Below, one piece after another: positions 1 through 64,000 of a DNA stretch of 64,000 bases. Under the pieces are notes generated by a model. It searched no databases. It worked only from the letters and a program-made list of their open reading frames with translations, and was not told where the DNA came from. The translations under genes were made by a program, and so were the position numbers. Position 1 is the first letter of the stretch; the number at the start of each line of letters is the position of its first letter. Source of the stretch: Gordonia tangerina (GTDB lineage: Bacteria > Actinomycetota > Actinomycetes > Mycobacteriales > Mycobacteriaceae); the NCBI RefSeq assembly GCF_021556435.1, contig NZ_JAKGCU010000002.1, positions 124,001 through 188,000 of the forward strand. The letters run 5' to 3'.

Positions 1-110
1 CGCGCACACGCACCTCCGTCACCGCTTCGATGTTCCGAACAGTTGTTCGAGATTCTATCGGCCGCATCCGACACCACCCGCGAACAACACGCAGTGACAC
101 GCATGCGCGC

Positions 111-155
111 CGCACGACTTCGGACCGCACGAATGCGGACTGCACGAGTGCGGAC
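111..155. repeat. three near-identical 15-bp tandem units
   Basis: Three adjacent units read cgcacgacttcggac, cgcacgaatgcggac and tgcacgagtgcggac. They lie just upstream of the preferred start of the kinase-like gene at 175, so they are probably non-coding. If an upstream TTG at 43 were used instead, they would encode an Arg-rich repeat of the form LRTAR-MRTAR-VRT. Nothing else recognisable is seen in positions 1-110. Confidence 0.7.
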
Positions 156-174
156 CGGTGAGCAACACGACACA

Positions 175-807
175 ATGGCGGACGCCATGGCCACCTATGA
201 ACCGATCACCCCCGACCGCCTCGAACAGATGTGTGCCGATGTCGCCGAACTCCACTCAGGCATCCACATCATGGCGATCGACGGTGCCGACGCGGCGCGA
301 CCAGTCGATCTTGCCGAACGGGTCGCCACCCGGCTCACCACACGGGGTCGTGCTGCGGCCGTCGTCTCGACGGCCGATTTCCTCCGGCCCGCCTCGCTCC
401 GCCTTGAATACGGACACACCGACACCGAGAGTTATCGCGCAATCTGGTTCGACCACGATGCCTTACGCCGTGAGGTGATCGAGGCCGTCCGCGACCACGG
501 TCGCTGGCTGCCCAGACTCTGGAATGCCCCGCGCGACCGATCATTTCGTGACGCTCCACGTCCGGCCGCCGCCGACCAGGTCATCCTCATTGCCGGCCCT
601 CTGCTACTCGGTTCCGGACTCGACGTCGACACGACCATCGCACTGCTGATGAGTGAGGGCGCCCTGCGCAGACATACACCGCCCGGTATGGCCTGGACGA
701 TCCCCGCGCTGCTGGCCGGCGCGGAAGATGCCCCGCGTGCCGACATCGACGTGCGCTACGACCACCCGGACCGGCCGGCCATCCGCATGCGACGCCGTGC
801 GGGATGA
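175..807 (+). CDS. uridine kinase-like NTPase-fold protein with degenerate P-loop
   Basis: Predicted 210-aa protein with the general layout of the uridine/phosphoribulokinase-like family: a beta strand and loop near residues 31-46 (IMAIDGADAARPVDLAE), then a FDHDALR segment resembling the substrate region, then an ILIAGPLLL strand. The loop replaces the usual GxxGxGK[ST] Walker A, so the conserved Lys and Ser/Thr are missing and catalysis by the normal mechanism is doubtful. I chose ATG 175; an in-frame TTG at 43 would add 44 Arg-rich residues encoded partly by a 15-bp tandem repeat. The gene converges on yebC with a 6-base gap. The family call comes from fold-level similarity only; a nucleoside kinase relative or a plain hypothetical are both possible. 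Confidence 0.5.
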   Translation: MADAMATYEPITPDRLEQMCADVAELHSGIHIMAIDGADAARPVDLAERVATRLTTRGRAAAVVSTADFLRPASLRLEYGHTDTESYRAIWFDHDALRREVIEAVRDHGRWLPRLWNAPRDRSFRDAPRPAAADQVILIAGPLLLGSGLDVDTTIALLMSEGALRRHTPPGMAWTIPALLAGAEDAPRADIDVRYDHPDRPAIRMRRRAG

Positions 808-813
808 CGCCGG

Positions 814-1566
814 TCAGGCGTCGAGTTCGGCGAGTACCTCGTCGCTGACGTCGACGTTGCTGTAGACGTTCTGCACGTCGTCGGAGTCCTCGAGTGCGTC
901 GATGAGTTTGAACACCTTGCGCGCGCCCTCGGCGTCCACCGGTACGTCCACCGACGCCCGGAACGCTGCCTCGGCAGAGTCGTAGTCGATGCCGGCATCG
1001 ACCAGCGCCGTTCGCACCGCGACGAGGTCGGTCGGTTCGCTGACCACCTCGAACGATTCGCCGAGGTCGTTGACCTCCTCGGCGCCGGCGTCCAGTACGG
1101 CCAGCAGAACGTCGTCCTCGGACTGCCCGTTCTTCTCCAGCGTGACCACACCCTTGCGGGTGAACAAGTACGCCACCGAGCCGGGATCGGCCATGTTGCC
1201 GCCGTTACGCGTCATCGCGGTGCGCACCTCGCCGGCCGCGCGATTGCGGTTGTCGGTCAGGCACTCGATGAGGATCGCCACCCCGTTGGGCCCGTAGCCC
1301 TCGTACATGATGGTCTGCCAGTCGGCGCCGCCGGCCTCTTCGCCCGCGCCGCGCTTGCGCGCACGCTCGATGTTGTCGTTGGGTACCGAGGTCTTCTTCG
1401 CCTTCTGGATGGCGTCGTACAGTGTCGGGTTGCCGGCCGGGTCGCCGCCACCGGTCCTTGCCGCGACCTCGATGTTCTTGACCAGTTTGGCGAACATCTT
1501 GCCGCGCTTGGCATCGATGGCCGCCTTCTTGTGCTTGGTGGTGGCCCATTTGGAATGGCCGCTCAT
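814..1566 (-). CDS. yebC: YebC/PmpR-family regulatory protein
   Basis: This 250-aa protein opens with the family signature [14 protein letters not shown] and continues with [26 protein letters not shown] and a [12 protein letters not shown] block, all diagnostic of the YebC/PmpR (DUF28) family. Its length is the usual one. Members act in the cytoplasm either as DNA-binding transcriptional regulators or, for some, as ribosome-associated factors that ease proline-rich stalling; the sequence does not say which applies. It sits downstream of pdxT on the same strand with a gap of about 96 bases, the arrangement seen in mycobacteria (Rv2603c next to Rv2604c, from memory). The family call is secure; the molecular role is not. 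Confidence 0.95.
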
Positions 1567-1662
1567 GACACTCCCGCATCCGTATAGACGTCAATGACGA
1601 ACGTGACCGTGCGATGACGATCCGCCCAACTCCTCGATCTTACCGGTGCGGGTTGTCGAGGC

Positions 1663-2292
1663 TCACACTCCCGACTCCCGCACCATCTCCACGAAGTAGC
1701 GGTGCACTCGGCGGTCCCCGGTCACCTCCGGGTGAAACGAGGTGGCCAGGACGTTGTTCTGCCGGACCGCAACGATCCGGTCCTTCGCGGGCCCCTCGGG
1801 CACCCGGGCGAGTACCTGCACGTCGGGCGTGATCGACTCCACCCACGGAGCGCGGATGAACACCGCCCGCATCGGCGGGTCACCCGCGGAATCGGTGACG
1901 CCATGGAACTGCAGATCTGTCTCGAAGCTCGCCACCTGACGTCCGAAAGCGTTGCGCCGCACAGTGATGTCCAATGCATCGAGATGACGGGCGTCGGGCC
2001 GGGTGTCGAGGATGGTGGTGGCCAGCATGATCATGCCGGCGCACGACCCATACGCCGGCATGCCGGCGGCCAGCCGCTCACGGAGTGGGTCGTACAGATC
2101 CAGGACACCGAGCAGGTGGCTCATGGTGGTGGATTCACCACCGGGGATGACGATGGCATCGACGTCGGCGAGTTCTGCCGGCCGTCGGACCGTCACCGGT
2201 TGTGCGTCGGCCTCGGACAGTGCCGCCAGGTGCTCACGGACATCACCCTGCAGTGCGAGCACACCGATCCGCGGATTTCCGACGGCGCTCAC
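1663..2292 (-). CDS. pdxT: pyridoxal 5'-phosphate synthase glutaminase subunit PdxT
   Basis: PdxT hydrolyses glutamine and channels ammonia to PdxS for PLP synthesis in the cytosol. The 209-aa protein carries the class I glutaminase features: [14 protein letters not shown] at the N terminus, the GGES oxyanion loop (about 51-54), the nucleophile Cys84 in GSCAGM, and a C-terminal FHPEVTGD with the His/Glu of the triad. I chose the GTG at 2292, which begins [15 protein letters not shown] and overlaps the tesB stop in a 4-base GTGA junction. A longer open frame to 2487 runs into tesB in an Arg-rich non-native sequence. PdxS is encoded about 2.4 kb upstream, beyond tesB, a LuxR-type gene and a phosphatase gene. 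Confidence 0.96.
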
Positions 2293-3143
2293 CGGTCCCG
2301 CCGCGCGTGCTGATCGGCCGGCATGTCGCGCCCCGTCCGACTCAGGCCTTCTTGGGTGACGGCGGCGACCATCCGACCCTCCAGATCGAAGATCCGCCCC
2401 TGGGTCAACGCACGCCCGGCGTCCGCGGAGGGCGAGGTCTGGTCGTACAGCAACCATCCGTCGGCGCGGAACGGCCGCATGAACCACATCGCATGGTCCA
2501 AGGATGCGGCTTGCGGTTCCACCCCCGGATGCGGCACCTTCGACGACCCCAACAGGGTCATGTCGCTCATGTAGGCGAGCGTGCCCACGTGGAACACCTG
2601 GTCATCGGGCAACCGACGGCGATGGCGGAACCACACACGCTGCTGCGCCGCGAAATAGCTCGAGGTCGGCATCTGCTCGCGCGGCACCAGGCGCAGATCG
2701 AACTCCTGCCATTCCTTGAAGACTGCCTTCGCTTCGTCGGACAGCTCGTTCATCTGGTCGGGTAGATCGTCGGGCGACGGAACCGGGGGCATCCGGTCCT
2801 GATGCTCGATGCCGTGGTCGGTCCGCACATGAAACGACGCCGACATGGTGAAGATGGCCTCGCCCTGCTGGATGCCGGTCACCCGGCGCGTCGTGAACGA
2901 CCGGCCGTCGCGAATGCGGTCGACGAGAAACACCGCCGGCAGGTCGGGGTTCCCCGGACGGAGGAAGTAGCCGTGCAGCGAGTGCACCGCGAAGTCGGCG
3001 TCGACGGTGCGCGTCGCCGACATGAGAGCCTGGCCTGCGACCTGGCCGCCGAAGGTGCGTTGCAGATGGCTACGGAACGCCGGCCCGCGGTAGATGTCGG
3101 TCTCGATCGCCTCGACCTGGAGGATCTCCTCGATGGTTGCCAC
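2289..3143 (-). CDS. tesB: acyl-CoA thioesterase II (TesB family)
   Basis: This 284-aa double-hotdog thioesterase hydrolyses acyl-CoA to free acid and CoA. The N-terminal hotdog shows the TesB landmark [13 protein letters not shown] followed by [13 protein letters not shown], with [20 protein letters not shown] next. The C-terminal hotdog contains [23 protein letters not shown] and the catalytic-region Gln/Thr/Asp neighbourhood typical of the family. The length is normal. It is translationally coupled to pdxT by a 4-base overlap, as in the mycobacterial tesB2-pdxT pair. The physiological substrate is unknown; a link to PLP synthesis is positional only. Confidence 0.95.
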
Positions 3144-3197
3144 GGGAAAACAGTATCGCGCGCACCGTCGCGATCTGTTCGGTGCGGTGGGGCCGCG

Positions 3198-3749
3198 TCA
3201 GAGTTCGTCGAGGGTGATCAAGCCATCCTGGACCGCCCGCGCCACCAGGGCCGCCTTTGTCGGCGCCGGCCGACCGACATCGGCGTACTTGGCCCGAATG
3301 CGCGTGAGATGGGTGTTCACCGTGCCGAGTGAAATGTACAACGATTGCGCCACAGCGGGTTTCGTCTCCAGCATCAACCAGGTCCGAAGCACCTCGATCT
3401 CCCGGACGGTCAGCGTGGGACTCTCGAGACCGGCGGCTGGGGCACCGCACATACAGCGCGACGATCCCACACCGGCCACCGCATCGTCGGTGACCAGCGT
3501 CATGGCGGTAGCCTCTCGTGACTCGTGACGCAGGCCGTCGGTGTGCTCAGCCGATCCCGGCAGCGGCATCCGACGCTGCGCGAGCCGCGCGAGCGCCTCC
3601 TGCCGCCTGCGCAGAGCCTCGGCTTCGCGACGGGCCTCGCGCGCACCGCCGACCCGATCGGCGCCACGCACTGTGCGATGAGTAGCGGGGCGAACAGCTG
3701 CGTGACGTGGCGCGATCTGATGGGCGATGCCGGTCATGATTGTCCTCAC
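3198..3749 (-). CDS. LuxR-type helix-turn-helix protein without receiver domain
   Basis: The C-terminal third of this 183-aa protein is a clear LuxR/NarL HTH: LTVREIEVLRTW, then LETKPAVAQSLYISLGTVNTHLTRI, then AALVARAVQDGLI. The first 110 residues contain an Arg/Ala/Glu-rich helical stretch (about 30-58) and a short Cys-containing segment (SSRCMCG) but no receiver, PAS or autoinducer domain that I recognise. It is therefore an orphan DNA-binding protein; what signal it senses, if any, is unknown. It lies between tesB and a PP2C phosphatase in a block that, from memory, is contiguous PLP/tesB genes in M. tuberculosis, so this pair looks inserted or retained differentially. Start at 3749 gives MRTIMTG; the ATG four codons later is equally possible. 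Confidence 0.8.
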   Translation of the reverse strand: MRTIMTGIAHQIAPRHAAVRPATHRTVRGADRVGGAREARREAEALRRRQEALARLAQRRMPLPGSAEHTDGLRHESREATAMTLVTDDAVAGVGSSRCMCGAPAAGLESPTLTVREIEVLRTWLMLETKPAVAQSLYISLGTVNTHLTRIRAKYADVGRPAPTKAALVARAVQDGLITLDEL

Positions 3750-3821
3750 TCCTCGTGGGGCAGACGAGGTGTCTGGCCCGCTGTCGTGAGTTAGACGCAG
3801 CAGCCCGCCGTGAGGTTCCCG

Positions 3822-4643
3822 TCAATTGTCGTGGGCATCGACATCGTCGCCGTCGGCGGACGCCGCCCGTACGGCGACGACCACCACCGTCACGTTGTCG
3901 TGGGCGCCGAGCGCCAAGGCGGCGTCCACCAGTGCCGCGGCAGCCTTCTCGGCACCGTCGGCGTCGGCGAGGATCTCGGCGATCTCCTCGTCGGGCAGCT
4001 CACCGGTGAGACCGTCCGAACACACCAGGAGCGTGTCGCCGGGCAACGCCGGCATCGAGAAGAAGTCGGCCTCGGGCTCCACAATTCCCGCGCCCAGCGC
4101 GCGCGTGATCACATTGCGCCGCGGATCGACCCGGGCCTGTTCGGGGGTCAGGAAACCGGCGTCGACGAACTCCTGGACCTGCGAATGGTCGACGGTCAAC
4201 TGGGTCAGCACCCCGGCCTGCATCCGGTAGGTCCGCGAGTCTCCGATGTTGAGCACCAACCAGTGCGGTGCGTGGTCGTGTGTCACCAGCACCGCACCGG
4301 TGGCCGTCGTTCCGGCGCGGCGCTCGGTCTCGGTCGCGATCTCACCGATGCGATCCTGCGCCCGGGTGAGGGATTCGATCAGCTCGAGTTGGGTCTGCGT
4401 CTGATCGTGCAGGCTGTCAACGTCGGCCAGCGTCAGCAATGCCGTCTCACTGGCGACCTCACCGCTGTCGTGTCCACCCATCCCGTCGGCGAGCAGATAC
4501 TTCCCCGGCGCGATGAGGGCGGCGTCCTCATTGGCCTCCCGGACCCGTCCCACATTGCACACGGCGGCCCAATCGAGATGCAGGCCGGCCAGGGTGTCGG
4601 TGCCGCAGCGGGACTCGTCCCGCACGATGGTCGCCGCGTCCAT
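3822..4643 (-). CDS. PP2C-family serine/threonine protein phosphatase
   Basis: This 273-aa cytosolic phosphatase has all the metal-binding motifs of bacterial PP2Cs: REANEDA (38-41), LLADGMGGHDSGEVAS (about 51-65), LNIGDSRTYRMQ, VITRALG, LLVCSDGLTGELPDEEI and the terminal HDNVTVVVVAV. It should dephosphorylate Ser/Thr-phosphorylated proteins using two Mn or Mg ions. There is no transmembrane segment after the catalytic domain, unlike mycobacterial PstP, so it is a soluble paralogue. No partner kinase is encoded in the window. The gene sits 26 bases downstream of pdxS on the same strand and may be co-transcribed with it; a regulatory link to the neighbouring LuxR-type protein is speculation. 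Confidence 0.93.
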   Translation of the reverse strand: MDAATIVRDESRCGTDTLAGLHLDWAAVCNVGRVREANEDAALIAPGKYLLADGMGGHDSGEVASETALLTLADVDSLHDQTQTQLELIESLTRAQDRIGEIATETERRAGTTATGAVLVTHDHAPHWLVLNIGDSRTYRMQAGVLTQLTVDHSQVQEFVDAGFLTPEQARVDPRRNVITRALGAGIVEPEADFFSMPALPGDTLLVCSDGLTGELPDEEIAEILADADGAEKAAAALVDAALALGAHDNVTVVVVAVRAASADGDDVDAHDN

Positions 4644-4669
4644 GATCAGCAGATCCTACGGCAGATCGG

Positions 4670-5638
4670 CTACCAGCCTCGTTCGGCGAGGCGGTGTGGC
4701 TGCGGAATGTCGTCGACGTTGATGCCGACCATCGCCTCACCGAGCCCGCGCGACACCTTCGCCAGCACGTCGGGATCGTCGTGGAAGGTGGTGGCCTGCA
4801 CGATCGCCGCCGCACGCTGAGCCGGGTTACCCGACTTGAAGATCCCCGACCCGACGAACACACCCTCGGCACCGAGTTGCATCATCATCGCCGCATCGGC
4901 CGGGGTGGCGATACCACCGGCGGTGAACAGCGTGACCGGCAGTTTGCCGGCCTGCGCGACCTCGACGACCAGGTCGTAGGGCGCCTGCAGCTCCTTGGCC
5001 GCCACATACAGCTCGTCTGTGGGCAACGACGTCAACCGGCGGATCTCATCGCGGATCTTGCGCATGTGCGTGGTCGCGTTCGACACGTCACCGGTGCCGG
5101 CCTCCCCCTTGGAACGGATCATCGCCGCACCCTCGGTGATCCGGCGCAACGCCTCACCCAGATTGGTGGCGCCACACACGAACGGCACCGTGAACGCCCA
5201 CTTGTCGATGTGATTGGCATAGTCGGCCGGGGTCAACACCTCCGACTCGTCGACGTAGTCCACGCCGAGGCTCTGCAGCACCTGAGCCTCCACGAAATGC
5301 CCGATCCGCGCCTTGGCCATCACCGGGATCGACACCGCCGAGATGATCCCGTCGATCATGTCGGGATCGCTCATCCGCGAGACACCACCCTGGGCACGGA
5401 TGTCGGCCGGGACGCGCTCGAGCGCCATCACCGCCACCGCACCGGCATCCTCGGCGATCTTGGCCTGCTCAGCGGTGACCACATCCATGATGACGCCACC
5501 CTTGAGCATCTCGGCCATGCCGCGCTTCACCCGGGCGGTACCCTGCCCGACGGTCGGCGCCGGGTCGTGCCCGCCGTGGCCGTTGACGGTGTTCGGGGTG
5601 TCCGGTCCGGGATTGTTCCCTGACTGGAATTGACTCAC
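4670..5638 (-). CDS. pdxS: pyridoxal 5'-phosphate synthase subunit PdxS
   Basis: PdxS condenses ribose 5-phosphate, glyceraldehyde 3-phosphate and ammonia (from PdxT) to PLP. The 322-aa protein has a 35-residue Gly/Pro-rich N-terminal extension followed by the canonical TIM barrel: [32 protein letters not shown], the catalytic Lys109 in [10 protein letters not shown] and Lys177 in [12 protein letters not shown], then [16 protein letters not shown] and [14 protein letters not shown] for phosphate binding. It is the first gene of a run continuing into the PP2C and LuxR-type genes and, farther on, tesB-pdxT. Identity is certain; the disordered N terminus is typical of actinobacterial homologues. 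Confidence 0.98.
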
Positions 5639-5717
5639 TGATGTCTCCTGATGTCGTCATTCCGGCACCTGGTGCCGGGTCCGCGTGAGGCGGGCTGTCC
5701 CACAAGTCTAGGCGAGG

Positions 5718-6254
5718 TCAGGAACCGCTCGCCGGGGTGACCCGTTCGACGATCTCGAAGAACTGCGGCAGTTCGGCGGTGCCGCCCAGATGCAGCCACA
5801 CCACGAGCCGACGCTCGGCCAGATTGCGGGTGTCACGCACCGCGTCGTTGTAGAACCGTCGGGCCATCATGATGCGGGTCTCGGCGTCGGCGAGCTCTAC
5901 CACGAGGCCCTGCGGACGCGACCCGGTGTCGAGTTGGGCGAGCAACGTCGAGACGGCGTTCTCGGCCTGCTCCCGCGAGTCCGGCACAGCATGCTCGGCC
6001 TGATCGGCCGCGGCCGCCAGGTCCTGTCCCACCGCCCGGACCTGGTCGTCGTAGCCGGCGATCATCCCGGCTGCGATGGACCGGGCGACCACCGCGCGGC
6101 GCGCCAGCGCGGCGTCGAGAGCCTGGCGCGCCAGGTCGACGCGGACGTTGAGCCGGTCAAGTCGGTTCGCGGTCTGGAAGGCCCAGCCGGCGGCGAGCAC
6201 GACGACGAACACGATCGCCACGATCAGCGCGACGGTCCAACCCGAGATGGTCAT
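5718..6254 (-). CDS. LemA-like single-pass membrane protein
   Basis: The 178-aa product starts with one transmembrane helix (about 8-28, VALIVAIVFVVVLAAGWAF) and continues with NRLDRLNVRVDLARQALDAALARR, a heptad-like helix as in LemA proteins, and ends with the RFYNDAVRDTRNLAERR segment that matches the LemA core (YN.AVR..N). It probably faces the cytoplasm or periplasm as a helical bundle. It follows pimA by 12 bases and is likely the last gene of the thrS-to-pimA operon, in the place of the mycobacterial membrane gene Rv2609c. LemA function is unknown, so only the family is claimed. Confidence 0.8.
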   Translation of the reverse strand: MTISGWTVALIVAIVFVVVLAAGWAFQTANRLDRLNVRVDLARQALDAALARRAVVARSIAAGMIAGYDDQVRAVGQDLAAAADQAEHAVPDSREQAENAVSTLLAQLDTGSRPQGLVVELADAETRIMMARRFYNDAVRDTRNLAERRLVVWLHLGGTAELPQFFEIVERVTPASGS

Positions 6255-6266
6255 TGCGTGCCCTCC

Positions 6267-7391
6267 CTACTCGGCCACCACGACGGACCCGGCCCCCACG
6301 GTCACGGTCTCGTACACGCGCAGGATCTGATCGGCCACCCGCGACCAGTCGTATCGATCGGCGCGACGGCGACCCGCCGCGACGAGTTCGGCCCGCGCAT
6401 CGTCGTCGGCGAGCAGGTCGACGAGGGCGGCGCCGAGTTCATCGACCGACCCGGTGGAGACCAGACGGCCGGCCCGACCGTCGTCGAGGACCCGCCGAAA
6501 TGCGTTGAGATCGCTCGCGAGGACTGCCGCGCCGGCGGCCATCGCCTCGACCAGCACGATCCCGAAGCTCTCACCGCCCAGATTGGGTGCGCAGTACACG
6601 TCTGCCGAACGCAGCGCCCGCGCCTTGGTCTTGTCATCGACCTGACCGAGGAAGACCAAACGATCCGCGAGCCCACCGGCACGTCGGCGCAGGGCACGCT
6701 CGTTGCCGCCGCCGACGACGAGGACCCGGATGTCGGGGAACTCCGCGACGACAGCGGGTAGCGCACGCATGAGGATGTCGATGCCCTTGCGCGGCTCGTC
6801 GTAGCGTCCCAGGAACAGCACGGTGCGACCCGGCCACGGGTAGCCGTCGAGGGGTTCGGCGTCGGCGAAGGAGGCGGCGTCGATGCCGTTGGGGATCTCC
6901 ACCGCGTCGGAGCCCAACGATTCCATCTGCCAGCGCCGGGCCAGTTCCGAGACGGCGATCTTTCCGGCGATGCGTTCGTGATAGGGCCGCAGAATGCCCT
7001 GGAACACCGACAGCCACATCGATCGGGTGGTCGAGGTGTGAAAGGTGGTCACGATCGGGCCGGACGCGACCATCAGCGACAACATCGAGATGCTCGGCGC
7101 GTTCGGCTCGTGAACGTGCAACACGTCGAATCCGTACTCGTCGATCCACGCTCGGAGTCGCAGATAGCCGGTCGGGCTGAAGTTCACGCGCGACACCGAC
7201 CCGTTGTAGGGAATCGCCAAGGCCGGCCCCGCCGACACCACGTAATCGGGAAGCGGGGTCTGCGGCGCCGAGGGCGCCAGCACGCTCACTTCGTGACCGC
7301 GTTCGATGAACACCTGCGCGAGCTCGACGACGTGCGCCTGCACGCCGCCGGGCACGTCGAAGGAGTACGGGCAGATCATCCCGATCCTCAT
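6267..7391 (-). CDS. pimA: phosphatidyl-myo-inositol alpha-mannosyltransferase PimA
   Basis: PimA transfers mannose from GDP-mannose to phosphatidylinositol at the inner leaflet, the first step of PIM, lipomannan and lipoarabinomannan synthesis. The 374-aa GT-B enzyme begins MRIGMICPYSFDVPGGVQAH, with the Gly-rich loop that binds donor phosphate, then DVLHVHEPNAPS and TTFHTSTTRS. The C-terminal Rossmann half has FLGRYDEPRKGIDIL and the nucleotide-sugar motif GGESFGIVLVEAMAAG (GT4 E-x7-E). The ATG at 7391 overlaps the patA stop as ATGA and has a GGAG upstream; an upstream ATG at 7400 is less likely. Order patA-pimA matches mycobacteria. Confidence 0.97.
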   Translation of the reverse strand: MRIGMICPYSFDVPGGVQAHVVELAQVFIERGHEVSVLAPSAPQTPLPDYVVSAGPALAIPYNGSVSRVNFSPTGYLRLRAWIDEYGFDVLHVHEPNAPSISMLSLMVASGPIVTTFHTSTTRSMWLSVFQGILRPYHERIAGKIAVSELARRWQMESLGSDAVEIPNGIDAASFADAEPLDGYPWPGRTVLFLGRYDEPRKGIDILMRALPAVVAEFPDIRVLVVGGGNERALRRRAGGLADRLVFLGQVDDKTKARALRSADVYCAPNLGGESFGIVLVEAMAAGAAVLASDLNAFRRVLDDGRAGRLVSTGSVDELGAALVDLLADDDARAELVAAGRRRADRYDWSRVADQILRVYETVTVGAGSVVVAE

Positions 7392-8377
7392 CGCCGCCAC
7401 TCCTCGCGGCCGGTCTCGCGTGTCGGGGCCGCACTGCCCTCGCCAGCGGCCTCGATACGCGCACGCCGCGCCGCCGACCAGTCGGCCTCCCAGAGCGGCT
7501 GCAGCATGTGCCAGTCCTGCGGGTGGGCGGCGATGTTACGGGCGAACGCGTCGGCGAGCGCCTGGGTGGCCGCCTCCACCCCGCCGGAGACGTCGATCGG
7601 TGCGCCACAGCAGATGCGTGATGTGGGTGGCTCGGTGAACCAGTGGTGGACGGGTAACAGTGCTGCGCCGGTCTCGATGGCCAGCCGCGCCGACCCCGCC
7701 GGCATCCTTGTCTTCTCGCCGAAGAAGTCCACGGGGACACCGTGGTGCGCCAGATCGCGTTCACCGAGGAGGCAGACGATCCCGTTGTCGCGCAGCCGAT
7801 CGGCGAGGAGCCCGAACGGCGGCTGTTCGCCGCCGCTGAGTGGGAAGATCTCGAAGCCCAGCGATTCCCGGTAAGCGACGAACCGCGTGAACAGCGACTC
7901 GGGTTCCAGACGTTCGGCGACGGTGGCGAATCGCCCGTAGTTCTGTACCAGCCAGACTCCGGCCATATCCCAGTTGCCGGTGTGCGGCAGCGTCAGGATC
8001 ACGCCCTTTCCCCCGGCGAGCGCGGCGTCGACGTGCGCGCGGTCGGCGGGCGGAACGGTGACCGTGGACGCGGTCTGCGCGAGGTCCAGCGCCGGGAGCC
8101 GGAAGGCTTCGCACCAGTACCGGGCGTAGGAGCGGACCGCTGCGGCCACCAGGTCGTCGGGCACGTCGTCGGGGTCCACGCCGAGGACACGGGAGAGATT
8201 GCGCCGCAGTTGGTCCGGGCCACCGTGCCGTCGTCCGACGATGTTGCCCACGCGGTCGAAGGCTCCCCGCGCCAGTGATTCGGGTGCGTGGCGGACGGCC
8301 GCCCACCCGGCTGCATACCCGAGGTCGGACAATCGTGCGCTCAGCGAGATCGTCGAAGGGTTGTGACCGTCCCCCAT
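7388..8377 (-). CDS. patA: phosphatidylinositol mannoside acyltransferase PatA
   Basis: PatA acylates the 6-position of the first mannose of PIM1/PIM2 using acyl-CoA at the membrane. The 329-aa protein belongs to the LpxL/HtrB lysophospholipid acyltransferase superfamily and shows the catalytic H-x4-D motif as PHTGNWD (His132, Asp137), preceded by GKGVILTL, then LLGERDLAHHGVPVDFFGE and MPAGSARLAIETGAALLPV. I chose ATG 8377, beginning MGDGHNPSTISLSARL; a longer frame to 8644 reads into pgsA in an Arg-rich sequence. It lies 5 bases after pgsA and overlaps pimA by 4 bases, so the three are coupled. Confidence 0.95.
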   Translation of the reverse strand: MGDGHNPSTISLSARLSDLGYAAGWAAVRHAPESLARGAFDRVGNIVGRRHGGPDQLRRNLSRVLGVDPDDVPDDLVAAAVRSYARYWCEAFRLPALDLAQTASTVTVPPADRAHVDAALAGGKGVILTLPHTGNWDMAGVWLVQNYGRFATVAERLEPESLFTRFVAYRESLGFEIFPLSGGEQPPFGLLADRLRDNGIVCLLGERDLAHHGVPVDFFGEKTRMPAGSARLAIETGAALLPVHHWFTEPPTSRICCGAPIDVSGGVEAATQALADAFARNIAAHPQDWHMLQPLWEADWSAARRARIEAAGEGSAAPTRETGREEWRR

Positions 8378-8382
8378 GGGTG

Positions 8383-9081
8383 TCAGTGTGCCCCTGCCTC
8401 GCGTTGTGTGCCGGTCGGCGGTTCCTCGTCGGAATCCTCGGCATCCTCGGATTCCTGCGCGGCCAACGGAATCAGATCGCGCCCACCCGGCGATGAGTAG
8501 ATCGACCACATGCGCTGGCCCACCGTGATCACCGACAGCACCGCGAGCACCCACATTGCGACGTGAATTGCCCATCCGATACCCAGGCCGGTGAACCCGG
8601 CTCCGACGAGCACGATGATCAGGCGATCGGGCCGCTCGATCCATCCCCCGTCACCGTTGAGGCCGCTGGCCTCGGCCCGCGCCTTCGCATACGAGATGAC
8701 CTGGGAGGTCACCAGACAGATCAGCGTGGCGACGAGCAGCAGGTCGTGGGGTTCGGTGACCGCACACCACCACGCCAGGCCGGCGAAGATGGCGCCGTCG
8801 GCGATCCGGTCGCAGGTGGCGTCGAGTACCGCTCCGAACCGGGTGCCGCCGCCACGCGCCCGGGCCATCGCACCGTCGAGCATGTCGAACATCACGAACA
8901 GCCAGATGACCAGGGTGCCGACGAACAGATAACCCATCGGGAACAGCGTCAGCGCGGCGACGATCGTCGCCGTGGTGCCGATGAGGGTCATGATGTCGGG
9001 TGTGAGACCGGTGCGCAGGAGGGCCCGACCCAGCGGTAGGGTGACCTTCGACACCGAGGCCCGGCCTCGGATGCTCAGCAT
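8383..9081 (-). CDS. pgsA: CDP-alcohol phosphatidyltransferase, phosphatidylinositol phosphate synthase type
   Basis: The 232-aa integral membrane enzyme carries the CDP-alcohol phosphotransferase signature D-G-x2-A-R-x8-G-x3-D-x3-D at about residues 66-91 (DMLDGAMARARGGG, then FGAVLDATCDR), with several hydrophobic helices around it. In this context it should make phosphatidylinositol phosphate from CDP-diacylglycerol and inositol phosphate, the precursor for PatA/PimA next door. The ATG at 9081 starts MLSIRGRASVSKVTLP; sequence upstream of it in the same frame lies in the HIT gene and does not look native. The gene name follows the mycobacterial pgsA1 in the same position. Substrate choice is inferred from context. 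Confidence 0.94.
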   Translation of the reverse strand: MLSIRGRASVSKVTLPLGRALLRTGLTPDIMTLIGTTATIVAALTLFPMGYLFVGTLVIWLFVMFDMLDGAMARARGGGTRFGAVLDATCDRIADGAIFAGLAWWCAVTEPHDLLLVATLICLVTSQVISYAKARAEASGLNGDGGWIERPDRLIIVLVGAGFTGLGIGWAIHVAMWVLAVLSVITVGQRMWSIYSSPGGRDLIPLAAQESEDAEDSDEEPPTGTQREAGAH

Positions 9082-9115
9082 CTGCCCGCTCCTTTCCTCC
9101 CCCGACCGGCGTGCG

Positions 9116-9667
9116 TCACGACTGTTCGTGCCACGCCGCGGCGAGCAGCGAACGGGTGTCGCGCAGCAACTGTGGCATGACTTTCGTCTCGCCGACAACC
9201 GTGATGAAGTTCGCGTCGCCGATCCACCGCGGCACGATGTGCTGATGCAGGTGCTCGGCGAGCGATCCACCCGCCGCGTATCCGAGGTTGAGACCGACAT
9301 TGAACGCGTTGGGGTTGGAGACCGCTTTGATGGTCCGCAGCATTTTCTGGGTGAACGCCATCAGCTCGGCGGATTCGTCGACGGTCAGCGCCTCGAGATC
9401 CGCAACCTGCCGATACGGCACTATCATCGTATGCCCAGGGTTGTACGGGTAGAGGTTGAGCACGGCGTACACAGCCTCGCCGCGCGCGACGATGAGCCCC
9501 TCCTCATCCGACATCGTCGGGATGTCGAGGAAAGGATGGCCCGTTGCTTTCTCCGACGGCGGCGGGTCGGCGGTGATGTAGGTCATCCGATGGGGACTCC
9601 ACAACCGCTGCAGGCGATCGGGATCCCCGGTGCCGCAATCCCGGATCGTGCGATCGTCGTCAGCCAT
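9116..9667 (-). CDS. HIT-domain nucleotide hydrolase/phosphorylase
   Basis: This 183-aa protein has the histidine triad [11 protein letters not shown] (His139, His141, His143) and the upstream [16 protein letters not shown] and [15 protein letters not shown] blocks typical of the actinobacterial HIT branch related to Ap4A phosphorylase. It should cleave a dinucleoside polyphosphate or similar nucleotide through a His-AMP intermediate. ATG 9667 overlaps the end of thrS by 8 bases. The HIT-pgsA neighbour pair is conserved in mycobacteria (Rv2613c is an Ap4A phosphorylase, from memory), so that activity is the best guess. Confidence 0.93.
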
Positions 9668-11732
9668 CGGCGGTGCCCGCCCGGTCCGCCGTGTCGATGG
9701 CCGCCTCCGTCGGAGAATCGTTGCGTCGCTGCGCAACCCAATCGGTGATGAGCGCCACCGCGGTATCCACCGACACCCCGTTGACCTGCGACCCGTCGCG
9801 GAACCGGAAACTCACCGCGTCGGCGGTCACGTCGCGCTCGCCGGCGAGCAGCATGAACGGGACCTTGGCCTTGGTGTGGGTGCGAATCTTCTTCTGCATC
9901 CGGTCGTCGGAGTAATCGACCTCCGCGCGTATGCCGGCAACCTTGAGCCGGTCGATCACCCCCTGCAGATGATCGGCGAAGGCCTCGGCCACGGGGATAC
10001 CGACCACCTGCACCGGAGCCAGCCAGGCCGGGAACGCCCCCGCGTAGTGCTCGGTGAGGACGCCGAAGAACCGTTCGATCGAGCCGAACAGCGCCCGGTG
10101 GATCATCACCGGACGGTGCTTGGCGCCGTCGGCGCCGGTGTACTCGAGTTCGAATCGTTCGGGCTGGTTGAAGTCGAGCTGGATGGTCGACATCTGCCAG
10201 TTGCGCCCGAGCGCGTCCTTCACCTGCACCGAGATCTTGGGGCCGTAGAACGCCGCACCCCCTGGGTCGGGCACCAGGTCCAGCCCGGACTCCCGGGCCA
10301 CCTCGGCCAGGGTGTTGGTCGCGATCTCCCAGGATGCGTCGTCACCGACGAACTTCTTGGGGTCCTTCGTCGAGAGCTCGAGGTAGTAATCGTCGAGCCC
10401 GTAGTCGGAGAGCAGGTCGAGCACGAAGGTGAGCAGTGACCGCAGTTCGTCGCGCATCTGCTCGCGGGTGCAGTAGATGTGGGCGTCGTCCTGGGTCATG
10501 CCTCGCACGCGCGTCAGGCCGTGGACGACACCGGACTTCTCGTAGCGATACACCGAACCGAACTCGAACAGCCGCAAGGGCAGTTCGCGGTAGGACCGTC
10601 CGCGCGACCGGAAGATCAGGTTGTGCATCGGGCAGTTCATCGGCTTGAGGTAGTAGTCCTGGGCCGGCTTGCGGACCGACCCGTCCTCGTTGAACTCGGC
10701 GTCGAGCTGCATCGGCGGGAACATGCCGTCCGCGTACCACTCGAGATGGCCGGACATCTCGTAGAGGTGAGATTTGGTGATGTGCGGGGTGTTGACGAAC
10801 TCGTAACCGGATTCGGTGTGCCGGTGCCGCGAGTAGTCCTCGAGCTCCTTGCGAATGATTCCACCCTTCGGGTGGAACACCGGCAGGCCGGAACCGAGTT
10901 CGTCCGGGAAGCTGAACAGGTCCAGTTCGGCGCCGAGTTTGCGATGGTCACGGCGTTCGGCTTCGGCGAGCAGCTCGAGGTAGGCGTCCTGGGCTTCCGA
11001 CGACTCCCAGGCGGTGCCGTAGACGCGCTGCAGGTCGGCATTGTTCTGGTCACCACGCCAGTACGCAGCCGAACTGCGGGTGAGCTTGAACGCGGCGATG
11101 TATTTGGTGGTCGGCACGTGCGGGCCACGGCACAGGTCGCACCAGATCGTCTCGCCGGTGCGCGGATTGAGGTTGTCGTAGGCCGTCAGCTCCGCACCGC
11201 CGACTTCCATCACCTCGCTGTCGGCGGCAGCCCCCTTGTCGTCGATCAGTTCGAGCTTGTAGGGCTCGCGCGCCAACTCCATCCGCGCGGCGTCCTTCGA
11301 CGCGTACACGCGCCGCGAGAACCTCTGACCCGACTTGATGATCTGCTTCATCTTCTTCTCGAGAGCCGTCAGGTCCTCGGGGGTGAACGGCTCGGCGACG
11401 TCGAAGTCGTAGTAGAAGCCGTCCTTGATCGGCGGACCGATACCGAGTTTGGCGTCCGGGAAGAGTTCTTGCACGGCCTGGGCCAGGACGTGCGCACAGG
11501 AATGTCGGATGACGCTGCGACCGGCCTCGGTGTTTGCCGCCACGGGCTCGACGTCGGTGTCGAGATCGGGGGTCCAGGACAGGTCACGGAGCTGCCCGGC
11601 GGCATCGCGGACCACCACGATGGCCTCGGGTCCCTTGTTCGGCAGGTCGTGATCGCGCAGCGCCGTGCCCGCGGTGGTCCCGGCCGGCACGCGAATCGTG
11701 GCGGGGGCGGTGACCTGCAGATCGTCGGGCAC
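9660..11732 (-). CDS. thrS: threonine--tRNA ligase
   Basis: ThrRS charges tRNA-Thr and edits mischarged serine. The 690-aa protein has an N-terminal TGS domain (1-65), the editing-domain HxxxH as HSCAH (77-81), then the class II core: motif 1 region [14 protein letters not shown], the zinc ligand Cys in [37 protein letters not shown], and a C-terminal anticodon-binding domain with [16 protein letters not shown] start at 11732 is used. It is the first gene of the run thrS-HIT-pgsA-patA-pimA. No T-box leader is apparent in the 140 bases upstream. Confidence 0.98.
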
Positions 11733-11875
11733 GAGGCGCTCCTCAGCAGTTGTGACACGGGGGTCGTGTCGATGGGCATGGGTTACTCAAGAGATCGTAT
11801 CTGCGCCCTATCCGACGACCGGGAACCACCCGGAGCCGTCCCAGGAGGCTTTCGGTCAGGACAGTCGGCTTGCGG

Positions 11876-12445
11876 TCACGACAAGATGGGGCTCGACAGC
11901 CAATCGGCGTCGATGTTGAACCATCCGGCGACCATGCCGACCGCGCCGAGCAACCACAGGGTCACCACCACGACTGCGGCGGTGCCCAGCCAGAAGACGG
12001 CCTGGACCGACCAATGCTGCCGACCGATCCAGACCATCCAGGCGTCGTACTTGCCACGCGCGAACGTCAGCAGCCGGTGGGCCCAGCCGAACTCCGAGGC
12101 AAGGATCCCCAGGCCGACGAACACGATCAGCCACCCCGGGCCTGGGTAAGGGATGGCGACGACGCCGCCGGCGAGTACCAGCGTGCCCACGACGCCGATG
12201 GCGACCCGGTACCCGAGGTTCAACGTTGGATTCTGCCGGATCACATATCGGCGTTGGCGCGCCCACACTCGCATCTTGGTCGCCACGCCACTCCGTTCCC
12301 TCGCCCGTCGGGCCGTCGCGGCCCGCCCTCCTCGTGACACGATCGATCCGCCGGTGCCCGTCTCGTCGATCACGGTCGGCAGATGGGCACCCCGGCGGAT
12401 CACGGCGTCCAGGATACGTGTCAGTCCACCGGTGCCCCCATGCAT
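11876..12445 (-). CDS. small PGPGW-type transmembrane protein (TIGR02611-like)
   Basis: The conserved core (last 132 residues) starts MRVWARQRRYVIRQNPTLN and has two hydrophobic segments, one bearing AIPYPGPGWLIVFVGLGIL and the second near the C terminus (VFWLGTAAVVVVTLWLLGAV). The PGPGW motif identifies the TIGR02611/PGPGW membrane family, whose function is unknown. The start is uncertain: ATG 12445 gives 189 aa with a basic N-terminal tail, whereas GTG 12283, preceded by GGAG, gives 135 aa and looks equally credible. The gene diverges from the FUSC gene. Confidence 0.75.
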   Translation of the reverse strand: MHGGTGGLTRILDAVIRRGAHLPTVIDETGTGGSIVSRGGRAATARRARERSGVATKMRVWARQRRYVIRQNPTLNLGYRVAIGVVGTLVLAGGVVAIPYPGPGWLIVFVGLGILASEFGWAHRLLTFARGKYDAWMVWIGRQHWSVQAVFWLGTAAVVVVTLWLLGAVGMVAGWFNIDADWLSSPILS

Positions 12446-12616
12446 ATGGACGCCGCGGCTCGAGTTCGCCGACACGCCGTGAACCCGTCCCGGCGGCGTT
12501 AACCTATCGATGTTCACGACGGTTGCCCCACGTCTCCGGGTGATCAACGGGTGGCCATGATGCAGACCGGACCTGACCTGCGCGCTCGCTCCGGCCTGCC
12601 CATCGGGCGGTGACCG

Positions 12617-14707
12617 GTGCTCTCGACTCTGCCGGCCGCGTTCGGCAACCACCTCCGTGTGCACGATCCCGATCACGATGCGCTGCGCAGGGCCGTACGT
12701 GCCGGACTGATCATTCCGGTGTCATTCGCGCTCGGTCTGGCGGTTGGGGGTGCACAGACTCCGTTGTTTGCCGCATTCGGTGCCTTCGCCGTGCTGGTCT
12801 TCGCCGATTTCCCCGGCGACCGTCATGCGCGCGCCACGAGCTACCTCGGCCTGGGCATCGTCGGCGCAGTGATGATCACCGTGGCCACTCTCGTGTCCCG
12901 GTCTGCGTGGCTCGCGGTGGCCACGATGTTCCTGGTCGGCGTGGTCGTGATCTTCGTCGGGTTACTCAGTGCCGCCCTTGCTGCGGCGCAGCGCTCGGTG
13001 CTGTTGACATTTGTGCTGCCGGTGGCGACGCCGGCGGCGCCCAGCGCCGTCGGCGACCGGCTGCTCGGCTGGGCGATAGCCCTGGTGTGTTGTGTTCCCG
13101 CGGCGCTGTATCTGCTCGCACCACATCATCACGACCGGCTGCGCAGGCAAGCCGCCCGGATGTGTCGCCTGCTCGCCGATCTGGTCACGGGCAACGGCGA
13201 TCTCAACGAGGCACGCGCGACCATGCGGGATCTCCGGACGAGTTTCCAGGCGACCGCGTGCCGACCGGTGGGCCTGTCGGCGGGTAGTCGGGCACTCGTG
13301 CGTGTGGTCGGTGAGCTGGAATGGCTCACCGACCGTCTGACCCTCTCGTCGTCCGGAACCGTGGCGACCGGGTCGTCGCCGGCGACATCGGCACGGATGT
13401 TGCGTGCGGCAGCGGCGACACTGGGGGCCGACGGCTCCGAACTCCGATCGGCCATGCGCACTCTCGAGCAACTGGTGGCAGAGCTGGATTCCGAACGTGA
13501 CCAGGCCTTCGACGACTTCGCGGCGGCAACCGATCACCGCACGGCAACTGCCGTGCTCGCCTCGCACGCGGTGGATTCTGCGGTGGCCACCGTCGGGCGC
13601 ATCGTCGCCTGGTCGGGGGCCGCCGATGCGCGAAGAACGATCGACCGGCTCCTCGGGCGGGGGCTGTCCGGCCGGGGCGCCGACGGCCGCATGATCCCGG
13701 CTCCATTGGTGTCACCGCACTACACCCGTGGCTATCTGCGCTCGCGGTCGGTGAGTCTGCAAAACAGTCTTCGCGGTGGGTTGGGTCTGGCCGCCGCAGT
13801 CGCGGTCACCGAGTTGCTCTCGGTACAACACGGTTTCTGGGTCGTACTCGGCACGTTGTCGGTACTCCGCAGTTCCGCGCTCACCACCGGATCCTCGGTG
13901 CTGCGCGCCATTGTGGGCACCGTCATCGGGTTTGCGCTCGGCGCCGGGTTCCTCGCGATGGTGGGCACAGGTCCGGTGGCGTTGTGGCTCGCCCTTCCGC
14001 CTGCGATCTTCCTGGCCGCCTTCGTCCCGGAGGTGGTGTCGTTCATCGCGGGTCAGGCCGCCTTCACGGTGACGGTTCTGTTGCTGTTCAACGTGATCGA
14101 CCCGGTGGGCTTTCAAGTCGGGCTGATTCGGATCGAGGATGTGCTGATCGGTTCGGCCGTGGCCGCCGTCGTGGCCGTGCTGCTGTGGCCACGCGACGTC
14201 GGTACCGCACTTCGAGCAGGCAGCGACGACGCGGCGGTGGCCTGCTCCCGTTTTCTGCTCGCCGCGGTCCGACACGTCACCCGCAAGCGGCCGCTCGATA
14301 CCGCGGTCGTTGCCGACACTTATTCCGCGGCGAGGACGTTCGACGATGACGTACGCCAGTACCTGGCCGAGAAGGGCGGCGGACCAGGGGGCCTCACGCC
14401 GGTGCTGGATGCCTCGACACGAGTGGTGCGGACCGTACAGGCCGCAGAAGCGATCGGGCGGCTCACGCCCGATTGCCGCGCACCTGCGGGCTCAGGGGTC
14501 GGAGAGGTGCTCGAACGGCATGCGGCACAGATCGCCATCTGGCTCACCGAGGGAGGCCGACGACGCGCGTCGGCCTCGGTCGGTGCCGACCTGCTCGATG
14601 TGCTCGATGCCCATCGGGTAGGCGCCGACCTGCTCTGGACCGCAGCACATCTCAACGAACTGGAGTTGTTGTGGGACCATCAGACGCGGTCGGACCGACC
14701 GGTGTGA
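12617..14707 (+). CDS. FUSC-family integral membrane protein
   Basis: A 696-aa protein made of two similar halves. Each half has a bundle of hydrophobic helices (about 30-175 and about 385-530) followed by a soluble helical region. Helix content and the GGLGLAAAVAVTELLSVQHGFW and VVLGTLSVLRSSA region fit the FUSC/aromatic acid exporter (ArAE) superfamily. Such proteins are membrane transporters or assembly factors with poorly defined substrates; aromatic acid or amphipathic compound export is possible. A GTG start at 12617 gives MLSTLPAAF. It stands alone, converging on a carboxylesterase gene 48 bases away, so context does not add a substrate. Confidence 0.85.
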   Translation: MLSTLPAAFGNHLRVHDPDHDALRRAVRAGLIIPVSFALGLAVGGAQTPLFAAFGAFAVLVFADFPGDRHARATSYLGLGIVGAVMITVATLVSRSAWLAVATMFLVGVVVIFVGLLSAALAAAQRSVLLTFVLPVATPAAPSAVGDRLLGWAIALVCCVPAALYLLAPHHHDRLRRQAARMCRLLADLVTGNGDLNEARATMRDLRTSFQATACRPVGLSAGSRALVRVVGELEWLTDRLTLSSSGTVATGSSPATSARMLRAAAATLGADGSELRSAMRTLEQLVAELDSERDQAFDDFAAATDHRTATAVLASHAVDSAVATVGRIVAWSGAADARRTIDRLLGRGLSGRGADGRMIPAPLVSPHYTRGYLRSRSVSLQNSLRGGLGLAAAVAVTELLSVQHGFWVVLGTLSVLRSSALTTGSSVLRAIVGTVIGFALGAGFLAMVGTGPVALWLALPPAIFLAAFVPEVVSFIAGQAAFTVTVLLLFNVIDPVGFQVGLIRIEDVLIGSAVAAVVAVLLWPRDVGTALRAGSDDAAVACSRFLLAAVRHVTRKRPLDTAVVADTYSAARTFDDDVRQYLAEKGGGPGGLTPVLDASTRVVRTVQAAEAIGRLTPDCRAPAGSGVGEVLERHAAQIAIWLTEGGRRRASASVGADLLDVLDAHRVGADLLWTAAHLNELELLWDHQTRSDRPV

Positions 14708-14755
14708 GGACGCCCGCCGGCAGTTTGCCGCCCACCGGCACGGCGTGCGCGAGGA

Positions 14756-16180
14756 TCACACGAAACGCCGCACGTCCTCGCCGCCGCCATGTGCCGGCCA
14801 CCCCGGGCCACCGATGCTCGCGAACCTCACCCATGCGTCATGCATGTCGTCGGCGATACGTTGATCCGGCTCGGGTCCGACCAACGCATGGGCCGCGGCG
14901 AGATGGTCGAAGACGAACGGGATCTCCACCGCGTGGCCGGCCTGGATGTCGGCCTGCGGACTGCGGTAGCCGAACTCGTACAGGTACGTCGAACCCGTCG
15001 GCCGGGATTCGGCGATTTCCGTGGTCGGCGACGAGAAGGCCCGCGCGGTGAGCGCCTCGCTGAGCACATCACCGGCACTCGCCCCGGCAGCGAGCCGAGT
15101 GCGGAGATGGTCGAGGCCACCGGGCGCGCGACCCAGGACCGCTGCCGCGCCCTCCTCGGTGACGGCCTGCGCTCCGCCGGTCGCGACCATGAAGAAGCGG
15201 AATTCATCGGCATTCCAGCCCGCGAGCAACGGTATGTCGGCTCCGGCACCCGCGGCGATGGCCTGACGGGGAACCGCTGGGAGGACTTCGCCGTCCACGA
15301 CCGGGAACTGTGACATGATCCCCATACCGACGTCGACGACCGTCGGCCCCCACACCTCCGGGTTCGGGTCGAGCATCAGTTCCAGCGCCACCGTCGATTG
15401 GGCGCGCAGCATGTCGTCGACGCCGATACGGCCCAAGGCCTCGACGGACGCATCGACGTCGAGGATCTCCGCGAGACGAGCAGTGACCTTGCGCGCGTCG
15501 GTCGGATCGGCCGCGGCAGAACCATTGCCGCTCTGCATGATCGCGCGCCGGAACAGACCGGTGGCCAGTGGCGAGGCCAGCAGTGACGCGATGCTCATCG
15601 CTCCGGCGGATTCGCCGAAGACCGTGACGTTGTCGGGATCCCCACCGAAGGCCGCGATGTTGTCACGCACCCACCCCAGCGCGGCGATCTGATCGAGCAG
15701 CCCACGATTGTCCGGCGCCCCCTCGATCGACGCGAAACCCGCTGCGCCGAGCCGATAGTTGATCCCGACACAGACGACGCCGTCACGAGCGAACGTGTCC
15801 CCGGCATACATCTCGATGCGATTGGAACCACGTGTGAAGGCGCCCCCGTGGATCCACACCATCACGGGCAGTCCGCCCGCGCTGGGGTCCGGGGTCCACA
15901 CGTTGAGATTCAGGTAGTCATCGCCGAGCACGATGGCGTTGTCGAACAGTGCCGCGATCGGGGCTGGATAGGCGACCTGCGGGGCGGTCGGTCCGTACTC
16001 GGTGGCCGGTCGCACTCCCTCCCACGCAGCGGGAGGCGCCGGAGCAGCGAAGGCCGCCTCGCCTACGGGTGGTGCGGCGTAAGAGATTCCGAGATAGGCG
16101 AAGATCCCGTCGGCAGTCAGGCCGCGAACGCGGCCACTGGTTGTGTCCACCGCGGGAGCATCAACGTCAGCACGAGTCAT
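14756..16180 (-). CDS. carboxylesterase/lipase family protein (type B)
   Basis: The 474-aa cytosolic enzyme has the full type B carboxylesterase layout: FAYLGISYAAPPVGE near the N terminus, DYLNLNVWTP, the oxyanion loop HGGAF (111-115), nucleophile Ser191 in VFGESAGAMS, an acidic residue in GWNADEFRFF, and the catalytic His region GHAVEIPFVFDHL. It should hydrolyse carboxylic esters. I prefer ATG 16180 (MTRADVDAPAVDTTSG); an upstream ATG at 16222 adds 14 residues. No secretion signal is seen. It diverges from the SnoaL-like gene; the natural substrate is unknown. Confidence 0.93.
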   Translation of the reverse strand: MTRADVDAPAVDTTSGRVRGLTADGIFAYLGISYAAPPVGEAAFAAPAPPAAWEGVRPATEYGPTAPQVAYPAPIAALFDNAIVLGDDYLNLNVWTPDPSAGGLPVMVWIHGGAFTRGSNRIEMYAGDTFARDGVVCVGINYRLGAAGFASIEGAPDNRGLLDQIAALGWVRDNIAAFGGDPDNVTVFGESAGAMSIASLLASPLATGLFRRAIMQSGNGSAAADPTDARKVTARLAEILDVDASVEALGRIGVDDMLRAQSTVALELMLDPNPEVWGPTVVDVGMGIMSQFPVVDGEVLPAVPRQAIAAGAGADIPLLAGWNADEFRFFMVATGGAQAVTEEGAAAVLGRAPGGLDHLRTRLAAGASAGDVLSEALTARAFSSPTTEIAESRPTGSTYLYEFGYRSPQADIQAGHAVEIPFVFDHLAAAHALVGPEPDQRIADDMHDAWVRFASIGGPGWPAHGGGEDVRRFV

Positions 16181-16288
16181 ACCGATCGACCGTACGCGAC
16201 CGTGCTGGCTGTGGTGGCTCATCCTCGGAAGCCGATCTCCGTTGTCGATGCAGGTCTACCTTGGGCCCGAATGGCGAATGGAGGAGTG

Positions 16289-16696
16289 ATGGCCGACCCG
16301 ACCGCTGCCGTGCGTCATGTCGAGCAACGCTACGACGAGGCGTGGCAGCGGGGTGACCTCGACGGCATCCTCGCGTGCCTCCATCCCGACGCCGTGCTGG
16401 TGAGCCCGCGTGACGAGGTGGCCCGTGGGCACCGTGAGATCCGAGCCGTGTTGGGCCGAGTGCTCGGCGGCGAGGCCGCCGGATCGTGTCACGAGAGCAC
16501 CATCGACCGCGTCGAGTTCGTCACCGACGACGTCGCGGTTGTCGACGGGCGGGCGCGGGTGACGGGGGTTGCGCGCTCGCTCGGCGACAAGAGAGCAGTT
16601 GTCGTCCACGGTTTCACCGACGTGCTCGTCCGCAGCGACGAGCGGTGGGTCATCTCCCAGATCCGCGCCCATGGCCTGCATTCGCCCGAGCGGTGA
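16289..16696 (+). CDS. SnoaL/NTF2-like fold protein (SgcJ/EcaC type)
   Basis: The 135-aa product fits the NTF2-like cone-fold family: an N-terminal helix (VRHVEQRYDEAWQRGDLDGI), the LACLHPDAVLVSPRDEVARGH turn typical of SnoaL-like_3/SgcJ proteins, and beta strands ending in ERWVISQIRAH. Members include isomerases, cyclases and hydrolases as well as binding proteins, so no reaction is assigned. ATG 16289 has GAGGAG only two bases upstream; the in-frame ATG at 16271 (MANGGVM) is an alternative. It is transcribed divergently from the esterase and may share its promoter region. Confidence 0.8.
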   Translation: MADPTAAVRHVEQRYDEAWQRGDLDGILACLHPDAVLVSPRDEVARGHREIRAVLGRVLGGEAAGSCHESTIDRVEFVTDDVAVVDGRARVTGVARSLGDKRAVVVHGFTDVLVRSDERWVISQIRAHGLHSPER

Positions 16697-16750
16697 CGAG
16701 ACTGCGCACCTGTCGGTCGATGGCGACGTCGGCCACATCACCCACCCGAC

Positions 16751-17221
16751 TCAGGCCCGGTCCAACTGCGAGGTGAGGTGGTGGGTCATCGGCACACCGA
16801 CCGCCGCCATCGCGAAGTCGGTGCGCAGGCTGCCTCCGTCGAGGCGATATCGACGTTCGGTGGCCTCCACCGATTTGGCCGTGGCCGTTGCGGTCACGAC
16901 GCCGGACATCCTGAGTTCGACGACCCCGTCGATGACTTCCAGCGTGCCCGCGCACAGTTCGGTGTGCCCGGTCGGTTGTGCGAGGGTGAGTTCGACGACG
17001 CCGTCGGCCGGCACGCGCAGGAATCCGGATTCGGTGTGCAGCGGAACCCCTGTCGCCGAGCGAGTGCGCTGGCGGTAGACCAGGAAGGGTTTGCCGATGT
17101 TCTCGACGGTGATCGTCTCGATGTAATCGAACGATTCGATCGTCGGATACTCACCGCTGCCCGGACCGGTCCAGGTGCCGACGAGAGAGGCGATTGGGGT
17201 CAGATTCGGGGCAAGATCCAC
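16751..17221 (-). CDS. nitrobindin family haem-binding protein (peroxynitrite isomerase)
   Basis: Nitrobindins are 10-strand beta barrels that bind ferric haem and isomerise peroxynitrite to nitrate. This roughly 156-aa protein has the diagnostic GTWTGPGSGEYPTIESF (G-x-W-x-G-x-G-x-G-x-Y-P) near the N terminus and the C-terminal PMTHHLTSQL, where the axial His is expected. The start is a choice between GTG 17221 and GTG 17242; I favour 17221 because a TACCCT element lies six bases upstream, consistent with a leaderless transcript. A haem/redox role fits the many haem and redox genes in this window, but it has no operon partner here. Confidence 0.87.
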   Translation of the reverse strand: MDLAPNLTPIASLVGTWTGPGSGEYPTIESFDYIETITVENIGKPFLVYRQRTRSATGVPLHTESGFLRVPADGVVELTLAQPTGHTELCAGTLEVIDGVVELRMSGVVTATATAKSVEATERRYRLDGGSLRTDFAMAAVGVPMTHHLTSQLDRA

Positions 17222-17254
17222 CCTGCGAGGGTAATGCCGCACCGACGGCGAAAC

Positions 17255-17293
17255 AGTGAGGCCCTCCCCGCAGAAAGCGGAAAGGGCCTCACT
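17255..17293 (-). terminator. hairpin downstream of tRNA-Val(CAC)
   Basis: An 11-bp perfect stem (agtgaggccct at 17255-17265 with agggcctcact at 17283-17293) encloses a smaller ccgc/gcgg stem. It lies just 3' of the minus-strand tRNA and upstream of the nitrobindin gene, so it most likely terminates the tRNA transcript. No long T tract follows, as is common at high GC. Confidence 0.75.
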
Positions 17294-17300
17294 GGACTCC

Positions 17301-17375
17301 TGGTGGTCCCGGCTGGGATCGAACCAGCGACCTTCCCGGTGTGAACGGGACGCTCTTCCACTGAGCCACGGGACC
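17301..17375 (-). tRNA. tRNA-Val (anticodon CAC)
   Basis: A full cloverleaf is visible on the minus strand: acceptor GGTCCCG/CGGGACC, D arm GGCTCAGTGG, anticodon stem TCCCG/CGGGA with loop TTCACAC (anticodon CAC, read by GTG codons), T arm with GGTTCGATCC, discriminator A and an encoded CCA (17301-17303). It is alone on its strand, opposite a three-tRNA cluster. Confidence 0.96.
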
Positions 17376-17607
17376 GCGCGAGACGCCGTCGGCGCCTGTG
17401 CACGAGGCAGAAGATTACACGCTCACCACTCGCATCCCCAAATCGGCCCGTTGGGTGCGCCGAACATTCTCAAGCGGTCGGCGCCGCACATACGATTGGC
17501 CGCTCACAGCACTTTGACCAGGCGATTTGGCGAAGCGCGAGTACGTCGGATAGTGTTCCTCATCGCGTCGAGAGCAACAAAAGATCCACAAGATCGCTCC
17601 CGACCAC
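17376..17607. promoter_or_regulatory. intergenic region between divergent tRNA genes
   Basis: The 232 bases hold no gene. They should contain the divergent promoters for tRNA-Val(CAC) on the minus strand and the Gly-Cys-Val cluster on the plus strand. Weak -10-like boxes are TAGTGT at 17551-17556 (plus) and TAATCT within 17410-17420 (minus). Neither has a convincing -35, so both are tentative. Confidence 0.35.
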
Positions 17608-17680
17608 GCGGATGTAGCGCAGCTGGTAGCGCATCACCTTGCCAAGGTGAGGGTCGCGGGTTCGAATCCCGTCATCCGCT
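17608..17680 (+). tRNA. tRNA-Gly (anticodon GCC)
   Basis: Acceptor GCGGATG pairs with CATCCGC. The D arm is TAGCGCAGCTGGTAGCGC, the anticodon stem is CACCT/AGGTG around loop TGCCA with anticodon GCC, and the T arm carries GGTTCGAATCC. The discriminator is T. It is the first of three tRNAs in a row, probably co-transcribed. Confidence 0.97.
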
Positions 17681-17702
17681 CGAGGCGAGTCCTCTCGCAT
17701 CT

Positions 17703-17773
17703 GGTGGTGTGGCCGAGTGGTGAGGCAACGGCCTGCAAAGCCGTGTACACGGGTTCGATTCCCGTCGCCACCT
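17703..17773 (+). tRNA. tRNA-Cys (anticodon GCA)
   Basis: Acceptor GGTGGTG pairs with CGCCACC, including one T-G wobble. The anticodon stem ACGGC/GCCGT holds loop CTGCAAA with anticodon GCA, and the T arm has GGTTCGATTCC. A genomically encoded CCA follows at 17774-17776. It lies 22 bases after tRNA-Gly. Confidence 0.97.
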
Positions 17774-17793
17774 CCACACCAATTGCATATCCC

Positions 17794-17865
17794 GCGCGAT
17801 TAGCTCAGTGGGAGAGCGCTTCCCTGACACGGAAGAGGTCACTGGTTCAATCCCAGTATCGCGCA
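17794..17865 (+). tRNA. tRNA-Val (anticodon GAC)
   Basis: Acceptor GCGCGAT pairs with ATCGCGC. The D arm is TAGCTCAGTGGGAGAGC, the anticodon stem CTTCC/GGAAG holds loop CTGACAC with anticodon GAC, and the T arm has GGTTCAATCC. Discriminator A and encoded CCA (17866-17868) follow. It is the last of the Gly-Cys-Val cluster and is followed by a strong terminator. Confidence 0.97.
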
Positions 17866-17871
17866 CCACGA

Positions 17872-17898
17872 AAAGCCCGCTGCCCCGCAGCGGGCTTT
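17872..17898 (+). terminator. Rho-independent terminator of the tRNA cluster
   Basis: A perfect 12-bp stem (aaagcccgctgc / gcagcgggcttt) with a 3-base loop sits 6 bases after the tRNA-Val(GAC) discriminator. Its 3' arm ends in TTT. It is the clearest intrinsic terminator in the window. Confidence 0.93.
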
Positions 17899-18013
17899 GT
17901 GCATCTGAAGGCTGGTGCGGCTCGAGCACCCCGGAAAGGCAACCGGGCCAAGGCCCTCGAGGATGTCGGACCCGACCTGGGGCCCGCCCCCTGACGCGCA
18001 AACCTTGAGTGGT

Positions 18014-19000
18014 TCAGCTCCCGATTCCCAAACCACCCGCGATCGTCGGCCACGCACGATGCAGGTCACGATTCCAGTAGCCCCACGAGTGCAGCCCCGG
18101 CCGGAAATCGTAGGTCGCGCTGACACCGGCTCTCTCGGCGCGCGCCTTGAAACCCAACGTGCACTGCAGGACGACACTTTCCAGGAGACCACCAACCGGC
18201 GACGCGAGGCCGGCGAGGCCCAGCGACGGGTCCGGCACGCCGTTTCCGCTGGAGATGTAGACGACCTTCCCTCGCAGGGCGGCCACATGAGCGGCAGGAT
18301 CGTGGGCCGCCCACTCCGAGCCGCTCACCGGGCCCCACATGTTGTCCGGGTTGCCGCCGCGCGTTGCCACGGTCGCGGCGGTCGCCTGTCGGAACTCACT
18401 CGATCCCTGGTCGAGGCACCCGCTGAATGCGGCCACCGCCGTGTACAGGTCGGGATGGCGCACAGCGATCGACATGGCGCCGAGGGCGCCCATGGAGAGC
18501 CCACCGATGGCGTTCACGCCGCTACCCTGAAAACGCGAATCAATCAGTGGCGGCAACTCTTCGGTGAGAAACGTCTCCCACCGGTTGTTCCCGAGCACCG
18601 GGTCGGCCGTAGACCAGTCTGTGTAGTAGGAACCGGTACCGCCGATCGGCAGCACCACGTTGACCGCATTGTCAGCCATGAACTCGGCGATATCGGTCTG
18701 GTAGGTCCAGCCGCTCTGGGTGTAATTGGTGTAGACGCCGCCGTCGATTCCGTCCAGGAGATACCAGGTCGGCCGCTCCCGGTCCCGCCGTGCGGGCACA
18801 AGAACCGACACGCGGATCGGTCGATCCATCGCCCGCGAATACACGGTCACCGTCGCGTGGTTAGGGGTCGTCATGGACATCGCGAGTATTCGAGACGGCC
18901 CGCGCGCATCGGGTACGGCCGCGGCGGGCCCGCCTGCCCATCCCCCCACGCCGATCATCAAACATGCTGCGACGACCAGAACGGCAGATCTCTGCCACAT
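18014..19000 (-). CDS. secreted antigen 85-type mycolyltransferase / esterase
   Basis: Antigen 85 enzymes transfer mycolic acids between trehalose monomycolates and onto arabinogalactan in the cell envelope. The 328-aa precursor has a Sec signal peptide (about 1-29, ending PAAA) and an alpha/beta-hydrolase esterase D fold: PTWYLLDGIDGG, TDWSTADP, nucleophile Ser169 in GGLSMGALGAMS, and the catalytic His in LHSWGYWNRD. ATG 19000 begins MWQRSAVLVVAACLM; the longer frame upstream is Arg-rich and not signal-like. It has no operon partner. Such organisms usually carry several paralogues, so trehalose dimycolate synthesis versus arabinogalactan mycolylation cannot be resolved here. Confidence 0.92.
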   Translation of the reverse strand: MWQRSAVLVVAACLMIGVGGWAGGPAAAVPDARGPSRILAMSMTTPNHATVTVYSRAMDRPIRVSVLVPARRDRERPTWYLLDGIDGGVYTNYTQSGWTYQTDIAEFMADNAVNVVLPIGGTGSYYTDWSTADPVLGNNRWETFLTEELPPLIDSRFQGSGVNAIGGLSMGALGAMSIAVRHPDLYTAVAAFSGCLDQGSSEFRQATAATVATRGGNPDNMWGPVSGSEWAAHDPAAHVAALRGKVVYISSGNGVPDPSLGLAGLASPVGGLLESVVLQCTLGFKARAERAGVSATYDFRPGLHSWGYWNRDLHRAWPTIAGGLGIGS

Positions 19001-19154
19001 TGCTTGTCTCCCCCACAGAATCCCGACCACGGCCGGCCACCTCGCGGCCCCCACCGCCGAGATGATCAACGACAGTGAAACACGAATGCGTCGGCTCCGG
19101 GGGCAATACGGACATGCAGGCCCCACATGTCAACAGGGCCGACGATCATCCGAG

Positions 19155-19814
19155 TCAGTTGTCGGTCGCCAGACCCAGAGCGCCCAGGCACATCAGGTCG
19201 AGTGTGTCGAGCAGAGCGTCTTCGTCGGCGTCCTCCCCTTGGACGAGCCACAGGTAGAGCGTGTGGTCGACCATCGCCGCCATCGCGCGTGCCGCCATCA
19301 CCGGATCCAGTGACGCCCGCACCCGACCCTGTTCCTGCCAGTGCGCGATGGCACCGGCCGTCTTGTCGATCAGCGACGCACGATGCTCGTGGCGCAGGTG
19401 CCGGAACTCCTCGTTGAAGGTCGCCACCTGTTCGACGATGGCCATCATGCGAGCATGCCGCCGATACGCCTGGTAATAGGAACGATTGGTGGCGATGAGG
19501 CGCTCAGCTGGGGTCATTCCCGGAGCAGACGGTTCTTTGCGATGCACTTCGGTGAACAGCCGGGTGCTCAACTCCCGGAAGACGTCTTCCTTCGACACGA
19601 AGTATCGGTAAAAGGTCCCGTAGGAGACACCGGCCTCCTGAGCGATCAACTCCACTCGCGCATCGACGAATCCGATGCGCTCGAATACCCGCTGCGCACC
19701 GTCGAGCACGGCGTCGCGCGTGGCCCTGCCCCGCGGCGACAGAGCGTCGACCGGCGCCGGCACACCCGAGGTGCTTCCGGTGGACTTGTTGACAGCGAGC
19801 CTGGCCACGAACAA
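19155..19814 (-). CDS. TetR/AcrR-family transcriptional repressor
   Basis: The 219-aa protein has a TetR HTH at about residues 53-73 (VELIAQEAGVSYGTFYRYF, then SKEDVF), preceded by the AVLDGAQRVFERIGF helix. The all-helical C-terminal domain shows no recognisable ligand motif. It is transcribed divergently from the VOC-CMD pair, and a perfect 9-bp inverted repeat lies between the two starts (19830-19853), 15 bases upstream of its own start codon. It therefore probably represses both itself and the adjacent catabolic-looking genes until a small-molecule inducer, perhaps aromatic or lipophilic, is present. The inducer is unknown. Confidence 0.93.
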   Translation of the reverse strand: MFVARLAVNKSTGSTSGVPAPVDALSPRGRATRDAVLDGAQRVFERIGFVDARVELIAQEAGVSYGTFYRYFVSKEDVFRELSTRLFTEVHRKEPSAPGMTPAERLIATNRSYYQAYRRHARMMAIVEQVATFNEEFRHLRHEHRASLIDKTAGAIAHWQEQGRVRASLDPVMAARAMAAMVDHTLYLWLVQGEDADEDALLDTLDLMCLGALGLATDN

Positions 19815-19829
19815 GACTCTTCAGCAAGT

Positions 19830-19853
19830 TGACATGACAGTCAAGTCATGTCA
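19830..19853. promoter_or_regulatory. candidate TetR operator, perfect inverted repeat
   Basis: The sequence TGACATGAC-agtcaa-GTCATGTCA is a perfect 9-bp inverted repeat with a 6-base spacer. It is the only such repeat seen in the 73-base intergenic region between the TetR gene and the VOC gene, where it could block both divergent promoters. The size and symmetry fit a TetR dimer site. Confidence 0.8.
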
Positions 19854-19887
19854 CGGGTCGCCGATCATCTCCGAAAGGACGCTCCAC

Positions 19888-20451
19888 ATGCCGACCAACC
19901 CCAACTTCGAACTCCGCGGCATCAACCACCTCGCGCTCGTCTGCGCCGATATGCGCAGGACCATCGACTTCTACTCCGGTGTCCTCGGCATGCCCCTGGT
20001 GAAGACCCTCGATCTGCCCGGCAACCTCGGACAGCATTTCTTTTTCGACTGCGGCGGCGGCAACACGGTGGCGTTCTTCTGGCTCGCCGACTCGCCGGAC
20101 GCCGCCCCCGGTATCGCCGCCCCAAAAGGACGCCCCGATGAGGGCGAACTGGCCAGCGCCATCGGCTCGATGAACCACGTCGCCTTTGCCGTGCCGCCCG
20201 AGGACTTCGACGACTACCGCAGCCGTCTCGAGGCCGCCGGCGTCGCGGTCAGCCCCGTTCTCAACCACGACGACAGCGCCGCCGGCGTCTCCCGGCATGT
20301 ACATCCGGGCACATTCGTCCGCTCCTTCTACTTTCAGGACCCGGACGGAGTTCTGCTGGAGTTCGCTTGCTGGACACGCGAATTCACCGACGCCGACGTC
20401 GCCCACGAACCGAAGACGGCAGCGGACCGCCGCGTCGCCACCCCCTCCTGA
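19888..20451 (+). CDS. VOC (glyoxalase/dioxygenase-fold) family protein
   Basis: The 187-aa protein has two beta-alpha-beta-beta-beta modules of the vicinal oxygen chelate fold. The first opens ELRGINHLALVCADMRR with metal-ligand candidate His14 and FYSGVLGMPLVKT; the second has MNHVAFAVPPEDFDDY and ends YFQDPDGVLLEFACW with the expected Glu ligand. Such proteins are metal-dependent dioxygenases, lyases or isomerases; ring-cleavage dioxygenase and glyoxalase-like roles are both open. A GAAAGGA ribosome-binding site precedes ATG 19888. It is followed 30 bases later by a carboxymuconolactone-decarboxylase-family gene and controlled, by inference, by the divergent TetR protein. Confidence 0.9.
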   Translation: MPTNPNFELRGINHLALVCADMRRTIDFYSGVLGMPLVKTLDLPGNLGQHFFFDCGGGNTVAFFWLADSPDAAPGIAAPKGRPDEGELASAIGSMNHVAFAVPPEDFDDYRSRLEAAGVAVSPVLNHDDSAAGVSRHVHPGTFVRSFYFQDPDGVLLEFACWTREFTDADVAHEPKTAADRRVATPS

Positions 20452-20481
20452 GCCCACCAGAACGCCCACCGAGAGGAACTC

Positions 20482-21120
20482 ATGCCACGCCTGCCCGAGG
20501 TCCATCGCGCCGACGTCACCGACGACAAGATCCGGTACTTCTACGACCGCCTGTTCGGCCCCGACAAGGACCCCGCGACCGAGCACGGGACGATCCATGC
20601 GACCCCCGGTGATTGGTGGACGGTGTTCGCCAACTCCCCCGAGGTGTTCGGTCACGCAGTTCGCGGCTTTGCGCTCTACCGCAATGCGACACTCGATCCC
20701 CTGCTGCGCGAACTCGGTCAGGGCCGCGCGGGTTATGCGCGCGGCAGCCAGTTCGTGTTCTCCCAACACTGCAAGCAGATGCGGTCACTGGGTATGCCCG
20801 AGGAAAAGATCGCGGCGATCCCCGCGTGGCAGGTCAGCGATCTGTTCAGCCCCCTCGAACGTGCGGTGCTGGCCTACGCCGACGGTCTGGTGCTCGACGG
20901 TGGACGAGTCCCCGACGCGGTCTTCGCCGTGCTCACCGAGCACCTCCCGGCCAACCAGATCCTGGAACTGACCTACATCACCGCGCTGTACGACATGCAC
21001 GCCACGATGGCCAAGGCACTGCGACTGGAGTTCGACGACGTCCCCGAACGCGTCGCAGAGGTCCGGATACCCGAGGGCGTCAAGGTCGCCGACCTCTCGG
21101 CGGATCTGTCCGGAGAGTAG
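20482..21120 (+). CDS. carboxymuconolactone decarboxylase (CMD/AhpD-like) family protein
   Basis: The 212-aa protein follows the CMD fold: WTVFANSPEVFGHAVRGFALY, LLRELGQGRAGYARGSQFVFSQHC, MPEEKIAAIPAW, FSPLERAVLAYADGLV and ILELTYITALYDMHATMAKAL. The AhpD-type CxxC pair is absent; only one Cys lies at the active-site helix, in SQHCKQMRSLG, so a thiol peroxidase role is unlikely. Related proteins decarboxylate or hydrolyse ring-derived lactones or remain uncharacterised. It is 30 bases downstream of the VOC gene with a GAGAGGAA ribosome-binding site, so the two are probably one operon. Confidence 0.88.
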   Translation: MPRLPEVHRADVTDDKIRYFYDRLFGPDKDPATEHGTIHATPGDWWTVFANSPEVFGHAVRGFALYRNATLDPLLRELGQGRAGYARGSQFVFSQHCKQMRSLGMPEEKIAAIPAWQVSDLFSPLERAVLAYADGLVLDGGRVPDAVFAVLTEHLPANQILELTYITALYDMHATMAKALRLEFDDVPERVAEVRIPEGVKVADLSADLSGE

Positions 21121-21160
21121 CCGGGCCCGCCTCACCACCGGCGCGGCGTACGCTGCGCAT

Positions 21161-21718
21161 GTGCGAGCGCCCACCGTGATCGAGATCGTCGACGACCCGC
21201 GCCACGCCGCGGAGATCGCCACGCTGGCGGCAGCCACCTTTCCGTTGGCCTGCCCGCCCCACTCGACGACCGCGGACATCGCCGAGCACATCCGTGAGCA
21301 CCTGCAGCCGGCGAACTTCGACCATCACATCACCAGCGCCGACAGTGACGTCGTGGTGGCGCGCGACGGGATCGAGGGACCGGTCATCGGATACAGCCTG
21401 GTGCTGCACACCGCGCCGGTCCACCCAGATGTCGCGGCGGTGGTGACGCAACGGCCGGTCACCGAGATCTCCAAGATGTACGTGGCACCGGACCATCACG
21501 CCCGCGGACTCACCGAGGCGCCTTCGCACATGCTGATGCAGACCGCACTCGAGGTGTCACGCTCCCGAGGCAGCGTGCTGGCATGGCTTGGCGTCAATCA
21601 GGAAAACGAACGCGCACAACGCTTCTACACCAAAATGGGTTTCGCACGGGCCGGAGTCAAGACGTTCGATCTCAACGGCTCCGTCGAGCACGACTTCATC
21701 TTTGTTCAGCAGCTGTGA
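21161..21718 (+). CDS. GNAT-family N-acetyltransferase
   Basis: A 185-aa GNAT protein. The core strand-helix carries ISKMYVAPDHHARGLTEAPSHMLMQ, where the acetyl-CoA pyrophosphate loop would normally read RGxGxA/G; here it is ARGLTEAP, a weakened motif. The C-terminal WLGVNQENERAQRFYTKMGFARAG is typical. The acceptor is unknown. It begins with GTG 21161, 40 bases after the CMD gene. From memory, a GNAT gene precedes the ZapE-type gene in mycobacteria (Rv2669), so it probably belongs to the conserved block that follows rather than to the VOC-CMD operon. Confidence 0.9.
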   Translation: MRAPTVIEIVDDPRHAAEIATLAAATFPLACPPHSTTADIAEHIREHLQPANFDHHITSADSDVVVARDGIEGPVIGYSLVLHTAPVHPDVAAVVTQRPVTEISKMYVAPDHHARGLTEAPSHMLMQTALEVSRSRGSVLAWLGVNQENERAQRFYTKMGFARAGVKTFDLNGSVEHDFIFVQQL

Positions 21719-21736
21719 AATCCGCGACGGCCGGCG

Positions 21737-22750
21737 TCAGACTGCGCTCTCGGCGAACCGCGACAACGCCAACAACCGCGACGTCGCACGCAGGTACTTC
21801 TTCTTGTATCCACCGTTGAGCATCTCTTCGGTGAAGATCTCGTCGAGCTTGCTGCCAGAAACGGTGACCGGGATGTTGGCGTCGTAGAGACGGTCGGCGA
21901 GAACCACCATGCGCAGTGCCACCGACTGATCGCGTGCGGCGTGCACATCGCTGATGCAGACCAGCGAGACACCGTCGACGAGATCCTTGTACTTCGACGG
22001 ATGCAGCGTGCTCAGGTGATCACACAACTCATCGAAGTCGTCGAGGGTGGCACCGACGGTCGACTCGGCGAGTTCGGCGAGTTCGGCATCCGAGCGTGGA
22101 TCGGGTGCCGGCGGCAGATCACGATGCCGGTAGTCGGGGCCGTCCACCCGGATCGTCTCGAACACCGCGGACAACTTGCGGATCTCGCGCAGGAAGTCCT
22201 GGGCGGCGAATCGCCCCTCGCCGAGCTGTCCCGGCAGCGTGTTGGATGTCGCCGCGATGGAGACCCCGTTCGTCGTCAACTCGGTCAGCAATCGAGACAC
22301 CAGCATGGTGTCACCCGGGTCGTCGAGTTCGAATTCGTCGATACAGAGCACCGTGTGCTGTGAGAGTCGTTCGACGGCGTTGACGAAACCGAGGGCTCCG
22401 ACCACGTGGGTCACCTCGACGAAGGTCGCGAAGGCTTTCGGCTCCGGCATCGAGTGGTAGATCGAGGCCAGCAGATGGGTCTTGCCGACACCGAATCCGC
22501 CGTCGAGATAGAGCCCGACGCCCTGCCCGGTCTTCTTGCGGGAGAACAGGCCACCCTTACCGCCACGCACCTTGGCCGCCCGGGCCACGAAGTCGCGCCC
22601 CTTGGCGACCGCCTCGGCCTGTGAGGGCTCGGCCGGATCGGGGATATAGGAGTCGAAGCTGACCGAGTCGAACGTCGACGGGGGCACCATCTCGTCGATC
22701 AGCGCCTCGGGTGCAACCGTCGGATTGCGGTCGCAGAGTCGTGCGGTCAT
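21737..22750 (-). CDS. zapE: cell division protein ZapE / AFG1-like ATPase
   Basis: The 337-aa AAA+-type ATPase begins MTARLCDRNPTVAPEALI, shows VPPSTFDSVSFDSYIPDPAEPSQ, Walker A GGFGVGKTHL (84-93), Walker B LCIDEFELDDPGD, and the C-terminal LRMVVLADRLYDANIPVTVS block, all conserved in the ZapE/AFG1 family. E. coli ZapE associates with the Z-ring; the role in actinobacteria is unproven. I prefer ATG 22750 because it matches the family N terminus; an upstream ATG at 22777 adds 9 residues and would place its start 9 bases from the divergent RibD-like gene. Confidence 0.92.
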   Translation of the reverse strand: MTARLCDRNPTVAPEALIDEMVPPSTFDSVSFDSYIPDPAEPSQAEAVAKGRDFVARAAKVRGGKGGLFSRKKTGQGVGLYLDGGFGVGKTHLLASIYHSMPEPKAFATFVEVTHVVGALGFVNAVERLSQHTVLCIDEFELDDPGDTMLVSRLLTELTTNGVSIAATSNTLPGQLGEGRFAAQDFLREIRKLSAVFETIRVDGPDYRHRDLPPAPDPRSDAELAELAESTVGATLDDFDELCDHLSTLHPSKYKDLVDGVSLVCISDVHAARDQSVALRMVVLADRLYDANIPVTVSGSKLDEIFTEEMLNGGYKKKYLRATSRLLALSRFAESAV

Positions 22751-22786
22751 AAGGGGCAGCGTAACGACCTCGGCCATGATGGAGTC

Positions 22787-23602
22787 ATGTTCGGTCTACA
22801 GAAAGCGACCCAGCTCACACCTGCCGATGACCAGGCCACAACCCTGCGGTGGCTCGCCCAGCAGTATGCCTACCCACCGCTTCCCTCCCCTCCGCCCTGC
22901 CTGCCCCGACCCTTCGTGCGAGCGAACATGGTCGGGTCCATCGATGGTGCGGTGACAGTGGACGGTCGCTCGGGCGGGCTCGGCGGACCCGGCGACAAGG
23001 CGGTGTTCCGTGTGCTGAGAGCACTCGCCGATGTCGTCGTGGTCGGCGCGAGCACCGCGGTCACCGAGGGCTACCGACAACCGTCGGCCGACGACGAGTT
23101 CACCGCTGACCGCACCGCGCGAGACCAGACGCCCGCACCCGCGCTGGCGTTGCTGTCGCGGTCGTTGTCGATCCCCGACGACTTCGCGCCCGTGGCTCAG
23201 CTGCAGACCCTGGTTCTGACCTGCGCGTCGGCTCCCGCGGACAGGCGCTCGGCCCTGACCGACATCGGCGCGACACTCATCGACTGCGGCGACGACACCG
23301 TCGACCCGCACGCCGTCCTCGATGTGTGTGCCGAGCGCGGTTGGGTCCGGGTGTTGACCGAGGGCGGGCCGTCGTTGCTCGGCTCGTTGGCGCAGGCAGA
23401 TGCGCTCGACGAACTGTGTGTCACCACCGCCCCCGTCGTCGTCGGCGGCGATGCCGGCCGCATCGTCTCCCACCGTGACGCCCTACCGACTCGGCCGATG
23501 CGGCCGGTGTCGATCATCACCGACGACGACGGCTACGTCTTCACCCGATGGGCGCGCACACCCACCGAAGACACGTACGGGCACCGCACCGACACCGACT
23601 AG
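22787..23602 (+). CDS. pyrimidine reductase family protein (RibD C-terminal domain)
   Basis: The 271-aa protein corresponds to the dihydrofolate reductase-like reductase domain of RibD alone, without the deaminase. Landmarks are RPFVRANMVGSIDGAVTVDGRSGGLGGPGDKAVFR near residues 45-80, VVVGASTAVTEGYRQPS, and RVLTEGGPSLLGSLAQADALDELCVTTAPVVVGG. It should bind NADPH. Stand-alone RibD_C proteins may reduce a riboflavin-pathway-like intermediate or, as reported for the mycobacterial homologue Rv2671, dihydrofolate. The gene diverges from zapE with almost no gap and is 10 bases upstream of a lipoprotein gene. Confidence 0.9.
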   Translation: MFGLQKATQLTPADDQATTLRWLAQQYAYPPLPSPPPCLPRPFVRANMVGSIDGAVTVDGRSGGLGGPGDKAVFRVLRALADVVVVGASTAVTEGYRQPSADDEFTADRTARDQTPAPALALLSRSLSIPDDFAPVAQLQTLVLTCASAPADRRSALTDIGATLIDCGDDTVDPHAVLDVCAERGWVRVLTEGGPSLLGSLAQADALDELCVTTAPVVVGGDAGRIVSHRDALPTRPMRPVSIITDDDGYVFTRWARTPTEDTYGHRTDTD

Positions 23603-23612
23603 GCTCGCGGTC

Positions 23613-25223
23613 ATGCGACGAGCACCCCGGCGGCGGACCCGCGGATCCGAACCGAGGCGCACGGCGATGCCGGCCATCGCTGCGGCGCTGGTGACCGTCC
23701 TCGGCCTCGGTGGGTGTGCGGTCGGCCCGGACACCGGACCTCAAGTGGTGCACGGCGGTGGGGGCGGCGGCGAGCAGCCGTCGTCATCGGCGGCACCGAC
23801 GGGCCTTCCGCCGATTCAGGCGCCACGCAATGACCTCGACTGGACCGACTGCGCACCCCAGACCGCCACCCGGTGGGGTGTCGACCGGCCAGACGGTGTC
23901 ACGGTGCAATGTGCGGATCTGACCGTCCCCGTCAACCCCTACCGACCCACCGGCGACACCCTCACGGTCGGCCTCACCCGGGCACAGGTGGCGGCCACGC
24001 CCGACGACGCGGTGCCCGTCGTGTTGACCTCGGGTTCGGACCTGCCGTCCTCACGGACGCTGCTGATGCTGGCCGCCGGTCCGGGCCGCGCCCTGCTGGA
24101 ACAGCATCCGGTGGTGGCAATCGACCGCCGTGGGGCACCGACCAGCGGCGAACTGGACTGTATGACCCGCGAGGAGCGGGCCGCGATACGCAGCAACGGC
24201 CTGGCCGGCGACGCCGACGCCACCCAGCAGCAACGGATCGACCGGCTGGCCGGGTCGGCCTCATCAGCCGCAGGTGGATGCACCGAGACCCTCGAACCGC
24301 ATCAACTCGACTTCGGCGAGGCATTCGCCGCCGCCGACATCGAGGCCTTGCGTATCCGGTGGGGCGTCGACCAACTGGCGCTGGCCGGGGTCGGCGAAGG
24401 CTCCGACGTCGTCCTCGCCTACGCCGGGAACTTCTCGGGTCGCGCCGGACGCATCATCCTCGACACACCGACCCCGTTCGGCGCGAACGCCCGCGACCGC
24501 GCAGCCACCCGCGCTACCGGCGTACAGGCCGCCTTGCGGACCTTCGCCCAGCAGTGCAGCACCGCCGGCTCGTGCCCGCTCGGTGCCGACGGCACGGCCA
24601 CCATCTCCGATGTCCTCGCCAAAGGCCGGGCCGGCCGGCTCAGCGGATTGTCCGACACGGAGGCATTGTCGGCGATCACCACGGCGGTGGCGCTGGCCCC
24701 CGACCGACCGGCCGCGACGACCGAGACCGCCGCGGCGATCGCGGCCGCCGATCGTGGCGACATCGGCGCGCTGACCACGCTGGCCGACCGCGCCGCCGCG
24801 CTGCGGCTCACCGACGGTCAGCTGGTCGCCCGCTGCAACGATGTGAGCGGGCCGGTGGGTCAGAACGAGATCCCGGGACTGATCGACGCCTGGAGCAAGC
24901 AGAACCCGCTCACCGGCGCCGACACTGCGCTGTCGCTGATGCGATGCAACGCGTGGGCGTCGTCGACGCCTGTGAACCCGCCGAGCGCGTTACCGGTCGA
25001 CCCACTGGTACTCGACGGTGCCAACGACCCCATCAACGGCGGTGGCGGCGCCCAGGCACTCGGTGGTCTGTTCATCAGGGCCGGCACCACGCCGACGACG
25101 GTGAGCTGGGGTGGTCTGGGATATTCGGTCCTCGCCCGTAGTGCCTGCGCAGCCGACATCGTGACGCAGTACCTCGGTGACGAACCACTCGGTGAACCCA
25201 CCGACCGTGGTTGCCCGAGCTGA
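23613..25223 (+). CDS. alpha/beta-hydrolase-fold lipoprotein with substituted catalytic residues
   Basis: The 536-aa precursor has an Arg-rich N terminus, a hydrophobic helix (20-33) and lipobox LGGC with Cys35, so it should be an exported lipoprotein. The mature part follows the Slp/Tap tripeptidyl-peptidase-like layout: VTVQCADLTVPVNPY, HPVVAIDRRGAPTSG, the nucleophile elbow and a C-terminal TAP-like domain. The elbow reads GVGEGSDVVLAYA where active members have GxSxG, so position 261 is Gly, not Ser. The C-terminal GLGYSVLARSACA has Tyr504 where the catalytic His is expected. The acidic residue is kept in DGANDP. It looks like a pseudo-enzyme or binding protein. It lies between the RibD-like gene and aftC, the place of mycobacterial Rv2672. 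Confidence 0.85.
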   Translation: MRRAPRRRTRGSEPRRTAMPAIAAALVTVLGLGGCAVGPDTGPQVVHGGGGGGEQPSSSAAPTGLPPIQAPRNDLDWTDCAPQTATRWGVDRPDGVTVQCADLTVPVNPYRPTGDTLTVGLTRAQVAATPDDAVPVVLTSGSDLPSSRTLLMLAAGPGRALLEQHPVVAIDRRGAPTSGELDCMTREERAAIRSNGLAGDADATQQQRIDRLAGSASSAAGGCTETLEPHQLDFGEAFAAADIEALRIRWGVDQLALAGVGEGSDVVLAYAGNFSGRAGRIILDTPTPFGANARDRAATRATGVQAALRTFAQQCSTAGSCPLGADGTATISDVLAKGRAGRLSGLSDTEALSAITTAVALAPDRPAATTETAAAIAAADRGDIGALTTLADRAAALRLTDGQLVARCNDVSGPVGQNEIPGLIDAWSKQNPLTGADTALSLMRCNAWASSTPVNPPSALPVDPLVLDGANDPINGGGGAQALGGLFIRAGTTPTTVSWGGLGYSVLARSACAADIVTQYLGDEPLGEPTDRGCPS

Positions 25224-25293
25224 CTGCGGCGACGCGGCCCGCAACGTCGCAGGGCATGCGGTTTCGGCGCGCTGCTCGTAGTACGGTTCGCGG

Positions 25294-26580
25294 GTGGCGA
25301 TTCTCGACAGGTACCTCCATCCGCAGATGACCTTTGATCGGATCATCCCGATGGTGCTGTGGCCGATCTCCATCATGATGGTCTTCCAGCGGTCGGTGAT
25401 CCTTGCCGTCAACGGTGACCGGACCGACGATTTCCGGCCCGTATATCAGGCCGCCCTGCAGTTCCTCAACGGTCAACCCGTCTACGCCGAGAACCTCGAC
25501 ACCGTCGACCCCCACTACCTGTATCCCCCGTCGGGCACGCTACTGATGGCCCCGATCGCGGTGATCGATCCGGAGCGCTCGCGCTGGCTGTTCATCGTGC
25601 TCAGCGTGCTCGCGCTGATCGCCTCAGCCTTTCTGCTGGCCAAACTCTTCGGATTCGCCGGACGCTCGTGGGTCGTGCCGCTGATCCTGTTCTTCTTCTT
25701 CAGTACCGAAACCGTGTCCCACACCCTGATCTTCACGAACTTCAACTCGTTCGTGCTGTTGGGGATGCTCGCCTTCATGCTGCTGATGATGCGGCGGCAC
25801 GACTGGTGGGCGGGCCTCGCGATCGGCGTGACCGTCGCGGTCAAACCGGTGCTGATCCCGTTGCTGTTGCTGCCACTGCTCAACCGTCAATGGCGGGTGC
25901 TGGTGACCGGCATCGGAACGCCGGTGATCCTCAACATCATCGCGTGGCCGTTGATCGCCGACCCCAATTCCTTCGTCACCCGCACGGTGCCTTACCTCGG
26001 GGAGGCGCGGGACTACTACAACAGCTCGATCGCCGGCAACGGCGCGTACTTCGGGGTCGCCGACTGGCTGGTGCTGCTGCTGCGCATCGCGTTCGTCCTG
26101 ATGGCGGCGTTCAGCCTGTGGTTCCTCTACCGCTACTACCGTCGCACCGATGAACTGCTGTGGCTGGCGACCTCCACCGGCGTCCTGCTGGTCACTGAAT
26201 TCCTGGTCGGCGCGCTCGGCCAGGGCTACTACTCGATGCTGCTGTTCCCGCTGCTGATGACCGTCTTCCTGCCCGGTTCGACGATGCGCAACTGGCCGGC
26301 CTGGCTGGGCGTCTACGGGTGTATGACCTTCGACTCCTACTACTCCGACGAATGGGACGCCTTCGGCCGGATGCTGGAGTTCAACAAGGTCACCTGGGGC
26401 TGGTCGCTGTTGATGATCGCGGTGTTCTGCTCGCTGCTGTTCCGCTACCTCGACATGCGACGCGACGGTGTCACGACCGTGTCGGCCGATGCCGGTTCCG
26501 GGGCGGTGGACCCCGCGCTGACCGCGCGCACCCGCGACGGTGGCGAGGGCGCCGACACAGTGGCTACCGTGGAGAAATGA
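25294..26580 (+). CDS. aftC: alpha-(1->3)-arabinofuranosyltransferase AftC-like (GT87)
   Basis: This 428-aa polytopic membrane GT-C transferase should add branching alpha-1,3 arabinofuranose residues to arabinogalactan and lipoarabinomannan from decaprenyl-phospho-arabinose. It has about ten hydrophobic helices and an early acidic loop, NGDRTDDFRPVYQAALQFL, followed by YLYPPSGTLLMAPI, features of the DUF2029/GT87 group. Later landmarks are GVTVAVKPVLIPLLLLPLL and YYNSSIAGNGAYFGVADW. The tail (about 395-428) is hydrophilic. The start is GTG 25294. The msrB start overlaps its stop (ATGA). Identity rests on topology and on matching the mycobacterial aftC-msrB neighbourhood. Confidence 0.87.
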   Translation: MAILDRYLHPQMTFDRIIPMVLWPISIMMVFQRSVILAVNGDRTDDFRPVYQAALQFLNGQPVYAENLDTVDPHYLYPPSGTLLMAPIAVIDPERSRWLFIVLSVLALIASAFLLAKLFGFAGRSWVVPLILFFFFSTETVSHTLIFTNFNSFVLLGMLAFMLLMMRRHDWWAGLAIGVTVAVKPVLIPLLLLPLLNRQWRVLVTGIGTPVILNIIAWPLIADPNSFVTRTVPYLGEARDYYNSSIAGNGAYFGVADWLVLLLRIAFVLMAAFSLWFLYRYYRRTDELLWLATSTGVLLVTEFLVGALGQGYYSMLLFPLLMTVFLPGSTMRNWPAWLGVYGCMTFDSYYSDEWDAFGRMLEFNKVTWGWSLLMIAVFCSLLFRYLDMRRDGVTTVSADAGSGAVDPALTARTRDGGEGADTVATVEK

Positions 26581-27014
26581 GTTCGAACATCCCCGCCGAG
26601 TCCGGATCCGTGGATGCCGGTGAGATCACCGACGACCAGTGGCGGCAGCGACTGACCCCGGCCGAGTACCGGGTGCTGCGCCAGGCCGGCACCGAAGCCC
26701 CGTTCACCGGCGAGTACACCGACACCAAGACCGTCGGTGTGTACCGCTGCCGGGCATGCGACGCCGAATTGTTCCGCAGCGAGCAGAAATTCGACTCACA
26801 CTGCGGATGGCCGTCGTTCTTCTCCCCGCTGGCCGGCGACGCCATCATCGAGCGGGCCGACGACTCACTCGGCATGCGGCGTGTGGAGGTGCTGTGCGCC
26901 AACTGCGGCAGCCATCTGGGTCACGTCTTCTCCGGCGAGGGCTACAACACACCCACCGATCTGCGCTACTGCATCAACTCGATCAGCCTGAAACTCGAAC
27001 CGGCCGAGGAGTGA
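26577..27014 (+). CDS. msrB: peptide methionine (R)-S-oxide reductase MsrB
   Basis: MsrB reduces the R-epimer of methionine sulfoxide in proteins. The 145-aa enzyme has the zinc Cys pairs in YRCRACDAELF and LCANCGSHLG, the substrate-pocket FDSHCGWPSFFSP, GHVFSGEGYNTPTDLR, and the catalytic Cys in RYCINSISL. The length and all key residues are standard. ATG 26577 overlaps the aftC stop in an ATGA junction, so it is translationally coupled to a cell-wall gene, an arrangement also recalled for mycobacteria (Rv2673-Rv2674). Confidence 0.97.
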   Translation: MSSNIPAESGSVDAGEITDDQWRQRLTPAEYRVLRQAGTEAPFTGEYTDTKTVGVYRCRACDAELFRSEQKFDSHCGWPSFFSPLAGDAIIERADDSLGMRRVEVLCANCGSHLGHVFSGEGYNTPTDLRYCINSISLKLEPAEE

Positions 27015-27141
27015 GCGGGTTCGCCCTTCCGCAAGCTCCAGGGCTCCTCAGGGACCAGGACAGGCTCTTCCGTTGTCCCGCGCTCCCTGACGAACCCGCG
27101 AAGAGGCGTCACGGAGGGCTACTCCATCGACCCCGCCCGCT
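27015..27141. other. gene-free stretch after msrB
   Basis: No gene is seen in this first part of the 303-base gap between msrB and hemQ. It contains degenerate direct and inverted words such as agggctcctcagggacc and cgctccctgacg, which look like decayed parts of a dispersed intergenic repeat. The better preserved repeat starts at 27142. Confidence 0.4.
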
Positions 27142-27290
27142 GATCGAGTAGCCGCCGAGCCCCTGGGCGAGGACGCGTATCGAGATCAGATCAGTGGGGT
27201 TCGATACGCGTCGGGCTCGCAAGCTCGCACGCCGCTACTCAACCAGCAGGTGGGCGTCGGCTCGCAAGCGCACGCCGCCACTCAGCCAGC
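27142..27290. repeat. REP-like imperfect palindrome with duplicated right arm
   Basis: The core is a perfect 12-bp inverted repeat, GACGCGTATCGA (27172-27183) and TCGATACGCGTC (27201-27212), flanked by GAGTAG (27146-27151) and CTACTC (27235-27240), giving a roughly 100-base imperfect palindrome. The right arm (27208-27247, gcgtcgggctcgcaagctcg...) is repeated in diverged form at 27254-27290 (gcgtcggctcgcaagcgcac...). It lies between convergent msrB and hemQ. Its structure suggests a dispersed REP/MITE-type element; it may also help terminate transcription. Confidence 0.65.
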
Positions 27291-27317
27291 GTCGTTACGG
27301 TGCACAGCCAGCAGCGC

Positions 27318-28013
27318 TCAGGGCAGCGCGTCGATCAGTGCGGTCGGCTCGACGCGCGGGCCGGTGAAGAACGGCGTCTCCTCGCGCACATGCATCCGTG
27401 CCTCGGTGGCGCGCAGATCGCGCATCAGGTCGACGATGCGGTGCAGCTCGGGCGCCTCGAAGGCGAGCAGCCACTCGTAGTCGCCGAGCGCGAACGACGA
27501 GACGGTGTTGGCACGGACATCCTTGTAGGCGCGTGCCGCCTTGCCGTGATCGGCCAGCATCTTGCGACGCTCCTCGTCCGGCAGCAGGTACCACTCGTAG
27601 GACCGCACGAACGGGTAGACGCAGATGTAGTTGCCGGGTTCCTCCCCCGCCAGGAACGCAGGGATGTGGCTTTTGTTGAACTCTGCGGGACGGTGCAAGG
27701 CGACGTTGCTCCACACGGCGTCGCAGGCCCGACCGAGGATCGTCTCACGACGGAAGCGTGCATAGGCGGCCTGGAGCGCTTCGACCTCTTCGGCGTGCCA
27801 CCAGATCATGAAGTCGGCATCGGCACGCAGACCCGAGACGTCGTAGATGCCGCGGACCACCACCCCGGAGTCCTCCAGCGACTTGAGGAAGTCGGTGGCA
27901 TCGGCCTTCGCCTGATCCCGATCGGCGCCCAGTTCGCCGGGCCGCACGGCGAACACCGAGAACATCAGGTAGCGGATGGTGGAATTGAGTTCGGCGTAGT
28001 CCAAACGGCTCAT
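27318..28013 (-). CDS. hemQ: coproheme decarboxylase HemQ (chlorite dismutase-like)
   Basis: HemQ oxidatively decarboxylates coproheme III to haem b, the last step of the coproporphyrin-dependent pathway of Gram-positive bacteria. The 231-aa protein has the actinobacterial HemQ pattern: [15 protein letters not shown], a middle [39 protein letters not shown] with the proposed proximal His, [18 protein letters not shown] and the C-terminal [13 protein letters not shown]. It lacks the Arg-containing context of true chlorite dismutases as far as can be judged by eye. ATG 28013 ([10 protein letters not shown]) is preferred over 28040. It forms an operon with hemG and hemE. Confidence 0.95.
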
Positions 28014-28050
28014 GCGTTCATGGTGCCACCGTGACCGCACGCACGATCAG

Positions 28051-29448
28051 TCAGGTCAGGTCGGCCAGCAGCGCCGACACCGCGCGGCCGGCCTGGCCGA
28101 TACAGGCGGGAACGCCGACTCCTGCATAGGCGGATCCGGCGAGCACCAGCCGACGGGGTCGCGCACGCTGCACCGCCGCCATCGCCGCCAGATGGCCGGG
28201 ACGGTAGACGGGCAGCCCGCCCGGCCACCGCACGGCTTGCACCTCGACGATCCGCGCCGATGGCGCCACCACCCCCGCAGCTGCGCAGACTCGGTCGAGG
28301 TCCTCGACCGCCTGCTCGCGAATCCGCTCGTCGATCCCGGGCTGCTCCTGCGCTGACGGGACCGGCGCACCGTATCGCCCGAACGAGGCGCGAACCGACA
28401 CCGGACCACCGTCGTCGGACAGATGCGCCCACTTCTGCGAACTGAACGTGAATGCCTTGGCGCGCAGCCCGGCGTCGGTGGCAACCAACACACCCGAGTG
28501 ATCGGGCAACATCGTGCCCGGTGCCAATGCGATGGAGACCACCATCGACGACGCCCGCGGGACGTCCCAGAGAGGCCCTCCCACCTCGGGATGGTCCTCG
28601 GACAAGAGTGCACCCGCGATCCCGGCCGGCACCGCCAGAATCACGCCGTCGTAGGCGACAGGCGTCTCGCCGCGCACGCCCACGGTCCAGCCGGAGGCGT
28701 GCTCGCGTACCCAACTCACCGTCGCGCCGAATCTCGGCGTGATCTCCGCGTTCGCCAACAACGCCTCGACCAGCACACGGTAACCGCCGACCAACGTGCC
28801 GAACACCGGGCCGGTTGCGTCGGCACCGGCCGCCAGCACCGCGTCGACCGCGGCCGTCAACGAGGGTGCGCCGGCATCGAGCCGCGCGGCCAACGCCGGA
28901 ATCGCTTCGCGTACACCGATGTCACGCGACAGGCTGGCATAGACGCCACCCAGCATCGGGTCCACGCTGCGCGACACCACCGACGGTCCGTACCTATCGG
29001 CCACGAGATCGCCGAGCGAGCGGTCCGTGCCGGCCTCCCACACCAGCGGTCGGTCCGGCTCGTCGGTCATACGCTGGAGGTCCGCGGAATCGGCCAAGCC
29101 GGTCACGGCGCCGGCAGTCGCCGGGATGCCCATCAGCGCGGGAGCCGGCAGCGAATGGAGGCGATCGCCCGACCACACCGCCGGCCGGCGCCCGGTGGGC
29201 GTCACCATCCGAGCTTCGAGACCCAATTCGCGGACCAGCTGCAGCGCTTCGGGGCGACGGACCACGAAGGCCTCGGCGCCCACATCGACCGTGCGTCCCC
29301 CGACATCGACGCTGCGCAGCAGGCCGCCCGGATGGGCATCGGCCTCGAGGACATCGATCACCGCGTCGGCACCGAGCTCGCGACGCAACCGGTAGGCCGC
29401 CGTCAGACCGGAGATCCCGGCGCCGATGATCGCGATGCGGGCGGTCAT
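28051..29448 (-). CDS. hemG: coproporphyrinogen III oxidase, HemY/CgoX type
   Basis: The 465-aa FAD enzyme oxidises coproporphyrinogen III to coproporphyrin III using oxygen. It begins with the dinucleotide-binding fold ARIAIIGAGISGLTAAYRL (GxGxxG), followed by DVLEADAHPGGLLRS and DVGAEAFVVRRPEAL. The middle has DPMLGGVYASL, common to protoporphyrinogen oxidase-type proteins, and the C terminus LVLAGSAYAGVGVPACIGQAGRA closes the FAD site. The neighbours hemQ and hemE place it in the coproporphyrin branch, so the substrate is likely coproporphyrinogen rather than protoporphyrinogen. The symbol hemY is also used for this gene. Confidence 0.94.
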   Translation of the reverse strand: MTARIAIIGAGISGLTAAYRLRRELGADAVIDVLEADAHPGGLLRSVDVGGRTVDVGAEAFVVRRPEALQLVRELGLEARMVTPTGRRPAVWSGDRLHSLPAPALMGIPATAGAVTGLADSADLQRMTDEPDRPLVWEAGTDRSLGDLVADRYGPSVVSRSVDPMLGGVYASLSRDIGVREAIPALAARLDAGAPSLTAAVDAVLAAGADATGPVFGTLVGGYRVLVEALLANAEITPRFGATVSWVREHASGWTVGVRGETPVAYDGVILAVPAGIAGALLSEDHPEVGGPLWDVPRASSMVVSIALAPGTMLPDHSGVLVATDAGLRAKAFTFSSQKWAHLSDDGGPVSVRASFGRYGAPVPSAQEQPGIDERIREQAVEDLDRVCAAAGVVAPSARIVEVQAVRWPGGLPVYRPGHLAAMAAVQRARPRRLVLAGSAYAGVGVPACIGQAGRAVSALLADLT

Positions 29449-29464
29449 GACGTCGCGTCGGGCA

Positions 29465-30532
29465 TCAGAGGCTGTGGACGAGCTCGACCGCGCGGGTGAT
29501 CACATCGGGGTCGGTACTCGGCAACACGCCGTGGCCCAGGTTGAAGATGTGCCCGGTCGCGCCCGCGCGCACCGCGCGGTCCCCGTCGGCGACGACTCTG
29601 CGGACCTCACGTTCCACCACGTCAGACCCCGCGAACATCAACGTCGGGTCGAGATTGCCCTGAACCGCCTTGCCCGGGCCGACGCGGCGTACCGCTTCGT
29701 CGAGCGGCACGCGCCAGTCGACGCCGATCACATCGGCCCCGGCCTCGGCCATGGCTCCGAGCAACTCGCCAGTGCCCACTCCGAAGTGGATGCGCGGCAC
29801 GTCGTGGTCGGCGACCTCGGCGAAGACGCGGGAACTGTGGGGGGCGACGTAGGTCTGATAATCGGCGAGTGACAGCATGCCCGCCCACGAGTCGAACAGC
29901 TGCAGTGCGTCGATCCCGGCATCGAGTTGGACCCGCAGGAAGGTGATCGTGATGTCGGCCAGACGCCCCATCAGTGCGTGCCAGGTCTCCGGATCGCCGT
30001 GCATGAGTGCCTTGGTGCGCTCGTAGTGCCGGCTCGGACCACCTTCGATCAGGTACGAGGCCAACGTGAACGGCGCACCGGCGAAACCGATGAGGGCGGC
30101 CTTGTCCGGCAGTTCGTCGAGAATCAGCTCGATCGCATGCGCGATGGCACCCACCGAGTGCTCCTCGAGCCGCGGCAGATTCGCCACGTCGGCGGCGTCC
30201 CTCACCGGGTTGGCGATCACCGGTCCGGTACCGGCGACGATGTCGAGATCGATGCCGGCCGCCTTCAACGGCACCACGATGTCGGAGAACAGGATGGCCG
30301 CATCCACATCGTGTCGACGGACCGGCTGCATGGTGATCTCGCAGACCAGTGCCGGGTCGAAGCAGGACTCCAGCATGCCGTGGTCGGCGCGGATGGCTCG
30401 GTACTCCGGCAGCGATCGACCCGCCTGCCGCATGAACCACACCGGCCGACGTTCCGGGGAGGCGCCGCGGGCCGCGGCGACCAGTGGGAGATCGTGTGCG
30501 CGACGGGCGCGGGAACGTGTTGTCTCGGACAT
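29465..30532 (-). CDS. hemE: uroporphyrinogen decarboxylase
   Basis: HemE decarboxylates the four acetate side chains of uroporphyrinogen III to give coproporphyrinogen III. The 355-aa TIM-barrel enzyme has the N-terminal signature [16 protein letters not shown], the catalytic Asp region in [47 protein letters not shown] and [14 protein letters not shown]. Start ATG 30532 gives [16 protein letters not shown]; the longer frame upstream is low-complexity Arg/Pro and overlaps the divergent DUF3000 gene. It is first in the operon hemE-hemG-hemQ with gaps of 16 and 37 bases. Confidence 0.98.
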
Positions 30533-30600
30533 CGCCTCTACTCTGCCACGTCTCGGCGCGCCTCCTACCACCGTGGGGCCACCGGACCTACCGTCGAGGC

Positions 30601-31221
30601 GTGACCTCTTCGGGAGCTCCGACGGAGCCTGCTGACTTCCGCGCCGCGGTGTCGTCATTGCATGCCGCGCGGATCCGACCGGAAATCGAGGTCGGACCGA
30701 TCCGTCCGCCACAACGTCTCGCCCCGTACAGCTACGCGGTCGGTGCCGAGGTACGTAGCGCCGGCGACGCCGACGACGTACCGGTGGATTCCACGGGTAG
30801 CTCGTTCGGGCGGCTGATCCTGCTCTACGACCCCGCCGGCCAGGAAGCCTGGAACGGGACCATGCGGATGGTCGCCTACGTGCAGGCCGAGGTGGAGGCC
30901 GCGCTGGCGATGGACCCGCTGCTGCCGGAGGTGGCATGGAGCTGGCTGTCCGACGCGCTCGGCGTTCCGACCGGTGAGACCTCCGGGCACGCGCCGGCGA
31001 GCGGGGTGGCGGTGACCGCACTCGGCGGCACGGTGACCTCCACCACCTCGGTTCGCTACGGCGACATCGCGGGACCGCCGCGCGCCCACCAACTCGAGCT
31101 GCGCGCCTCATGGACCGCGGGGGGTCTGGAACTGGCCGGACACCTCGAGGCGTTCTGCGAGGTGTTGTCGTCGGCCGCCGGTCTGCCACCCTCGGGTGTC
31201 ACCGAACTGGGCCCGGCCTGA
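30601..31221 (+). CDS. DUF3000 family protein
   Basis: A 206-aa soluble protein beginning with GTG 30601 ([19 protein letters not shown]). Conserved-looking blocks are [52 protein letters not shown] sequence at 105-120, and the C-terminal [26 protein letters not shown]. These match the actinobacterial DUF3000 family, whose function is unknown. The gene overlaps or abuts the RNase D gene downstream, as in mycobacteria (Rv2680-Rv2681), so a role linked to RNA metabolism is conceivable but unproven. Confidence 0.9.
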
Positions 31222-31237
31222 TTCGGTGGCGGGTCCG

Positions 31238-32542
31238 ATGACGAGCGGCGACGAGACGACCGGACCCTCTGATCCGACACCACCGGAGGCGGTGACCGAA
31301 CCCCTCCTCCGTCCGGCCGAGGGCGTGCCGCCTGTGCTGACCAGCGCCGCCGAGTTCGCTGCGGCTGCCGAGTCCATCGCCGCCGCACATGGGCCGATCG
31401 CGGTGGACACCGAGCGCGCCTCCGGCTATCGCTACTCCCAACGGGCCTACCTGATCCAGATCCGCCGCACCGGTGCGGGCACCTTTCTGCTCGACCCGAT
31501 CGAGGAGCCTGCCGCGCTGGCGCCGGTCATCGAAGCGCTGGACGGACCCGAGTGGGTCCTGCATGCCGCCGACCAGGACCTGCCCTGTCTGCGCGAGGTC
31601 GGCTTCGTCTGCCGCGAGCTCTACGACACCGAGTTGGCCGGACGCCTACTCGGCCTGAGCAAGGTGAATCTCGCCGCGATGGTGGCCGAGTTTCTCGGCC
31701 TCGGGCTCGTGAAGGGCCATGGCGCCGCCGATTGGTCGCGGCGACCGCTCCCCGCAGACTGGCTGAACTATGCCGCACTCGACGTGGAGGTCCTCGTCGA
31801 GCTGCGCGACGCGATGGATGCCGCCCTCGCCGCCGCCGGAAAGGACCAGTGGGCGCGCGAGGAGTTCCGGTTCGTGCTGGAGCGGCCACCTGCTCCCCCA
31901 CGTCCCGACCGCTGGCGCAAGACGTCGAACATCCACACGATCAAGAACGTCCGGACCCTGGCCGCGATACGCGAACTGTGGACCGCTCGTGAGGAACTCG
32001 CGCAACGTCGAGACGTCGCACCCGGGCGGGTACTGCCCGATTCGGCCATCGTCACCGCCGCCACCGCCAACCCCACGTCACAAGCGGAACTCACGCGCCT
32101 GCCCGTGTTCGGGGGTCCCCGCCAACGCCGCCAGGCCCACATCTGGCTGCGCGCGCTGGACCGGGCCCGGGAGCTCGCTGATGCCGACCTGCCGCCGCGC
32201 CGGTCCCCGACGACCGGACTTCCGCCGATCAATCGGTGGGATCAGCGCAATCCCGACGCGGCGGCGCGGGCCGCGCGGGTACGTCCCGTGATCCGAGAGA
32301 TCGCCGAAGCGCACCAGGTGCCGACGGAAAACCTGCTCGCCCCCGAGGTGGTGCGGCAGTTGTGCTGGGAGGGTGTACCTCTGCCGGCCACCGCCGGGTC
32401 GGTTGCTGCCCGCCAGGCTGACGAGGGAGCCCGTCGATGGCAACGCGATCTGACCGCAGCTGCGATCGCAGAGGCACTCAACAGCGTCGACGCCGAGCCC
32501 TCCGCCACGAACCAGACCCCCGACGCCGAACGCCGCGACTGA
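31238..32542 (+). CDS. rnd: ribonuclease D-like 3'-5' exonuclease with HRDC domain
   Basis: The 434-aa protein has a DEDDy exonuclease domain: Asp57 and Glu59 in IAVDTERASG, Asp114 in HAADQDLPCL, and the Tyr/Asp pair in LNYAALDVEVLVEL. An HRDC domain follows (about 220-300), with ELWTAREELAQRRDVAPGRVLPD typical of RNA/DNA-binding HRDC helices. It should trim structured RNAs such as tRNA precursors at their 3' ends. ATG 31238 (MTSGDETTG) is chosen; GTG 31226 and an earlier start overlapping DUF3000 at 31196 are possible. It converges on dxs. Confidence 0.92.
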   Translation: MTSGDETTGPSDPTPPEAVTEPLLRPAEGVPPVLTSAAEFAAAAESIAAAHGPIAVDTERASGYRYSQRAYLIQIRRTGAGTFLLDPIEEPAALAPVIEALDGPEWVLHAADQDLPCLREVGFVCRELYDTELAGRLLGLSKVNLAAMVAEFLGLGLVKGHGAADWSRRPLPADWLNYAALDVEVLVELRDAMDAALAAAGKDQWAREEFRFVLERPPAPPRPDRWRKTSNIHTIKNVRTLAAIRELWTAREELAQRRDVAPGRVLPDSAIVTAATANPTSQAELTRLPVFGGPRQRRQAHIWLRALDRARELADADLPPRRSPTTGLPPINRWDQRNPDAAARAARVRPVIREIAEAHQVPTENLLAPEVVRQLCWEGVPLPATAGSVAARQADEGARRWQRDLTAAAIAEALNSVDAEPSATNQTPDAERRD

Positions 32543-32563
32543 AACACTCGGCCTCTGGCGGCG

Positions 32564-34555
32564 TCAGCCCTCGGCCTCGGGGGCGGCCGACACATCCGAC
32601 TGGGACAGCTCGGATCCGGACAGCTCGGACTCGTCCAACTCGCTATCGGCCGAGTCCCTCGCCGAGTGCATCTCGGCGACGGTCGCGGTGATGGTGCGCG
32701 CGAGATCCTGGGCGGTGAGACCGAAACCGGACAGCAGTTGTCCGCGGGAGGCATGTTCGACGAACCGTTGCGGAATGCCCCGGTGATGCACCGGGACCGC
32801 GACGCCCGCGTCGGACAACGCGTCACTGACCGCCGACCCGACTCCGCCGCGCACACCGCTGTCCTCGAGAGTCACCACCAGTCGATGACGTCGGGCGAGA
32901 TCGGCGATCGACCCCGGGACCGGTAGCACCCAGCGCGGGTCCACGACAGTTGCGTCGATGCCCTGCCGTCCGAGCCGCTGCGCAGTGTCCACCGCGAGAC
33001 CGCAGAAGGCACCGACCGCGACGATGAGCACATCCCCGGCCGCCGCACCGACACCCGGCGCCACCCGATGCAGCACGTCAACGCCGTCTTCAAGGCGCTC
33101 GACCGCCCGGATATCTTCGGGCACAGCGCCTTTGGAGAATCGCACGGCGGTCGGGCCGTCGCTGACCGCGAGGGCTTCGGCAAATTCCTCGCGCAGCCGC
33201 ACGGCGTCGCGCGGCGCGGCGACCCGCAGGCCGGGCACCAACGACATCAAGGACAGATCCCACATGCCGTGATGGCTCGGGCCGTCGGGTCCGGTGATAC
33301 CGGAGCGGTCCAGCACCAGGGTCACCGGCAGCTTCAGCAGCGCCACATCCATCAGCAACTGGTCGAAGGCGCGGTTGAGGAACGTGGAGTAGATCGCGAC
33401 GACCGGATGGAGCCCACCGAGCGCCAACCCCGCGGCCGAGGTCATCGCATGCTGCTCGGCGATCCCGACATCGAACATCCGGTCAGGGAACTTCTCGCCG
33501 AACGGCGTCAGACCGGTGGGACCGGGCATGGCCGCGGTGATCGCGACGATGTCGTCGCGGCGCGAGCCGGCCTCGATCAACGCCGCGGAGAACACCGAGG
33601 TCCAGTCCTGTGGCGACACGCTGGTGGCGCGTCCGGTCCGCGGATCGATGATCCCGGTTGAGTGCATCTGGTCGGCTTCGTGGTTCTCGGCGGGCGCATA
33701 CCCCATCCCCTTGCGGGTGACGGTGTGCACGATGACCGGGGCACCGAATGCCTTGGCCTGCCCGAACGCCGACTCCAGTGCCGCGATGTCATGACCGTCG
33801 ACCGGGCCGACGTACTTGATGCCCAGGTCGGTGAACATGGCCTGCGGGGAGAGCAGATCTTTGAGGCCGCTTTTCATCCCGTGCAGTACCGCGTACGCGG
33901 GTTCGCCGACCACCGGCAACTGCTTGACCGCGCGACGACTCTCGTCGAGGAAACGCTCGTAGGCCGGCTCCAGCCGCAACCCGGACAGGTGGCGGGCCAA
34001 CCCGCCGATGGTGGGGGCATAGGACCGGCCGTTGTCGTTGACCACGATCACCACCGGTCGGTCGCCACCGGCGATGTTGTTCAACGCTTCCCAGCACATA
34101 CCGCCGGTCAGCGCGCCGTCGCCGACGACGGCCACCACGGTCCGGCCAGCAGAGCCGGTCAACTCGAAGGATTTGGAAAGGCCGTCGGCGTAGGACAGTG
34201 CCGCCGACGCATGTGAGGACTCGACCCAGTCGTGCTCGCTCTCGGCGCGCTCCTGGTAGCCGGTGAGTCCGCCCTGCTGGCGCAGCCCGTCGAAACCGTC
34301 CTGCCGGCCGGTGACGATCTTGTGGACATAGCTCTGATGTCCGGTGTCGAAGATGACCGGGTCGCGGGGGGACTCGAACACGCGGTGCAGCGCCAACGTC
34401 AGTTCCACGACCCCGAGATTGGGGCCGAGGTGCCCGCCGGTCGCGGACACCTTGTCGATGAGGAACGCCCGGATCTCGGCGGCCAGAGTGGTCATGTCCT
34501 CCGGCGACAGCGCCTGCAGATCGGTCGGCGAACCGATCTTCTCGAGCACGCCCAT
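32564..34555 (-). CDS. dxs: 1-deoxy-D-xylulose-5-phosphate synthase
   Basis: Dxs makes DXP from pyruvate and glyceraldehyde 3-phosphate, the first step of the MEP isoprenoid pathway. The 663-aa TPP enzyme has [32 protein letters not shown], the TPP motif [30 protein letters not shown], the catalytic Glu in [15 protein letters not shown], and the C-terminal transketolase domain to about 630. A 30-residue acidic Ser/Glu-rich tail ([15 protein letters not shown]) follows and is unlike the core. ATG 34555 (MGVLEKIG) is preferred; an ATG at 34570 also fits. Confidence 0.97.
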
Positions 34556-34728
34556 CGAGTCCTCCATCACATCCGTCGATTCAGATCAGCACGCCGGGCT
34601 GATGGCGTGCGTTCCATCGGGCGCTGTGGCCTCGATGGCTTTCCCGACAGTCTACGGACCGGACCCGGATCGTCGGATTCACGCCGACCGCCGCGCGCCC
34701 GTCGGATTGATCACACGCGGGTGGCGCG

Positions 34729-36048
34729 TCACCGTCGGCGATGTGCGGGCACCAAGGCGGCGATGGCCTCGACGTGATGGGTCAACGGGAACGCGTCGAA
34801 CGCCCTGATCTCCTGCACTCGATATCCCTGGTCACCGAAGAGGGCCAGATCGCGAGCGAATCGCCCGATGTCGCATCCCACGTGCACGATCACATCCGGA
34901 TCGGCATCGGCGACCACACCGATCACTGCCGCGCCGGCACCGGTGCGCGGCGGGTCCAGGATCACCACGTCGGGGGTCGGCAGTTGCGCGGCCACCGCCG
35001 CCACCTCACCGCGATGCACCTCGACGATGCCGTCGTCGAAGGTGGCCTCGGCAGCAGCGAGGGCGGCCGCGTCGGAATCCACGACATGCACCGTGGCCAC
35101 CGACCCGAGGTCGGCCCGGCCTGCCACATCGATCATCGCTCCCGCCAACACACCGGCCCCGCCGTACAGATCCCACACGACACCGTCCCCGCAACCGCCC
35201 GCCGCTGCGACCAGGTCCACGACCGTCTGCCCGTACGTCGCGGGGGCGGCGCGGTGGGCCTGCCAGAAACCGGTCACGGGGATCTGCCAGATCCGGTCGC
35301 CGACACGATGTGGCGCGGTGGCCAAACCCTCGACCACGCGTTGCGCGCGGGGCTGCTCACGCCGCCGCCGCGTCGCCTGCGCCGCGCCGCGGGCACCACG
35401 GCGTGCACGCCGCACCGGCCGGGGAGGGGCGATTTCGATGATGTGGCGCCCACCGTCCATATCGGCGACGATCGCGAGGTCACCGCCCGGGGTCAGCTCG
35501 AGATCGTCGAGTCCGGCGAGCATCCCGGCCTCCGGGGCCGCACACGAATGGCCGGCGACGATGCCCGAGCCGTGCCGGGCGTGCATGCCCGCGCGGCCGG
35601 CGGAATCGATGCCGAGACGGGTCCGTACCCGCCAGCCGGTGCCGCTGTCACCCAGACCGGTCACCGGTGTGGACGCGATGCCGAGGTCGTCGAGCGCGTC
35701 AGCGCCGAATCCGCCGATCCGACCCAACGCGTCCCGCACGACCTGTGCCTTCAGGTCACGCGCATGCTCGACCGAAACGAACGCGAGGTCACAACATCCG
35801 GCACCGTGTCGGGCGGCATCACAGATCGGCTCGACCCGGAAGGGCGAGGGTTCGATGATCTCAACGACCTCGGCTCGAACGAAGCGCTCCCGGCTGTCGT
35901 CGACGATCCGAGCCCGGACCAGTTCACCCGGGATCGCATCCCGGACGAAGACGACCCGACCGTCGAGTCGACCGACCGCCTCGCCACCGTTGGCCGGACG
36001 GTCGGGCCGCAGCACGATCTCGCGGGCATCGTCGTCGGTTGTGCTCAC
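34729..36048 (-). CDS. TrmA/RlmD-type RNA (uracil-5-)-methyltransferase with TRAM domain
   Basis: The 439-aa protein starts with a TRAM RNA-binding domain (GGEAVGRLDGRVVFVRDAIPGELVRARI), then a central region and a Rossmann methyltransferase: VVWDLYGGAGVLAGAM (SAM binding), VVILDPPRTGAG (motif IV) and HVGCDIGRFARDLALF, whose Cys aligns with the catalytic nucleophile. It should methylate C5 of a uracil in tRNA or rRNA; which site cannot be told from sequence. The middle has an Arg-rich insert (RARRGARGAAQATRRRREQ). GTG 36048, 8 bases after the permease stop, is preferred over the ATG at 36123 inside the permease gene. Confidence 0.9.
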   Translation of the reverse strand: MSTTDDDAREIVLRPDRPANGGEAVGRLDGRVVFVRDAIPGELVRARIVDDSRERFVRAEVVEIIEPSPFRVEPICDAARHGAGCCDLAFVSVEHARDLKAQVVRDALGRIGGFGADALDDLGIASTPVTGLGDSGTGWRVRTRLGIDSAGRAGMHARHGSGIVAGHSCAAPEAGMLAGLDDLELTPGGDLAIVADMDGGRHIIEIAPPRPVRRARRGARGAAQATRRRREQPRAQRVVEGLATAPHRVGDRIWQIPVTGFWQAHRAAPATYGQTVVDLVAAAGGCGDGVVWDLYGGAGVLAGAMIDVAGRADLGSVATVHVVDSDAAALAAAEATFDDGIVEVHRGEVAAVAAQLPTPDVVILDPPRTGAGAAVIGVVADADPDVIVHVGCDIGRFARDLALFGDQGYRVQEIRAFDAFPLTHHVEAIAALVPAHRRR

Positions 36049-36055
36049 CGTGCTG

Positions 36056-38068
36056 TCACTGGTCGTCGAGGTCGCTGCCCAGGGCCCGGCGCGTGTCCCC
36101 CGGCGCCGAGTACTCGAGGTCACGATTCTTGAGTCGGATCGACGAGTTGAGCTGCCACGGCACAGACGTGACCATGACGCCCGGTTCGAACAGCAACCGT
36201 GTCTTGAGGCGCAGCGCCGACTGGTTGTGCAGGATCTGCTCCCACCAATGCCCGACCACGTATTCGGGAATGAAGACGGTGATCACGTCGCGCGGCGATT
36301 CGCGACGCACCCGACGTACATAGTCGATGACCGGGCGGGTGACCTCCCGGTACGGAGACGCAATCACCTTCAGCGGCACCGAGACCTCACTCGCCTCCCA
36401 CTGCGATACCAGCTTGCGTGTATCGCGGTCGTCGACGTTGACGGTGATCGCCTCCAGGACGTCGGGTCGCGTTGCCCGGGCGTAGAGCACGGCGCGACGG
36501 GTGGCCAGATGCAGCGTGGAGACCAGCACGATCGAGTGGGTGCGGCTGGGCAGCACCGAATCCTCGTCGGCCCGCTCGAGTTCGCGCTGCACGGTCGAAT
36601 AGTGCAGGTGGATCAGCTTCATCAAGACGAACAACACCACCATCGCGAGGATCGCGATCCAGGCGCCCTGGGTGAACTTGGTCACCAGCACCACCACCAA
36701 CACGGTCGCCGTCATCACCAGGCCGACAGCGTTGATTACCCGCGACCGCTGCATCCGGTGGCGCGCATGCGGGTCGGTCTCGGTCCGCAGGTGACGTGTC
36801 CAATGTCGGACCATGCCCGTCTGGCTGAGCGTGAACGAGACGAACACCCCGACGATGTAGAGCTGGATCAGCGACGTGACCTGCGCGCCGAACGCGATCA
36901 CGAAGACCATCGCGGCGACCGCGAGGAACACGATGCCGTTGCTGAAAGCGAGCCGATCACCGCGGGTGTGCAGCTGACGCGGCAGGTACCGGTCCTGCGC
37001 GAGCACCGAGCCGAGCACGGGGAACCCGTTGAATGCAGTGTTGGCGGCCAAGATCAGGATCAGTGCGGTGACGGTCGCGACGAAGTAGAAGCCCGGCGTG
37101 AACGAGTCGAACACCGCATGTGCCAGCTGGGCGATCATCGCCTTCTGCTGATACCCCTCCGGGGCGCCGATGAGATCCTGCTCCGGGTTCTCGACGTACT
37201 TGGCGCCGATCTGCTGGGCGAGCAGGACGATACCCATCAGCAGCGTGATGGAAAAAGCTCCGAGCAGCAGCAGTGTGGTCGCCGCGTTGCGGGACTTGGG
37301 TTTCCGGAAGGCCGGAACGCCGTTGCTGATGGCCTCCACGCCGGTCAATGCGGCACATCCGGAGGAGAACGCCCGGGCGATCAGGAACACGAAAGCGATA
37401 CCGACGAGGTGGCTGTCCTCGGCGCGGATCTCGAAATCGGCCGTCTCGGACTGGATGTCCTCACCCAGCACGAAGATCTCCAGGAATCCCCAGATCAGCA
37501 TCGCGGAGACACCGAAGATGAAGGCGTAGGTGGGGATCGCGAGTACTGCCCCCGATTCCTTGATCCCGCGCAGGTTGACCGCGGCGAGCAACGCGATCGC
37601 GGCGACACTGAACCACACCTTGTGTTCGGAGACGAACGGGATGGCCGAGCCCACGTTCTCGGCGGCCGACGCGATCGACACCGCGACGGTGAGCACATAG
37701 TCGACCAGCAGCGCGCTGCCCACGGTGAGTCCGGCGTTGGGACCGAGGTTGACCGTCGCCACCTCGTAGTCACCGCCACCGGACGGATAGGCGTGCACGT
37801 TCTGCCGGTAGCTGGCCACCACCACGATCATCACGACGGCGACCGCTACTGCCACCCACGGGGTGAAGACCAGACCACTGAGTCCGGCGATGGACAGCAC
37901 CAGGAAGATCTCCTGCGGTGCGTAGGCCACCGAAGACATCGCGTCGGAAGCGAACACCGGCAGCGCGATGCGCTTGGGCAGCAGGGTGTGACCCAGTTTG
38001 TCGCTGCGGAACGGGCGGCCGAGCAGAATCCGTTTGGTCGCTACGGACACCTTGGACACGGTGGACAC
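36056..38068 (-). CDS. APC-superfamily permease, KimA-like potassium transporter
   Basis: The 670-aa protein has about twelve hydrophobic helices (30-470) and a soluble C-terminal domain resembling a universal stress/USP fold. Its landmarks resemble Bacillus KimA as I remember it: LPVFASDAMSSVAYAPQEIFL, SYRQNVHAYPSGGGDYEV, GSALLVDYVLTVAVSIASA, AFSSGCAALTGVEAISNGVPAF, LAANTAFNGFPVLGSVLAQDRYLPRQ and TRGDRLAFSNGI. KimA is a proton-coupled K+ importer, so this is a better guess than the generic amino-acid permease label. The divergent neighbours encode two TrkA-type RCK proteins, which supports a potassium role. Start GTG 38068 gives MSTVSKVSVATKRILLG. Confidence 0.85.
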   Translation of the reverse strand: MSTVSKVSVATKRILLGRPFRSDKLGHTLLPKRIALPVFASDAMSSVAYAPQEIFLVLSIAGLSGLVFTPWVAVAVAVVMIVVVASYRQNVHAYPSGGGDYEVATVNLGPNAGLTVGSALLVDYVLTVAVSIASAAENVGSAIPFVSEHKVWFSVAAIALLAAVNLRGIKESGAVLAIPTYAFIFGVSAMLIWGFLEIFVLGEDIQSETADFEIRAEDSHLVGIAFVFLIARAFSSGCAALTGVEAISNGVPAFRKPKSRNAATTLLLLGAFSITLLMGIVLLAQQIGAKYVENPEQDLIGAPEGYQQKAMIAQLAHAVFDSFTPGFYFVATVTALILILAANTAFNGFPVLGSVLAQDRYLPRQLHTRGDRLAFSNGIVFLAVAAMVFVIAFGAQVTSLIQLYIVGVFVSFTLSQTGMVRHWTRHLRTETDPHARHRMQRSRVINAVGLVMTATVLVVVLVTKFTQGAWIAILAMVVLFVLMKLIHLHYSTVQRELERADEDSVLPSRTHSIVLVSTLHLATRRAVLYARATRPDVLEAITVNVDDRDTRKLVSQWEASEVSVPLKVIASPYREVTRPVIDYVRRVRRESPRDVITVFIPEYVVGHWWEQILHNQSALRLKTRLLFEPGVMVTSVPWQLNSSIRLKNRDLEYSAPGDTRRALGSDLDDQ

Positions 38069-38244
38069 CAGGCAACACTAGAGCGTGTAGTAGACAAAGG
38101 CCACAAGGGACCGGCCGCATCGATCCGGCCACCACGGATGTGTAACGTCGTCGCCCGACACGTCGGTGTGCGCGGTAGGTTCGATGGGTCCGTACCGCGC
38201 TTGCATCGTCGTCGCGGGATGTCCGCACAGTCGGAAGGGTGCAC

Positions 38245-38910
38245 GTGCAGGTAGTCATCATGGGGTGCGGTCGCGTGGGTTCATCGCTGGCGATGGCCAT
38301 GCAGAAGCGGGGCCACGACGTCGCGGTCATCGACCGTGACGAGTCGTCGTTCATCCGGCTGAGCCCGCAGTTCGTCGGCACCACCGTGGTGGGCGTCGGC
38401 TTCGACCGGGATGTACTGACGCGCGCGGGTATCGAGAAGGCCGACGCGTTCGCGGCGGTGTCCTCCGGGGACAACTCCAACATCATCTCCGCGCGTGTCG
38501 CGCGGGAGACCTTCGGGGTCGAACGCGTCGTCGCACGCATCTACGACGCCAAACGCGCGCAGGTCTACGAACGGCTCGGCATTCCCACCGTCGCCACCGT
38601 GCCGTGGACGACGGAGCGATTCGTCTCGGCGCTCGGCGAGACCTCCACCACCATCGAATGGCGAGATCCGTCGGGGTCGTTGGTCATCGCCGAACTCGAG
38701 GTCGACGAATCCTGGATCGGGGTGAAGGTCGGCAAGTTCCAGGAAGAGACCGGTGGGCGGATCGCCTTCCTGAACCGACTGGGGAACCCAATCCTTCCTG
38801 ACGCGAAAACCGTTGTGCAGCAAGATGACCTCATCTATGCGGCGATCCCGACCGAGCAGCTCGATGCCGCTCGCGCCACTGCCCGGTCCCCGCGGATCAC
38901 ATCCGACTGA
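38245..38910 (+). CDS. trkA: TrkA-family potassium uptake regulator (RCK/KTN protein), CeoB-like
   Basis: The 221-aa protein has an N-terminal NAD-binding RCK_N domain, QVVIMGCGRVGSSLAMAM, then DVAVIDRDESSF and VVGVGFDRDVLTRAGIEKADAF, and a C-terminal TrkA_C domain ending LIYAAIPTEQ. RCK proteins bind NAD(H) or c-di-AMP/ATP and gate K+ channels or transporters from the cytosolic side. GTG 38245 lies 6 bases after GGAAGG; a GTG at 38239 touches the same site and is less likely. The gene diverges from the KimA-like permease and is followed by a second TrkA gene; no TrkH/TrkG is present in the window. Confidence 0.93.
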   Translation: MQVVIMGCGRVGSSLAMAMQKRGHDVAVIDRDESSFIRLSPQFVGTTVVGVGFDRDVLTRAGIEKADAFAAVSSGDNSNIISARVARETFGVERVVARIYDAKRAQVYERLGIPTVATVPWTTERFVSALGETSTTIEWRDPSGSLVIAELEVDESWIGVKVGKFQEETGGRIAFLNRLGNPILPDAKTVVQQDDLIYAAIPTEQLDAARATARSPRITSD

Positions 38911-38930
38911 CTCAGCTGAGGGAGAAGACG

Positions 38931-39593
38931 ATGAAGGTTGCCATCGCCGGTGCGGGCGCGGTCGGGCGCTCGATCGCGCGGGAGTTGCTGGTCAACAGGC
39001 ACGAGGTGACGCTGTTCGAACGCAAGTCGGCCCATATCGATCCCGGAGCCGTGCCCGACGCGAACTGGGTACAGGCCGATGCGTGCGAGCTCAGCAATCT
39101 CGAACGGGCCGAGCTGCAGACCTATGACGTGATGGTCGCGGCCACCGGCGACGACAAGGCGAACCTCGTGGTGAGCCTGCTCGCCAAGACCGAGTTCGCA
39201 GTCAATCGGGTGGTGGCACGTGTCAACGACCCCCGCAACGAGTGGTTGTTCGACGAGGACTGGGGCGTCGACGTCGCCGTCTCGACCCCCCGTATCCTGG
39301 CGTCCCTGGTCGAGGAGGCGGTGTCTGTCGGAGACCTGGTGCGTCTGATGACGTTTCGTCAGGGACAGGCCAACCTGGTGGAACTCACCTTGCCGGCCAA
39401 CACACCGCTGGCGGGTAAACCCGTTCGCAAACTCGCGCTACCCCGCGACGCCGCACTCGTGACCATCCTGCGCGGCGGTCGGGTCATCGTGCCGCAGAAC
39501 GACGACCCGATCGAGGGCGGCGACGAATTGGTTTTCATCGCTCCGGCCGAGGCGGAACCGGCGCTCTACGAAGCGATGCGCCTGGGTAACTGA
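38931..39593 (+). CDS. TrkA-family potassium uptake regulator (RCK/KTN protein), CeoC-like
   Basis: The 220-aa second RCK protein starts MKVAIAGAGAVGRSIARELL (GxGxxG), continues EVTLFERKSAHIDPGAVP and VMVAATGDDKANLVVSLLAK, and has a TrkA_C domain with LPANTPLAGKPVRKLALPRDAALV and GDELVFIAPAEAEPAL. It lies 20 bases after the first RCK gene, so the two are probably translated together and may form a hetero-oligomer, as proposed for mycobacterial CeoB/CeoC. The partner channel is likely the divergent KimA-like permease or a distant Trk. Confidence 0.93.
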   Translation: MKVAIAGAGAVGRSIARELLVNRHEVTLFERKSAHIDPGAVPDANWVQADACELSNLERAELQTYDVMVAATGDDKANLVVSLLAKTEFAVNRVVARVNDPRNEWLFDEDWGVDVAVSTPRILASLVEEAVSVGDLVRLMTFRQGQANLVELTLPANTPLAGKPVRKLALPRDAALVTILRGGRVIVPQNDDPIEGGDELVFIAPAEAEPALYEAMRLGN

Positions 39594-39620
39594 ACCGATC
39601 GAGGAGACCCGGCGCCGGGG

Positions 39621-40328
39621 TCAGTGCCAGCCGGTGTCGGTCTCGGCGACTTCGGGATCGGACTGCTCGTCGGCCACGATCCGATCCTCCTCCTTGCTCG
39701 CGCGGCGCACCAGCAGCACCGTCGCCAGCACCGCCAGCGCGGTCAGCGGCCATCCCATCGCGATCCGGGAGACCGCAAGCCAGCCGGTGCTGCCGTGATC
39801 GTAGAGTTCGGATTGCGTCAGATATCGGGCGGCGAAGACCAGTGCCCAGAAGGCCGTTGCGAGATCGTAGGCACGCAAGGTCTTGCGGTGTCGGCGCCAG
39901 TCCATACCCTCGCCGCTGATGAGATTCCAGATCACACCCACCAACGGCCACCGCACCAGGATCGACCCCACGAACACGATCGCGTAGGCCAGCGTGGTCC
40001 AGATGCCGAACAGGAAGTAACCCTTGGCGTCGCCGGTCCGGTAGGCGATGAACACACAGATCGCGACCCCGATCAGACCGGAGATCGCCGGGTTCAAGGG
40101 TTCGCGGCGGAGTAGCCGGATCACGAACACGGCCAGCGCCGCGATGAGCGCCGCAACGATCGCCGCCGTGAGTCCCCACGCGGAGTTGACGGGCACGAAG
40201 ACGACGATGGGCACCGTCGAATAGATCAGCCCGGATACGCCACCCATCTGTTCCAGCACAGACGGGCGAACATCGGATTCGGGTGCGCCACCGAGTGTGG
40301 GTTCCGACGGGTCTGGCGACGACGTCAT
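39621..40328 (-). CDS. DUF3159 membrane protein
   Basis: The 235-aa protein has about five hydrophobic helices: LIYSTVPIVVFVPVNSAWGLTAAI and ALIAALAVFVIRLL near the N terminus, the signature LNPAISGLIGVAICVFIAYRTGDAKGYFLFGIW, then IVFVGSILVRWPLVGVIWN and a last helix near 190-215. These match the actinobacterial DUF3159 family, of unknown function. It overlaps the OB-fold gene by 4 bases and converges on the second TrkA gene, as in mycobacteria (Rv2693c). The hydrophilic ends carry no known motif. Confidence 0.9.
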   Translation of the reverse strand: MTSSPDPSEPTLGGAPESDVRPSVLEQMGGVSGLIYSTVPIVVFVPVNSAWGLTAAIVAALIAALAVFVIRLLRREPLNPAISGLIGVAICVFIAYRTGDAKGYFLFGIWTTLAYAIVFVGSILVRWPLVGVIWNLISGEGMDWRRHRKTLRAYDLATAFWALVFAARYLTQSELYDHGSTGWLAVSRIAMGWPLTALAVLATVLLVRRASKEEDRIVADEQSDPEVAETDTGWH

Positions 40329-40702
40329 TCGTCGTCGGGGCCCTGGAGTTCGTAATACGGGTTGTAGATGAGCTTGGTGCCGTCATGTTCGGCCAGTCGG
40401 CCCCGCACAGTGATCTTGCGGCCCGGTTCGATCCCCGGGATCCGATTGCGACCGAGCCATTTGAGCATCACGGTGTCCGACCCGTCGAAGAACTCCGCTT
40501 TGACGCCGACCTTTGCCGCACGTGAGCAGGTCTCCACTGACCGCAATTCGCCGTGCATCGTTACCTCGTCGCCACGACAGCACTCCGCGGCGCGCTGGGC
40601 GCCGGAGGCACGCGACTCCTCGGCGATCTCCACGGCGTCGGCGTCGCCGAGATCTTCGGTCAGCCTGCGGGTCAACCGCTTCAGGTAGCCGGTGGTAGGC
40701 AT
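40325..40702 (-). CDS. OB-fold nucleic acid-binding domain protein
   Basis: The 125-aa protein has a helical N terminus (MPTTGYLKRLTRRLTEDL, then DADAVEIAEESRASGAQRAA) and a five-stranded OB fold: GDEVTMHGELRSVETCSRA, VGVKAEFFDGSDTVMLKWLGR, IPGIEPGRKITVRGRLAEHDGTKLIYNPYYEL. The NPYYEL end is common in actinobacterial RecG-like OB proteins. It may bind single-stranded nucleic acid. I use ATG 40702; longer frames to 40819 start in intergenic sequence. It is coupled to the DUF3159 gene by a 4-base overlap. Confidence 0.88.
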   Translation of the reverse strand: MPTTGYLKRLTRRLTEDLGDADAVEIAEESRASGAQRAAECCRGDEVTMHGELRSVETCSRAAKVGVKAEFFDGSDTVMLKWLGRNRIPGIEPGRKITVRGRLAEHDGTKLIYNPYYELQGPDDE

Positions 40703-40838
40703 CGCACCCTCCCCTTGGGTGACGCGTCTCTCGTCGAGACATTGGTGAAACATTGTGGGGCGGATTCGCCGACCCTGCTTACAGTCGCCAGCGTAATCCC
40801 GTCCGTACTCTGGGTACAACGTCGGGCATGATCATGAC

Positions 40839-41549
40839 ATGCCCGCGACACGCCCGCCGGTTCGCCCGGTTGCGCAGAAGCTCGTGGCCATTCCCGGAGC
40901 CGGTTCGGACGCCGATTTCGTCCACCGGGCATTCGGCCCCGCCGCCGCTCGATGCGGATTGACACTGGTGGCGCTCGAACCCTCGACCGACCTCGTGGAC
41001 GGACATCTCCGACGCCTCGACGAGGTGGCGGCGACGTCGGGTCCGCTCGTGGTCGGTGGGGTGTCGATCGGCGCGGCGATCGCGCTGGCCTGGGCGTTAA
41101 ACCACGACTGCGCGGGAGTGTGGGCGGCGTTGCCGGCATGGAGTGGGGACCCCCCAAAGGCTCCGGGGGCAGCGGGGGCGGCGGCCACGGCCGCGGCCCT
41201 GGCACGTGACGGTCTGGAGACGACGATCGCGGCGATGGCAGCGTCGAGCCCGCCCTGGCTGGCGACCGAGCTGAGCCGGTCATGGCGCGCGCTGCATCCG
41301 GCGCTCGGCGGCCATCTGACCCAGGCTGCGCAATTCCACGGGCCGACGATGACCGAGATCTCGACACTGTCGGCGCCGCTCGCGGTGACCGCGGCCGTCG
41401 ATGACCCGGTTCACCCGCTGGCGGTCGGTCGCTCCTGGGTGCGCGCGGCACCGCGTGCGGTGCTGAACGAGGTGACCCTCGACGAGTGGGGCAACGATCC
41501 GTCGACGCTCGGCTTGCGCTGTGCTCGCGGGTGGCAAACGCTGCGCTGA
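40839..41549 (+). CDS. small alpha/beta hydrolase
   Basis: The 236-aa protein has an alpha/beta-hydrolase core: KLVAIPGAGSDADFVHRAFG, LVVGGVSIGAAIALAWAL with the GxSxG nucleophile (VSIGA), SAPLAVTAAVDDPVHPLAVG with the acidic residue, and a C-terminal EVTLDEWGND. The final His expected for the triad is not obvious in the last strand, so activity is uncertain. It diverges from the OB-fold gene, the position of mycobacterial Rv2695, also a hypothetical hydrolase. Substrate unknown. Confidence 0.82.
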   Translation: MPATRPPVRPVAQKLVAIPGAGSDADFVHRAFGPAAARCGLTLVALEPSTDLVDGHLRRLDEVAATSGPLVVGGVSIGAAIALAWALNHDCAGVWAALPAWSGDPPKAPGAAGAAATAAALARDGLETTIAAMAASSPPWLATELSRSWRALHPALGGHLTQAAQFHGPTMTEISTLSAPLAVTAAVDDPVHPLAVGRSWVRAAPRAVLNEVTLDEWGNDPSTLGLRCARGWQTLR

Positions 41550-41578
41550 TCACGTCCGGGCACGGCGAATCGGGACGA

Positions 41579-42334
41579 TCAGCCTCGCCGGTCGCGCCGG
41601 AGGCGCTGCATCGCCGAACCGGATGAGCGCGGCATCGGTTCGGGGTCGTCGGACTGCGGCTGCGCGATGTCGGGCGCAGACGATTGCGGAGCGGCGCCGG
41701 GCGTCGACTCACCCTGCGAGCCGGCCTCCTGTTGTTGCGCCATCTGCTCTTGTGCCGCAGCGACCTGCTCCGCCAGCACCGGCGGCAACACCACCGGCAG
41801 CGGGTCGCGCGGCGGAAACGGTTCCGTGCCGCGGCGCACCACCGACTCGGCCAGCACCGCGCGCGCCAACCTGCCCAGTTCATCGGCGCGGTCATCGGGT
41901 CCGCTGGCGACGCAGCGGACCATCCACCGCGGCCCGTCCACACCGAGGAAACGATGCACGCCGCCGGGCACGGTGGCGACCACCTCCCTACCCCAGTGGC
42001 CATCCTCAACCGCCACCGACGCACCCTCGTCACGCAGCGACTCGGCGAGCTCGCGCACCACTTCGCGCCACAGGCCCGGTGATTTCGGTGCCGCGAAGGC
42101 GCTGACGTTTATGCGCCCATGTGGCGTCACCAGATAAACGGCTTCCGGCTGATGATCGGCCGACATCTCGACAGTCACCTGACCACCCTCGACCACCGGG
42201 ACCAACACCGATCCGAGGTCGAGATGGGAGTTCCCGAGCTCCTCGGCCGGCGTCGTCAGCGCTTCGATGTCGTACGGCCCCTGGGCGGTGCCGATGCGCA
42301 GGTCGCCGTCGGTGTCATCGTCGTTGGCTGCCAT
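41579..42334 (-). CDS. DUF3710 family protein
   Basis: The 251-aa protein starts with an acidic segment and then GPYDIEALTTPAEELGNSHLDLGSVLVPVVEGGQVTVE. The centre has AFAAPKSPGLWREVVRELAESL, EDGHWGREVVATVPGGVHRFLGVDGPRWMVRCVA, all conserved in the actinobacterial DUF3710 family. The C-terminal 60 residues are Gln/Ala/Ser-rich and probably disordered. It follows dut by 5 bases, as in mycobacteria (Rv2696c-Rv2697c). Its function is unknown. Confidence 0.92.
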   Translation of the reverse strand: MAANDDDTDGDLRIGTAQGPYDIEALTTPAEELGNSHLDLGSVLVPVVEGGQVTVEMSADHQPEAVYLVTPHGRINVSAFAAPKSPGLWREVVRELAESLRDEGASVAVEDGHWGREVVATVPGGVHRFLGVDGPRWMVRCVASGPDDRADELGRLARAVLAESVVRRGTEPFPPRDPLPVVLPPVLAEQVAAAQEQMAQQQEAGSQGESTPGAAPQSSAPDIAQPQSDDPEPMPRSSGSAMQRLRRDRRG

Positions 42335-42339
42335 GTCGT

Positions 42340-42894
42340 CTACTCCTCGATGTCACGTGTCGTCGGGTGATCCGATCCGCGGTCACCATCGGGTGCCGCC
42401 GCGGCCAGAATCGCGTGTCCACCGCTGGAACCGTGTCCGCCGAGTCCACGGCTGGTCTCGTCGAGCTCGTCTACCTCGACGAAGTCCGGTAACTCGACGC
42501 GCTGCACGAGCAACTGCGCGATCCGGTCTCCGCGGGTGATCACGATCGACTCGTCGGGGTCGAGGTTGATCAGGCACACCTTGATCTCGCCGCGGTAGCC
42601 GGCATCGATGGTGCCCGGGCTGTTGACGATGGACAGGCCGGCGCGTGCGGCGAGCCCAGACCGCGGATGGACCAGCCCGACCGTGCCGATCGGCAACGCC
42701 ACCGCGATCCCGGTACCGACCAGCTGCCGCCGACCGGGCGGCAACTCGAGGTCGATCGTCGAACACAGGTCGACACCGGCGTCGCCGGCATGCGCGCGGG
42801 TGGGCACAGGAATGTCGGGGTCGAGTCGGCGGAGGGCGATCGGTTCGCTCGCGTCGCCCCGGTCGTTTGTCACGGTGGGAGAATTCGGCGCCAC
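42340..42894 (-). CDS. dut: deoxyuridine 5'-triphosphate nucleotidohydrolase
   Basis: Dut hydrolyses dUTP to dUMP and pyrophosphate, keeping uracil out of DNA. The 184-aa trimeric-type enzyme shows all five motifs: [10 protein letters not shown] (1), [10 protein letters not shown] (2), [20 protein letters not shown] (3), [13 protein letters not shown] (4) and [13 protein letters not shown] (5). The start is GTG 42894 ([10 protein letters not shown]), giving about 20 extra N-terminal residues before the barrel. It lies directly upstream of the DUF3710 gene and diverges from the DUF3093 gene with only 22 bases between starts. Confidence 0.97.
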
Positions 42895-42916
42895 GAGGGC
42901 AGACTACGCTGGTCGC

Positions 42917-43501
42917 GTGACTCCCCCTGAAGCAGCTGATGATCCGGCCGGTCGTCCCTCCGGCGACGGCCCAGGTGAGTCGAGAAATGGCGCGCAGCAC
43001 CCGGCGACAGAACGCCATCCGGCGTCGGACCGGTTCGCCGAACGCCTGAGGGTGCCCTGGTGGTGGTGGCTGGCCGCCGCCGTGGTGACCGGCGTCGTCG
43101 GCTACGAGATTCAGCTGTCCGCGCACCGGTCGGCGTGGAGTGTCGCAGGCTACGTCGTGGTGGGCGTGTTGTGTGCCTCGGTGCTGTGGTCGATGGGGCG
43201 GGTCTCGGTCCGGGTCACCGCCGAGCGGGAGCTACACGCCGGTCGGGCGCGCCTGCCGCGCGGCGTCATCGCACGCGGCGCAACCGTGCCGGCGACCGCC
43301 AAGAGTGCCGCACTCGGTCGACAACTGGATCCGGCCGCGTTTCTCATGCACCGCGCCTGGGTGAAGACGATGGTGTTGCTCGTGCTCGACGACCCGGACG
43401 ACCCCACCCCGTACTGGCTGGTGTCCACGCGCGACCCGGCCGGACTGCTCGCCGCGCTCGACGTGCCGGACGCCGCCGCCGAGGCCGGTATCGCCGACTG
43501 A
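42917..43501 (+). CDS. DUF3093 membrane protein
   Basis: The 194-aa protein has a disordered Pro/Gly-rich N terminus (1-38), two adjacent transmembrane helices (about 47-65, WWWWLAAAVVTGVVGYEI, and about 73-94, WSVAGYVVVGVLCASVLW), and a C-terminal domain with RVSVRVTAERELHAGRARLP and RAWVKTMVLLVLDDPDDPTPYWLVSTRDP. These features match DUF3093, an actinobacterial family of unknown function. It starts with GTG 42917. Position beside dut corresponds to mycobacterial Rv2698. A terminator follows. Confidence 0.92.
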   Translation: MTPPEAADDPAGRPSGDGPGESRNGAQHPATERHPASDRFAERLRVPWWWWLAAAVVTGVVGYEIQLSAHRSAWSVAGYVVVGVLCASVLWSMGRVSVRVTAERELHAGRARLPRGVIARGATVPATAKSAALGRQLDPAAFLMHRAWVKTMVLLVLDDPDDPTPYWLVSTRDPAGLLAALDVPDAAAEAGIAD

Positions 43502-43537
43502 CCCGGCGGGGATGAACAAGAGGGCGGGATAAACGAC

Positions 43538-43568
43538 GGGGCGGGCCCAACTTCGGTCGACCCGCCCC
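43538..43568 (+). terminator. terminator between convergent DUF3093 and DUF4193 genes
   Basis: GGGGCGGG (43538-43545) pairs perfectly with CCCGCCCC (43561-43568) across a 15-base loop, followed by attcatt. It lies between the convergent stops at 43501 and 43619, so it can act on either transcript. Confidence 0.75.
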
Positions 43569-43618
43569 ATTCATTCTGGGTGCATTTGTGGTGCTGAGCC
43601 GCGAGTCTGCGGCGCTCG

Positions 43619-43918
43619 TCAGGCGCAGTCCACGCAGATCCGCGAGTTGCCGTTCTCCCGCGCCAGCCGGCTGCGGTGATAGACGAGAAAGCAGCTGGTG
43701 CAGGTGAATTCGTCGGCCTGCTTCGGGATGACCCGAACCGAGAGCTCCTCGCCCGAGAGATCGGCGCCGGGGAGTTCGAAGGATTCCGCGGTGTCGCCCT
43801 CATCGACGTCGACGGCAGCCGACTGCGCCTCGCTGCGGCGGGCCTTCAGCTCCTCGAGCGAGTCCTCGTTCAGATCCTCGGTGTCTGTGCGACGTGGCGC
43901 GTCATAATCAGTAGCCAT
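43619..43918 (-). CDS. DUF4193 zinc-ribbon-like protein
   Basis: The 99-aa protein has an acidic N-terminal two thirds (DTEDLNEDSLEELKARRSEAQ, then DEGDTAESFELPGADLSGEEL) and a C-terminal CTSC...CVDC zinc ribbon with the conserved LVYHRSRLARE between. This is the DUF4193 family, ubiquitous and highly expressed in Actinobacteria. The family resembles small RNA-polymerase- or ribosome-associated zinc proteins, but function is not established. The position next to cei matches mycobacterial Rv2699c. Confidence 0.93.
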   Translation of the reverse strand: MATDYDAPRRTDTEDLNEDSLEELKARRSEAQSAAVDVDEGDTAESFELPGADLSGEELSVRVIPKQADEFTCTSCFLVYHRSRLARENGNSRICVDCA

Positions 43919-44323
43919 TGTGTGCCTTACCTATGTGAGAGTGTGCGAGCGCTCTCGGTTGTCCAGGCTTGTGGCCGGACAAACGTAGGTGCGCGGACCC
44001 GCCGGGATTGTCTTGCCGTCGGGCGTCACTTCAACGTCATGACCGGTGCAATTCGTTACCCAGGACCCTGCAGATCGGAGTGATTTTCGTCACATCCGAC
44101 TCGCATGCCTTCCGTCTTCTTCGGAGGGCGGGCGCCCGAAGCCTAGTGCACCGATGCCGCTGGGTCAACGGCGGAGCCATTCGGATCATTCCCTGGCGTG
44201 TTCCATCGGCGAAGCCGGCCCGTTGGGCCGAGACAACGGGTCCACCGGCCTGTCTACGCCGAGCGCCGGCGCCGACCCTCTAGAGTGGTGCCGCAGGTCG
44301 AGGTGAGAAGGAGCCGATTCGCG
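43919..44323. promoter_or_regulatory. 405-base divergent intergenic region
   Basis: No gene is seen here between the divergent DUF4193 and cei genes, an unusually long gap for this window. It must hold both promoters. The notable site is a CRP/GlxR-like palindrome at 44079-44094. A short inverted repeat, ttcttcggagggcgggcgcccgaag, also lies near 44110-44140. I could not define -10 and -35 boxes with confidence. Confidence 0.5.
44079..44094. promoter_or_regulatory. candidate CRP/GlxR-type operator
   Basis: The 16-mer AGTGATTTTCGTCACA matches the CRP-family consensus TGTGA-N6-TCACA at nine of ten defined positions. It lies about 160 bases upstream of the DUF4193 start and about 230 upstream of cei. 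A cAMP-receptor-type regulator could act here; one good match in 64 kb can also occur by chance. Confidence 0.5.
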
Positions 44324-45025
44324 GTGGTGTCGCAAATTACCGGGGGAACATCGGTTGACGCCAGAGGTCGTCCGTTCCGGCGGCGCCGGGCACGTCCGGC
44401 GATCATCGCCGCAGTCGTGCTGCTGGTGGCCGCGTTGATCACGTGGGCGGTGGCATTGGGCGAATCGGGGCCCGCCGCGATCCCCACCGCATGCAACCAA
44501 CCGACACCCGCATCAGCGGATCCGTCCGCTCCGCCCCCGGCGACTCCGGCCGCGGAGCCGCCGGAGCTCGCCGCGGCCGACCGGGACGAGATGCTCGAGG
44601 TGACCCCGGCGGCGCTGTCCACCTTCCAGGTCCGTGTGCTCAACGCGTCGTCTCAGCGCGGTGCCGCCCGGTCGGTGTCCGATGACCTGACGGCCCAGGG
44701 CTTCACCCCGGTCGCCGATGCCCCGTATGCCGACGACACCGTGTATCCCAATCGCGACCTGGCGTGCTATGCGCAGATTCGATTCGGGCCGGCCGGCAAG
44801 TCCGCCGCCGCGGCGGTGTGGCTGGCACTACCCTGCGCGCAGCCCGTCCTCGACGGCCGAACCGACAATTCCGTCGATGTCGCGCTCGGCGAGTACTACG
44901 AGGCCCGGGAACAATCCCAGGACGCTCAGGCCGCATTGGAGGCTCTGCGCTCGGCCGATCCGAAGAACCCGCAGACCGGTGCCGACCCCGGTCTCGTCGA
45001 GGCAGTGCACTCCTCGTCCTGCTGA
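44324..45025 (+). CDS. cei: Cei-like envelope integrity protein, LytR_C domain
   Basis: The 233-aa protein has a basic N terminus, one transmembrane helix (about 28-49, PAIIAAVVLLVAALITWAVAL), a Pro/Ala-rich linker, and an extracytoplasmic LytR C-terminal domain (about 103-190) with STFQVRVLNASSQRGAARSVSDDL and QGFTPVADAPY. In mycobacteria the homologue (Rv2700, Cei) supports envelope integrity and virulence. GTG 44324 follows GAGAAGGAG by 11 bases; GTG 44327 is equally possible. The gene is followed by a 21-bp tandem repeat and an IS insertion that separate it from suhB. Confidence 0.88.
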   Translation: MVSQITGGTSVDARGRPFRRRRARPAIIAAVVLLVAALITWAVALGESGPAAIPTACNQPTPASADPSAPPPATPAAEPPELAAADRDEMLEVTPAALSTFQVRVLNASSQRGAARSVSDDLTAQGFTPVADAPYADDTVYPNRDLACYAQIRFGPAGKSAAAAVWLALPCAQPVLDGRTDNSVDVALGEYYEAREQSQDAQAALEALRSADPKNPQTGADPGLVEAVHSSSC

Positions 45026-45062
45026 CCGCCCTCGACCGAGCGGCCCGTCCACCTACCCGAGC

Positions 45063-45116
45063 GTTGACTGGGCGCCATTTCCCGTTGACTGGGCACCATT
45101 TCCCGTTGACTGGGCA
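45063..45116 (+). repeat. 21-bp tandem repeat, about 2.6 copies
   Basis: Two adjacent units, gttgactgggcgccatttccc and gttgactgggcaccatttccc, are followed by a partial third unit gttgactgggca. The array lies 38 bases after cei and 91 bases before the IS. A related array of similar period and sequence is found at 52588-52648, so this belongs to a dispersed family. Confidence 0.85.
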
Positions 45117-45207
45117 CTGGGTAGCGCAGAGCCACCCGACGTCGACTCCGGCCTTCTGCGCACTCGACCAGAATCAGCGCCCTCGACGCGGTGGAGCGCG
45201 TCCCTAG

Positions 45208-45226
45208 CCTCGATCTTTCACGTGGC
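45208..45226 (+). repeat. left terminal inverted repeat of IS1380-family element
   Basis: CCTCGATCTTTCACGTGGC, 19 bases, matches exactly in reverse complement at 46822-46840. It is directly preceded by the target duplication CTAG (45204-45207). Confidence 0.9.
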
Positions 45227-45326
45227 TGGGTGATGGGCGGCGTGTGATACGCGAAAGTGCCTGTCTGCTGGGGGATTCTTGGCTTGTCGAAGGTCAAGGT
45301 CCGCCGAGCAGAGAGGCACTCCGCAG

Positions 45327-46714
45327 GTGAAGGGTAGCTGGTATCCACGGTTGGTTGTTGGACGCGGCCACGAGTCGCTGGTCTCCTCGTCGGGGGCAGT
45401 GTTGTTACGCGAGGCGGTTCGGCTCTCGGGGCTGGACGCGGTGCTCTCAGACGCGCTGGCGCCATGGCGGTCCGATCGCGCTCTGCACGATCCTGCGAAG
45501 GTCCTCGTCGATGAGGCGATGGTGCTGGCATTGGGTGGTGACTGTATGGCTGATCTGGCGGTGCTGCGCGCACAACCCGGGGTGTTCGGCACGGTGGCCT
45601 CGGATGCGACGGCATCGCGGGTGCTGGCGGCATTGGCGGCCGGTGGGGACGAGGCGCTCTCGGCGATCCGCGACGCGCGGGTGCGGGCTCGCGACCGGGT
45701 GTGGTCACAGCGCCGTCCGCTCGGTTCCAGCCTTTCGGGGCAGGTCATCGTCGATGTCGATGCCACCGTGGTGACCGCGCACTCCGAGAAAGAGTCGGCT
45801 GCACCGACCTATAAACGCACGTTCGGGTTTCATCCGATGTGTGCGTTGGTCGACCATGGCGAACACGGCACCGGAGAACCCCTGGTGCTGACGTTGCGAG
45901 CGGGAAATGCCTCCGCGATGGGTGCTGCTGACCACATCGCTGTCCTCGATGCAGCGCTGGCCCAGTTACCTGCCACCGACCGTGCTCAGGTGTTGGTGCG
46001 TACCGACACCGGTGGCTGTTCGAAAGCGTTTTTGCATCACATCACCGACGCCGGGTTGCAGTACTCCATCGGATTCGGGGTCAGCGACCCGATCCGCGCT
46101 GCAATCGCCACGATCCCTGTGCAGGCGTGGCGCGCAGCACTCAACGGTGACGGCGAGGCTCGCGACGGAGCCCAGGTCGCCGAACTGACCGCCTGGATGC
46201 CACCACGACCCGCGATCACCTCAGTGGCCTTAACGTGTGGCCTGTCGGGATGCGGATTATCGCGCGCCGCGAACGCCCCCACCCCGGCGCGCAACTACGA
46301 CTCACCGACGAAGACGGCTGGCGTATCACCTGCTTTGCCACCAACACCCGAGGACGAGGCTGGACACTGCCCATGCTCGAGGTGCGTCACCGCCAGCGTG
46401 CCCGTGCCGAGGACCGTATCCGCAGCCTCAAAGACACCGGGATGCGTAATCTCCCTTTCCACGGTTTCGCGCACAACCAGCTGTGGCTCGAAATCGTGTC
46501 CCTGGCCGCAGAATTGATCGCTTGGACCCAAACATTGGGATTCCACGAACACAGTCCGGTACGCCGATGGGCACCCAAGAAGCTGCGCCTGCGACTGTTC
46601 TCGGTCGCTGGACGCATCGTGCATACCGGGCGGCGACGGCGACTGCACCTCCCCCGAGACTGGCCCTACCTCGACCTCCTCGACACCGCCTGGACCACCT
46701 TGCAGACCGCCTGA
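45327..46714 (+). pseudogene. IS1380-family DDE transposase, frameshifted
   Basis: The first frame (GTG 45327 onward) gives a normal transposase N terminus and core: YPRLVVGRGHESLVSSSGAVLLREA, DEAMVLALGGDCMADLAVLRAQP, VDVDATVVTAHSEKESAAPTYKRTFGFHP, VLVRTDTGGCSKAFLHHI. Homology leaves this frame after VAELTAWMPPRP at about 46211 and resumes one frame over with HLSGLNVWPVGMRIIARRERPHPGAQL, SLKDTGMRNLPFH and a normal C terminus to 46714. The change equals loss of one base within about 46200-46216. No A/T-rich slippery heptamer is present, so a mutation or sequencing error is likelier than programmed frameshifting. Confidence 0.9.
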
Positions 46715-46821
46715 GCCGTCGCTCCCACCCCAACAACCAAGGACCTCGAACAGCCGGCGACCGAACGCCGGGAATCGCCCCTGCTCACCCCACGCTGACC
46801 CGCTGACCACCACAAACGCCG

Positions 46822-46840
46822 GCCACGTGAAAGATCGAGG
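46822..46840 (-). repeat. right terminal inverted repeat of IS1380-family element
   Basis: Reverse complement of the left end CCTCGATCTTTCACGTGGC, 19 of 19 bases. It is directly followed by the second copy of the CTAG target duplication. Confidence 0.9.
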
Positions 46841-46891
46841 CTAGTGTCCCGCGTCGGAAATTCGTTGATGATTTCGGGCGCGGGACACTAG
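46841..46891. repeat. 51-bp hairpin with 13-bp perfect arms at suhB stop
   Basis: CTAGTGTCCCGCG (46841-46853) and CGCGGGACACTAG (46879-46891) are perfect inverted repeats around a 25-base loop. The suhB stop codon TAG is formed by the right arm. Before the IS insertion this hairpin lay directly between the convergent cei and suhB genes and could have been their shared terminator, or a small mobile-element remnant. Confidence 0.7.
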
Positions 46892-47787
46892 TCGGCGGAC
46901 ATGGTCCTGCGTGCCCCGAGTCGGTCGAGAACCTCGATGAAGTCGTCGGCGATGCCGGGCGCACACGCAAGGGTGACGTGACCGTCCGAAGAGCGCGAAT
47001 CCGGTGGCGGGGTGTGCACCACTGCGCCCGCCTCGGCGGCGATCAATCCGCCGGCCGCCCAGTCCCACGGGCTCAATCCGTGTTCGAAATGCGCATCCAC
47101 CGCACCACTTGCGACCATGCACAGATCCAAGGCGGCCGCGCCGACCCGCCGCAGATCACGAACCTGCGGCAGCAACTCGGCGACGATGGCCCCTTGCTCG
47201 GCCCGACGGCGCGCGTCATAGGAGAAACCCGTCGCGACCAGGGCGAGCTCGACACGGTCGATCGGGTTACAGGCCAGCGCAATCGGCCCGGTGCCGGCGT
47301 CGAGGCGTGCACCTGCGCCGAGCGACGCGGAGTACGTGATCGCACGCGCCACATCCACGACCGCACCGGCAACCGAACGACCGTCCACCTGGGCGGCAAC
47401 CGAGACCGCATAGGCCGGGATGCCGTACATGAAGTTCACGGTTCCGTCGATGGGGTCCACCACCCAGCGCACTCCGGACGGCACATCGACCGAGCCACCC
47501 GATTCCTCGCCCAGCACCTCGTCGCCGGGCCGGCGTGCGCGCAATTCGGATCGGACGAGCTGTTCGGTCTCGGTGTCGGCGAGCGTCACCGGATCAGTGG
47601 GCGTCGATTTGGTGCTGACGGCCGGCGCCTGGGTGGATCGGTCCGATCCGGTATCGACCGCGCCGGGGTCGTGACCGGGCCGGGCGCCGAACAACTCGGA
47701 TCGCCGGACCCGGACATGGGCGGCGGCACGTTGTGCCACATCGATTGCGACACGCTCGAGTTCGTCGAAGCCGGGATCATCGGTCAC
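46888..47787 (-). CDS. suhB: inositol monophosphatase family protein
   Basis: The 299-aa enzyme has the IMPase signatures: LADTETEQLVRSEL, GEESGG for the metal-binding Glu, motif A WVVDPIDGTVNFMYG, and motif B SPWDWAAGGLIAAEAGA. It should dephosphorylate inositol phosphates, supplying inositol for the phosphoinositide lipids made by the pgsA-pimA operon in this window. An unusual acidic/Ser-Thr-rich insert (about 28-60, ending TKSTPTDP) lies between the first helix and the core. Start ATG at 47787 (MTDDPGFDELERVA). It corresponds to mycobacterial Rv2701c. Confidence 0.93.
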   Translation of the reverse strand: MTDDPGFDELERVAIDVAQRAAAHVRVRRSELFGARPGHDPGAVDTGSDRSTQAPAVSTKSTPTDPVTLADTETEQLVRSELRARRPGDEVLGEESGGSVDVPSGVRWVVDPIDGTVNFMYGIPAYAVSVAAQVDGRSVAGAVVDVARAITYSASLGAGARLDAGTGPIALACNPIDRVELALVATGFSYDARRRAEQGAIVAELLPQVRDLRRVGAAALDLCMVASGAVDAHFEHGLSPWDWAAGGLIAAEAGAVVHTPPPDSRSSDGHVTLACAPGIADDFIEVLDRLGARRTMSAD

Positions 47788-47970
47788 GCAACCATGTCAG
47801 CACACCGACACCGGCCGCGTCGCGGCGGGATGAGCGGTGAACACCGGGACCGGCAACGATGACGAGTTGGTGTCGACCACAGCGTCGCGTCCGCGCGCTG
47901 GATAGCCTAGGTCGCACACGATTTCCCCGAGTACGGGGAACCCGACGGTTCGATCAGAGAGGACCCGGAC

Positions 47971-48762
47971 ATGAGCGATGCCGAGGCAGCGAGCACCGAG
48001 ACAGCCACCCCCACCAACCTCGGATTCGGCGTCGACGTCGGTGGTTCCGGAATCAAGGGCGGCATCGTCGACCTCGACAGCGGCGAGCTGGTCGGCGAGC
48101 GCTTCAAAGTGCTCACACCCCAGCCCTCGACGCCAGAGGCCGTGGCGGGCGGTGTGGCCGAGGTCGTCGAACACTTCGGGTGGACCGGACCGGTCGGCAT
48201 CACCCTGCCCGGCGTGGTCACCGACGGCATCATGCGCACCGCAGCCAACATCGACAAGGGCTGGATCGACACCGACGTCTACGAGCTGTTCAGCTCGCAT
48301 CTGGGGGGTCGGCAGGTCTCGGTGCTCAACGACGCCGACGCCGCCGGGATGGCCGAGGACCGCTACGGTGCGGCGGCCGATGTGGACGGCGTCGTGATGC
48401 TGCTGACTCTGGGCACCGGCATCGGCTCGGCGATCCTGATCGACGGCACCCTGGTACCCAACACCGAGCTCGGGCACATGATCGTCGACGGCAAAGAAGC
48501 CGAACACCGGGCGTCGTCGAAGGTGAAAGAAGACAAGGGCTGGAGCTATGAGAAGTGGGCCGGCAAGGTCTCCAAGGTTCTCGAGGCCTACGAAGTTCTG
48601 TTCTGGCCCAAGGTCTTCGTGATCGGCGGTGGTATCAGCCGCAAGAGTGACAAATGGGTGCCGTTCCTCACCAACTCGACACCGGTCGTGCCCGCGACGT
48701 TGAAGAACACCGCGGGTATCGTCGGCGCGGCGATGGCGGTGACCGCCGGGCTACGCGCCTGA
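47971..48762 (+). CDS. ppgK: polyphosphate glucokinase (ROK family)
   Basis: PpgK phosphorylates glucose using inorganic polyphosphate and, usually, ATP. The 263-aa protein has the phosphate-binding loop FGVDVGGSGIKGGIVD, GITLPGVVTDGIM, VLNDADAAGMAEDRYG with the catalytic Asp, LLTLGTGIGSAILIDG, and PNTELGHMIVDGKEAEHRA, all conserved in actinobacterial PpgK. The length is normal. It lies between suhB and sigA, the same order as in mycobacteria (Rv2701c-ppgK-sigA). ATG 47971 follows GAGAGGA. Confidence 0.96.
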   Translation: MSDAEAASTETATPTNLGFGVDVGGSGIKGGIVDLDSGELVGERFKVLTPQPSTPEAVAGGVAEVVEHFGWTGPVGITLPGVVTDGIMRTAANIDKGWIDTDVYELFSSHLGGRQVSVLNDADAAGMAEDRYGAAADVDGVVMLLTLGTGIGSAILIDGTLVPNTELGHMIVDGKEAEHRASSKVKEDKGWSYEKWAGKVSKVLEAYEVLFWPKVFVIGGGISRKSDKWVPFLTNSTPVVPATLKNTAGIVGAAMAVTAGLRA

Positions 48763-48946
48763 CCGCCTCGTGGAGGTGATCGGGGCGGATCGCGACGTGG
48801 CCTGACCAGGGCTTTGCCACATGGTGCGAGGCGATGTCGTTACAATGGTCCACACCGGTCATCGCGCACCGAGAAATCAAGCCCCTGATCCGCGTCGGCG
48901 TGCGCCGCCGTCGGTGGATACACGAGTCAGTTCCGAAAGGTTGTAC

Positions 48947-50377
48947 GTGGCAGCCACCAAGACCCGACAGGCCGACGTCGACGAATCGACAGACGCGACT
49001 ACCGCCACGGAGCCTGCGCCGGCCCAACGGACCGCCAAGAAAGCCGCCAAGAAGGCCGCCGCCCGCAAGGCACCCGCGAAGAAGGCAGCAAAGAAGGCGG
49101 CGAGCAAACGCGCCCCGAAGAAGGGCACCAAGCCTGCCGATTCCGACGGCGAGTCGACCGAAGATCTCGACGACAGCGGCACCATCGACGACATCGATGG
49201 TCCCGATGCCGAACTCGGCGACGATGTCGAGATCGACGACATCGAGGTCGACGAGGACGACGAGGCCTCCGACGACGACTCCTCCGAGGATGACGAGGAC
49301 GACGACACGGCCGACGCCGAGACCGCACCGGCGGCGACGAAGGCCACCGGCACCAAGGCCAAAGCGGACAGCAAGGAGAAGACCTCCGGCGACTTCGTCT
49401 GGGACGAAGAAGAATCCGAGGCACTCCGCCAGGCCCGCAAGGACGCCGAACTCACCGCGTCGGCCGATTCCGTCCGCGCCTATCTGAAGCAGATCGGCAA
49501 GGTCGCCCTGCTCAACGCCGAGGAGGAGGTCGAACTCGCCAAGCGCATCGAAGCCGGCCTGTTCGCAACCGAGCGGCTGCGCCGGATCGTCGATTCCGGC
49601 GAGAAGATCAGCACCGCCGCCAAACGCGACCTGAACTGGATCTCCCGCGACGGAAACCGTGCCAAGAACCACCTGCTCGAGGCAAACCTCCGGCTCGTGG
49701 TGTCGCTGGCCAAGCGCTACACCGGTCGCGGTATGGCGTTCCTGGATCTCATCCAAGAGGGCAACCTCGGTCTGATCCGCGCGGTGGAGAAGTTCGACTA
49801 CACCAAGGGCTACAAGTTCTCCACCTACGCGACGTGGTGGATCCGGCAGGCGATCACCCGTGCGATGGCCGACCAGGCACGCACCATCCGCATCCCGGTG
49901 CACATGGTGGAGGTCATCAACAAGTTGGGCCGGATCCAGCGCGAACTGCTCCAGGATCTCGGCCGCGAGCCCACCCCGGAGGAGCTCGCCAAGGAGATGG
50001 ACATCACGCCGGAGAAGGTGCTGGAGATCCAGCAGTACGCGCGTGAACCGATCTCACTGGACCAGACCATCGGCGACGAGGGCGACAGCCAACTCGGTGA
50101 CTTCATCGAGGACTCCGAGGCCGTGGTCGCGGTGGACGCCGTGAGTTTCACCCTGCTGCAAGACCAGCTGCAGTCGGTGCTGGAGACGCTGTCCGAACGC
50201 GAGGCCGGTGTGGTCCGGCTACGCTTCGGTCTCACCGACGGCCAGCCACGGACCCTCGACGAGATCGGTCAGGTCTACGGCGTGACGCGCGAACGTATCC
50301 GCCAGATCGAGTCGAAGACGATGTCGAAGTTGCGGCACCCGTCGCGGTCGCAGGTGCTGCGCGACTACCTGGACTGA
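48947..50377 (+). CDS. sigA: principal RNA polymerase sigma factor SigA
   Basis: SigA directs RNA polymerase to housekeeping promoters. The 476-aa protein begins [14 protein letters not shown] from GTG 48947, 6 bases after GAAAGG, matching the mycobacterial start. Residues 25-65 are Lys/Ala-rich and 65-140 strongly acidic. Region 1.2 follows ([19 protein letters not shown]), then region 2 with [23 protein letters not shown] and [14 protein letters not shown], region 3 ([16 protein letters not shown]) and region 4 HTH ([20 protein letters not shown]) ending LRDYLD. The stop overlaps the convergent DUF952 gene by 13 bases. Confidence 0.98.
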
Positions 50378-50781
50378 TCTCGGCTCGATGGGTCCGAATC
50401 CGACCCGGAGATCTTCGTCACGAACGCGGGCGGTGCGAAAGCACCGTCCGCGTTCGCCTTATATGGGTGTACGTCGATGACGGCATCGACCGGCAATGCG
50501 CCGTAGAGATGGGGGAACCGCATCCCCTCAGGATCAGACGGCACTCCCGGTTCCCAGACGACCGGCGCCGACAGCCGGTCCGGGTCGATGACGAGCAGCA
50601 CGAGGTCGTCGCGTCCGGCATACAGCCGGTTGGCCGGGAGATGGACCTGAGCGGGCCCAGAGAGGTGGATGAACCCGACTTCGGTGAGCGACGGCGGTTC
50701 GTGAGATCCGGCCCGGCGCGACTGCTCCCATTCGACGCGGGCACACAGGTGCAGCAGCACAGGCTCGGAGTCGACATTCAT
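50365..50781 (-). CDS. DUF952 family protein
   Basis: The 138-aa cytosolic protein shows the DUF952 pattern: [56 protein letters not shown] and the [21 protein letters not shown] block. Members are small alpha/beta proteins of unknown function. Its last codons overlap the end of sigA on the opposite strand, and a 16-bp-stem hairpin (50421-50456) that probably terminates sigA lies inside its coding region, encoding part of [11 protein letters not shown]. It has no operon partner. Confidence 0.88.
50421..50456 (+). terminator. strong hairpin 43 bases after sigA, inside convergent gene
   Basis: CGAACGCGGGCGGTGC pairs with GCACCGTCCGCGTTCG (16 bp, one G-T wobble on the plus transcript) around a GAAA tetraloop, followed by CCTTATAT. 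A GNRA-type loop on so long a stem is a very stable structure. It sits where a sigA terminator is expected but within the DUF952 reading frame. Confidence 0.75.
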
Positions 50782-50881
50782 AGGTCGTTGCTTAAACCAT
50801 CCGGCAGCCGGCTTGTCAAGAGTTGTGCGCGGTCGGATTCTCCCGACCGTGCCAAATGCACGGATCGGGTCGGTCTGCCCT

Positions 50882-50887
50882 TACGAT
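50882..50887 (+). promoter_or_regulatory. -10 box for leaderless leader-peptide transcript
   Basis: TACGAT lies 7 bases before ATG 50895, so transcription would begin at or next to the A of the start codon. No clear -35 is seen, as is common for actinobacterial SigA promoters. This supports a leaderless mRNA for the leader peptide and tauE. Confidence 0.65.
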
Positions 50888-50894
50888 TCTCCGC

Positions 50895-50972
50895 ATGCTG
50901 GTGACCCGACGAGCCATCGACCTCCTGAGGGTGGCGTCGATGCTGTGTCTGCGGCGCCGCGGCCCGATCTGA
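50895..50972 (+). CDS. 25-aa Cys-containing regulatory leader peptide
   Basis: ATG CTG GTG ACC ... encodes a 25-residue peptide containing VTRRAIDLLRVASMLCLRRR. It closely matches the consensus of actinobacterial leader peptides found upstream of sulphur-assimilation genes (pattern T-S/R-R-R-x-x-D-L-x-R-V-A-S-x-L-C). It ends in TGA 110 bases before tauE. A -10 box 7 bases upstream implies a leaderless mRNA. By analogy with mycobacterial Cys-responsive leaderless uORFs, the ribosome would pause at the Cys codon (50946-50948) when charged tRNA-Cys is scarce and alter folding downstream. The peptide itself is not expected to have a stable role. Confidence 0.82.
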   Translation: MLVTRRAIDLLRVASMLCLRRRGPI

Positions 50973-51004
50973 TCGAGATGCCGCGGCGCGTACCCCATCG
51001 CGCC
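50954..51004 (+). promoter_or_regulatory. candidate Cys-responsive attenuator with competing hairpins
   Basis: The 3' coding part of the leader (gcgccgcggc, 50954-50963) is perfectly complementary to gccgcggcgc (50980-50989). The same 3' arm (ggcgcg, 50985-50990) can instead pair with cgcgcc (50999-51004). The two structures exclude each other, and the first arm starts only 5 bases after the Cys codon, within the footprint of a ribosome stalled there. No U tract follows, so control could be Rho-dependent or act on access to tauE translation. Confidence 0.6.
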
Positions 51005-51081
51005 AGCGTCTGCCAGGGTTTCCCGGCTACCGGTGCGTGTCCGCACAACCCCGAGTCATTTGAACCGAAAGTTCTCATCGC

Positions 51082-52056
51082 ATGCGCACCATCGTCCTGA
51101 TCGGCCTGGTCGGTCTCGCCGCTCAACTCGTCGACGGCAGCCTCGGCATGGCCTACGGCGTCACCACCACCACCCTGTTGTTGGCCATCGGGGCCAACCC
51201 CGCCGCCGCGTCGGCCACGGTCCACCTGGCCGAGATCGGGACCACACTCGTGTCCGGGGTATCGCATTGGCGCTTCGGCAACGTCGACTGGAAGGTCGTC
51301 CGACGCATCGCCCTGCCCGGCGCGATCGGCGCGTTTCTCGGCGCGACCGTGTTGTCGAATCTCTCCACCGAGGCTGCGGCTCCGCTGATGGCCATCATCC
51401 TGTTGCTGCTGGGTCTCTACATTCTGACCCGGTTCACCTTCCAGGGCATCCCGCGTCAGCATCTCGGCAAGCCGCTGCGCAAGCGGTTCCTGTCCCCGCT
51501 GGGACTCGTCGCCGGTTTCGTCGATGCCACCGGTGGCGGCGGTTGGGGGCCCGTCGGCACCCCGGCCATACTCGCCAGCGGGCGACTCGAACCGCGCAAG
51601 GTCATCGGTTCCATCGACACCAGCGAGTTCATCATCGCGGTGGCCGCGAGTCTGGGCTTCCTGGTGAGTCTGGGCTCGCAAGGGATCAACTTCGCGTGGG
51701 TCGGCGCGATCCTGGTCGGTGGGATCATCGCTGCCCCGATCGCGGCCTGGCTGGTCCGGCACATCCCGCCGCGGCTGCTCGGTGCCTCGGTCGGTGGTCT
51801 GATCGTGCTCACCAACACCCGCAGCCTGCTGCGCAGCGATCTCGTCGACGTCCCGTCGGCCGCACAGACGGGCATCTACCTCACGATCATCGTGCTGTGG
51901 GTGGCCGCCTTCGCGTACTCGCTGCGGGAGTACCTGCGTGACCGCGAGAACGAGTCGTCGGACGCCGTCAGTCGGCTGCGTGCCGAGCAGGCCGAGGCTG
52001 TGGAGCACGAACCCGATGAGGCCGCTGAGCCGACCGGTACCCCGGCCGTGGGCTGA
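51082..52056 (+). CDS. TauE/SafE-family sulfite/organosulfonate exporter
   Basis: The 324-aa protein has eight hydrophobic helices in two repeats typical of TauE/SafE (DUF81): IVLIGLVGLAAQLVDGSLGMAYG at the start, GANPAAASATVHLAEIGTTLVSGVSHW, and in the second half VAGFVDATGGGGWGPVGTPAIL, then VIGSIDTSEFIIAVAASLGFL. A 45-residue acidic cytoplasmic tail follows. The family exports sulfite, sulfoacetate and related anions. The upstream Cys leader peptide makes a sulfur role likely here. ATG 51082 is used. No other sulfur genes are nearby. Confidence 0.9.
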   Translation: MRTIVLIGLVGLAAQLVDGSLGMAYGVTTTTLLLAIGANPAAASATVHLAEIGTTLVSGVSHWRFGNVDWKVVRRIALPGAIGAFLGATVLSNLSTEAAAPLMAIILLLLGLYILTRFTFQGIPRQHLGKPLRKRFLSPLGLVAGFVDATGGGGWGPVGTPAILASGRLEPRKVIGSIDTSEFIIAVAASLGFLVSLGSQGINFAWVGAILVGGIIAAPIAAWLVRHIPPRLLGASVGGLIVLTNTRSLLRSDLVDVPSAAQTGIYLTIIVLWVAAFAYSLREYLRDRENESSDAVSRLRAEQAEAVEHEPDEAAEPTGTPAVG

Positions 52057-52322
52057 TGCGACTTCGAGCGCACATGGTCGACGACGATGTGCTGGGCTCG
52101 TGTGAGCGTTGTCTCAGCACACGTAAACTCGGATTGAGCGCGTGTTGCCGCTGGAGCAGCACGTGTTAACGGTGAGTGACGACACACCCGGGCGACCCGC
52201 GGAACAATACGAAACGCTCATACGTCTGAAAGGGTGAGGGTGACGCATCAGACCGATGTGTCGGCTCACGAAGGGAAAGGCGACCGGCAACGACGCCACC
52301 GCCGGACCGGGACGGAGGAACT
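52057..52322. other. 266-base intergenic region before DUF7455 gene
   Basis: No gene or strong structure is seen. It should hold the promoter of the following zinc-ribbon gene; -10-like words (TAAACT near 52125, CATACGT near 52220) are present without convincing -35 partners. A good ribosome-binding site (ACGGAGGAACT) ends the region. Confidence 0.35.
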
Positions 52323-52526
52323 ATGTCAGACACAGCCACCACAGCCCCGATCTCCATGCCGCTGACCGCCGCCGATCGCTGTGATCGTTGCGGAGCGGCC
52401 GCCAAGGTGCGGGCTGTACTGCCCGCCGGTGGCGAGCTTCTCTTCTGCCGCCACCACTTCAACGAGCACGAGGCCAAGCTCGTGGAGCTGTCCGCAGTCG
52501 TGGAGTCGAGCGAAGAATTGGTCTGA
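52323..52526 (+). CDS. DUF7455 small zinc-ribbon-like protein
   Basis: The 67-aa protein has one CDRCG at about 20-24 and a second half-site FCRHHFNEH at about 41-49, giving a CxxC...CxxH/H zinc site. It begins MSDTATTAPISMPLTAADRC. These features match the short actinobacterial DUF7455 family, common between sigA and sigB and of unknown function. A strong ribosome-binding site precedes ATG 52323, suggesting good expression. Confidence 0.88.
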   Translation: MSDTATTAPISMPLTAADRCDRCGAAAKVRAVLPAGGELLFCRHHFNEHEAKLVELSAVVESSEELV

Positions 52527-52587
52527 ATCGTCCACACGATGTCGCGACCCGGTCGGAGTGATCCGGCCGGGTCGCTGTCGTATCACC

Positions 52588-52648
52588 GTCGAATGGGCAC
52601 CGTTGCCTCGAGTGGGCGCCGTTTGTCGTCGAGTGGGCGCCTCTTGTC
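52588..52648. repeat. 20-21-bp tandem repeat related to the one at 45063
   Basis: Three successive units read gtcgaatgggcaccgttgcc, tcgagtgggcgccgtttgtc and gtcgagtgggcgcctcttgtc, followed by a decayed fourth (gtcgaggttgcgccc). The shared core with the array at 45063 is g-t-y-g-a-x-t-g-g-g-c-r-c-c. It fills most of the gap between the DUF7455 gene and the helicase gene. Confidence 0.8.
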
Positions 52649-52680
52649 GTCGAGGTTGCGCCCAACCGCGGGTACCTGAT

Positions 52681-54420
52681 TCAGCGCCACTCACGCAGCG
52701 CGGAGATCCGCTCACGGAGTTGCTCGGCGGTGGCCATCGCCGTGGGTGGACCACCGAGACGCTCGCGAAGTTCGTTGTGAACCATGCCGTGTGGCTTACC
52801 GGTGCGACGGTGGTGCATCGCGACCAGCGTGTTGAGCTCCTTGCGCAGGGCGTGCAGATTCTCCCCGGTCGGGCGCGCAGGCGCAGCGGTCTCGATCACC
52901 TGGGCAGGACCGGCCGCCGACCGCTGTGACACCTGTTCGGCCTGCCGTTTGCGAAGCAGCTCACGCACCTGATCGGCATCAAGGAGCCCTGGTAGACCCA
53001 GATAGTCCTCTTCCTCGTCGCTGCCCGAGAACGTCGCCGTCCCGTAGGAGGCGCCGTCGAAGATGAGTTGGTCCAGTTCGGCGTCGGCGTGCAGCGACTG
53101 GAAGGCCTTCTCGTCCTCGCCTTCTTCGTCCTTTTGCTTGTTGGCATCGATCAACAGCGCGTCATCGAGGCCGTCGCTGTCCCGATGTGGTTTACCCAGG
53201 ACGTGATCGCGTTCGGCCTCCATCTTGGAGGCCAGGTCGAGCAGCACCGGAACCGACGGCAGGAACACACTGGCGGTTTCGCCCGGGCGCCGGGAGCGGA
53301 CGAAGCGACCGATCGCCTGAGCGAAGAACAGAGGCGTCGACGAGCTCGTCGCGTACACGCCCACCGCCAGCCGAGGCACGTCGACTCCCTCGGACACCAT
53401 GCGCACCGCCACCATCCACTCGTCGCGCGATGCCGCGAACTCGGCGATACGTGAGGACGACTTGGGATCGTCGGACAGCACCAGCGTCGGCCGGGTACCG
53501 GTGATCGCGGTGAGTAGTTCCGCGTAGTCGCGGGCGACGGTCTGGTCGGTCGCGATGACCAACCCGCCGGCATCGGGCATTCCGCCGGCGCGAAGCTGTC
53601 GCAGCCGCGTGCTGGCGGCCTCGAGTACCGACGGAATCCAGTCCCCATGCGGGTCCAACGCGGTCCGCCAGGCGCGGGCGGTGTGTTCGGCCGACAGTGG
53701 CTCACCCAACCGCGCCGTGAACTCCTCCCCCGCGCTGGTACGCCAGCTGGCCTGCCCGCTGTACGCGAGGAACATGACCGGACGGACGACGCCGTCGGCG
53801 AGTGCGTCGGCGTAACCGTAGGTGTGATCGGCCACCGACCGCAGCACCCCGCCCGGCTCGGGCTCATACGTCACGAACGGGATGGGCGAGTCGTCGGAAC
53901 GGAATGGCGTTCCCGTCAGCGACAGGCGGCGGGTGGCGTCGGAGAAGGCCTCGCGAATCGCGTCTCCCCACGACTTCGCGTCCCCGCCATGGTGGATCTC
54001 GTCGAGGATCACCAGCGTGCGCCTGTTCTCCGTGCGCACCCGGTGCCGCGACGGGTGCGCTGCGACCTGCGCATAGGTCAGCGCCACACCGTGATAGTCC
54101 GAACTGGTCTGTCCGGTTGCGTTGCGGAACCTCGAGTCCAACGCGATGCCCACCCGGGCGGCCGCCTCGGCCCACTGGTGCTTGAGGTGTTCGGTCGGGG
54201 CCACCACGGCGATCTGCTCGACGGTGCGGTCGTCGAGGAGCTCACGCGCCACGCGCAGGCCGAACGTGGTCTTACCCGCACCCGGCGTCGCGACGGCCAT
54301 GAAGTCGACCGGTCGGCGGGTGAGGTATTTCGTCAACGCCCGCCGCTGCCACGCGCGCAGTGGCGGACCTGGGGGGATGGTTGCCTCTTCGGCTGCCGTG
54401 CCGTCGGCTGCTGAAGTCAC
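52681..54420 (-). CDS. DEAD/DEAH-box superfamily 2 helicase
   Basis: The 579-aa protein has the SF2 helicase core of the type III restriction/XPB-like branch: LRAWQRRALTKYLTR (Q-like motif), Walker A ATPGAGKTTFGLRVA (Lys50), VVAPTEHLKHQWAEAA, DEIHHGGDAKSWG (motif II DEIH), LSLTGTPFRSD (motif III), VRMVSEGVDVPRLAVGVYAT and FFAQAIGRFVRSRRPGE (motif VI). After about 430 residues there is an acidic segment and a C-terminal helical region. It probably remodels DNA in repair. GTG 54420, with AGGAG 10 bases upstream, is preferred to the ATG at 54705. No nuclease or methyltransferase partner is adjacent. Confidence 0.92.
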   Translation of the reverse strand: MTSAADGTAAEEATIPPGPPLRAWQRRALTKYLTRRPVDFMAVATPGAGKTTFGLRVARELLDDRTVEQIAVVAPTEHLKHQWAEAAARVGIALDSRFRNATGQTSSDYHGVALTYAQVAAHPSRHRVRTENRRTLVILDEIHHGGDAKSWGDAIREAFSDATRRLSLTGTPFRSDDSPIPFVTYEPEPGGVLRSVADHTYGYADALADGVVRPVMFLAYSGQASWRTSAGEEFTARLGEPLSAEHTARAWRTALDPHGDWIPSVLEAASTRLRQLRAGGMPDAGGLVIATDQTVARDYAELLTAITGTRPTLVLSDDPKSSSRIAEFAASRDEWMVAVRMVSEGVDVPRLAVGVYATSSSTPLFFAQAIGRFVRSRRPGETASVFLPSVPVLLDLASKMEAERDHVLGKPHRDSDGLDDALLIDANKQKDEEGEDEKAFQSLHADAELDQLIFDGASYGTATFSGSDEEEDYLGLPGLLDADQVRELLRKRQAEQVSQRSAAGPAQVIETAAPARPTGENLHALRKELNTLVAMHHRRTGKPHGMVHNELRERLGGPPTAMATAEQLRERISALREWR

Positions 54421-54475
54421 TCGTGCACTGCTCCTGACACCTGGTCTGACCGGACTGTCCGTTCGGGACACATTC

Positions 54476-54492
54476 GGGACATGAAATGTCCC
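54476..54492. promoter_or_regulatory. perfect palindrome between divergent helicase and YihY genes
   Basis: GGGACAT-gaa-ATGTCCC is a perfect 7-bp inverted repeat; a partial direct copy, ttcgggaca, lies 11 bases earlier (54462-54470). It is placed 56 bases before the helicase start and 35 before the YihY start, suitable for a dimeric regulator of both genes. It does not resemble LexA or other sites I know. Confidence 0.5.
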
Positions 54493-54526
54493 CTCGGGGT
54501 GAGAACCGTCGGAGGGGACGCGAGCA

Positions 54527-56077
54527 ATGGTACTCCGGACCACCGAGCGGCTACCCGATCGACTCGCGCAGCGTCCCGGACGGGTGGTGAATCGACGACG
54601 GCACACCACCGGGGGCCCGGTTGCCCCGTTTCGTCGCCGGATCAGGGATGCTGGAGCCATCAGCAGTCGAAACCGGAACCCCGTACCGATCACCGAGGAC
54701 ACCACGTCGTCGGCAGGTACTCCCTATCCGGCATCGGCGGCCCCGATCCCACCCGACCGATCGCGACCGCGTCGACGTCCGGCCCCGTCACCGACGCCAC
54801 CGGATGGCCCGCCGATGGCTGCGACGCCGACCACCCCGATAGACGACACCCATCCCACCCGCCCCCTGGCGGCCCGGCCGGGCATGGACCGGTCTCGACC
54901 ACAGGCCGCTCCCCCGGCCGCGGCACCACCGGACGGCCCGGAGCCGGCGACTCCCGACACGGACATGCCGGACTCGGGCACGGGGACAAGGGCGGGGCGT
55001 TCCCATGCCGATCGAGGCGTCGACGACCCGGCCGCCGAGACACCGCCGTCGGTCGGTCGACCTGTGCTGCCGAATCTGCACCGCCTGGTGTGGCGCACCA
55101 TCGTCAAGGCGTGGGACGACGGCATCGTGGGTTGGGCGGCCCAAGCCGCGTTCTGGCAGGCACTGTCGCTACCGCCACTACTGCTGGGTCTGCTCGGCAG
55201 TGTCGGCTACATCGCCGGCTGGTTCGGTCCGGACACGGTCGACGTCATCTACGAACGCATCGTGGCCTTCGCCGACCGCACGTTCTCCGCCAACGTCGTC
55301 GACGAGATCATCCGACCCACGGTCGACAACGTCCTCGGCCGTGGCCGGGTGGTCGTCATCTCGGCGGGCTTCGTGATCTCGCTGTGGGCCGGGTCGTCGG
55401 CGGTGTCTTGTTTCGTCGCGTCGATCGTGCGCGCCCACGGACAGCACGAGGTCCGCAACCCCGTATGGCAACGATTCTTCGCGCTGTTCGTCTACATGGG
55501 ATTCCTGGTGGCGTCGGTGTTCGTGTTGCCGCTGGTCGCCCTCGGGCCCAATTACCTCCACGAGATCGTGCCGGACTCGTGGGACCCGATCGTCACCCAC
55601 CTGATCGATTTCGGCTACTTCCCGTTCGTGGCCGTACTACTGCTGGTCATGCTGACCACGCTCTACCATCTGGCGCTGCCCAACCCGCTGCCGTGGCACC
55701 GGCTGGTGGGCGGAGCGGTGGTCGCCGGGATCTTCTTCTGGGTCGCCAGCTACATACTGCGCATCTACCTGACCGAGCTCACCCGCGCCGGGTACAGCTA
55801 TGGCGCGTTGGCGACGCCGGTGGCTTTCCTGCTGTTCACGTTCTTCCTTGGCTTCGCCATCGTCGTCGGCGCCGAGTTCAATGCCGCGGTACAGGAGTTC
55901 TGGCCGGCGAAACCGCCCGTGTCGGCGCAGATGCGCGATTGGGTTTCGTCGCAGACCGCGGAGGTGACCGGTCAACTCAAGACGTTGCCCGACCGGCTGG
56001 CGTCCGGACCGATCCGGCGGGGGCGTACGGCCGGGCCGTCACGCCGGCCGCCTCCATCGCCACCGACCTCGGAGTGA
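54527..56077 (+). CDS. YihY/BrkB-family membrane protein
   Basis: The 516-aa protein has a long Pro/Thr/Arg-rich, probably disordered N terminus (1-180) and then the YihY/BrkB domain: LVWRTIVKAWDDGIVGWAAQAAFWQALSLPPL-like start, six hydrophobic helices, RVVVISAGFVISLWAGSSAVSCFV, ALPNPLPWHRLVGGAVVAGIFFW and GYSYGALATPVAFLLFTFFLG. The family was once called ribonuclease BN by mistake; it is probably a transporter. ATG 54527 has GGAGGGG nine bases upstream; ATG 54815 would remove 96 residues. It corresponds to mycobacterial Rv2707, though with a longer N terminus. Confidence 0.87.
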   Translation: MVLRTTERLPDRLAQRPGRVVNRRRHTTGGPVAPFRRRIRDAGAISSRNRNPVPITEDTTSSAGTPYPASAAPIPPDRSRPRRRPAPSPTPPDGPPMAATPTTPIDDTHPTRPLAARPGMDRSRPQAAPPAAAPPDGPEPATPDTDMPDSGTGTRAGRSHADRGVDDPAAETPPSVGRPVLPNLHRLVWRTIVKAWDDGIVGWAAQAAFWQALSLPPLLLGLLGSVGYIAGWFGPDTVDVIYERIVAFADRTFSANVVDEIIRPTVDNVLGRGRVVVISAGFVISLWAGSSAVSCFVASIVRAHGQHEVRNPVWQRFFALFVYMGFLVASVFVLPLVALGPNYLHEIVPDSWDPIVTHLIDFGYFPFVAVLLLVMLTTLYHLALPNPLPWHRLVGGAVVAGIFFWVASYILRIYLTELTRAGYSYGALATPVAFLLFTFFLGFAIVVGAEFNAAVQEFWPAKPPVSAQMRDWVSSQTAEVTGQLKTLPDRLASGPIRRGRTAGPSRRPPPSPPTSE

Positions 56078-56106
56078 GCCGGCCGCACGCCAGGCGAGCT
56101 CACTCC
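56071..56106. terminator. bidirectional terminator between YihY and DUF3039 genes
   Basis: GGAGTGAGC (56071-56079) and GCTCACTCC (56098-56106) form a 9-bp perfect stem with an 18-base loop. It spans the gap between the convergent stops and includes both stop codons. Confidence 0.65.
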
Positions 56107-56372
56107 CCTTTGCGCATCCGGCTGTAGATCTTCTTGCATTTCGGGCAGACCGGCGATCCGGGTTTGGCCGAGCGGGTGACGGGGAATGTCTCACCACACA
56201 AGGCCACCACGTGATTTCCCATGACCGCGCTCTCGGCGATCTTGTCCTTCTTCACGTAGTGGAAGAACTTGGGGCGATCGTCGTCGCCGTGGTCGGTGGT
56301 GTCGGCATCGGGTCGTTCGTCGACGTCTGTCCGCTCGTCGAGGTCCGGCCGCTCGATTGTCTCAGTTCCCAT
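56100..56372 (-). CDS. DUF3039 zinc-finger-like protein
   Basis: The 90-aa protein has an acidic N terminus (PDLDERTDVDERPDADTTD) and the conserved C-terminal region FHYVKKDKIAESAVMGNHVVALCGE, FPVTRSAKPGSPVCPKCKKIYSRM, which includes a CPKC and an earlier CGE that may bind zinc. It matches DUF3039 (mycobacterial Rv2708c), of unknown function. ATG 56372 (MGTETIERPD) is preferred to GTG/ATG codons up to 56381. Confidence 0.9.
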   Translation of the reverse strand: MGTETIERPDLDERTDVDERPDADTTDHGDDDRPKFFHYVKKDKIAESAVMGNHVVALCGETFPVTRSAKPGSPVCPKCKKIYSRMRKGE

Positions 56373-56518
56373 ACCGACCATTGTGCGCCACGACGACGGG
56401 CGAGGGACAACGCCGAAAGGGGTACAGCTCCGAATGACCTACATGAGACCTCGATCGGCGAGTTCGATTCGGATGGCCCGTCGGTGCATCCGCCGCGGCG
56501 AAGTGGGATGGTGGACGT

Positions 56519-56944
56519 ATGAGCAGACAAGGATCATCGGGGCACCGTACCGACCCCCAGACCTTTCTGATCACCGGTGCGCAGCAGTCGCTCGACGATC
56601 AGCACCGGGCTCGTGTGCGCAAGTATCTGACCCTGATGGCGTTTCGTGTGCCGGCGCTGGTGATCGCCGGAATTGTGTACAGCGCCACCGGAAACGGACT
56701 GCTCGCGCTCGCCATCGTCGCCGCGTCCATCCCGATTCCATGGGTCGCGGTCCTCATCGCGAACGACCGGCCGCCGCGCAAGCGTGGCGAGGTGGCGCAA
56801 TACAAATACGGCGTCGATCACTCGGTGCTCGGCCCGGCCGGGATCGAGGGGCATCGGCAGACCCTCGATCCGACGATCGTCGAGGGCACCGCCGAGTCGT
56901 CGGACGAACCGTCGCGCTCCGATCGCGATCGTCGTTCCCACTGA
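56519..56944 (+). CDS. DUF3099 membrane protein
   Basis: The 141-aa protein starts [32 protein letters not shown]; the [14 protein letters not shown] and [18 protein letters not shown] segments are the DUF3099 hallmark. Two transmembrane helices follow (about 47-62 and 66-82), then a hydrophilic tail. The function is unknown. It precedes sigB by 157 bases, as Rv2709 does in mycobacteria, but the SigB promoter lies between them. Confidence 0.9.
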
Positions 56945-57040
56945 CCGACACTCTCAGCAACTTCTCATGTACTCGGCTGCATCTGCCGGGAAAAGCGCTG
57001 GTCACACCACCCACGGTCGACGCCGGGGGTCGGCGTCCCC

Positions 57041-57069
57041 GGGAACTTTCCCCTACCCGTTCGCGTTGA
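57041..57069 (+). promoter_or_regulatory. SigE/SigH-type promoter of sigB
   Basis: GGGAAC (57041-57046), a 17-base spacer and CGTTGA (57064-57069) match the ECF SigE/SigH consensus (GGAAC-N16-18-CGTT). Transcription would begin near 57076, about 25 bases before sigB. In M. tuberculosis sigB is controlled by SigE/SigH through such a site. Confidence 0.85.
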
Positions 57070-57101
57070 ACCGGGTGTACGCACTCACGTCAGGAGGCCG
57101 A

Positions 57102-58130
57102 ATGTCACGCTCGACAGTTGCACGCCCGACCACGACCACTGCAACCACGACCACTGGAGTAGCCGACGATCCCGCACGCATCCGTCCGGCGATGACGGAG
57201 CAGGATCTCGACGCGCAGTCCCCGGCAGCTGATCTTGTTCGCGTCTATCTCAACGGCATCGGTCGCACCGCACTGCTCAATGCCGAGCAAGAGGTCGAAC
57301 TGGCCAAGCAGATCGAGGCCGGCCTCTACGCCAAGCATCTGCTGGCCACCAAGAAGCGACTCTCGGCCACCAAGAAGCGCGACCTCGCCGTGATCGTTCG
57401 CGAGGGCGAGTACGCGCGTGCGCACCTGCTCGAGGCCAACCTCCGCCTCGTGGTGTCGCTGGCCAAGCGCTACACCGGACGCGGGATGCCGTTGCTCGAT
57501 CTCATCCAGGAAGGCAACCTGGGTCTGATCCGTGCGATGGAGAAGTTCGACTACGCCAAGGGGTTCAAGTTCTCCACGTACGCGACCTGGTGGATTCGTC
57601 AAGCGATCACCCGCGGTATGGCCGATCAGAGCCGCACGATCCGGCTCCCGGTCCATCTCGTGGAGCAGGTGAACAAGCTCGCCCGCATCAAGCGTGAACT
57701 TCATCAGCAACTCGGCCGTGAGGCCACCGACGACGAACTGGCCAACGAGTCGGGCATCCCGGCGGAGAAGATCGCCGACCTCCTCGATCACAGCCGTGAC
57801 CCGGTGAGCCTCGACATGCCTGTGGGCAATGACGAAGAGGCGCCGCTCGGAGACTTCATCGAAGACGCTGAAGCGACTTCGGCGGAGAATGCGGTGATCG
57901 CCGGCCTGCTGCACTCCGACATCCGGTCGGTGCTGTCCACTCTCGATGAGCGCGAACAGCAGGTCATCCGGATGCGCTACGGACTCGACGACGGCCAACC
58001 GCGCACACTCGATCAGATCGGTCGGATGTTCGGGTTGTCCCGCGAACGTGTGCGGCAGATCGAGCGCGAGGTCATGGGCAAACTGCGTCAGGGCGAGCGC
58101 GCCGAACGCTTGCGCGCGTACGCCAGCTGA
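57102..58130 (+). CDS. sigB: RNA polymerase sigma factor SigB
   Basis: SigB is the stress/stationary paralogue of SigA. The 342-aa protein lacks SigA's long charged N terminus; after 40 Thr-rich residues it has [16 protein letters not shown] (region 1.2), a short duplicated [14 protein letters not shown] segment, [41 protein letters not shown] (region 2), [19 protein letters not shown] (region 3) and [20 protein letters not shown] (region 4). ATG 57102 follows AGGAGG and a SigE/SigH-type promoter. Its neighbours match mycobacteria: DUF3039, DUF3099, sigB, then ideR. Confidence 0.97.
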
Positions 58131-58135
58131 TTTAC

Positions 58136-60994
58136 CTACGCCAGTCGTCTCGGTCCGGTGTCCGCGCGTGTGGGCACCGGACCGATTCGTATCAGGGCGT
58201 TGAGCACCGCCGCACCGTCGGGCGAGGCCAGGATGGGGTCGCAGTGCACCTCGCGTACCTCGGGAATGTCATCGACCAGCGTGGATATGCGCACCAGCAA
58301 GTCCGTGAGCGCCGACCGGTCCACGGGTGGCTCGCCGGCGTACCCGGCCAGCAAGGGCGCCGACCGCGGTTCGTCGATCAGTTCTTCGGCGTCGAGCGGC
58401 GTCAGGGGTATCGCCCGATAGCCGTGGTCACCAAGCAGCTCGAAAGTTCGCCCGGACAGTCCGAACGAGATGAGCGAGCCGAACGAGCGGTCGTCGCGCA
58501 CCCGGATCATCGTGCCGATGCCCTTGGGTGCCATCTTTTGGACGTGTAGGACCTCGTCGCCGGTCAATTGGCTCAGCTCGGAGAAGGCGGTGATCACCGC
58601 CGTCGCATCGGGCAGATCGAGCCGCGCGCCTTCCCGGTCGAGTCGGCCGCGCCAGGTCGCCGAGGTGGCCTTGACCGCGACCGGGAAGCCGAAACGTTCG
58701 GCGGCCGCGGCCGCCTCGTGCATCGTCGACACCTCCGCGAAGGGCACCACGTCGATGCCGTAGGAGCGCAGGAGCGTTGCCGACTCGACCGGCCCGAGCG
58801 CGCGCGTGGCCTCCGCGTCTGCGTCGTCACCCATCGCTTCGCGCACGAACATTCGCGCACCCTCGGGGTCGGTGCCGTCCGGACGGTGCATCTCCGGTTC
58901 CGGGCGTTGCCGCCACCGCGCGTACTGCCACGCCCGCACCAGCGCATTGGCCGCTCGCTCCGGGCTGCCGTAGGACGGGATCGAACCATTGGCCGGAAGA
59001 CCGTTGTGGCCGGGCTTCATCAGCCCCGGCGGGATGCCCTCGACCGCCAGGAACGTCGTCACGATGGGTTTGCGGCCATCGGCGTCGGGTGTGTTGGCCG
59101 CCGCCATCAGCGCACGCGCATGCCAGTCGGCGTCCACCGCCACCGGTGGCACGAACACCACGATCACCGAGTCCACGGCCGGGTCGCGCATCGCGTCGGT
59201 GACCGCCGATTCGAACTCGTCTTCGCTGGCTCCCGCCCCGAGGTCGATCGTGTCGGTCACCGTCAGTCCCCCGCCTCGGGCGGTGTCGCCCGCCAGGCTG
59301 CCCAGGACCGAGGAATTGCCGATGATCCGGGTGCGCGGACCGCGCGGCAGCGGCTGGTAGGCAAACAGTGTCGCGCAGTCGAATAGTTCGGAGATCGTGT
59401 GCACTTGGATCACGCCGGCCTGTTCGAGCACCATCTGCGCGATCCGATCGTCCAGGCTGGCCGCCGACGACCGTTCGGCACGCGCGGCGGTCATCGCACC
59501 CTTACCCGACTTCACCGCGACAATCGGCTTCGATCGAGACACCCGTCGCGCGATCCGGGAGAACTTGCGTGGGTTTCCGAAGCTCTCCAAGTAGAGCAGC
59601 ACGACATCGGTGTCGGTGTCGGAATCCCAGTACTGCAACAGGTCGTTGCCCGAGACGTCGGCGCGGTTACCCGCCGACACGAACGTCGACAACCCGATCT
59701 GCCGGCGCGCCGCGGTGTCGAGGATCGCGATCCCCAGAGCGCCGGACTGGCAGAAGAAGCCGACGCGACCAGCGGCCGGAATCCGCGGTGCCAAAGTGGC
59801 GTTCAGCGCGATCGACGCGCTGTTGTTGGCCACCCCGAGCGCATTCGGACCGACCAACCGCATCCCGTGCTCCCGCGCCTGCTCGACGAGACGCCGCTCG
59901 CTCTGCAGTCCGGCCGCACCACTCTCACCAAAACCCGAGGACACCACGACCAGCGTGCGCACGCCTTTGACCAGACAATCATCGAGGACGTCGTCGACGA
60001 CTGCTGCCGGCACCGCGACGACCGCGAGGTCGACCGGATCCGGCACGGCCCGCACGGTGGGATAGGCCCGGATACCGCGGACCGACGGCGGCCGCGGGTG
60101 AGCGTGCTGCCGCCCGCTGCGCCGCGTGTGGCCGTGGCCGGGCGCGAGCGCGTCCGCATCCGAATCCGCCTCCGGCTCCTCGGGTCCGGGACCGTTGACC
60201 GGGAACACGGGCCCGGTGAAGCCACCGGCGATGATGTTCGCGAGCAACGCATTGCCGACCTTCTTCGGATCGGTGGACGCGCCGATGACGGCAACCGAGG
60301 ACGGTCGCAGCAGGTTGGCGACGCTGCGGGCCTCCGACGCCCGCTCACGGGCGTTGCGGACCGAGAGGAGCGCCTCGGTGGGGTCGATCAAGAACTCCAC
60401 ATGCACCGTGCTGCCGTCGAAGTTGCGTGACAACTGGTAACCGGCGTCGCGGAACACCGCGACCATGTTCGGATTCTCGCTGAGCACCTCGGCCTCGAAA
60501 CGGGTGAAGCCGTTCTCGGCGGCGGCGCCGGCGAGATGTTCGAGAAGAATGGGTCCGAGTCCGCGGCCCTGATGGTCGTCCGCGACGACGAAGGCCACCT
60601 CCGCCGACTCCGGTTTGCCGTCGAATCCGAGGCCCTCGTACAGGCCGATCGCGATGATGTCGCCACCGAGAACTGCAACGAGCGCTACCCGCTTCTGGTA
60701 GTCGACGGTGGTCATCCGGGCGAGTTCCCGGGGCGGCAGGGTCGGAGTCGGTCCGAAGTACCGCATGTACCGGGTGCGCTCGGAGAGCCCGCCGTGGAAG
60801 CGGACGACACGGTCGGCATCGTCGGGCACGATCGGCCGCAGGTGGACGACACCGCCGTCGGAAGCCAGCACGTCGGCGATCCAGTGTCGCGGGTAATCCC
60901 AGGGATCACGCTGTCGCGACGGTTCTGCGAGGTTCGCTGCGGCGACGTGCGCTGCCGGCGATGCCGACTGATCGGTCTGATCCTGCTCAGTCAC
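58136..60994 (-). CDS. Pat-type protein acyltransferase: GNAT domain fused to acyl-CoA synthetase-like domains
   Basis: The 952-aa protein has an N-terminal GNAT domain (about 45-205) with the acetyl-CoA motif DDHQGRGLGPILL (142-147 QGRGLG), then a CoA-binding domain (about 225-395, starting RPSSVAVIGASTDPKKVGN and holding a charged, His/Pro-rich insert), a ligase-CoA domain, and a C-terminal ATP-grasp domain (from about 730, LLRSYGIDVVPFAEV). In ADP-forming acyl-CoA synthetases a His in an SHTG motif is phosphorylated; here the site reads RAERSSAASLDD, so it is missing. The protein therefore resembles Pat-type lysine acyltransferases rather than a synthetase. GTG 60994 overlaps acuC by 8 bases. 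Confidence 0.9.
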   Translation of the reverse strand: MTEQDQTDQSASPAAHVAAANLAEPSRQRDPWDYPRHWIADVLASDGGVVHLRPIVPDDADRVVRFHGGLSERTRYMRYFGPTPTLPPRELARMTTVDYQKRVALVAVLGGDIIAIGLYEGLGFDGKPESAEVAFVVADDHQGRGLGPILLEHLAGAAAENGFTRFEAEVLSENPNMVAVFRDAGYQLSRNFDGSTVHVEFLIDPTEALLSVRNARERASEARSVANLLRPSSVAVIGASTDPKKVGNALLANIIAGGFTGPVFPVNGPGPEEPEADSDADALAPGHGHTRRSGRQHAHPRPPSVRGIRAYPTVRAVPDPVDLAVVAVPAAVVDDVLDDCLVKGVRTLVVVSSGFGESGAAGLQSERRLVEQAREHGMRLVGPNALGVANNSASIALNATLAPRIPAAGRVGFFCQSGALGIAILDTAARRQIGLSTFVSAGNRADVSGNDLLQYWDSDTDTDVVLLYLESFGNPRKFSRIARRVSRSKPIVAVKSGKGAMTAARAERSSAASLDDRIAQMVLEQAGVIQVHTISELFDCATLFAYQPLPRGPRTRIIGNSSVLGSLAGDTARGGGLTVTDTIDLGAGASEDEFESAVTDAMRDPAVDSVIVVFVPPVAVDADWHARALMAAANTPDADGRKPIVTTFLAVEGIPPGLMKPGHNGLPANGSIPSYGSPERAANALVRAWQYARWRQRPEPEMHRPDGTDPEGARMFVREAMGDDADAEATRALGPVESATLLRSYGIDVVPFAEVSTMHEAAAAAERFGFPVAVKATSATWRGRLDREGARLDLPDATAVITAFSELSQLTGDEVLHVQKMAPKGIGTMIRVRDDRSFGSLISFGLSGRTFELLGDHGYRAIPLTPLDAEELIDEPRSAPLLAGYAGEPPVDRSALTDLLVRISTLVDDIPEVREVHCDPILASPDGAAVLNALIRIGPVPTRADTGPRRLA

Positions 60995-62252
60995 GGGGGT
61001 CCTCCGGATCGAGTCCGTGCAGCGGGTACACGGCGCGGCGGGTGGCGAGGATGGCTCGATCGGTCTGGCGCTGCGCGGCTCCGGTGATGCCCTCGGGTGG
61101 GTCCTGCCCGGTGTCACCGTCCCAGGCGATGTAGTCGACATCGCCGCCGTCACCCATCACACCCACCGGCGGCTGGGAGTAGTCGGTGTGCACGGTCTCG
61201 GCGATCTGTTCGGCCGTGGCATACCACGATTCGTTGATCGCGGTGTCGGTGTCGACATCCCGATCGAGTACCACGGCCAGCAGGTGGGTCCAACTGCGTG
61301 GTACCACGTTGACCACCCCGTAACCGCCTCCGCCGACGGCGATCCATCGGCCGTCGCAGTATTTCTCGGCAAGGTCGCGCATAGCCTGCATCGCGGCTCG
61401 CTGGCCGTCGACGGTCAGCGCGAGATCGGTCAACGGGTCCGCCCGATGGCTGTCCACGCCGCACTGGCTGATCAGGATCTGCGGCCGGAACTGGTCGAGC
61501 ACCGACGGAACGACGGCGTGAAAGGCGCGCAGCCAGAGCCGATCGGACACCTCCGGCATCAGCGCGATGTTCACTGCTGAACCGGCCGCCGCGCCGTCAC
61601 CGACCTCGGTGGGCCAACCGGTGCCGGGCCACAGGGTGGCCGGATGCTGATGCAACGACACGGTCAGCACGCGTGGGTCGTCGGCGAACTCGACCTGCAC
61701 GCCGTCACCGTGGTGGGCGTCGATGTCGACGTACGCGATCCGGTCGTACCCGTTGTCCAGCAGCCAGCGGATGGCGATCGCGCAATCGTTGTAGATACAG
61801 AAGCCGGCGGCGCGAGCCTTCATCGCATGGTGCATACCGCCGCCGATGTTGACCGCGCGCCGCACCGATCCGGAGCCGACGGCCTGCGCGGCCGCCAGGG
61901 TTCCGCCGACCAGCAGACGGGCGGCCTCGTGCATCCCCTCGAACACGGGGTTGTCGGCGTCGCCGAGGCCGAACAGTCTCTCGAGCAGCGGACCGGCCAA
62001 CGATGCAGTGCCGGATCCGACCGCTCGCACGGCGTCGATGTACTCGGTGGAATGGACCACTGTCAACGCCGAGTCGTCGATCGCCAGGGGTGCGCGGCTG
62101 TCCACTCCGTCGAGGACCCCCAGGCTCTGCGCGAGCGTCATGGTCAGCGCCAGCCGGACCGGATTCATCGGGTGGGTGTGGGCCCACTTGTAGGTCAGGA
62201 AGTCCTCACTCCAGATGACTGCCGCCGCTTCGTCGCCCGTGCTCCGCGTCAC
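60987..62252 (-). CDS. acuC: acetoin utilization protein AcuC, class I histone deacetylase fold
   Basis: The 421-aa zinc deacetylase has WSEDFLTYKWAHTHPMNPVRLALT at the start, GGGMHHAMKARAAGFCIYNDCAIAI with the catalytic His pair, the zinc Asp/His in VDIDAHHGDGVQ, SLHQHPATLWPGTG, ILISQCGVDSHRADPL with the second Asp, and AVGGGGYGVVNV. AcuC removes acetyl groups from lysines, for example on acetyl-CoA synthetase. It is translationally coupled to the Pat-type acyltransferase that follows, so the two probably set the acylation state of shared targets. ATG 62252 is the operon start. Confidence 0.95.
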   Translation of the reverse strand: MTRSTGDEAAAVIWSEDFLTYKWAHTHPMNPVRLALTMTLAQSLGVLDGVDSRAPLAIDDSALTVVHSTEYIDAVRAVGSGTASLAGPLLERLFGLGDADNPVFEGMHEAARLLVGGTLAAAQAVGSGSVRRAVNIGGGMHHAMKARAAGFCIYNDCAIAIRWLLDNGYDRIAYVDIDAHHGDGVQVEFADDPRVLTVSLHQHPATLWPGTGWPTEVGDGAAAGSAVNIALMPEVSDRLWLRAFHAVVPSVLDQFRPQILISQCGVDSHRADPLTDLALTVDGQRAAMQAMRDLAEKYCDGRWIAVGGGGYGVVNVVPRSWTHLLAVVLDRDVDTDTAINESWYATAEQIAETVHTDYSQPPVGVMGDGGDVDYIAWDGDTGQDPPEGITGAAQRQTDRAILATRRAVYPLHGLDPEDPRD

Positions 62253-62398
62253 GGTTTCAGGCTAGGGCATGTCCCTCGATTCCACCGCGAGGAATCGAGG
62301 GAGTGGTGTGCGCGCGGCAACCGACGGTGACGACACGCAGGACCCGAACCGGTGGGCAGGTCAAGGTACCCTTGGGACAGACGAAGGGACTGCGTACC

Positions 62399-63082
62399 GT
62401 GAACGATCTGGTTGACACCACCGAGATGTACTTGCGGACGATCTACGACCTCGAAGAGGAAGGCATCGTCCCCCTGCGCGCACGTATCGCCGAGCGGCTC
62501 GAGCAAAGCGGCCCGACCGTGTCACAGACGGTCGCCCGCATGGAGCGGGACGGCCTCTTGCATGTGGCCGGCGACCGGCACCTCGAACTCACCGAGAAGG
62601 GCCGCGAGCTCGCTGTGGCGGTGATGCGCAAGCACCGGCTAGCCGAGCGGCTGCTCGTCGACGTCATCGGTATGCCCTGGGACCAGGTCCACGAGGAGGC
62701 CTGCCGCTGGGAGCACGTCATGAGCGAGAACGTCGAGCGGCGTCTGCTGGCCGTGCTGGACAACCCGACGACATCGCCTTACGGCAATCCCATCCCGGGT
62801 CTGGACCAGCTGGGCATGGACAAGGCTCCGGCCACCGACGGCGCCACCCGCCTGTCCGACCTTCCCCAGGGCGATCCGGTGGTCGTCATCGTCCGGCGGC
62901 TGTCCGAGCACGCCCAATCCGATGCGGCGCTGATCAGCGATCTGCGTGAGGCCGGCGTGGTGCCCAACGCCCGCGTGACGGTGACCATCAGCCCCGGCCG
63001 CGCCGTGGTGAACTCCCCCGGTCACGACGGTCTCGAGCTGGCCGAGGACATGGCACACGCGGTGTTCGTCGAGAAGGTCTGA
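62399..63082 (+). CDS. ideR: iron-dependent repressor IdeR (DtxR family)
   Basis: IdeR binds iron boxes when Fe(II) is plentiful and represses siderophore genes while activating iron storage. The 227-aa protein has the winged HTH (LRARIAERLEQSGPTVSQTV), the dimer domain and a C-terminal SH3-like domain. All primary-site ligands are present by position (Met10, Cys102, Glu105, His106) and also His79, Glu83 and His98 of the ancillary site. Start GTG 62399 (NDLVDTTEMYLRTIYDLEEE) matches mycobacterial IdeR. No iron box is recognised in the window. Confidence 0.98.
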   Translation: MNDLVDTTEMYLRTIYDLEEEGIVPLRARIAERLEQSGPTVSQTVARMERDGLLHVAGDRHLELTEKGRELAVAVMRKHRLAERLLVDVIGMPWDQVHEEACRWEHVMSENVERRLLAVLDNPTTSPYGNPIPGLDQLGMDKAPATDGATRLSDLPQGDPVVVIVRRLSEHAQSDAALISDLREAGVVPNARVTVTISPGRAVVNSPGHDGLELAEDMAHAVFVEKV

Positions 63083-63123
63083 GTTTCGGTTCCACTCAGG
63101 TCCCCGGCGATGACACGGCCCGG

Positions 63124-64000
63124 TCAGCTCACCTCACGGTCGACGCTGGGCCCGGGCATCGCGACACCGAGCGAATCGGCGACGTCGTAGCCCATCGGGA
63201 TCATCTCCCGCATCGCGGTGGGGTGTATCCCGCCGCGCAGCGCCGTGTCGAGCAGGTCCGCCAGATGCCACTGCGGATCCGCCGCCAACGCATGATCAAA
63301 GGCGACGCCGGCGTATCCGCCTTCGCCATTGACGTAATGCAGATGCCCGAGCATCGTGGCCGCGCTTGCGGACCTCGAGCCCCTCAGCCGCCGGGCGAGT
63401 TGGCGCCACAGGGCCTCCGCGGCGTGGCGCAGATCGGTGACCGCCAGCACGAGGGCGGCATCGCGGACCTGCAGCCGCAACAACGCATCGCCGAGGAGCG
63501 TGACCGCGGCGCAATCGAGTTCTGGTGGGTGGCGAGGCGACGCGAAGGCGATCACGTGCCCGACCAGCTCACGCAACAGCACTCCGTCGTCGATGCCGAC
63601 TATCTCGTCGATGCCGTCTATGTCGTCACCGAACTCGCGGTGCGGGCCCACGCAATGAGGCAACGGCCGCAACATCTCCTGCATCTCCGAACGTCGCGCG
63701 AGCACTCGCCGGCCGCTCTCGACGGCATGTCGGACAGCCGTCGGACTGGTGTGTGGGTCGGCCATCCGCCCCCGCAATGCTCCGGCGCGCGTCAGCGGTA
63801 TATACGTGCCGGCGGTTTGCGGAGCGTCCCACACCCGCTGCCAACGCGCATTGTCGGCGAACTGCTCGACCACGAATCCGGCAACGGCACCACCGATCCC
63901 GGCGAAACACCGGTCCGCGGTCACGCACACCCGTCGGTACCGATCGTCTCCGATCGGATACCGATCGTCGGCGATCACCAGGATGACGGCGTGTGCTTGC
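63124..64000 (-). CDS. DUF4192 family protein, truncated by window end
   Basis: The reading frame is open to the end of the window; the codons before the apparent start at 63978 read QAHAVILVIADDRYP, a natural first strand of DUF4192, so the true start lies beyond 64000. The visible 290 residues include GRMADPHTSPTAVRHAVESGRR, LLRELVGHVIAF, RDAALVLAVTD and the C-terminal MLGHLHYVNGEGGYAGVAFDHALAADPQWHLADLLDTALRGG-type block (given in part). DUF4192 is an actinobacterial family of unknown function and lies next to ideR in mycobacteria (Rv2712c). No catalytic motif is known. Confidence 0.88.
   Translation of the reverse strand, partial: QAHAVILVIADDRYPIGDDRYRRVCVTADRCFAGIGGAVAGFVVEQFADNARWQRVWDAPQTAGTYIPLTRAGALRGRMADPHTSPTAVRHAVESGRRVLARRSEMQEMLRPLPHCVGPHREFGDDIDGIDEIVGIDDGVLLRELVGHVIAFASPRHPPELDCAAVTLLGDALLRLQVRDAALVLAVTDLRHAAEALWRQLARRLRGSRSASAATMLGHLHYVNGEGGYAGVAFDHALAADPQWHLADLLDTALRGGIHPTAMREMIPMGYDVADSLGVAMPGPSVDREVS

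Follow-up and report, generated by a model that had tools for sequence, protein, structure and literature searches.

Cysteine-rich leaderless upstream open reading frames have been noted in mycobacteria (PMC4633059; this paper and those cited below are drawn on in excerpt), and cysteine-responsive attenuation has been described for the cysteine genes of Mycobacterium smegmatis (Canestrari et al. 2020). Two such Cys-rich leaderless leaders of mycobacteria, Ms5788A and Ms4527A, are associated with cysA2 and nirA, and the NCBIfam family NF042934 (cis_reg_atten, 'putative leader peptide') comprises leaders that precede sulfur genes. Here we describe a leader in front of tauE, a gene for a TSUP-family transporter, in Gordonia: judged by its sequence it looks like the known kind of actinobacterial cysteine-sensing leader, and a sulfur or cysteine attenuator at tauE is well supported.

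The 64-kb window (the whole stretch of DNA analysed) belongs to a 5.29-Mb genome, in which the leader element lies between a DUF952 gene and tauE. The parts of the locus, in window coordinates, are:

48821..50377, + strand: principal sigma factor gene of sigA type, upstream (NF004560, 859 bits)
50365..50781, - strand: DUF952 gene between sigA and the leader (PF06108, 1.4e-29)
50882..50887, + strand: candidate -10 box TACGAT of a leaderless promoter (position re-measured; box type conserved in Gordonia)
50895..50972, + strand: leader open reading frame of 25 codons, peptide MLVTRRAIDLLRVASMLCLRRRGPI, TGA stop at 50970-50972 (NF042934 match, conserved core)
50946..50949, + strand: core Cys codon TGT and the following C, proposed control codon and context (codon conservation)
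50954..50989, + strand: stem 1, 50954-50963 with 50980-50989, spanning the leader stop codon (perfect 10-bp pairing)
50985..51004, + strand: stem 2, 50985-50990 with 50999-51004, poorly conserved (perfect 6-bp pairing)
50973..51081, + strand: spacer from the leader stop to tauE, candidate Rho-accessible stretch (C 0.37, G 0.28)
51067..51071, + strand: GAAAG, candidate weak Shine-Dalgarno sequence for tauE (conservation by eye)
51082..52056, + strand: tauE, TSUP-family transporter gene related to CysZ (PF01925, 8.1e-43; tree)

Seven bases separate the TACGAT box from the ATG at 50895, the TGT at 50946-50948 is the single Cys codon of the frame, and a helicase-type gene lies on the opposite strand on the far side of tauE from sigA and the DUF952 gene. 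On re-measurement, the 25-codon leaderless frame, the TACGAT box and both stems were all found where the sequence-only reading, an earlier interpretation of this stretch, had placed them. Within 50750-51150 a strict sigma-70 consensus promoter was sought and not found, and an Rfam search of the same interval gave 0 matches up to E 1, on which ground a riboswitch or other known RNA was rejected as the identity of the element.

The leader peptide matches NF042934 with 29.1 bits against a cut-off of 27 (a six-frame search of the genome scores it at 26.5, just under that cut-off), and the sulfur gene that follows, as in that family, encodes a TauE/TSUP protein (PF01925) that is kin of CysZ. Among 296 genomes sampled from the class, 216 gave a leader match at E 0.001, and the genome of the window carries two further leaders, MNDVTSPGVWLAARRHIDLKRVCSAFCRP before sirA (NIR_SIR) and MQLRREFMLTRRRAIDFCRVADCCCR before a rhodanese-type gene (the latter gene named by eye). 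ABC sulfate transporter genes (G000:C33:191083-200490) are located ~7-9 kb from the sirA leader of this genome.

Conservation in front of orthologous genes was the test that the sequence-only reading had set itself, and the peptide is indeed conserved there. TauE is present at E 1e-60 or better in 23 of 59 Gordonia genomes, and a leader with the core [VI]DL[LV]R[VT]ASM[LM]C lies upstream of tauE in 22 of the 23 loci, the sole exception being L031, whose protein is 68% identical and groups with other genera in the tree. In 21 of these 22 leaders a TANNNT box stands 6-7 nt before an in-frame ATG or GTG (L014 is the exception), and the position of the start codon has shifted among Gordonia species. 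Synonymous codon changes occur at D, L, R, A, S and elsewhere, that is, the codons of the conserved peptide drift except for the Met ATG and the TGT; the latter is found at the core Cys in 22/22, with C as the next base in 21. This conservation before Gordonia tauE puts both the peptide and the leaderless start beyond chance, and the claim of a leaderless Cys leader stands in that the family precedes sulfur genes and is conserved before orthologous tauE genes.

Beyond Gordonia, the leader profile was run on the 800 nt upstream of 80 tauE relatives (the best matches from named genomes), 27 of which have a leader: Gordonia 8/8, Geodermatophilaceae 18/19 and others 1/53, the single locus among the latter being that of Actinomadura alba. 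A control on the opposite strand gave two weak matches over 122 scanned loci. One of the two, ILHLVSRLHIDLARHASAGCPR in L165 (Plantactinospora; within 800 nt of tauE), looks like a genuine leader that may belong to another gene. In Geodermatophilaceae a box resembling TAGACAT or TAGGAAT is seen by eye 6-8 nt before the GTG or ATG. Among same-family genomes outside Gordonia, 39 of 40 tauE loci (40 of the 123 genomes with tauE) are without the leader, a regular expression applied to 700 nt having found none and the profile, applied to 1000 nt, only L092. In L092, L182 and L183 a leader-like frame, LTRRRCVDFMRS.S.CCRP, lies about 610 nt upstream of tauE and points to an opposite-strand gene, named by eye as that of an Rrf2-like regulator, which is located between the two; L085 likewise has, adjoining tauE, a gene that Pfam matches to Rrf2. 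In a TauE tree of 91 rows, made by a quick method and with long branches, the leader loci of Gordonia fall into one clade (support 97) and Geodermatophilaceae into another (92), and leader-bearing tauE occupies three separate places (22 Gordonia rows, 15 Geodermatophilaceae rows and Actinomadura alba). Repeated recruitment and repeated loss would both fit this distribution.

The leaders sampled from the class for comparison come from 149 loci in 57 genera that were found by protein-profile matches, largely the top-scoring ones, and a script located the downstream gene for 140 of 145 leaders; the resulting target counts, which cover the first 25 of 38 Pfam families, are thus no unbiased census. 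These 140 genes include rhodanese (30), sulfite reductase (26), DUF4395 (18), luciferase-like monooxygenase (9), solute-binding family 5 (8), NMT1-like (5), TauD (4), sulfatase (4), Cys/Met metabolism (3) and TauE (1) genes, and some that are not obviously sulfur genes, for example Trans_reg_C (6) and SDF symporter (3). Most of the larger target classes in the sample belong to sulfur acquisition or assimilation, and TauE is a target that is rare overall and steady in two lineages.

A first signature of the family lies in its core Cys codon. In 145 leaders this codon is TGT 139 times and TGC 6 times, and the base after it is C in 127, T in 14, A in 3 and G in 1, i.e. a pyrimidine in 141/145; three of the 145 rows repeat the same place, and without repeats the figures are TGT 136/142 and, for the next base, C 125, T 13, A 3 and G 1. 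Since related leaders are not independent, the very small p-values calculated for these counts are exaggerated, and the count by genus, TGT in all sampled leaders of 53 of 57 genera, is the fairer figure. Background codons in the same loci begin with C in 28.7%, T in 12.2%, A in 17.5% and G in 41.6%; background Cys codons there are 106 TGT and 675 TGC, non-core Cys codons of the same leaders are 112 TGC and 54 TGT, and TGT accounts for 24 of the 87 Cys codons in the window's own genes. Of the 19 tauE leaders from Geodermatophilaceae and Actinomadura, 18 carry TGT at the core, and TGC is the codon of every one of the 25 non-core Cys counted. The core T opposes the local bias: in the 17 codons that precede the core, third positions are G or C in 2053 of 2465 cases. 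As leaders were scored on amino acids, the search itself did not predetermine the codon result. The residue after the core Cys is R in 70, P in 34, L in 17, C in 9, Q in 4 and H in 2, with few others; most of the following codons share only their first base, which points to the nucleotide and not to the amino acid. Four of the 149 rows gave no codon: L196 fell below the score limit of 12 although its core is TGT, and in L053, L287 and L308 the core peptide is kept with no Cys at the core, these three being possibly decayed or of a different kind. Three leaders of one genus (g17; L043, L049 and L195) have TGC at the core and supply half of the six exceptions.

A wobble-read UGU followed by a pyrimidine would, in view of work on codon context, be a weak context for the decoding of Cys, and one such codon could hence serve as a usable sensor. 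The UGU signature looks stronger than the stems discussed below, and it fits a hard-to-decode control codon. Selective charging of an isoacceptor was set aside as the cause of the UGU, given that bacteria, to our knowledge, decode both UGU and UGC with one tRNA-Cys. Isoacceptor families as such are treated in PMC1183508. Pairing of UGUC with a downstream GACA was also rejected: GACA is not among the words enriched in 144 leaders, which are mainly stop codons and ribosome sites.

The second signature lies in the spacer between leader and gene, where C exceeds G in 155 of 156 cases (22/22 for tauE and 133/134 for the others, the 134 resting on script-called start codons and still containing repeats). 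In control upstream intergenic stretches C exceeds G in 13/24 (window) and 58/109 (family loci). The bias begins at the leader stop: in Gordonia the fractions of C and G change from 0.23 and 0.34 over the final ten leader bases to 0.48 and 0.28 in the ten after the stop, and in the other leaders from 0.31 and 0.31 before the stop to 0.43 and 0.30 after it. The spacers of 55-148 nt are unlike in length and sequence and have the bias of C over G in common; in the window itself the skew towards C is one of the weakest among the 22 tauE spacers. An intrinsic terminator with a U run before tauE was searched for within 50750-51150 and not found, and the locus thus departs over this interval from the classical terminator-type attenuator. 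C-rich, G-poor RNA is a hallmark of Rho loading sites. The spacer signature, which likewise looks stronger than the stems, fits Rho-type attenuation, a mechanism that we infer: a leaderless leader, a control codon near the stop, a spacer rich in C and no intrinsic terminator together suggest exposure to Rho at the stop.

The competing hairpins of the sequence-only reading fared less well. Both stems are present and, as they overlap at 50985-50989, mutually exclusive, and the left arm of stem 1 starts 5 nt past the Cys codon; their support is weak, however, and stem 2 is intact in only 2 of 22 Gordonia tauE loci (L001 and L010; nearly so in L013, all by eye). Stem 1 is seen by eye in 8 of the 22, namely those with the longer leaders. 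A perfect 10-bp stem was reached in 6 of 500 shuffles of 50895-51081, and 17 perfect 10-bp stems occur across the 64-kb window. The overall fold of 50895-51100 is not more stable than its shuffles (z -0.28; 75 of 200 equal or stabler). In the alignment of stem 1, 93.9% of the cells are paired and one pair has changed on both sides, and its covariation score was reached by 148 of 500 shuffles, there being too little variation to decide. The GAAAG close upstream of tauE is found by eye in 21 of 22 loci (GAGAG in L028), stem 2 leaves it untouched, and the folds of the 22 Gordonia loci, inspected by eye, show no common pairing that covers it. The stems are weak evidence and insufficient on their own to make the case; blocking of stem 1 may add to the switch in the eight loci with long leaders.

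The tauE product matches PF01925 with 147.2 bits against a gathering score of 32.6. In four loci of group g3 (L095, L097, L099 and L101), which we take on synteny to be Corynebacterium, the sole TauE match of the genome lies near a cysN-type gene (4/4), no more than about 0.75 kb or a single short gene away; a cysD-type gene is next in the three loci scanned for it, and two loci have an intervening CbiX-domain gene (cysY type). PF01925 takes its name from sulfite export, yet the family is mixed in function (PMC5840216). The cluster of Corynebacterium glutamicum is cysIXHDNYZ, and its CysZ is required for growth on sulfate and sulfite: a cysZ deletion abolished growth on sulfate below 5 mM, with recovery at higher sulfate, and the authors propose CysZ as a sulfate permease (PMC1266029). 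Sulfite export, which the sequence-only reading had assigned to the target, finds no support in these data, 'sulfite exporter' being the Pfam name only and a Corynebacterium-type relative lying by cysN/cysD-type genes.

The distribution of other sulfate transporters among 59 Gordonia genomes is pertinent here. Five (G015, G021, G039, G047 and G055) have no match to the ABC sulfate-binding protein, G028 and G034 have matches below the cut-off, and CysT is over the cut-off in the other 54. All five ABC-negative genomes are among the 23 that carry tauE, and no genome lacks both (Fisher p 0.007, kinship ignored); the C. glutamicum control genome is likewise without a match to the ABC protein. The five group in the TauE tree along with one ABC-positive genome, and there may therefore have been a single loss or few. 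All nine genomes checked, the five included, encode SulP proteins, so that tauE need not be the sole sulfate route. In the same quick tree with its long branches, the window's TauE falls outside the clade of the corynebacterial cys-operon proteins, and Gordonia tauE, lying near sigA, is in no cys operon and does not share the operon place of CysZ; neighbours scanned in five other same-family tauE loci included no cys genes. A search of solved transporter structures by sequence gave no relevant match. In L083 and L086 a second TauE-family gene is found close to the first. On this comparison of sequences and gene neighbourhoods, import of sulfate or a related anion under cysteine shortage is likelier than sulfite export and is not proven.

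The best explanation, to which we assign a probability of roughly 0.6, is that the leader is a cis-acting cysteine attenuator of the sulfur transporter gene tauE. Transcription would begin at the leader ATG at 50895, and a 70S ribosome would translate the 25 codons. With ample cysteine, the ribosome would pass the UGU, stop at 50970-50972 and leave; its departure would set free the C-rich spacer and allow stem 1 to form, and with the spacer free most transcripts would end early, most likely through Rho, or tauE would be poorly translated. Under a shortage of charged tRNA-Cys, the ribosome would instead pause on the UGU, its front edge covering the left arm of stem 1 and lying near the stop codon. 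Such a pause would block stem 1 and shield the start of the spacer, and tauE would be expressed; the transporter would then be most useful as a CysZ-type importer that takes up sulfate or a similar anion. The leader's single Cys codon counts against this explanation, since theory ties a low proportion of control codons to lower sensitivity of an attenuator (PMC1183508).

Several other readings share part of this evidence. One keeps the leader and its cysteine sensing and has tauE export sulfite or another sulfur anion, with detoxification tuned to sulfur flux. The Pfam name of PF01925 and the TauE of Cupriavidus necator, described as a sulfite exporter in the title of a cited reference, favour it, and a low-cysteine cell that raises sulfate reduction might need a safety valve for sulfite; yet the prevalence of sulfur acquisition and assimilation among the larger target classes, the relative beside cysN/cysD-type genes and the need of C. 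glutamicum for CysZ during growth on sulfate or sulfite point the other way, and export during cysteine shortage would waste sulfur, which makes this reading distinctly unlikely. Somewhat unlikely, in our estimate, is translation attenuation in the style of M. smegmatis, by which the paused ribosome would refold the RNA and free the tauE ribosome site with no early termination. It has been reported for the mycobacterial relatives (Canestrari et al. 2020), and both the GAAAG in 21/22 loci and the start of stem 1 only 5 nt past the Cys codon would suit it. However, no common pairing over GAAAG was seen by eye in the 22 folds, stem 2 is neither conserved nor placed over that site, and the spacers vary in length and sequence yet share the C over G bias.

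The conserved peptide could also act in itself, as a nascent-peptide arrest sensor: its body, lodged in the exit tunnel, and the UGU-pyrimidine would set the pause, and charging would be only part of the signal. In 25 leaders chosen to span different targets, L2, R5, D9, R12 and C18 are invariant and L10 is nearly so; the body is conserved despite codon drift, and the many leaders with a single Cys are in keeping with such a sensor. That body could, however, have been kept for reasons of RNA or shared ancestry, and the known relatives are explained, in the excerpts consulted, by contiguous Cys codons, so that we consider arrest by the peptide unlikely. A chance reading frame with chance stems in a GC-rich gap would agree with a fold no stabler than its shuffles, but the conservation seen in 22 Gordonia loci and in further families already refutes it and leaves it a practically negligible probability. 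The cysteine attenuator of tauE may be extended more tentatively, with the odds leaning against the full chain: the leader family would sense cysteine via one hard-to-decode UGU-pyrimidine, kept in a constant position behind a conserved body and immediately ahead of the leader stop, the pausing ribosome would shield a C-rich stretch for Rho loading that starts at this stop, and in Gordonia and Geodermatophilaceae the switch would have come to govern a TSUP importer of sulfate type. The UGU would be hard to decode since it is read by wobble in GC-rich genomes that prefer UGC.

For a gene that bears the misleading label 'sulfite exporter', the analysis predicts a sulfate importer under cysteine control, which can be put to the test. 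The wide family of Cys leaders gains two checkable signatures, the UGU-pyrimidine and the C-rich spacer that begins at the leader stop, which bear on sensing by a single Cys codon and on termination without intrinsic terminators.

When compared with the described systems, the leader of the window has the same LV.R...DL.RV.S..C core before a sulfur gene as the NF042934 leaders, from which it differs by its single Cys and by tauE being a rare target (1/140). With Ms5788A and Ms4527A it shares the leaderless arrangement, the core and a Cys near the stop; for a leaderless transcript like theirs the sequence arrangement would fit, and it is kept in 21 of 22 Gordonia loci; counterparts of the two occur in the window's genome before sirA and the rhodanese-type gene. 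Their polycysteine run is absent from the window leader with its one Cys codon, which scores 18.0 and 19.1 bits with the two profiles, far under the cut-off of 45. Like the candidate cys leaders of Mycobacterium, P. acnes and B. longum, it is a leader peptide without an intrinsic terminator, and for those candidates the excerpted paper suggests Rho as a weak prediction (PMC1262725); those leaders differ in their runs of Cys codons and their other targets, and polyY motifs are described there as not conserved. The uORFC-8-2 before cysS in Rhodobacterales is a Cys-codon frame likewise thought to attenuate, but it has tandem Cys codons with UGC dominant and an intrinsic terminator (PMC8632094), whereas here UGU dominates and such a terminator was not found. 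As to the target, CysZ of C. glutamicum (Cg3112, described in excerpt as a likely high-affinity sulfate permease) is a DUF81/TSUP membrane protein like the window's TauE, and the cysD-cysN-cysY-cysZ layout of that species is matched by L095 and L099; CysZ differs from Gordonia TauE in its operon place, and the Corynebacterium-type proteins form a separate clade. Neither the UGU-pyrimidine nor the C-rich spacer signature was found stated in the excerpts of the open-access literature, a scope that excludes Canestrari et al. 2020. The kind of leader is already known; what this locus adds to it, within the limits of that literature, is tauE as a target and the two signatures.
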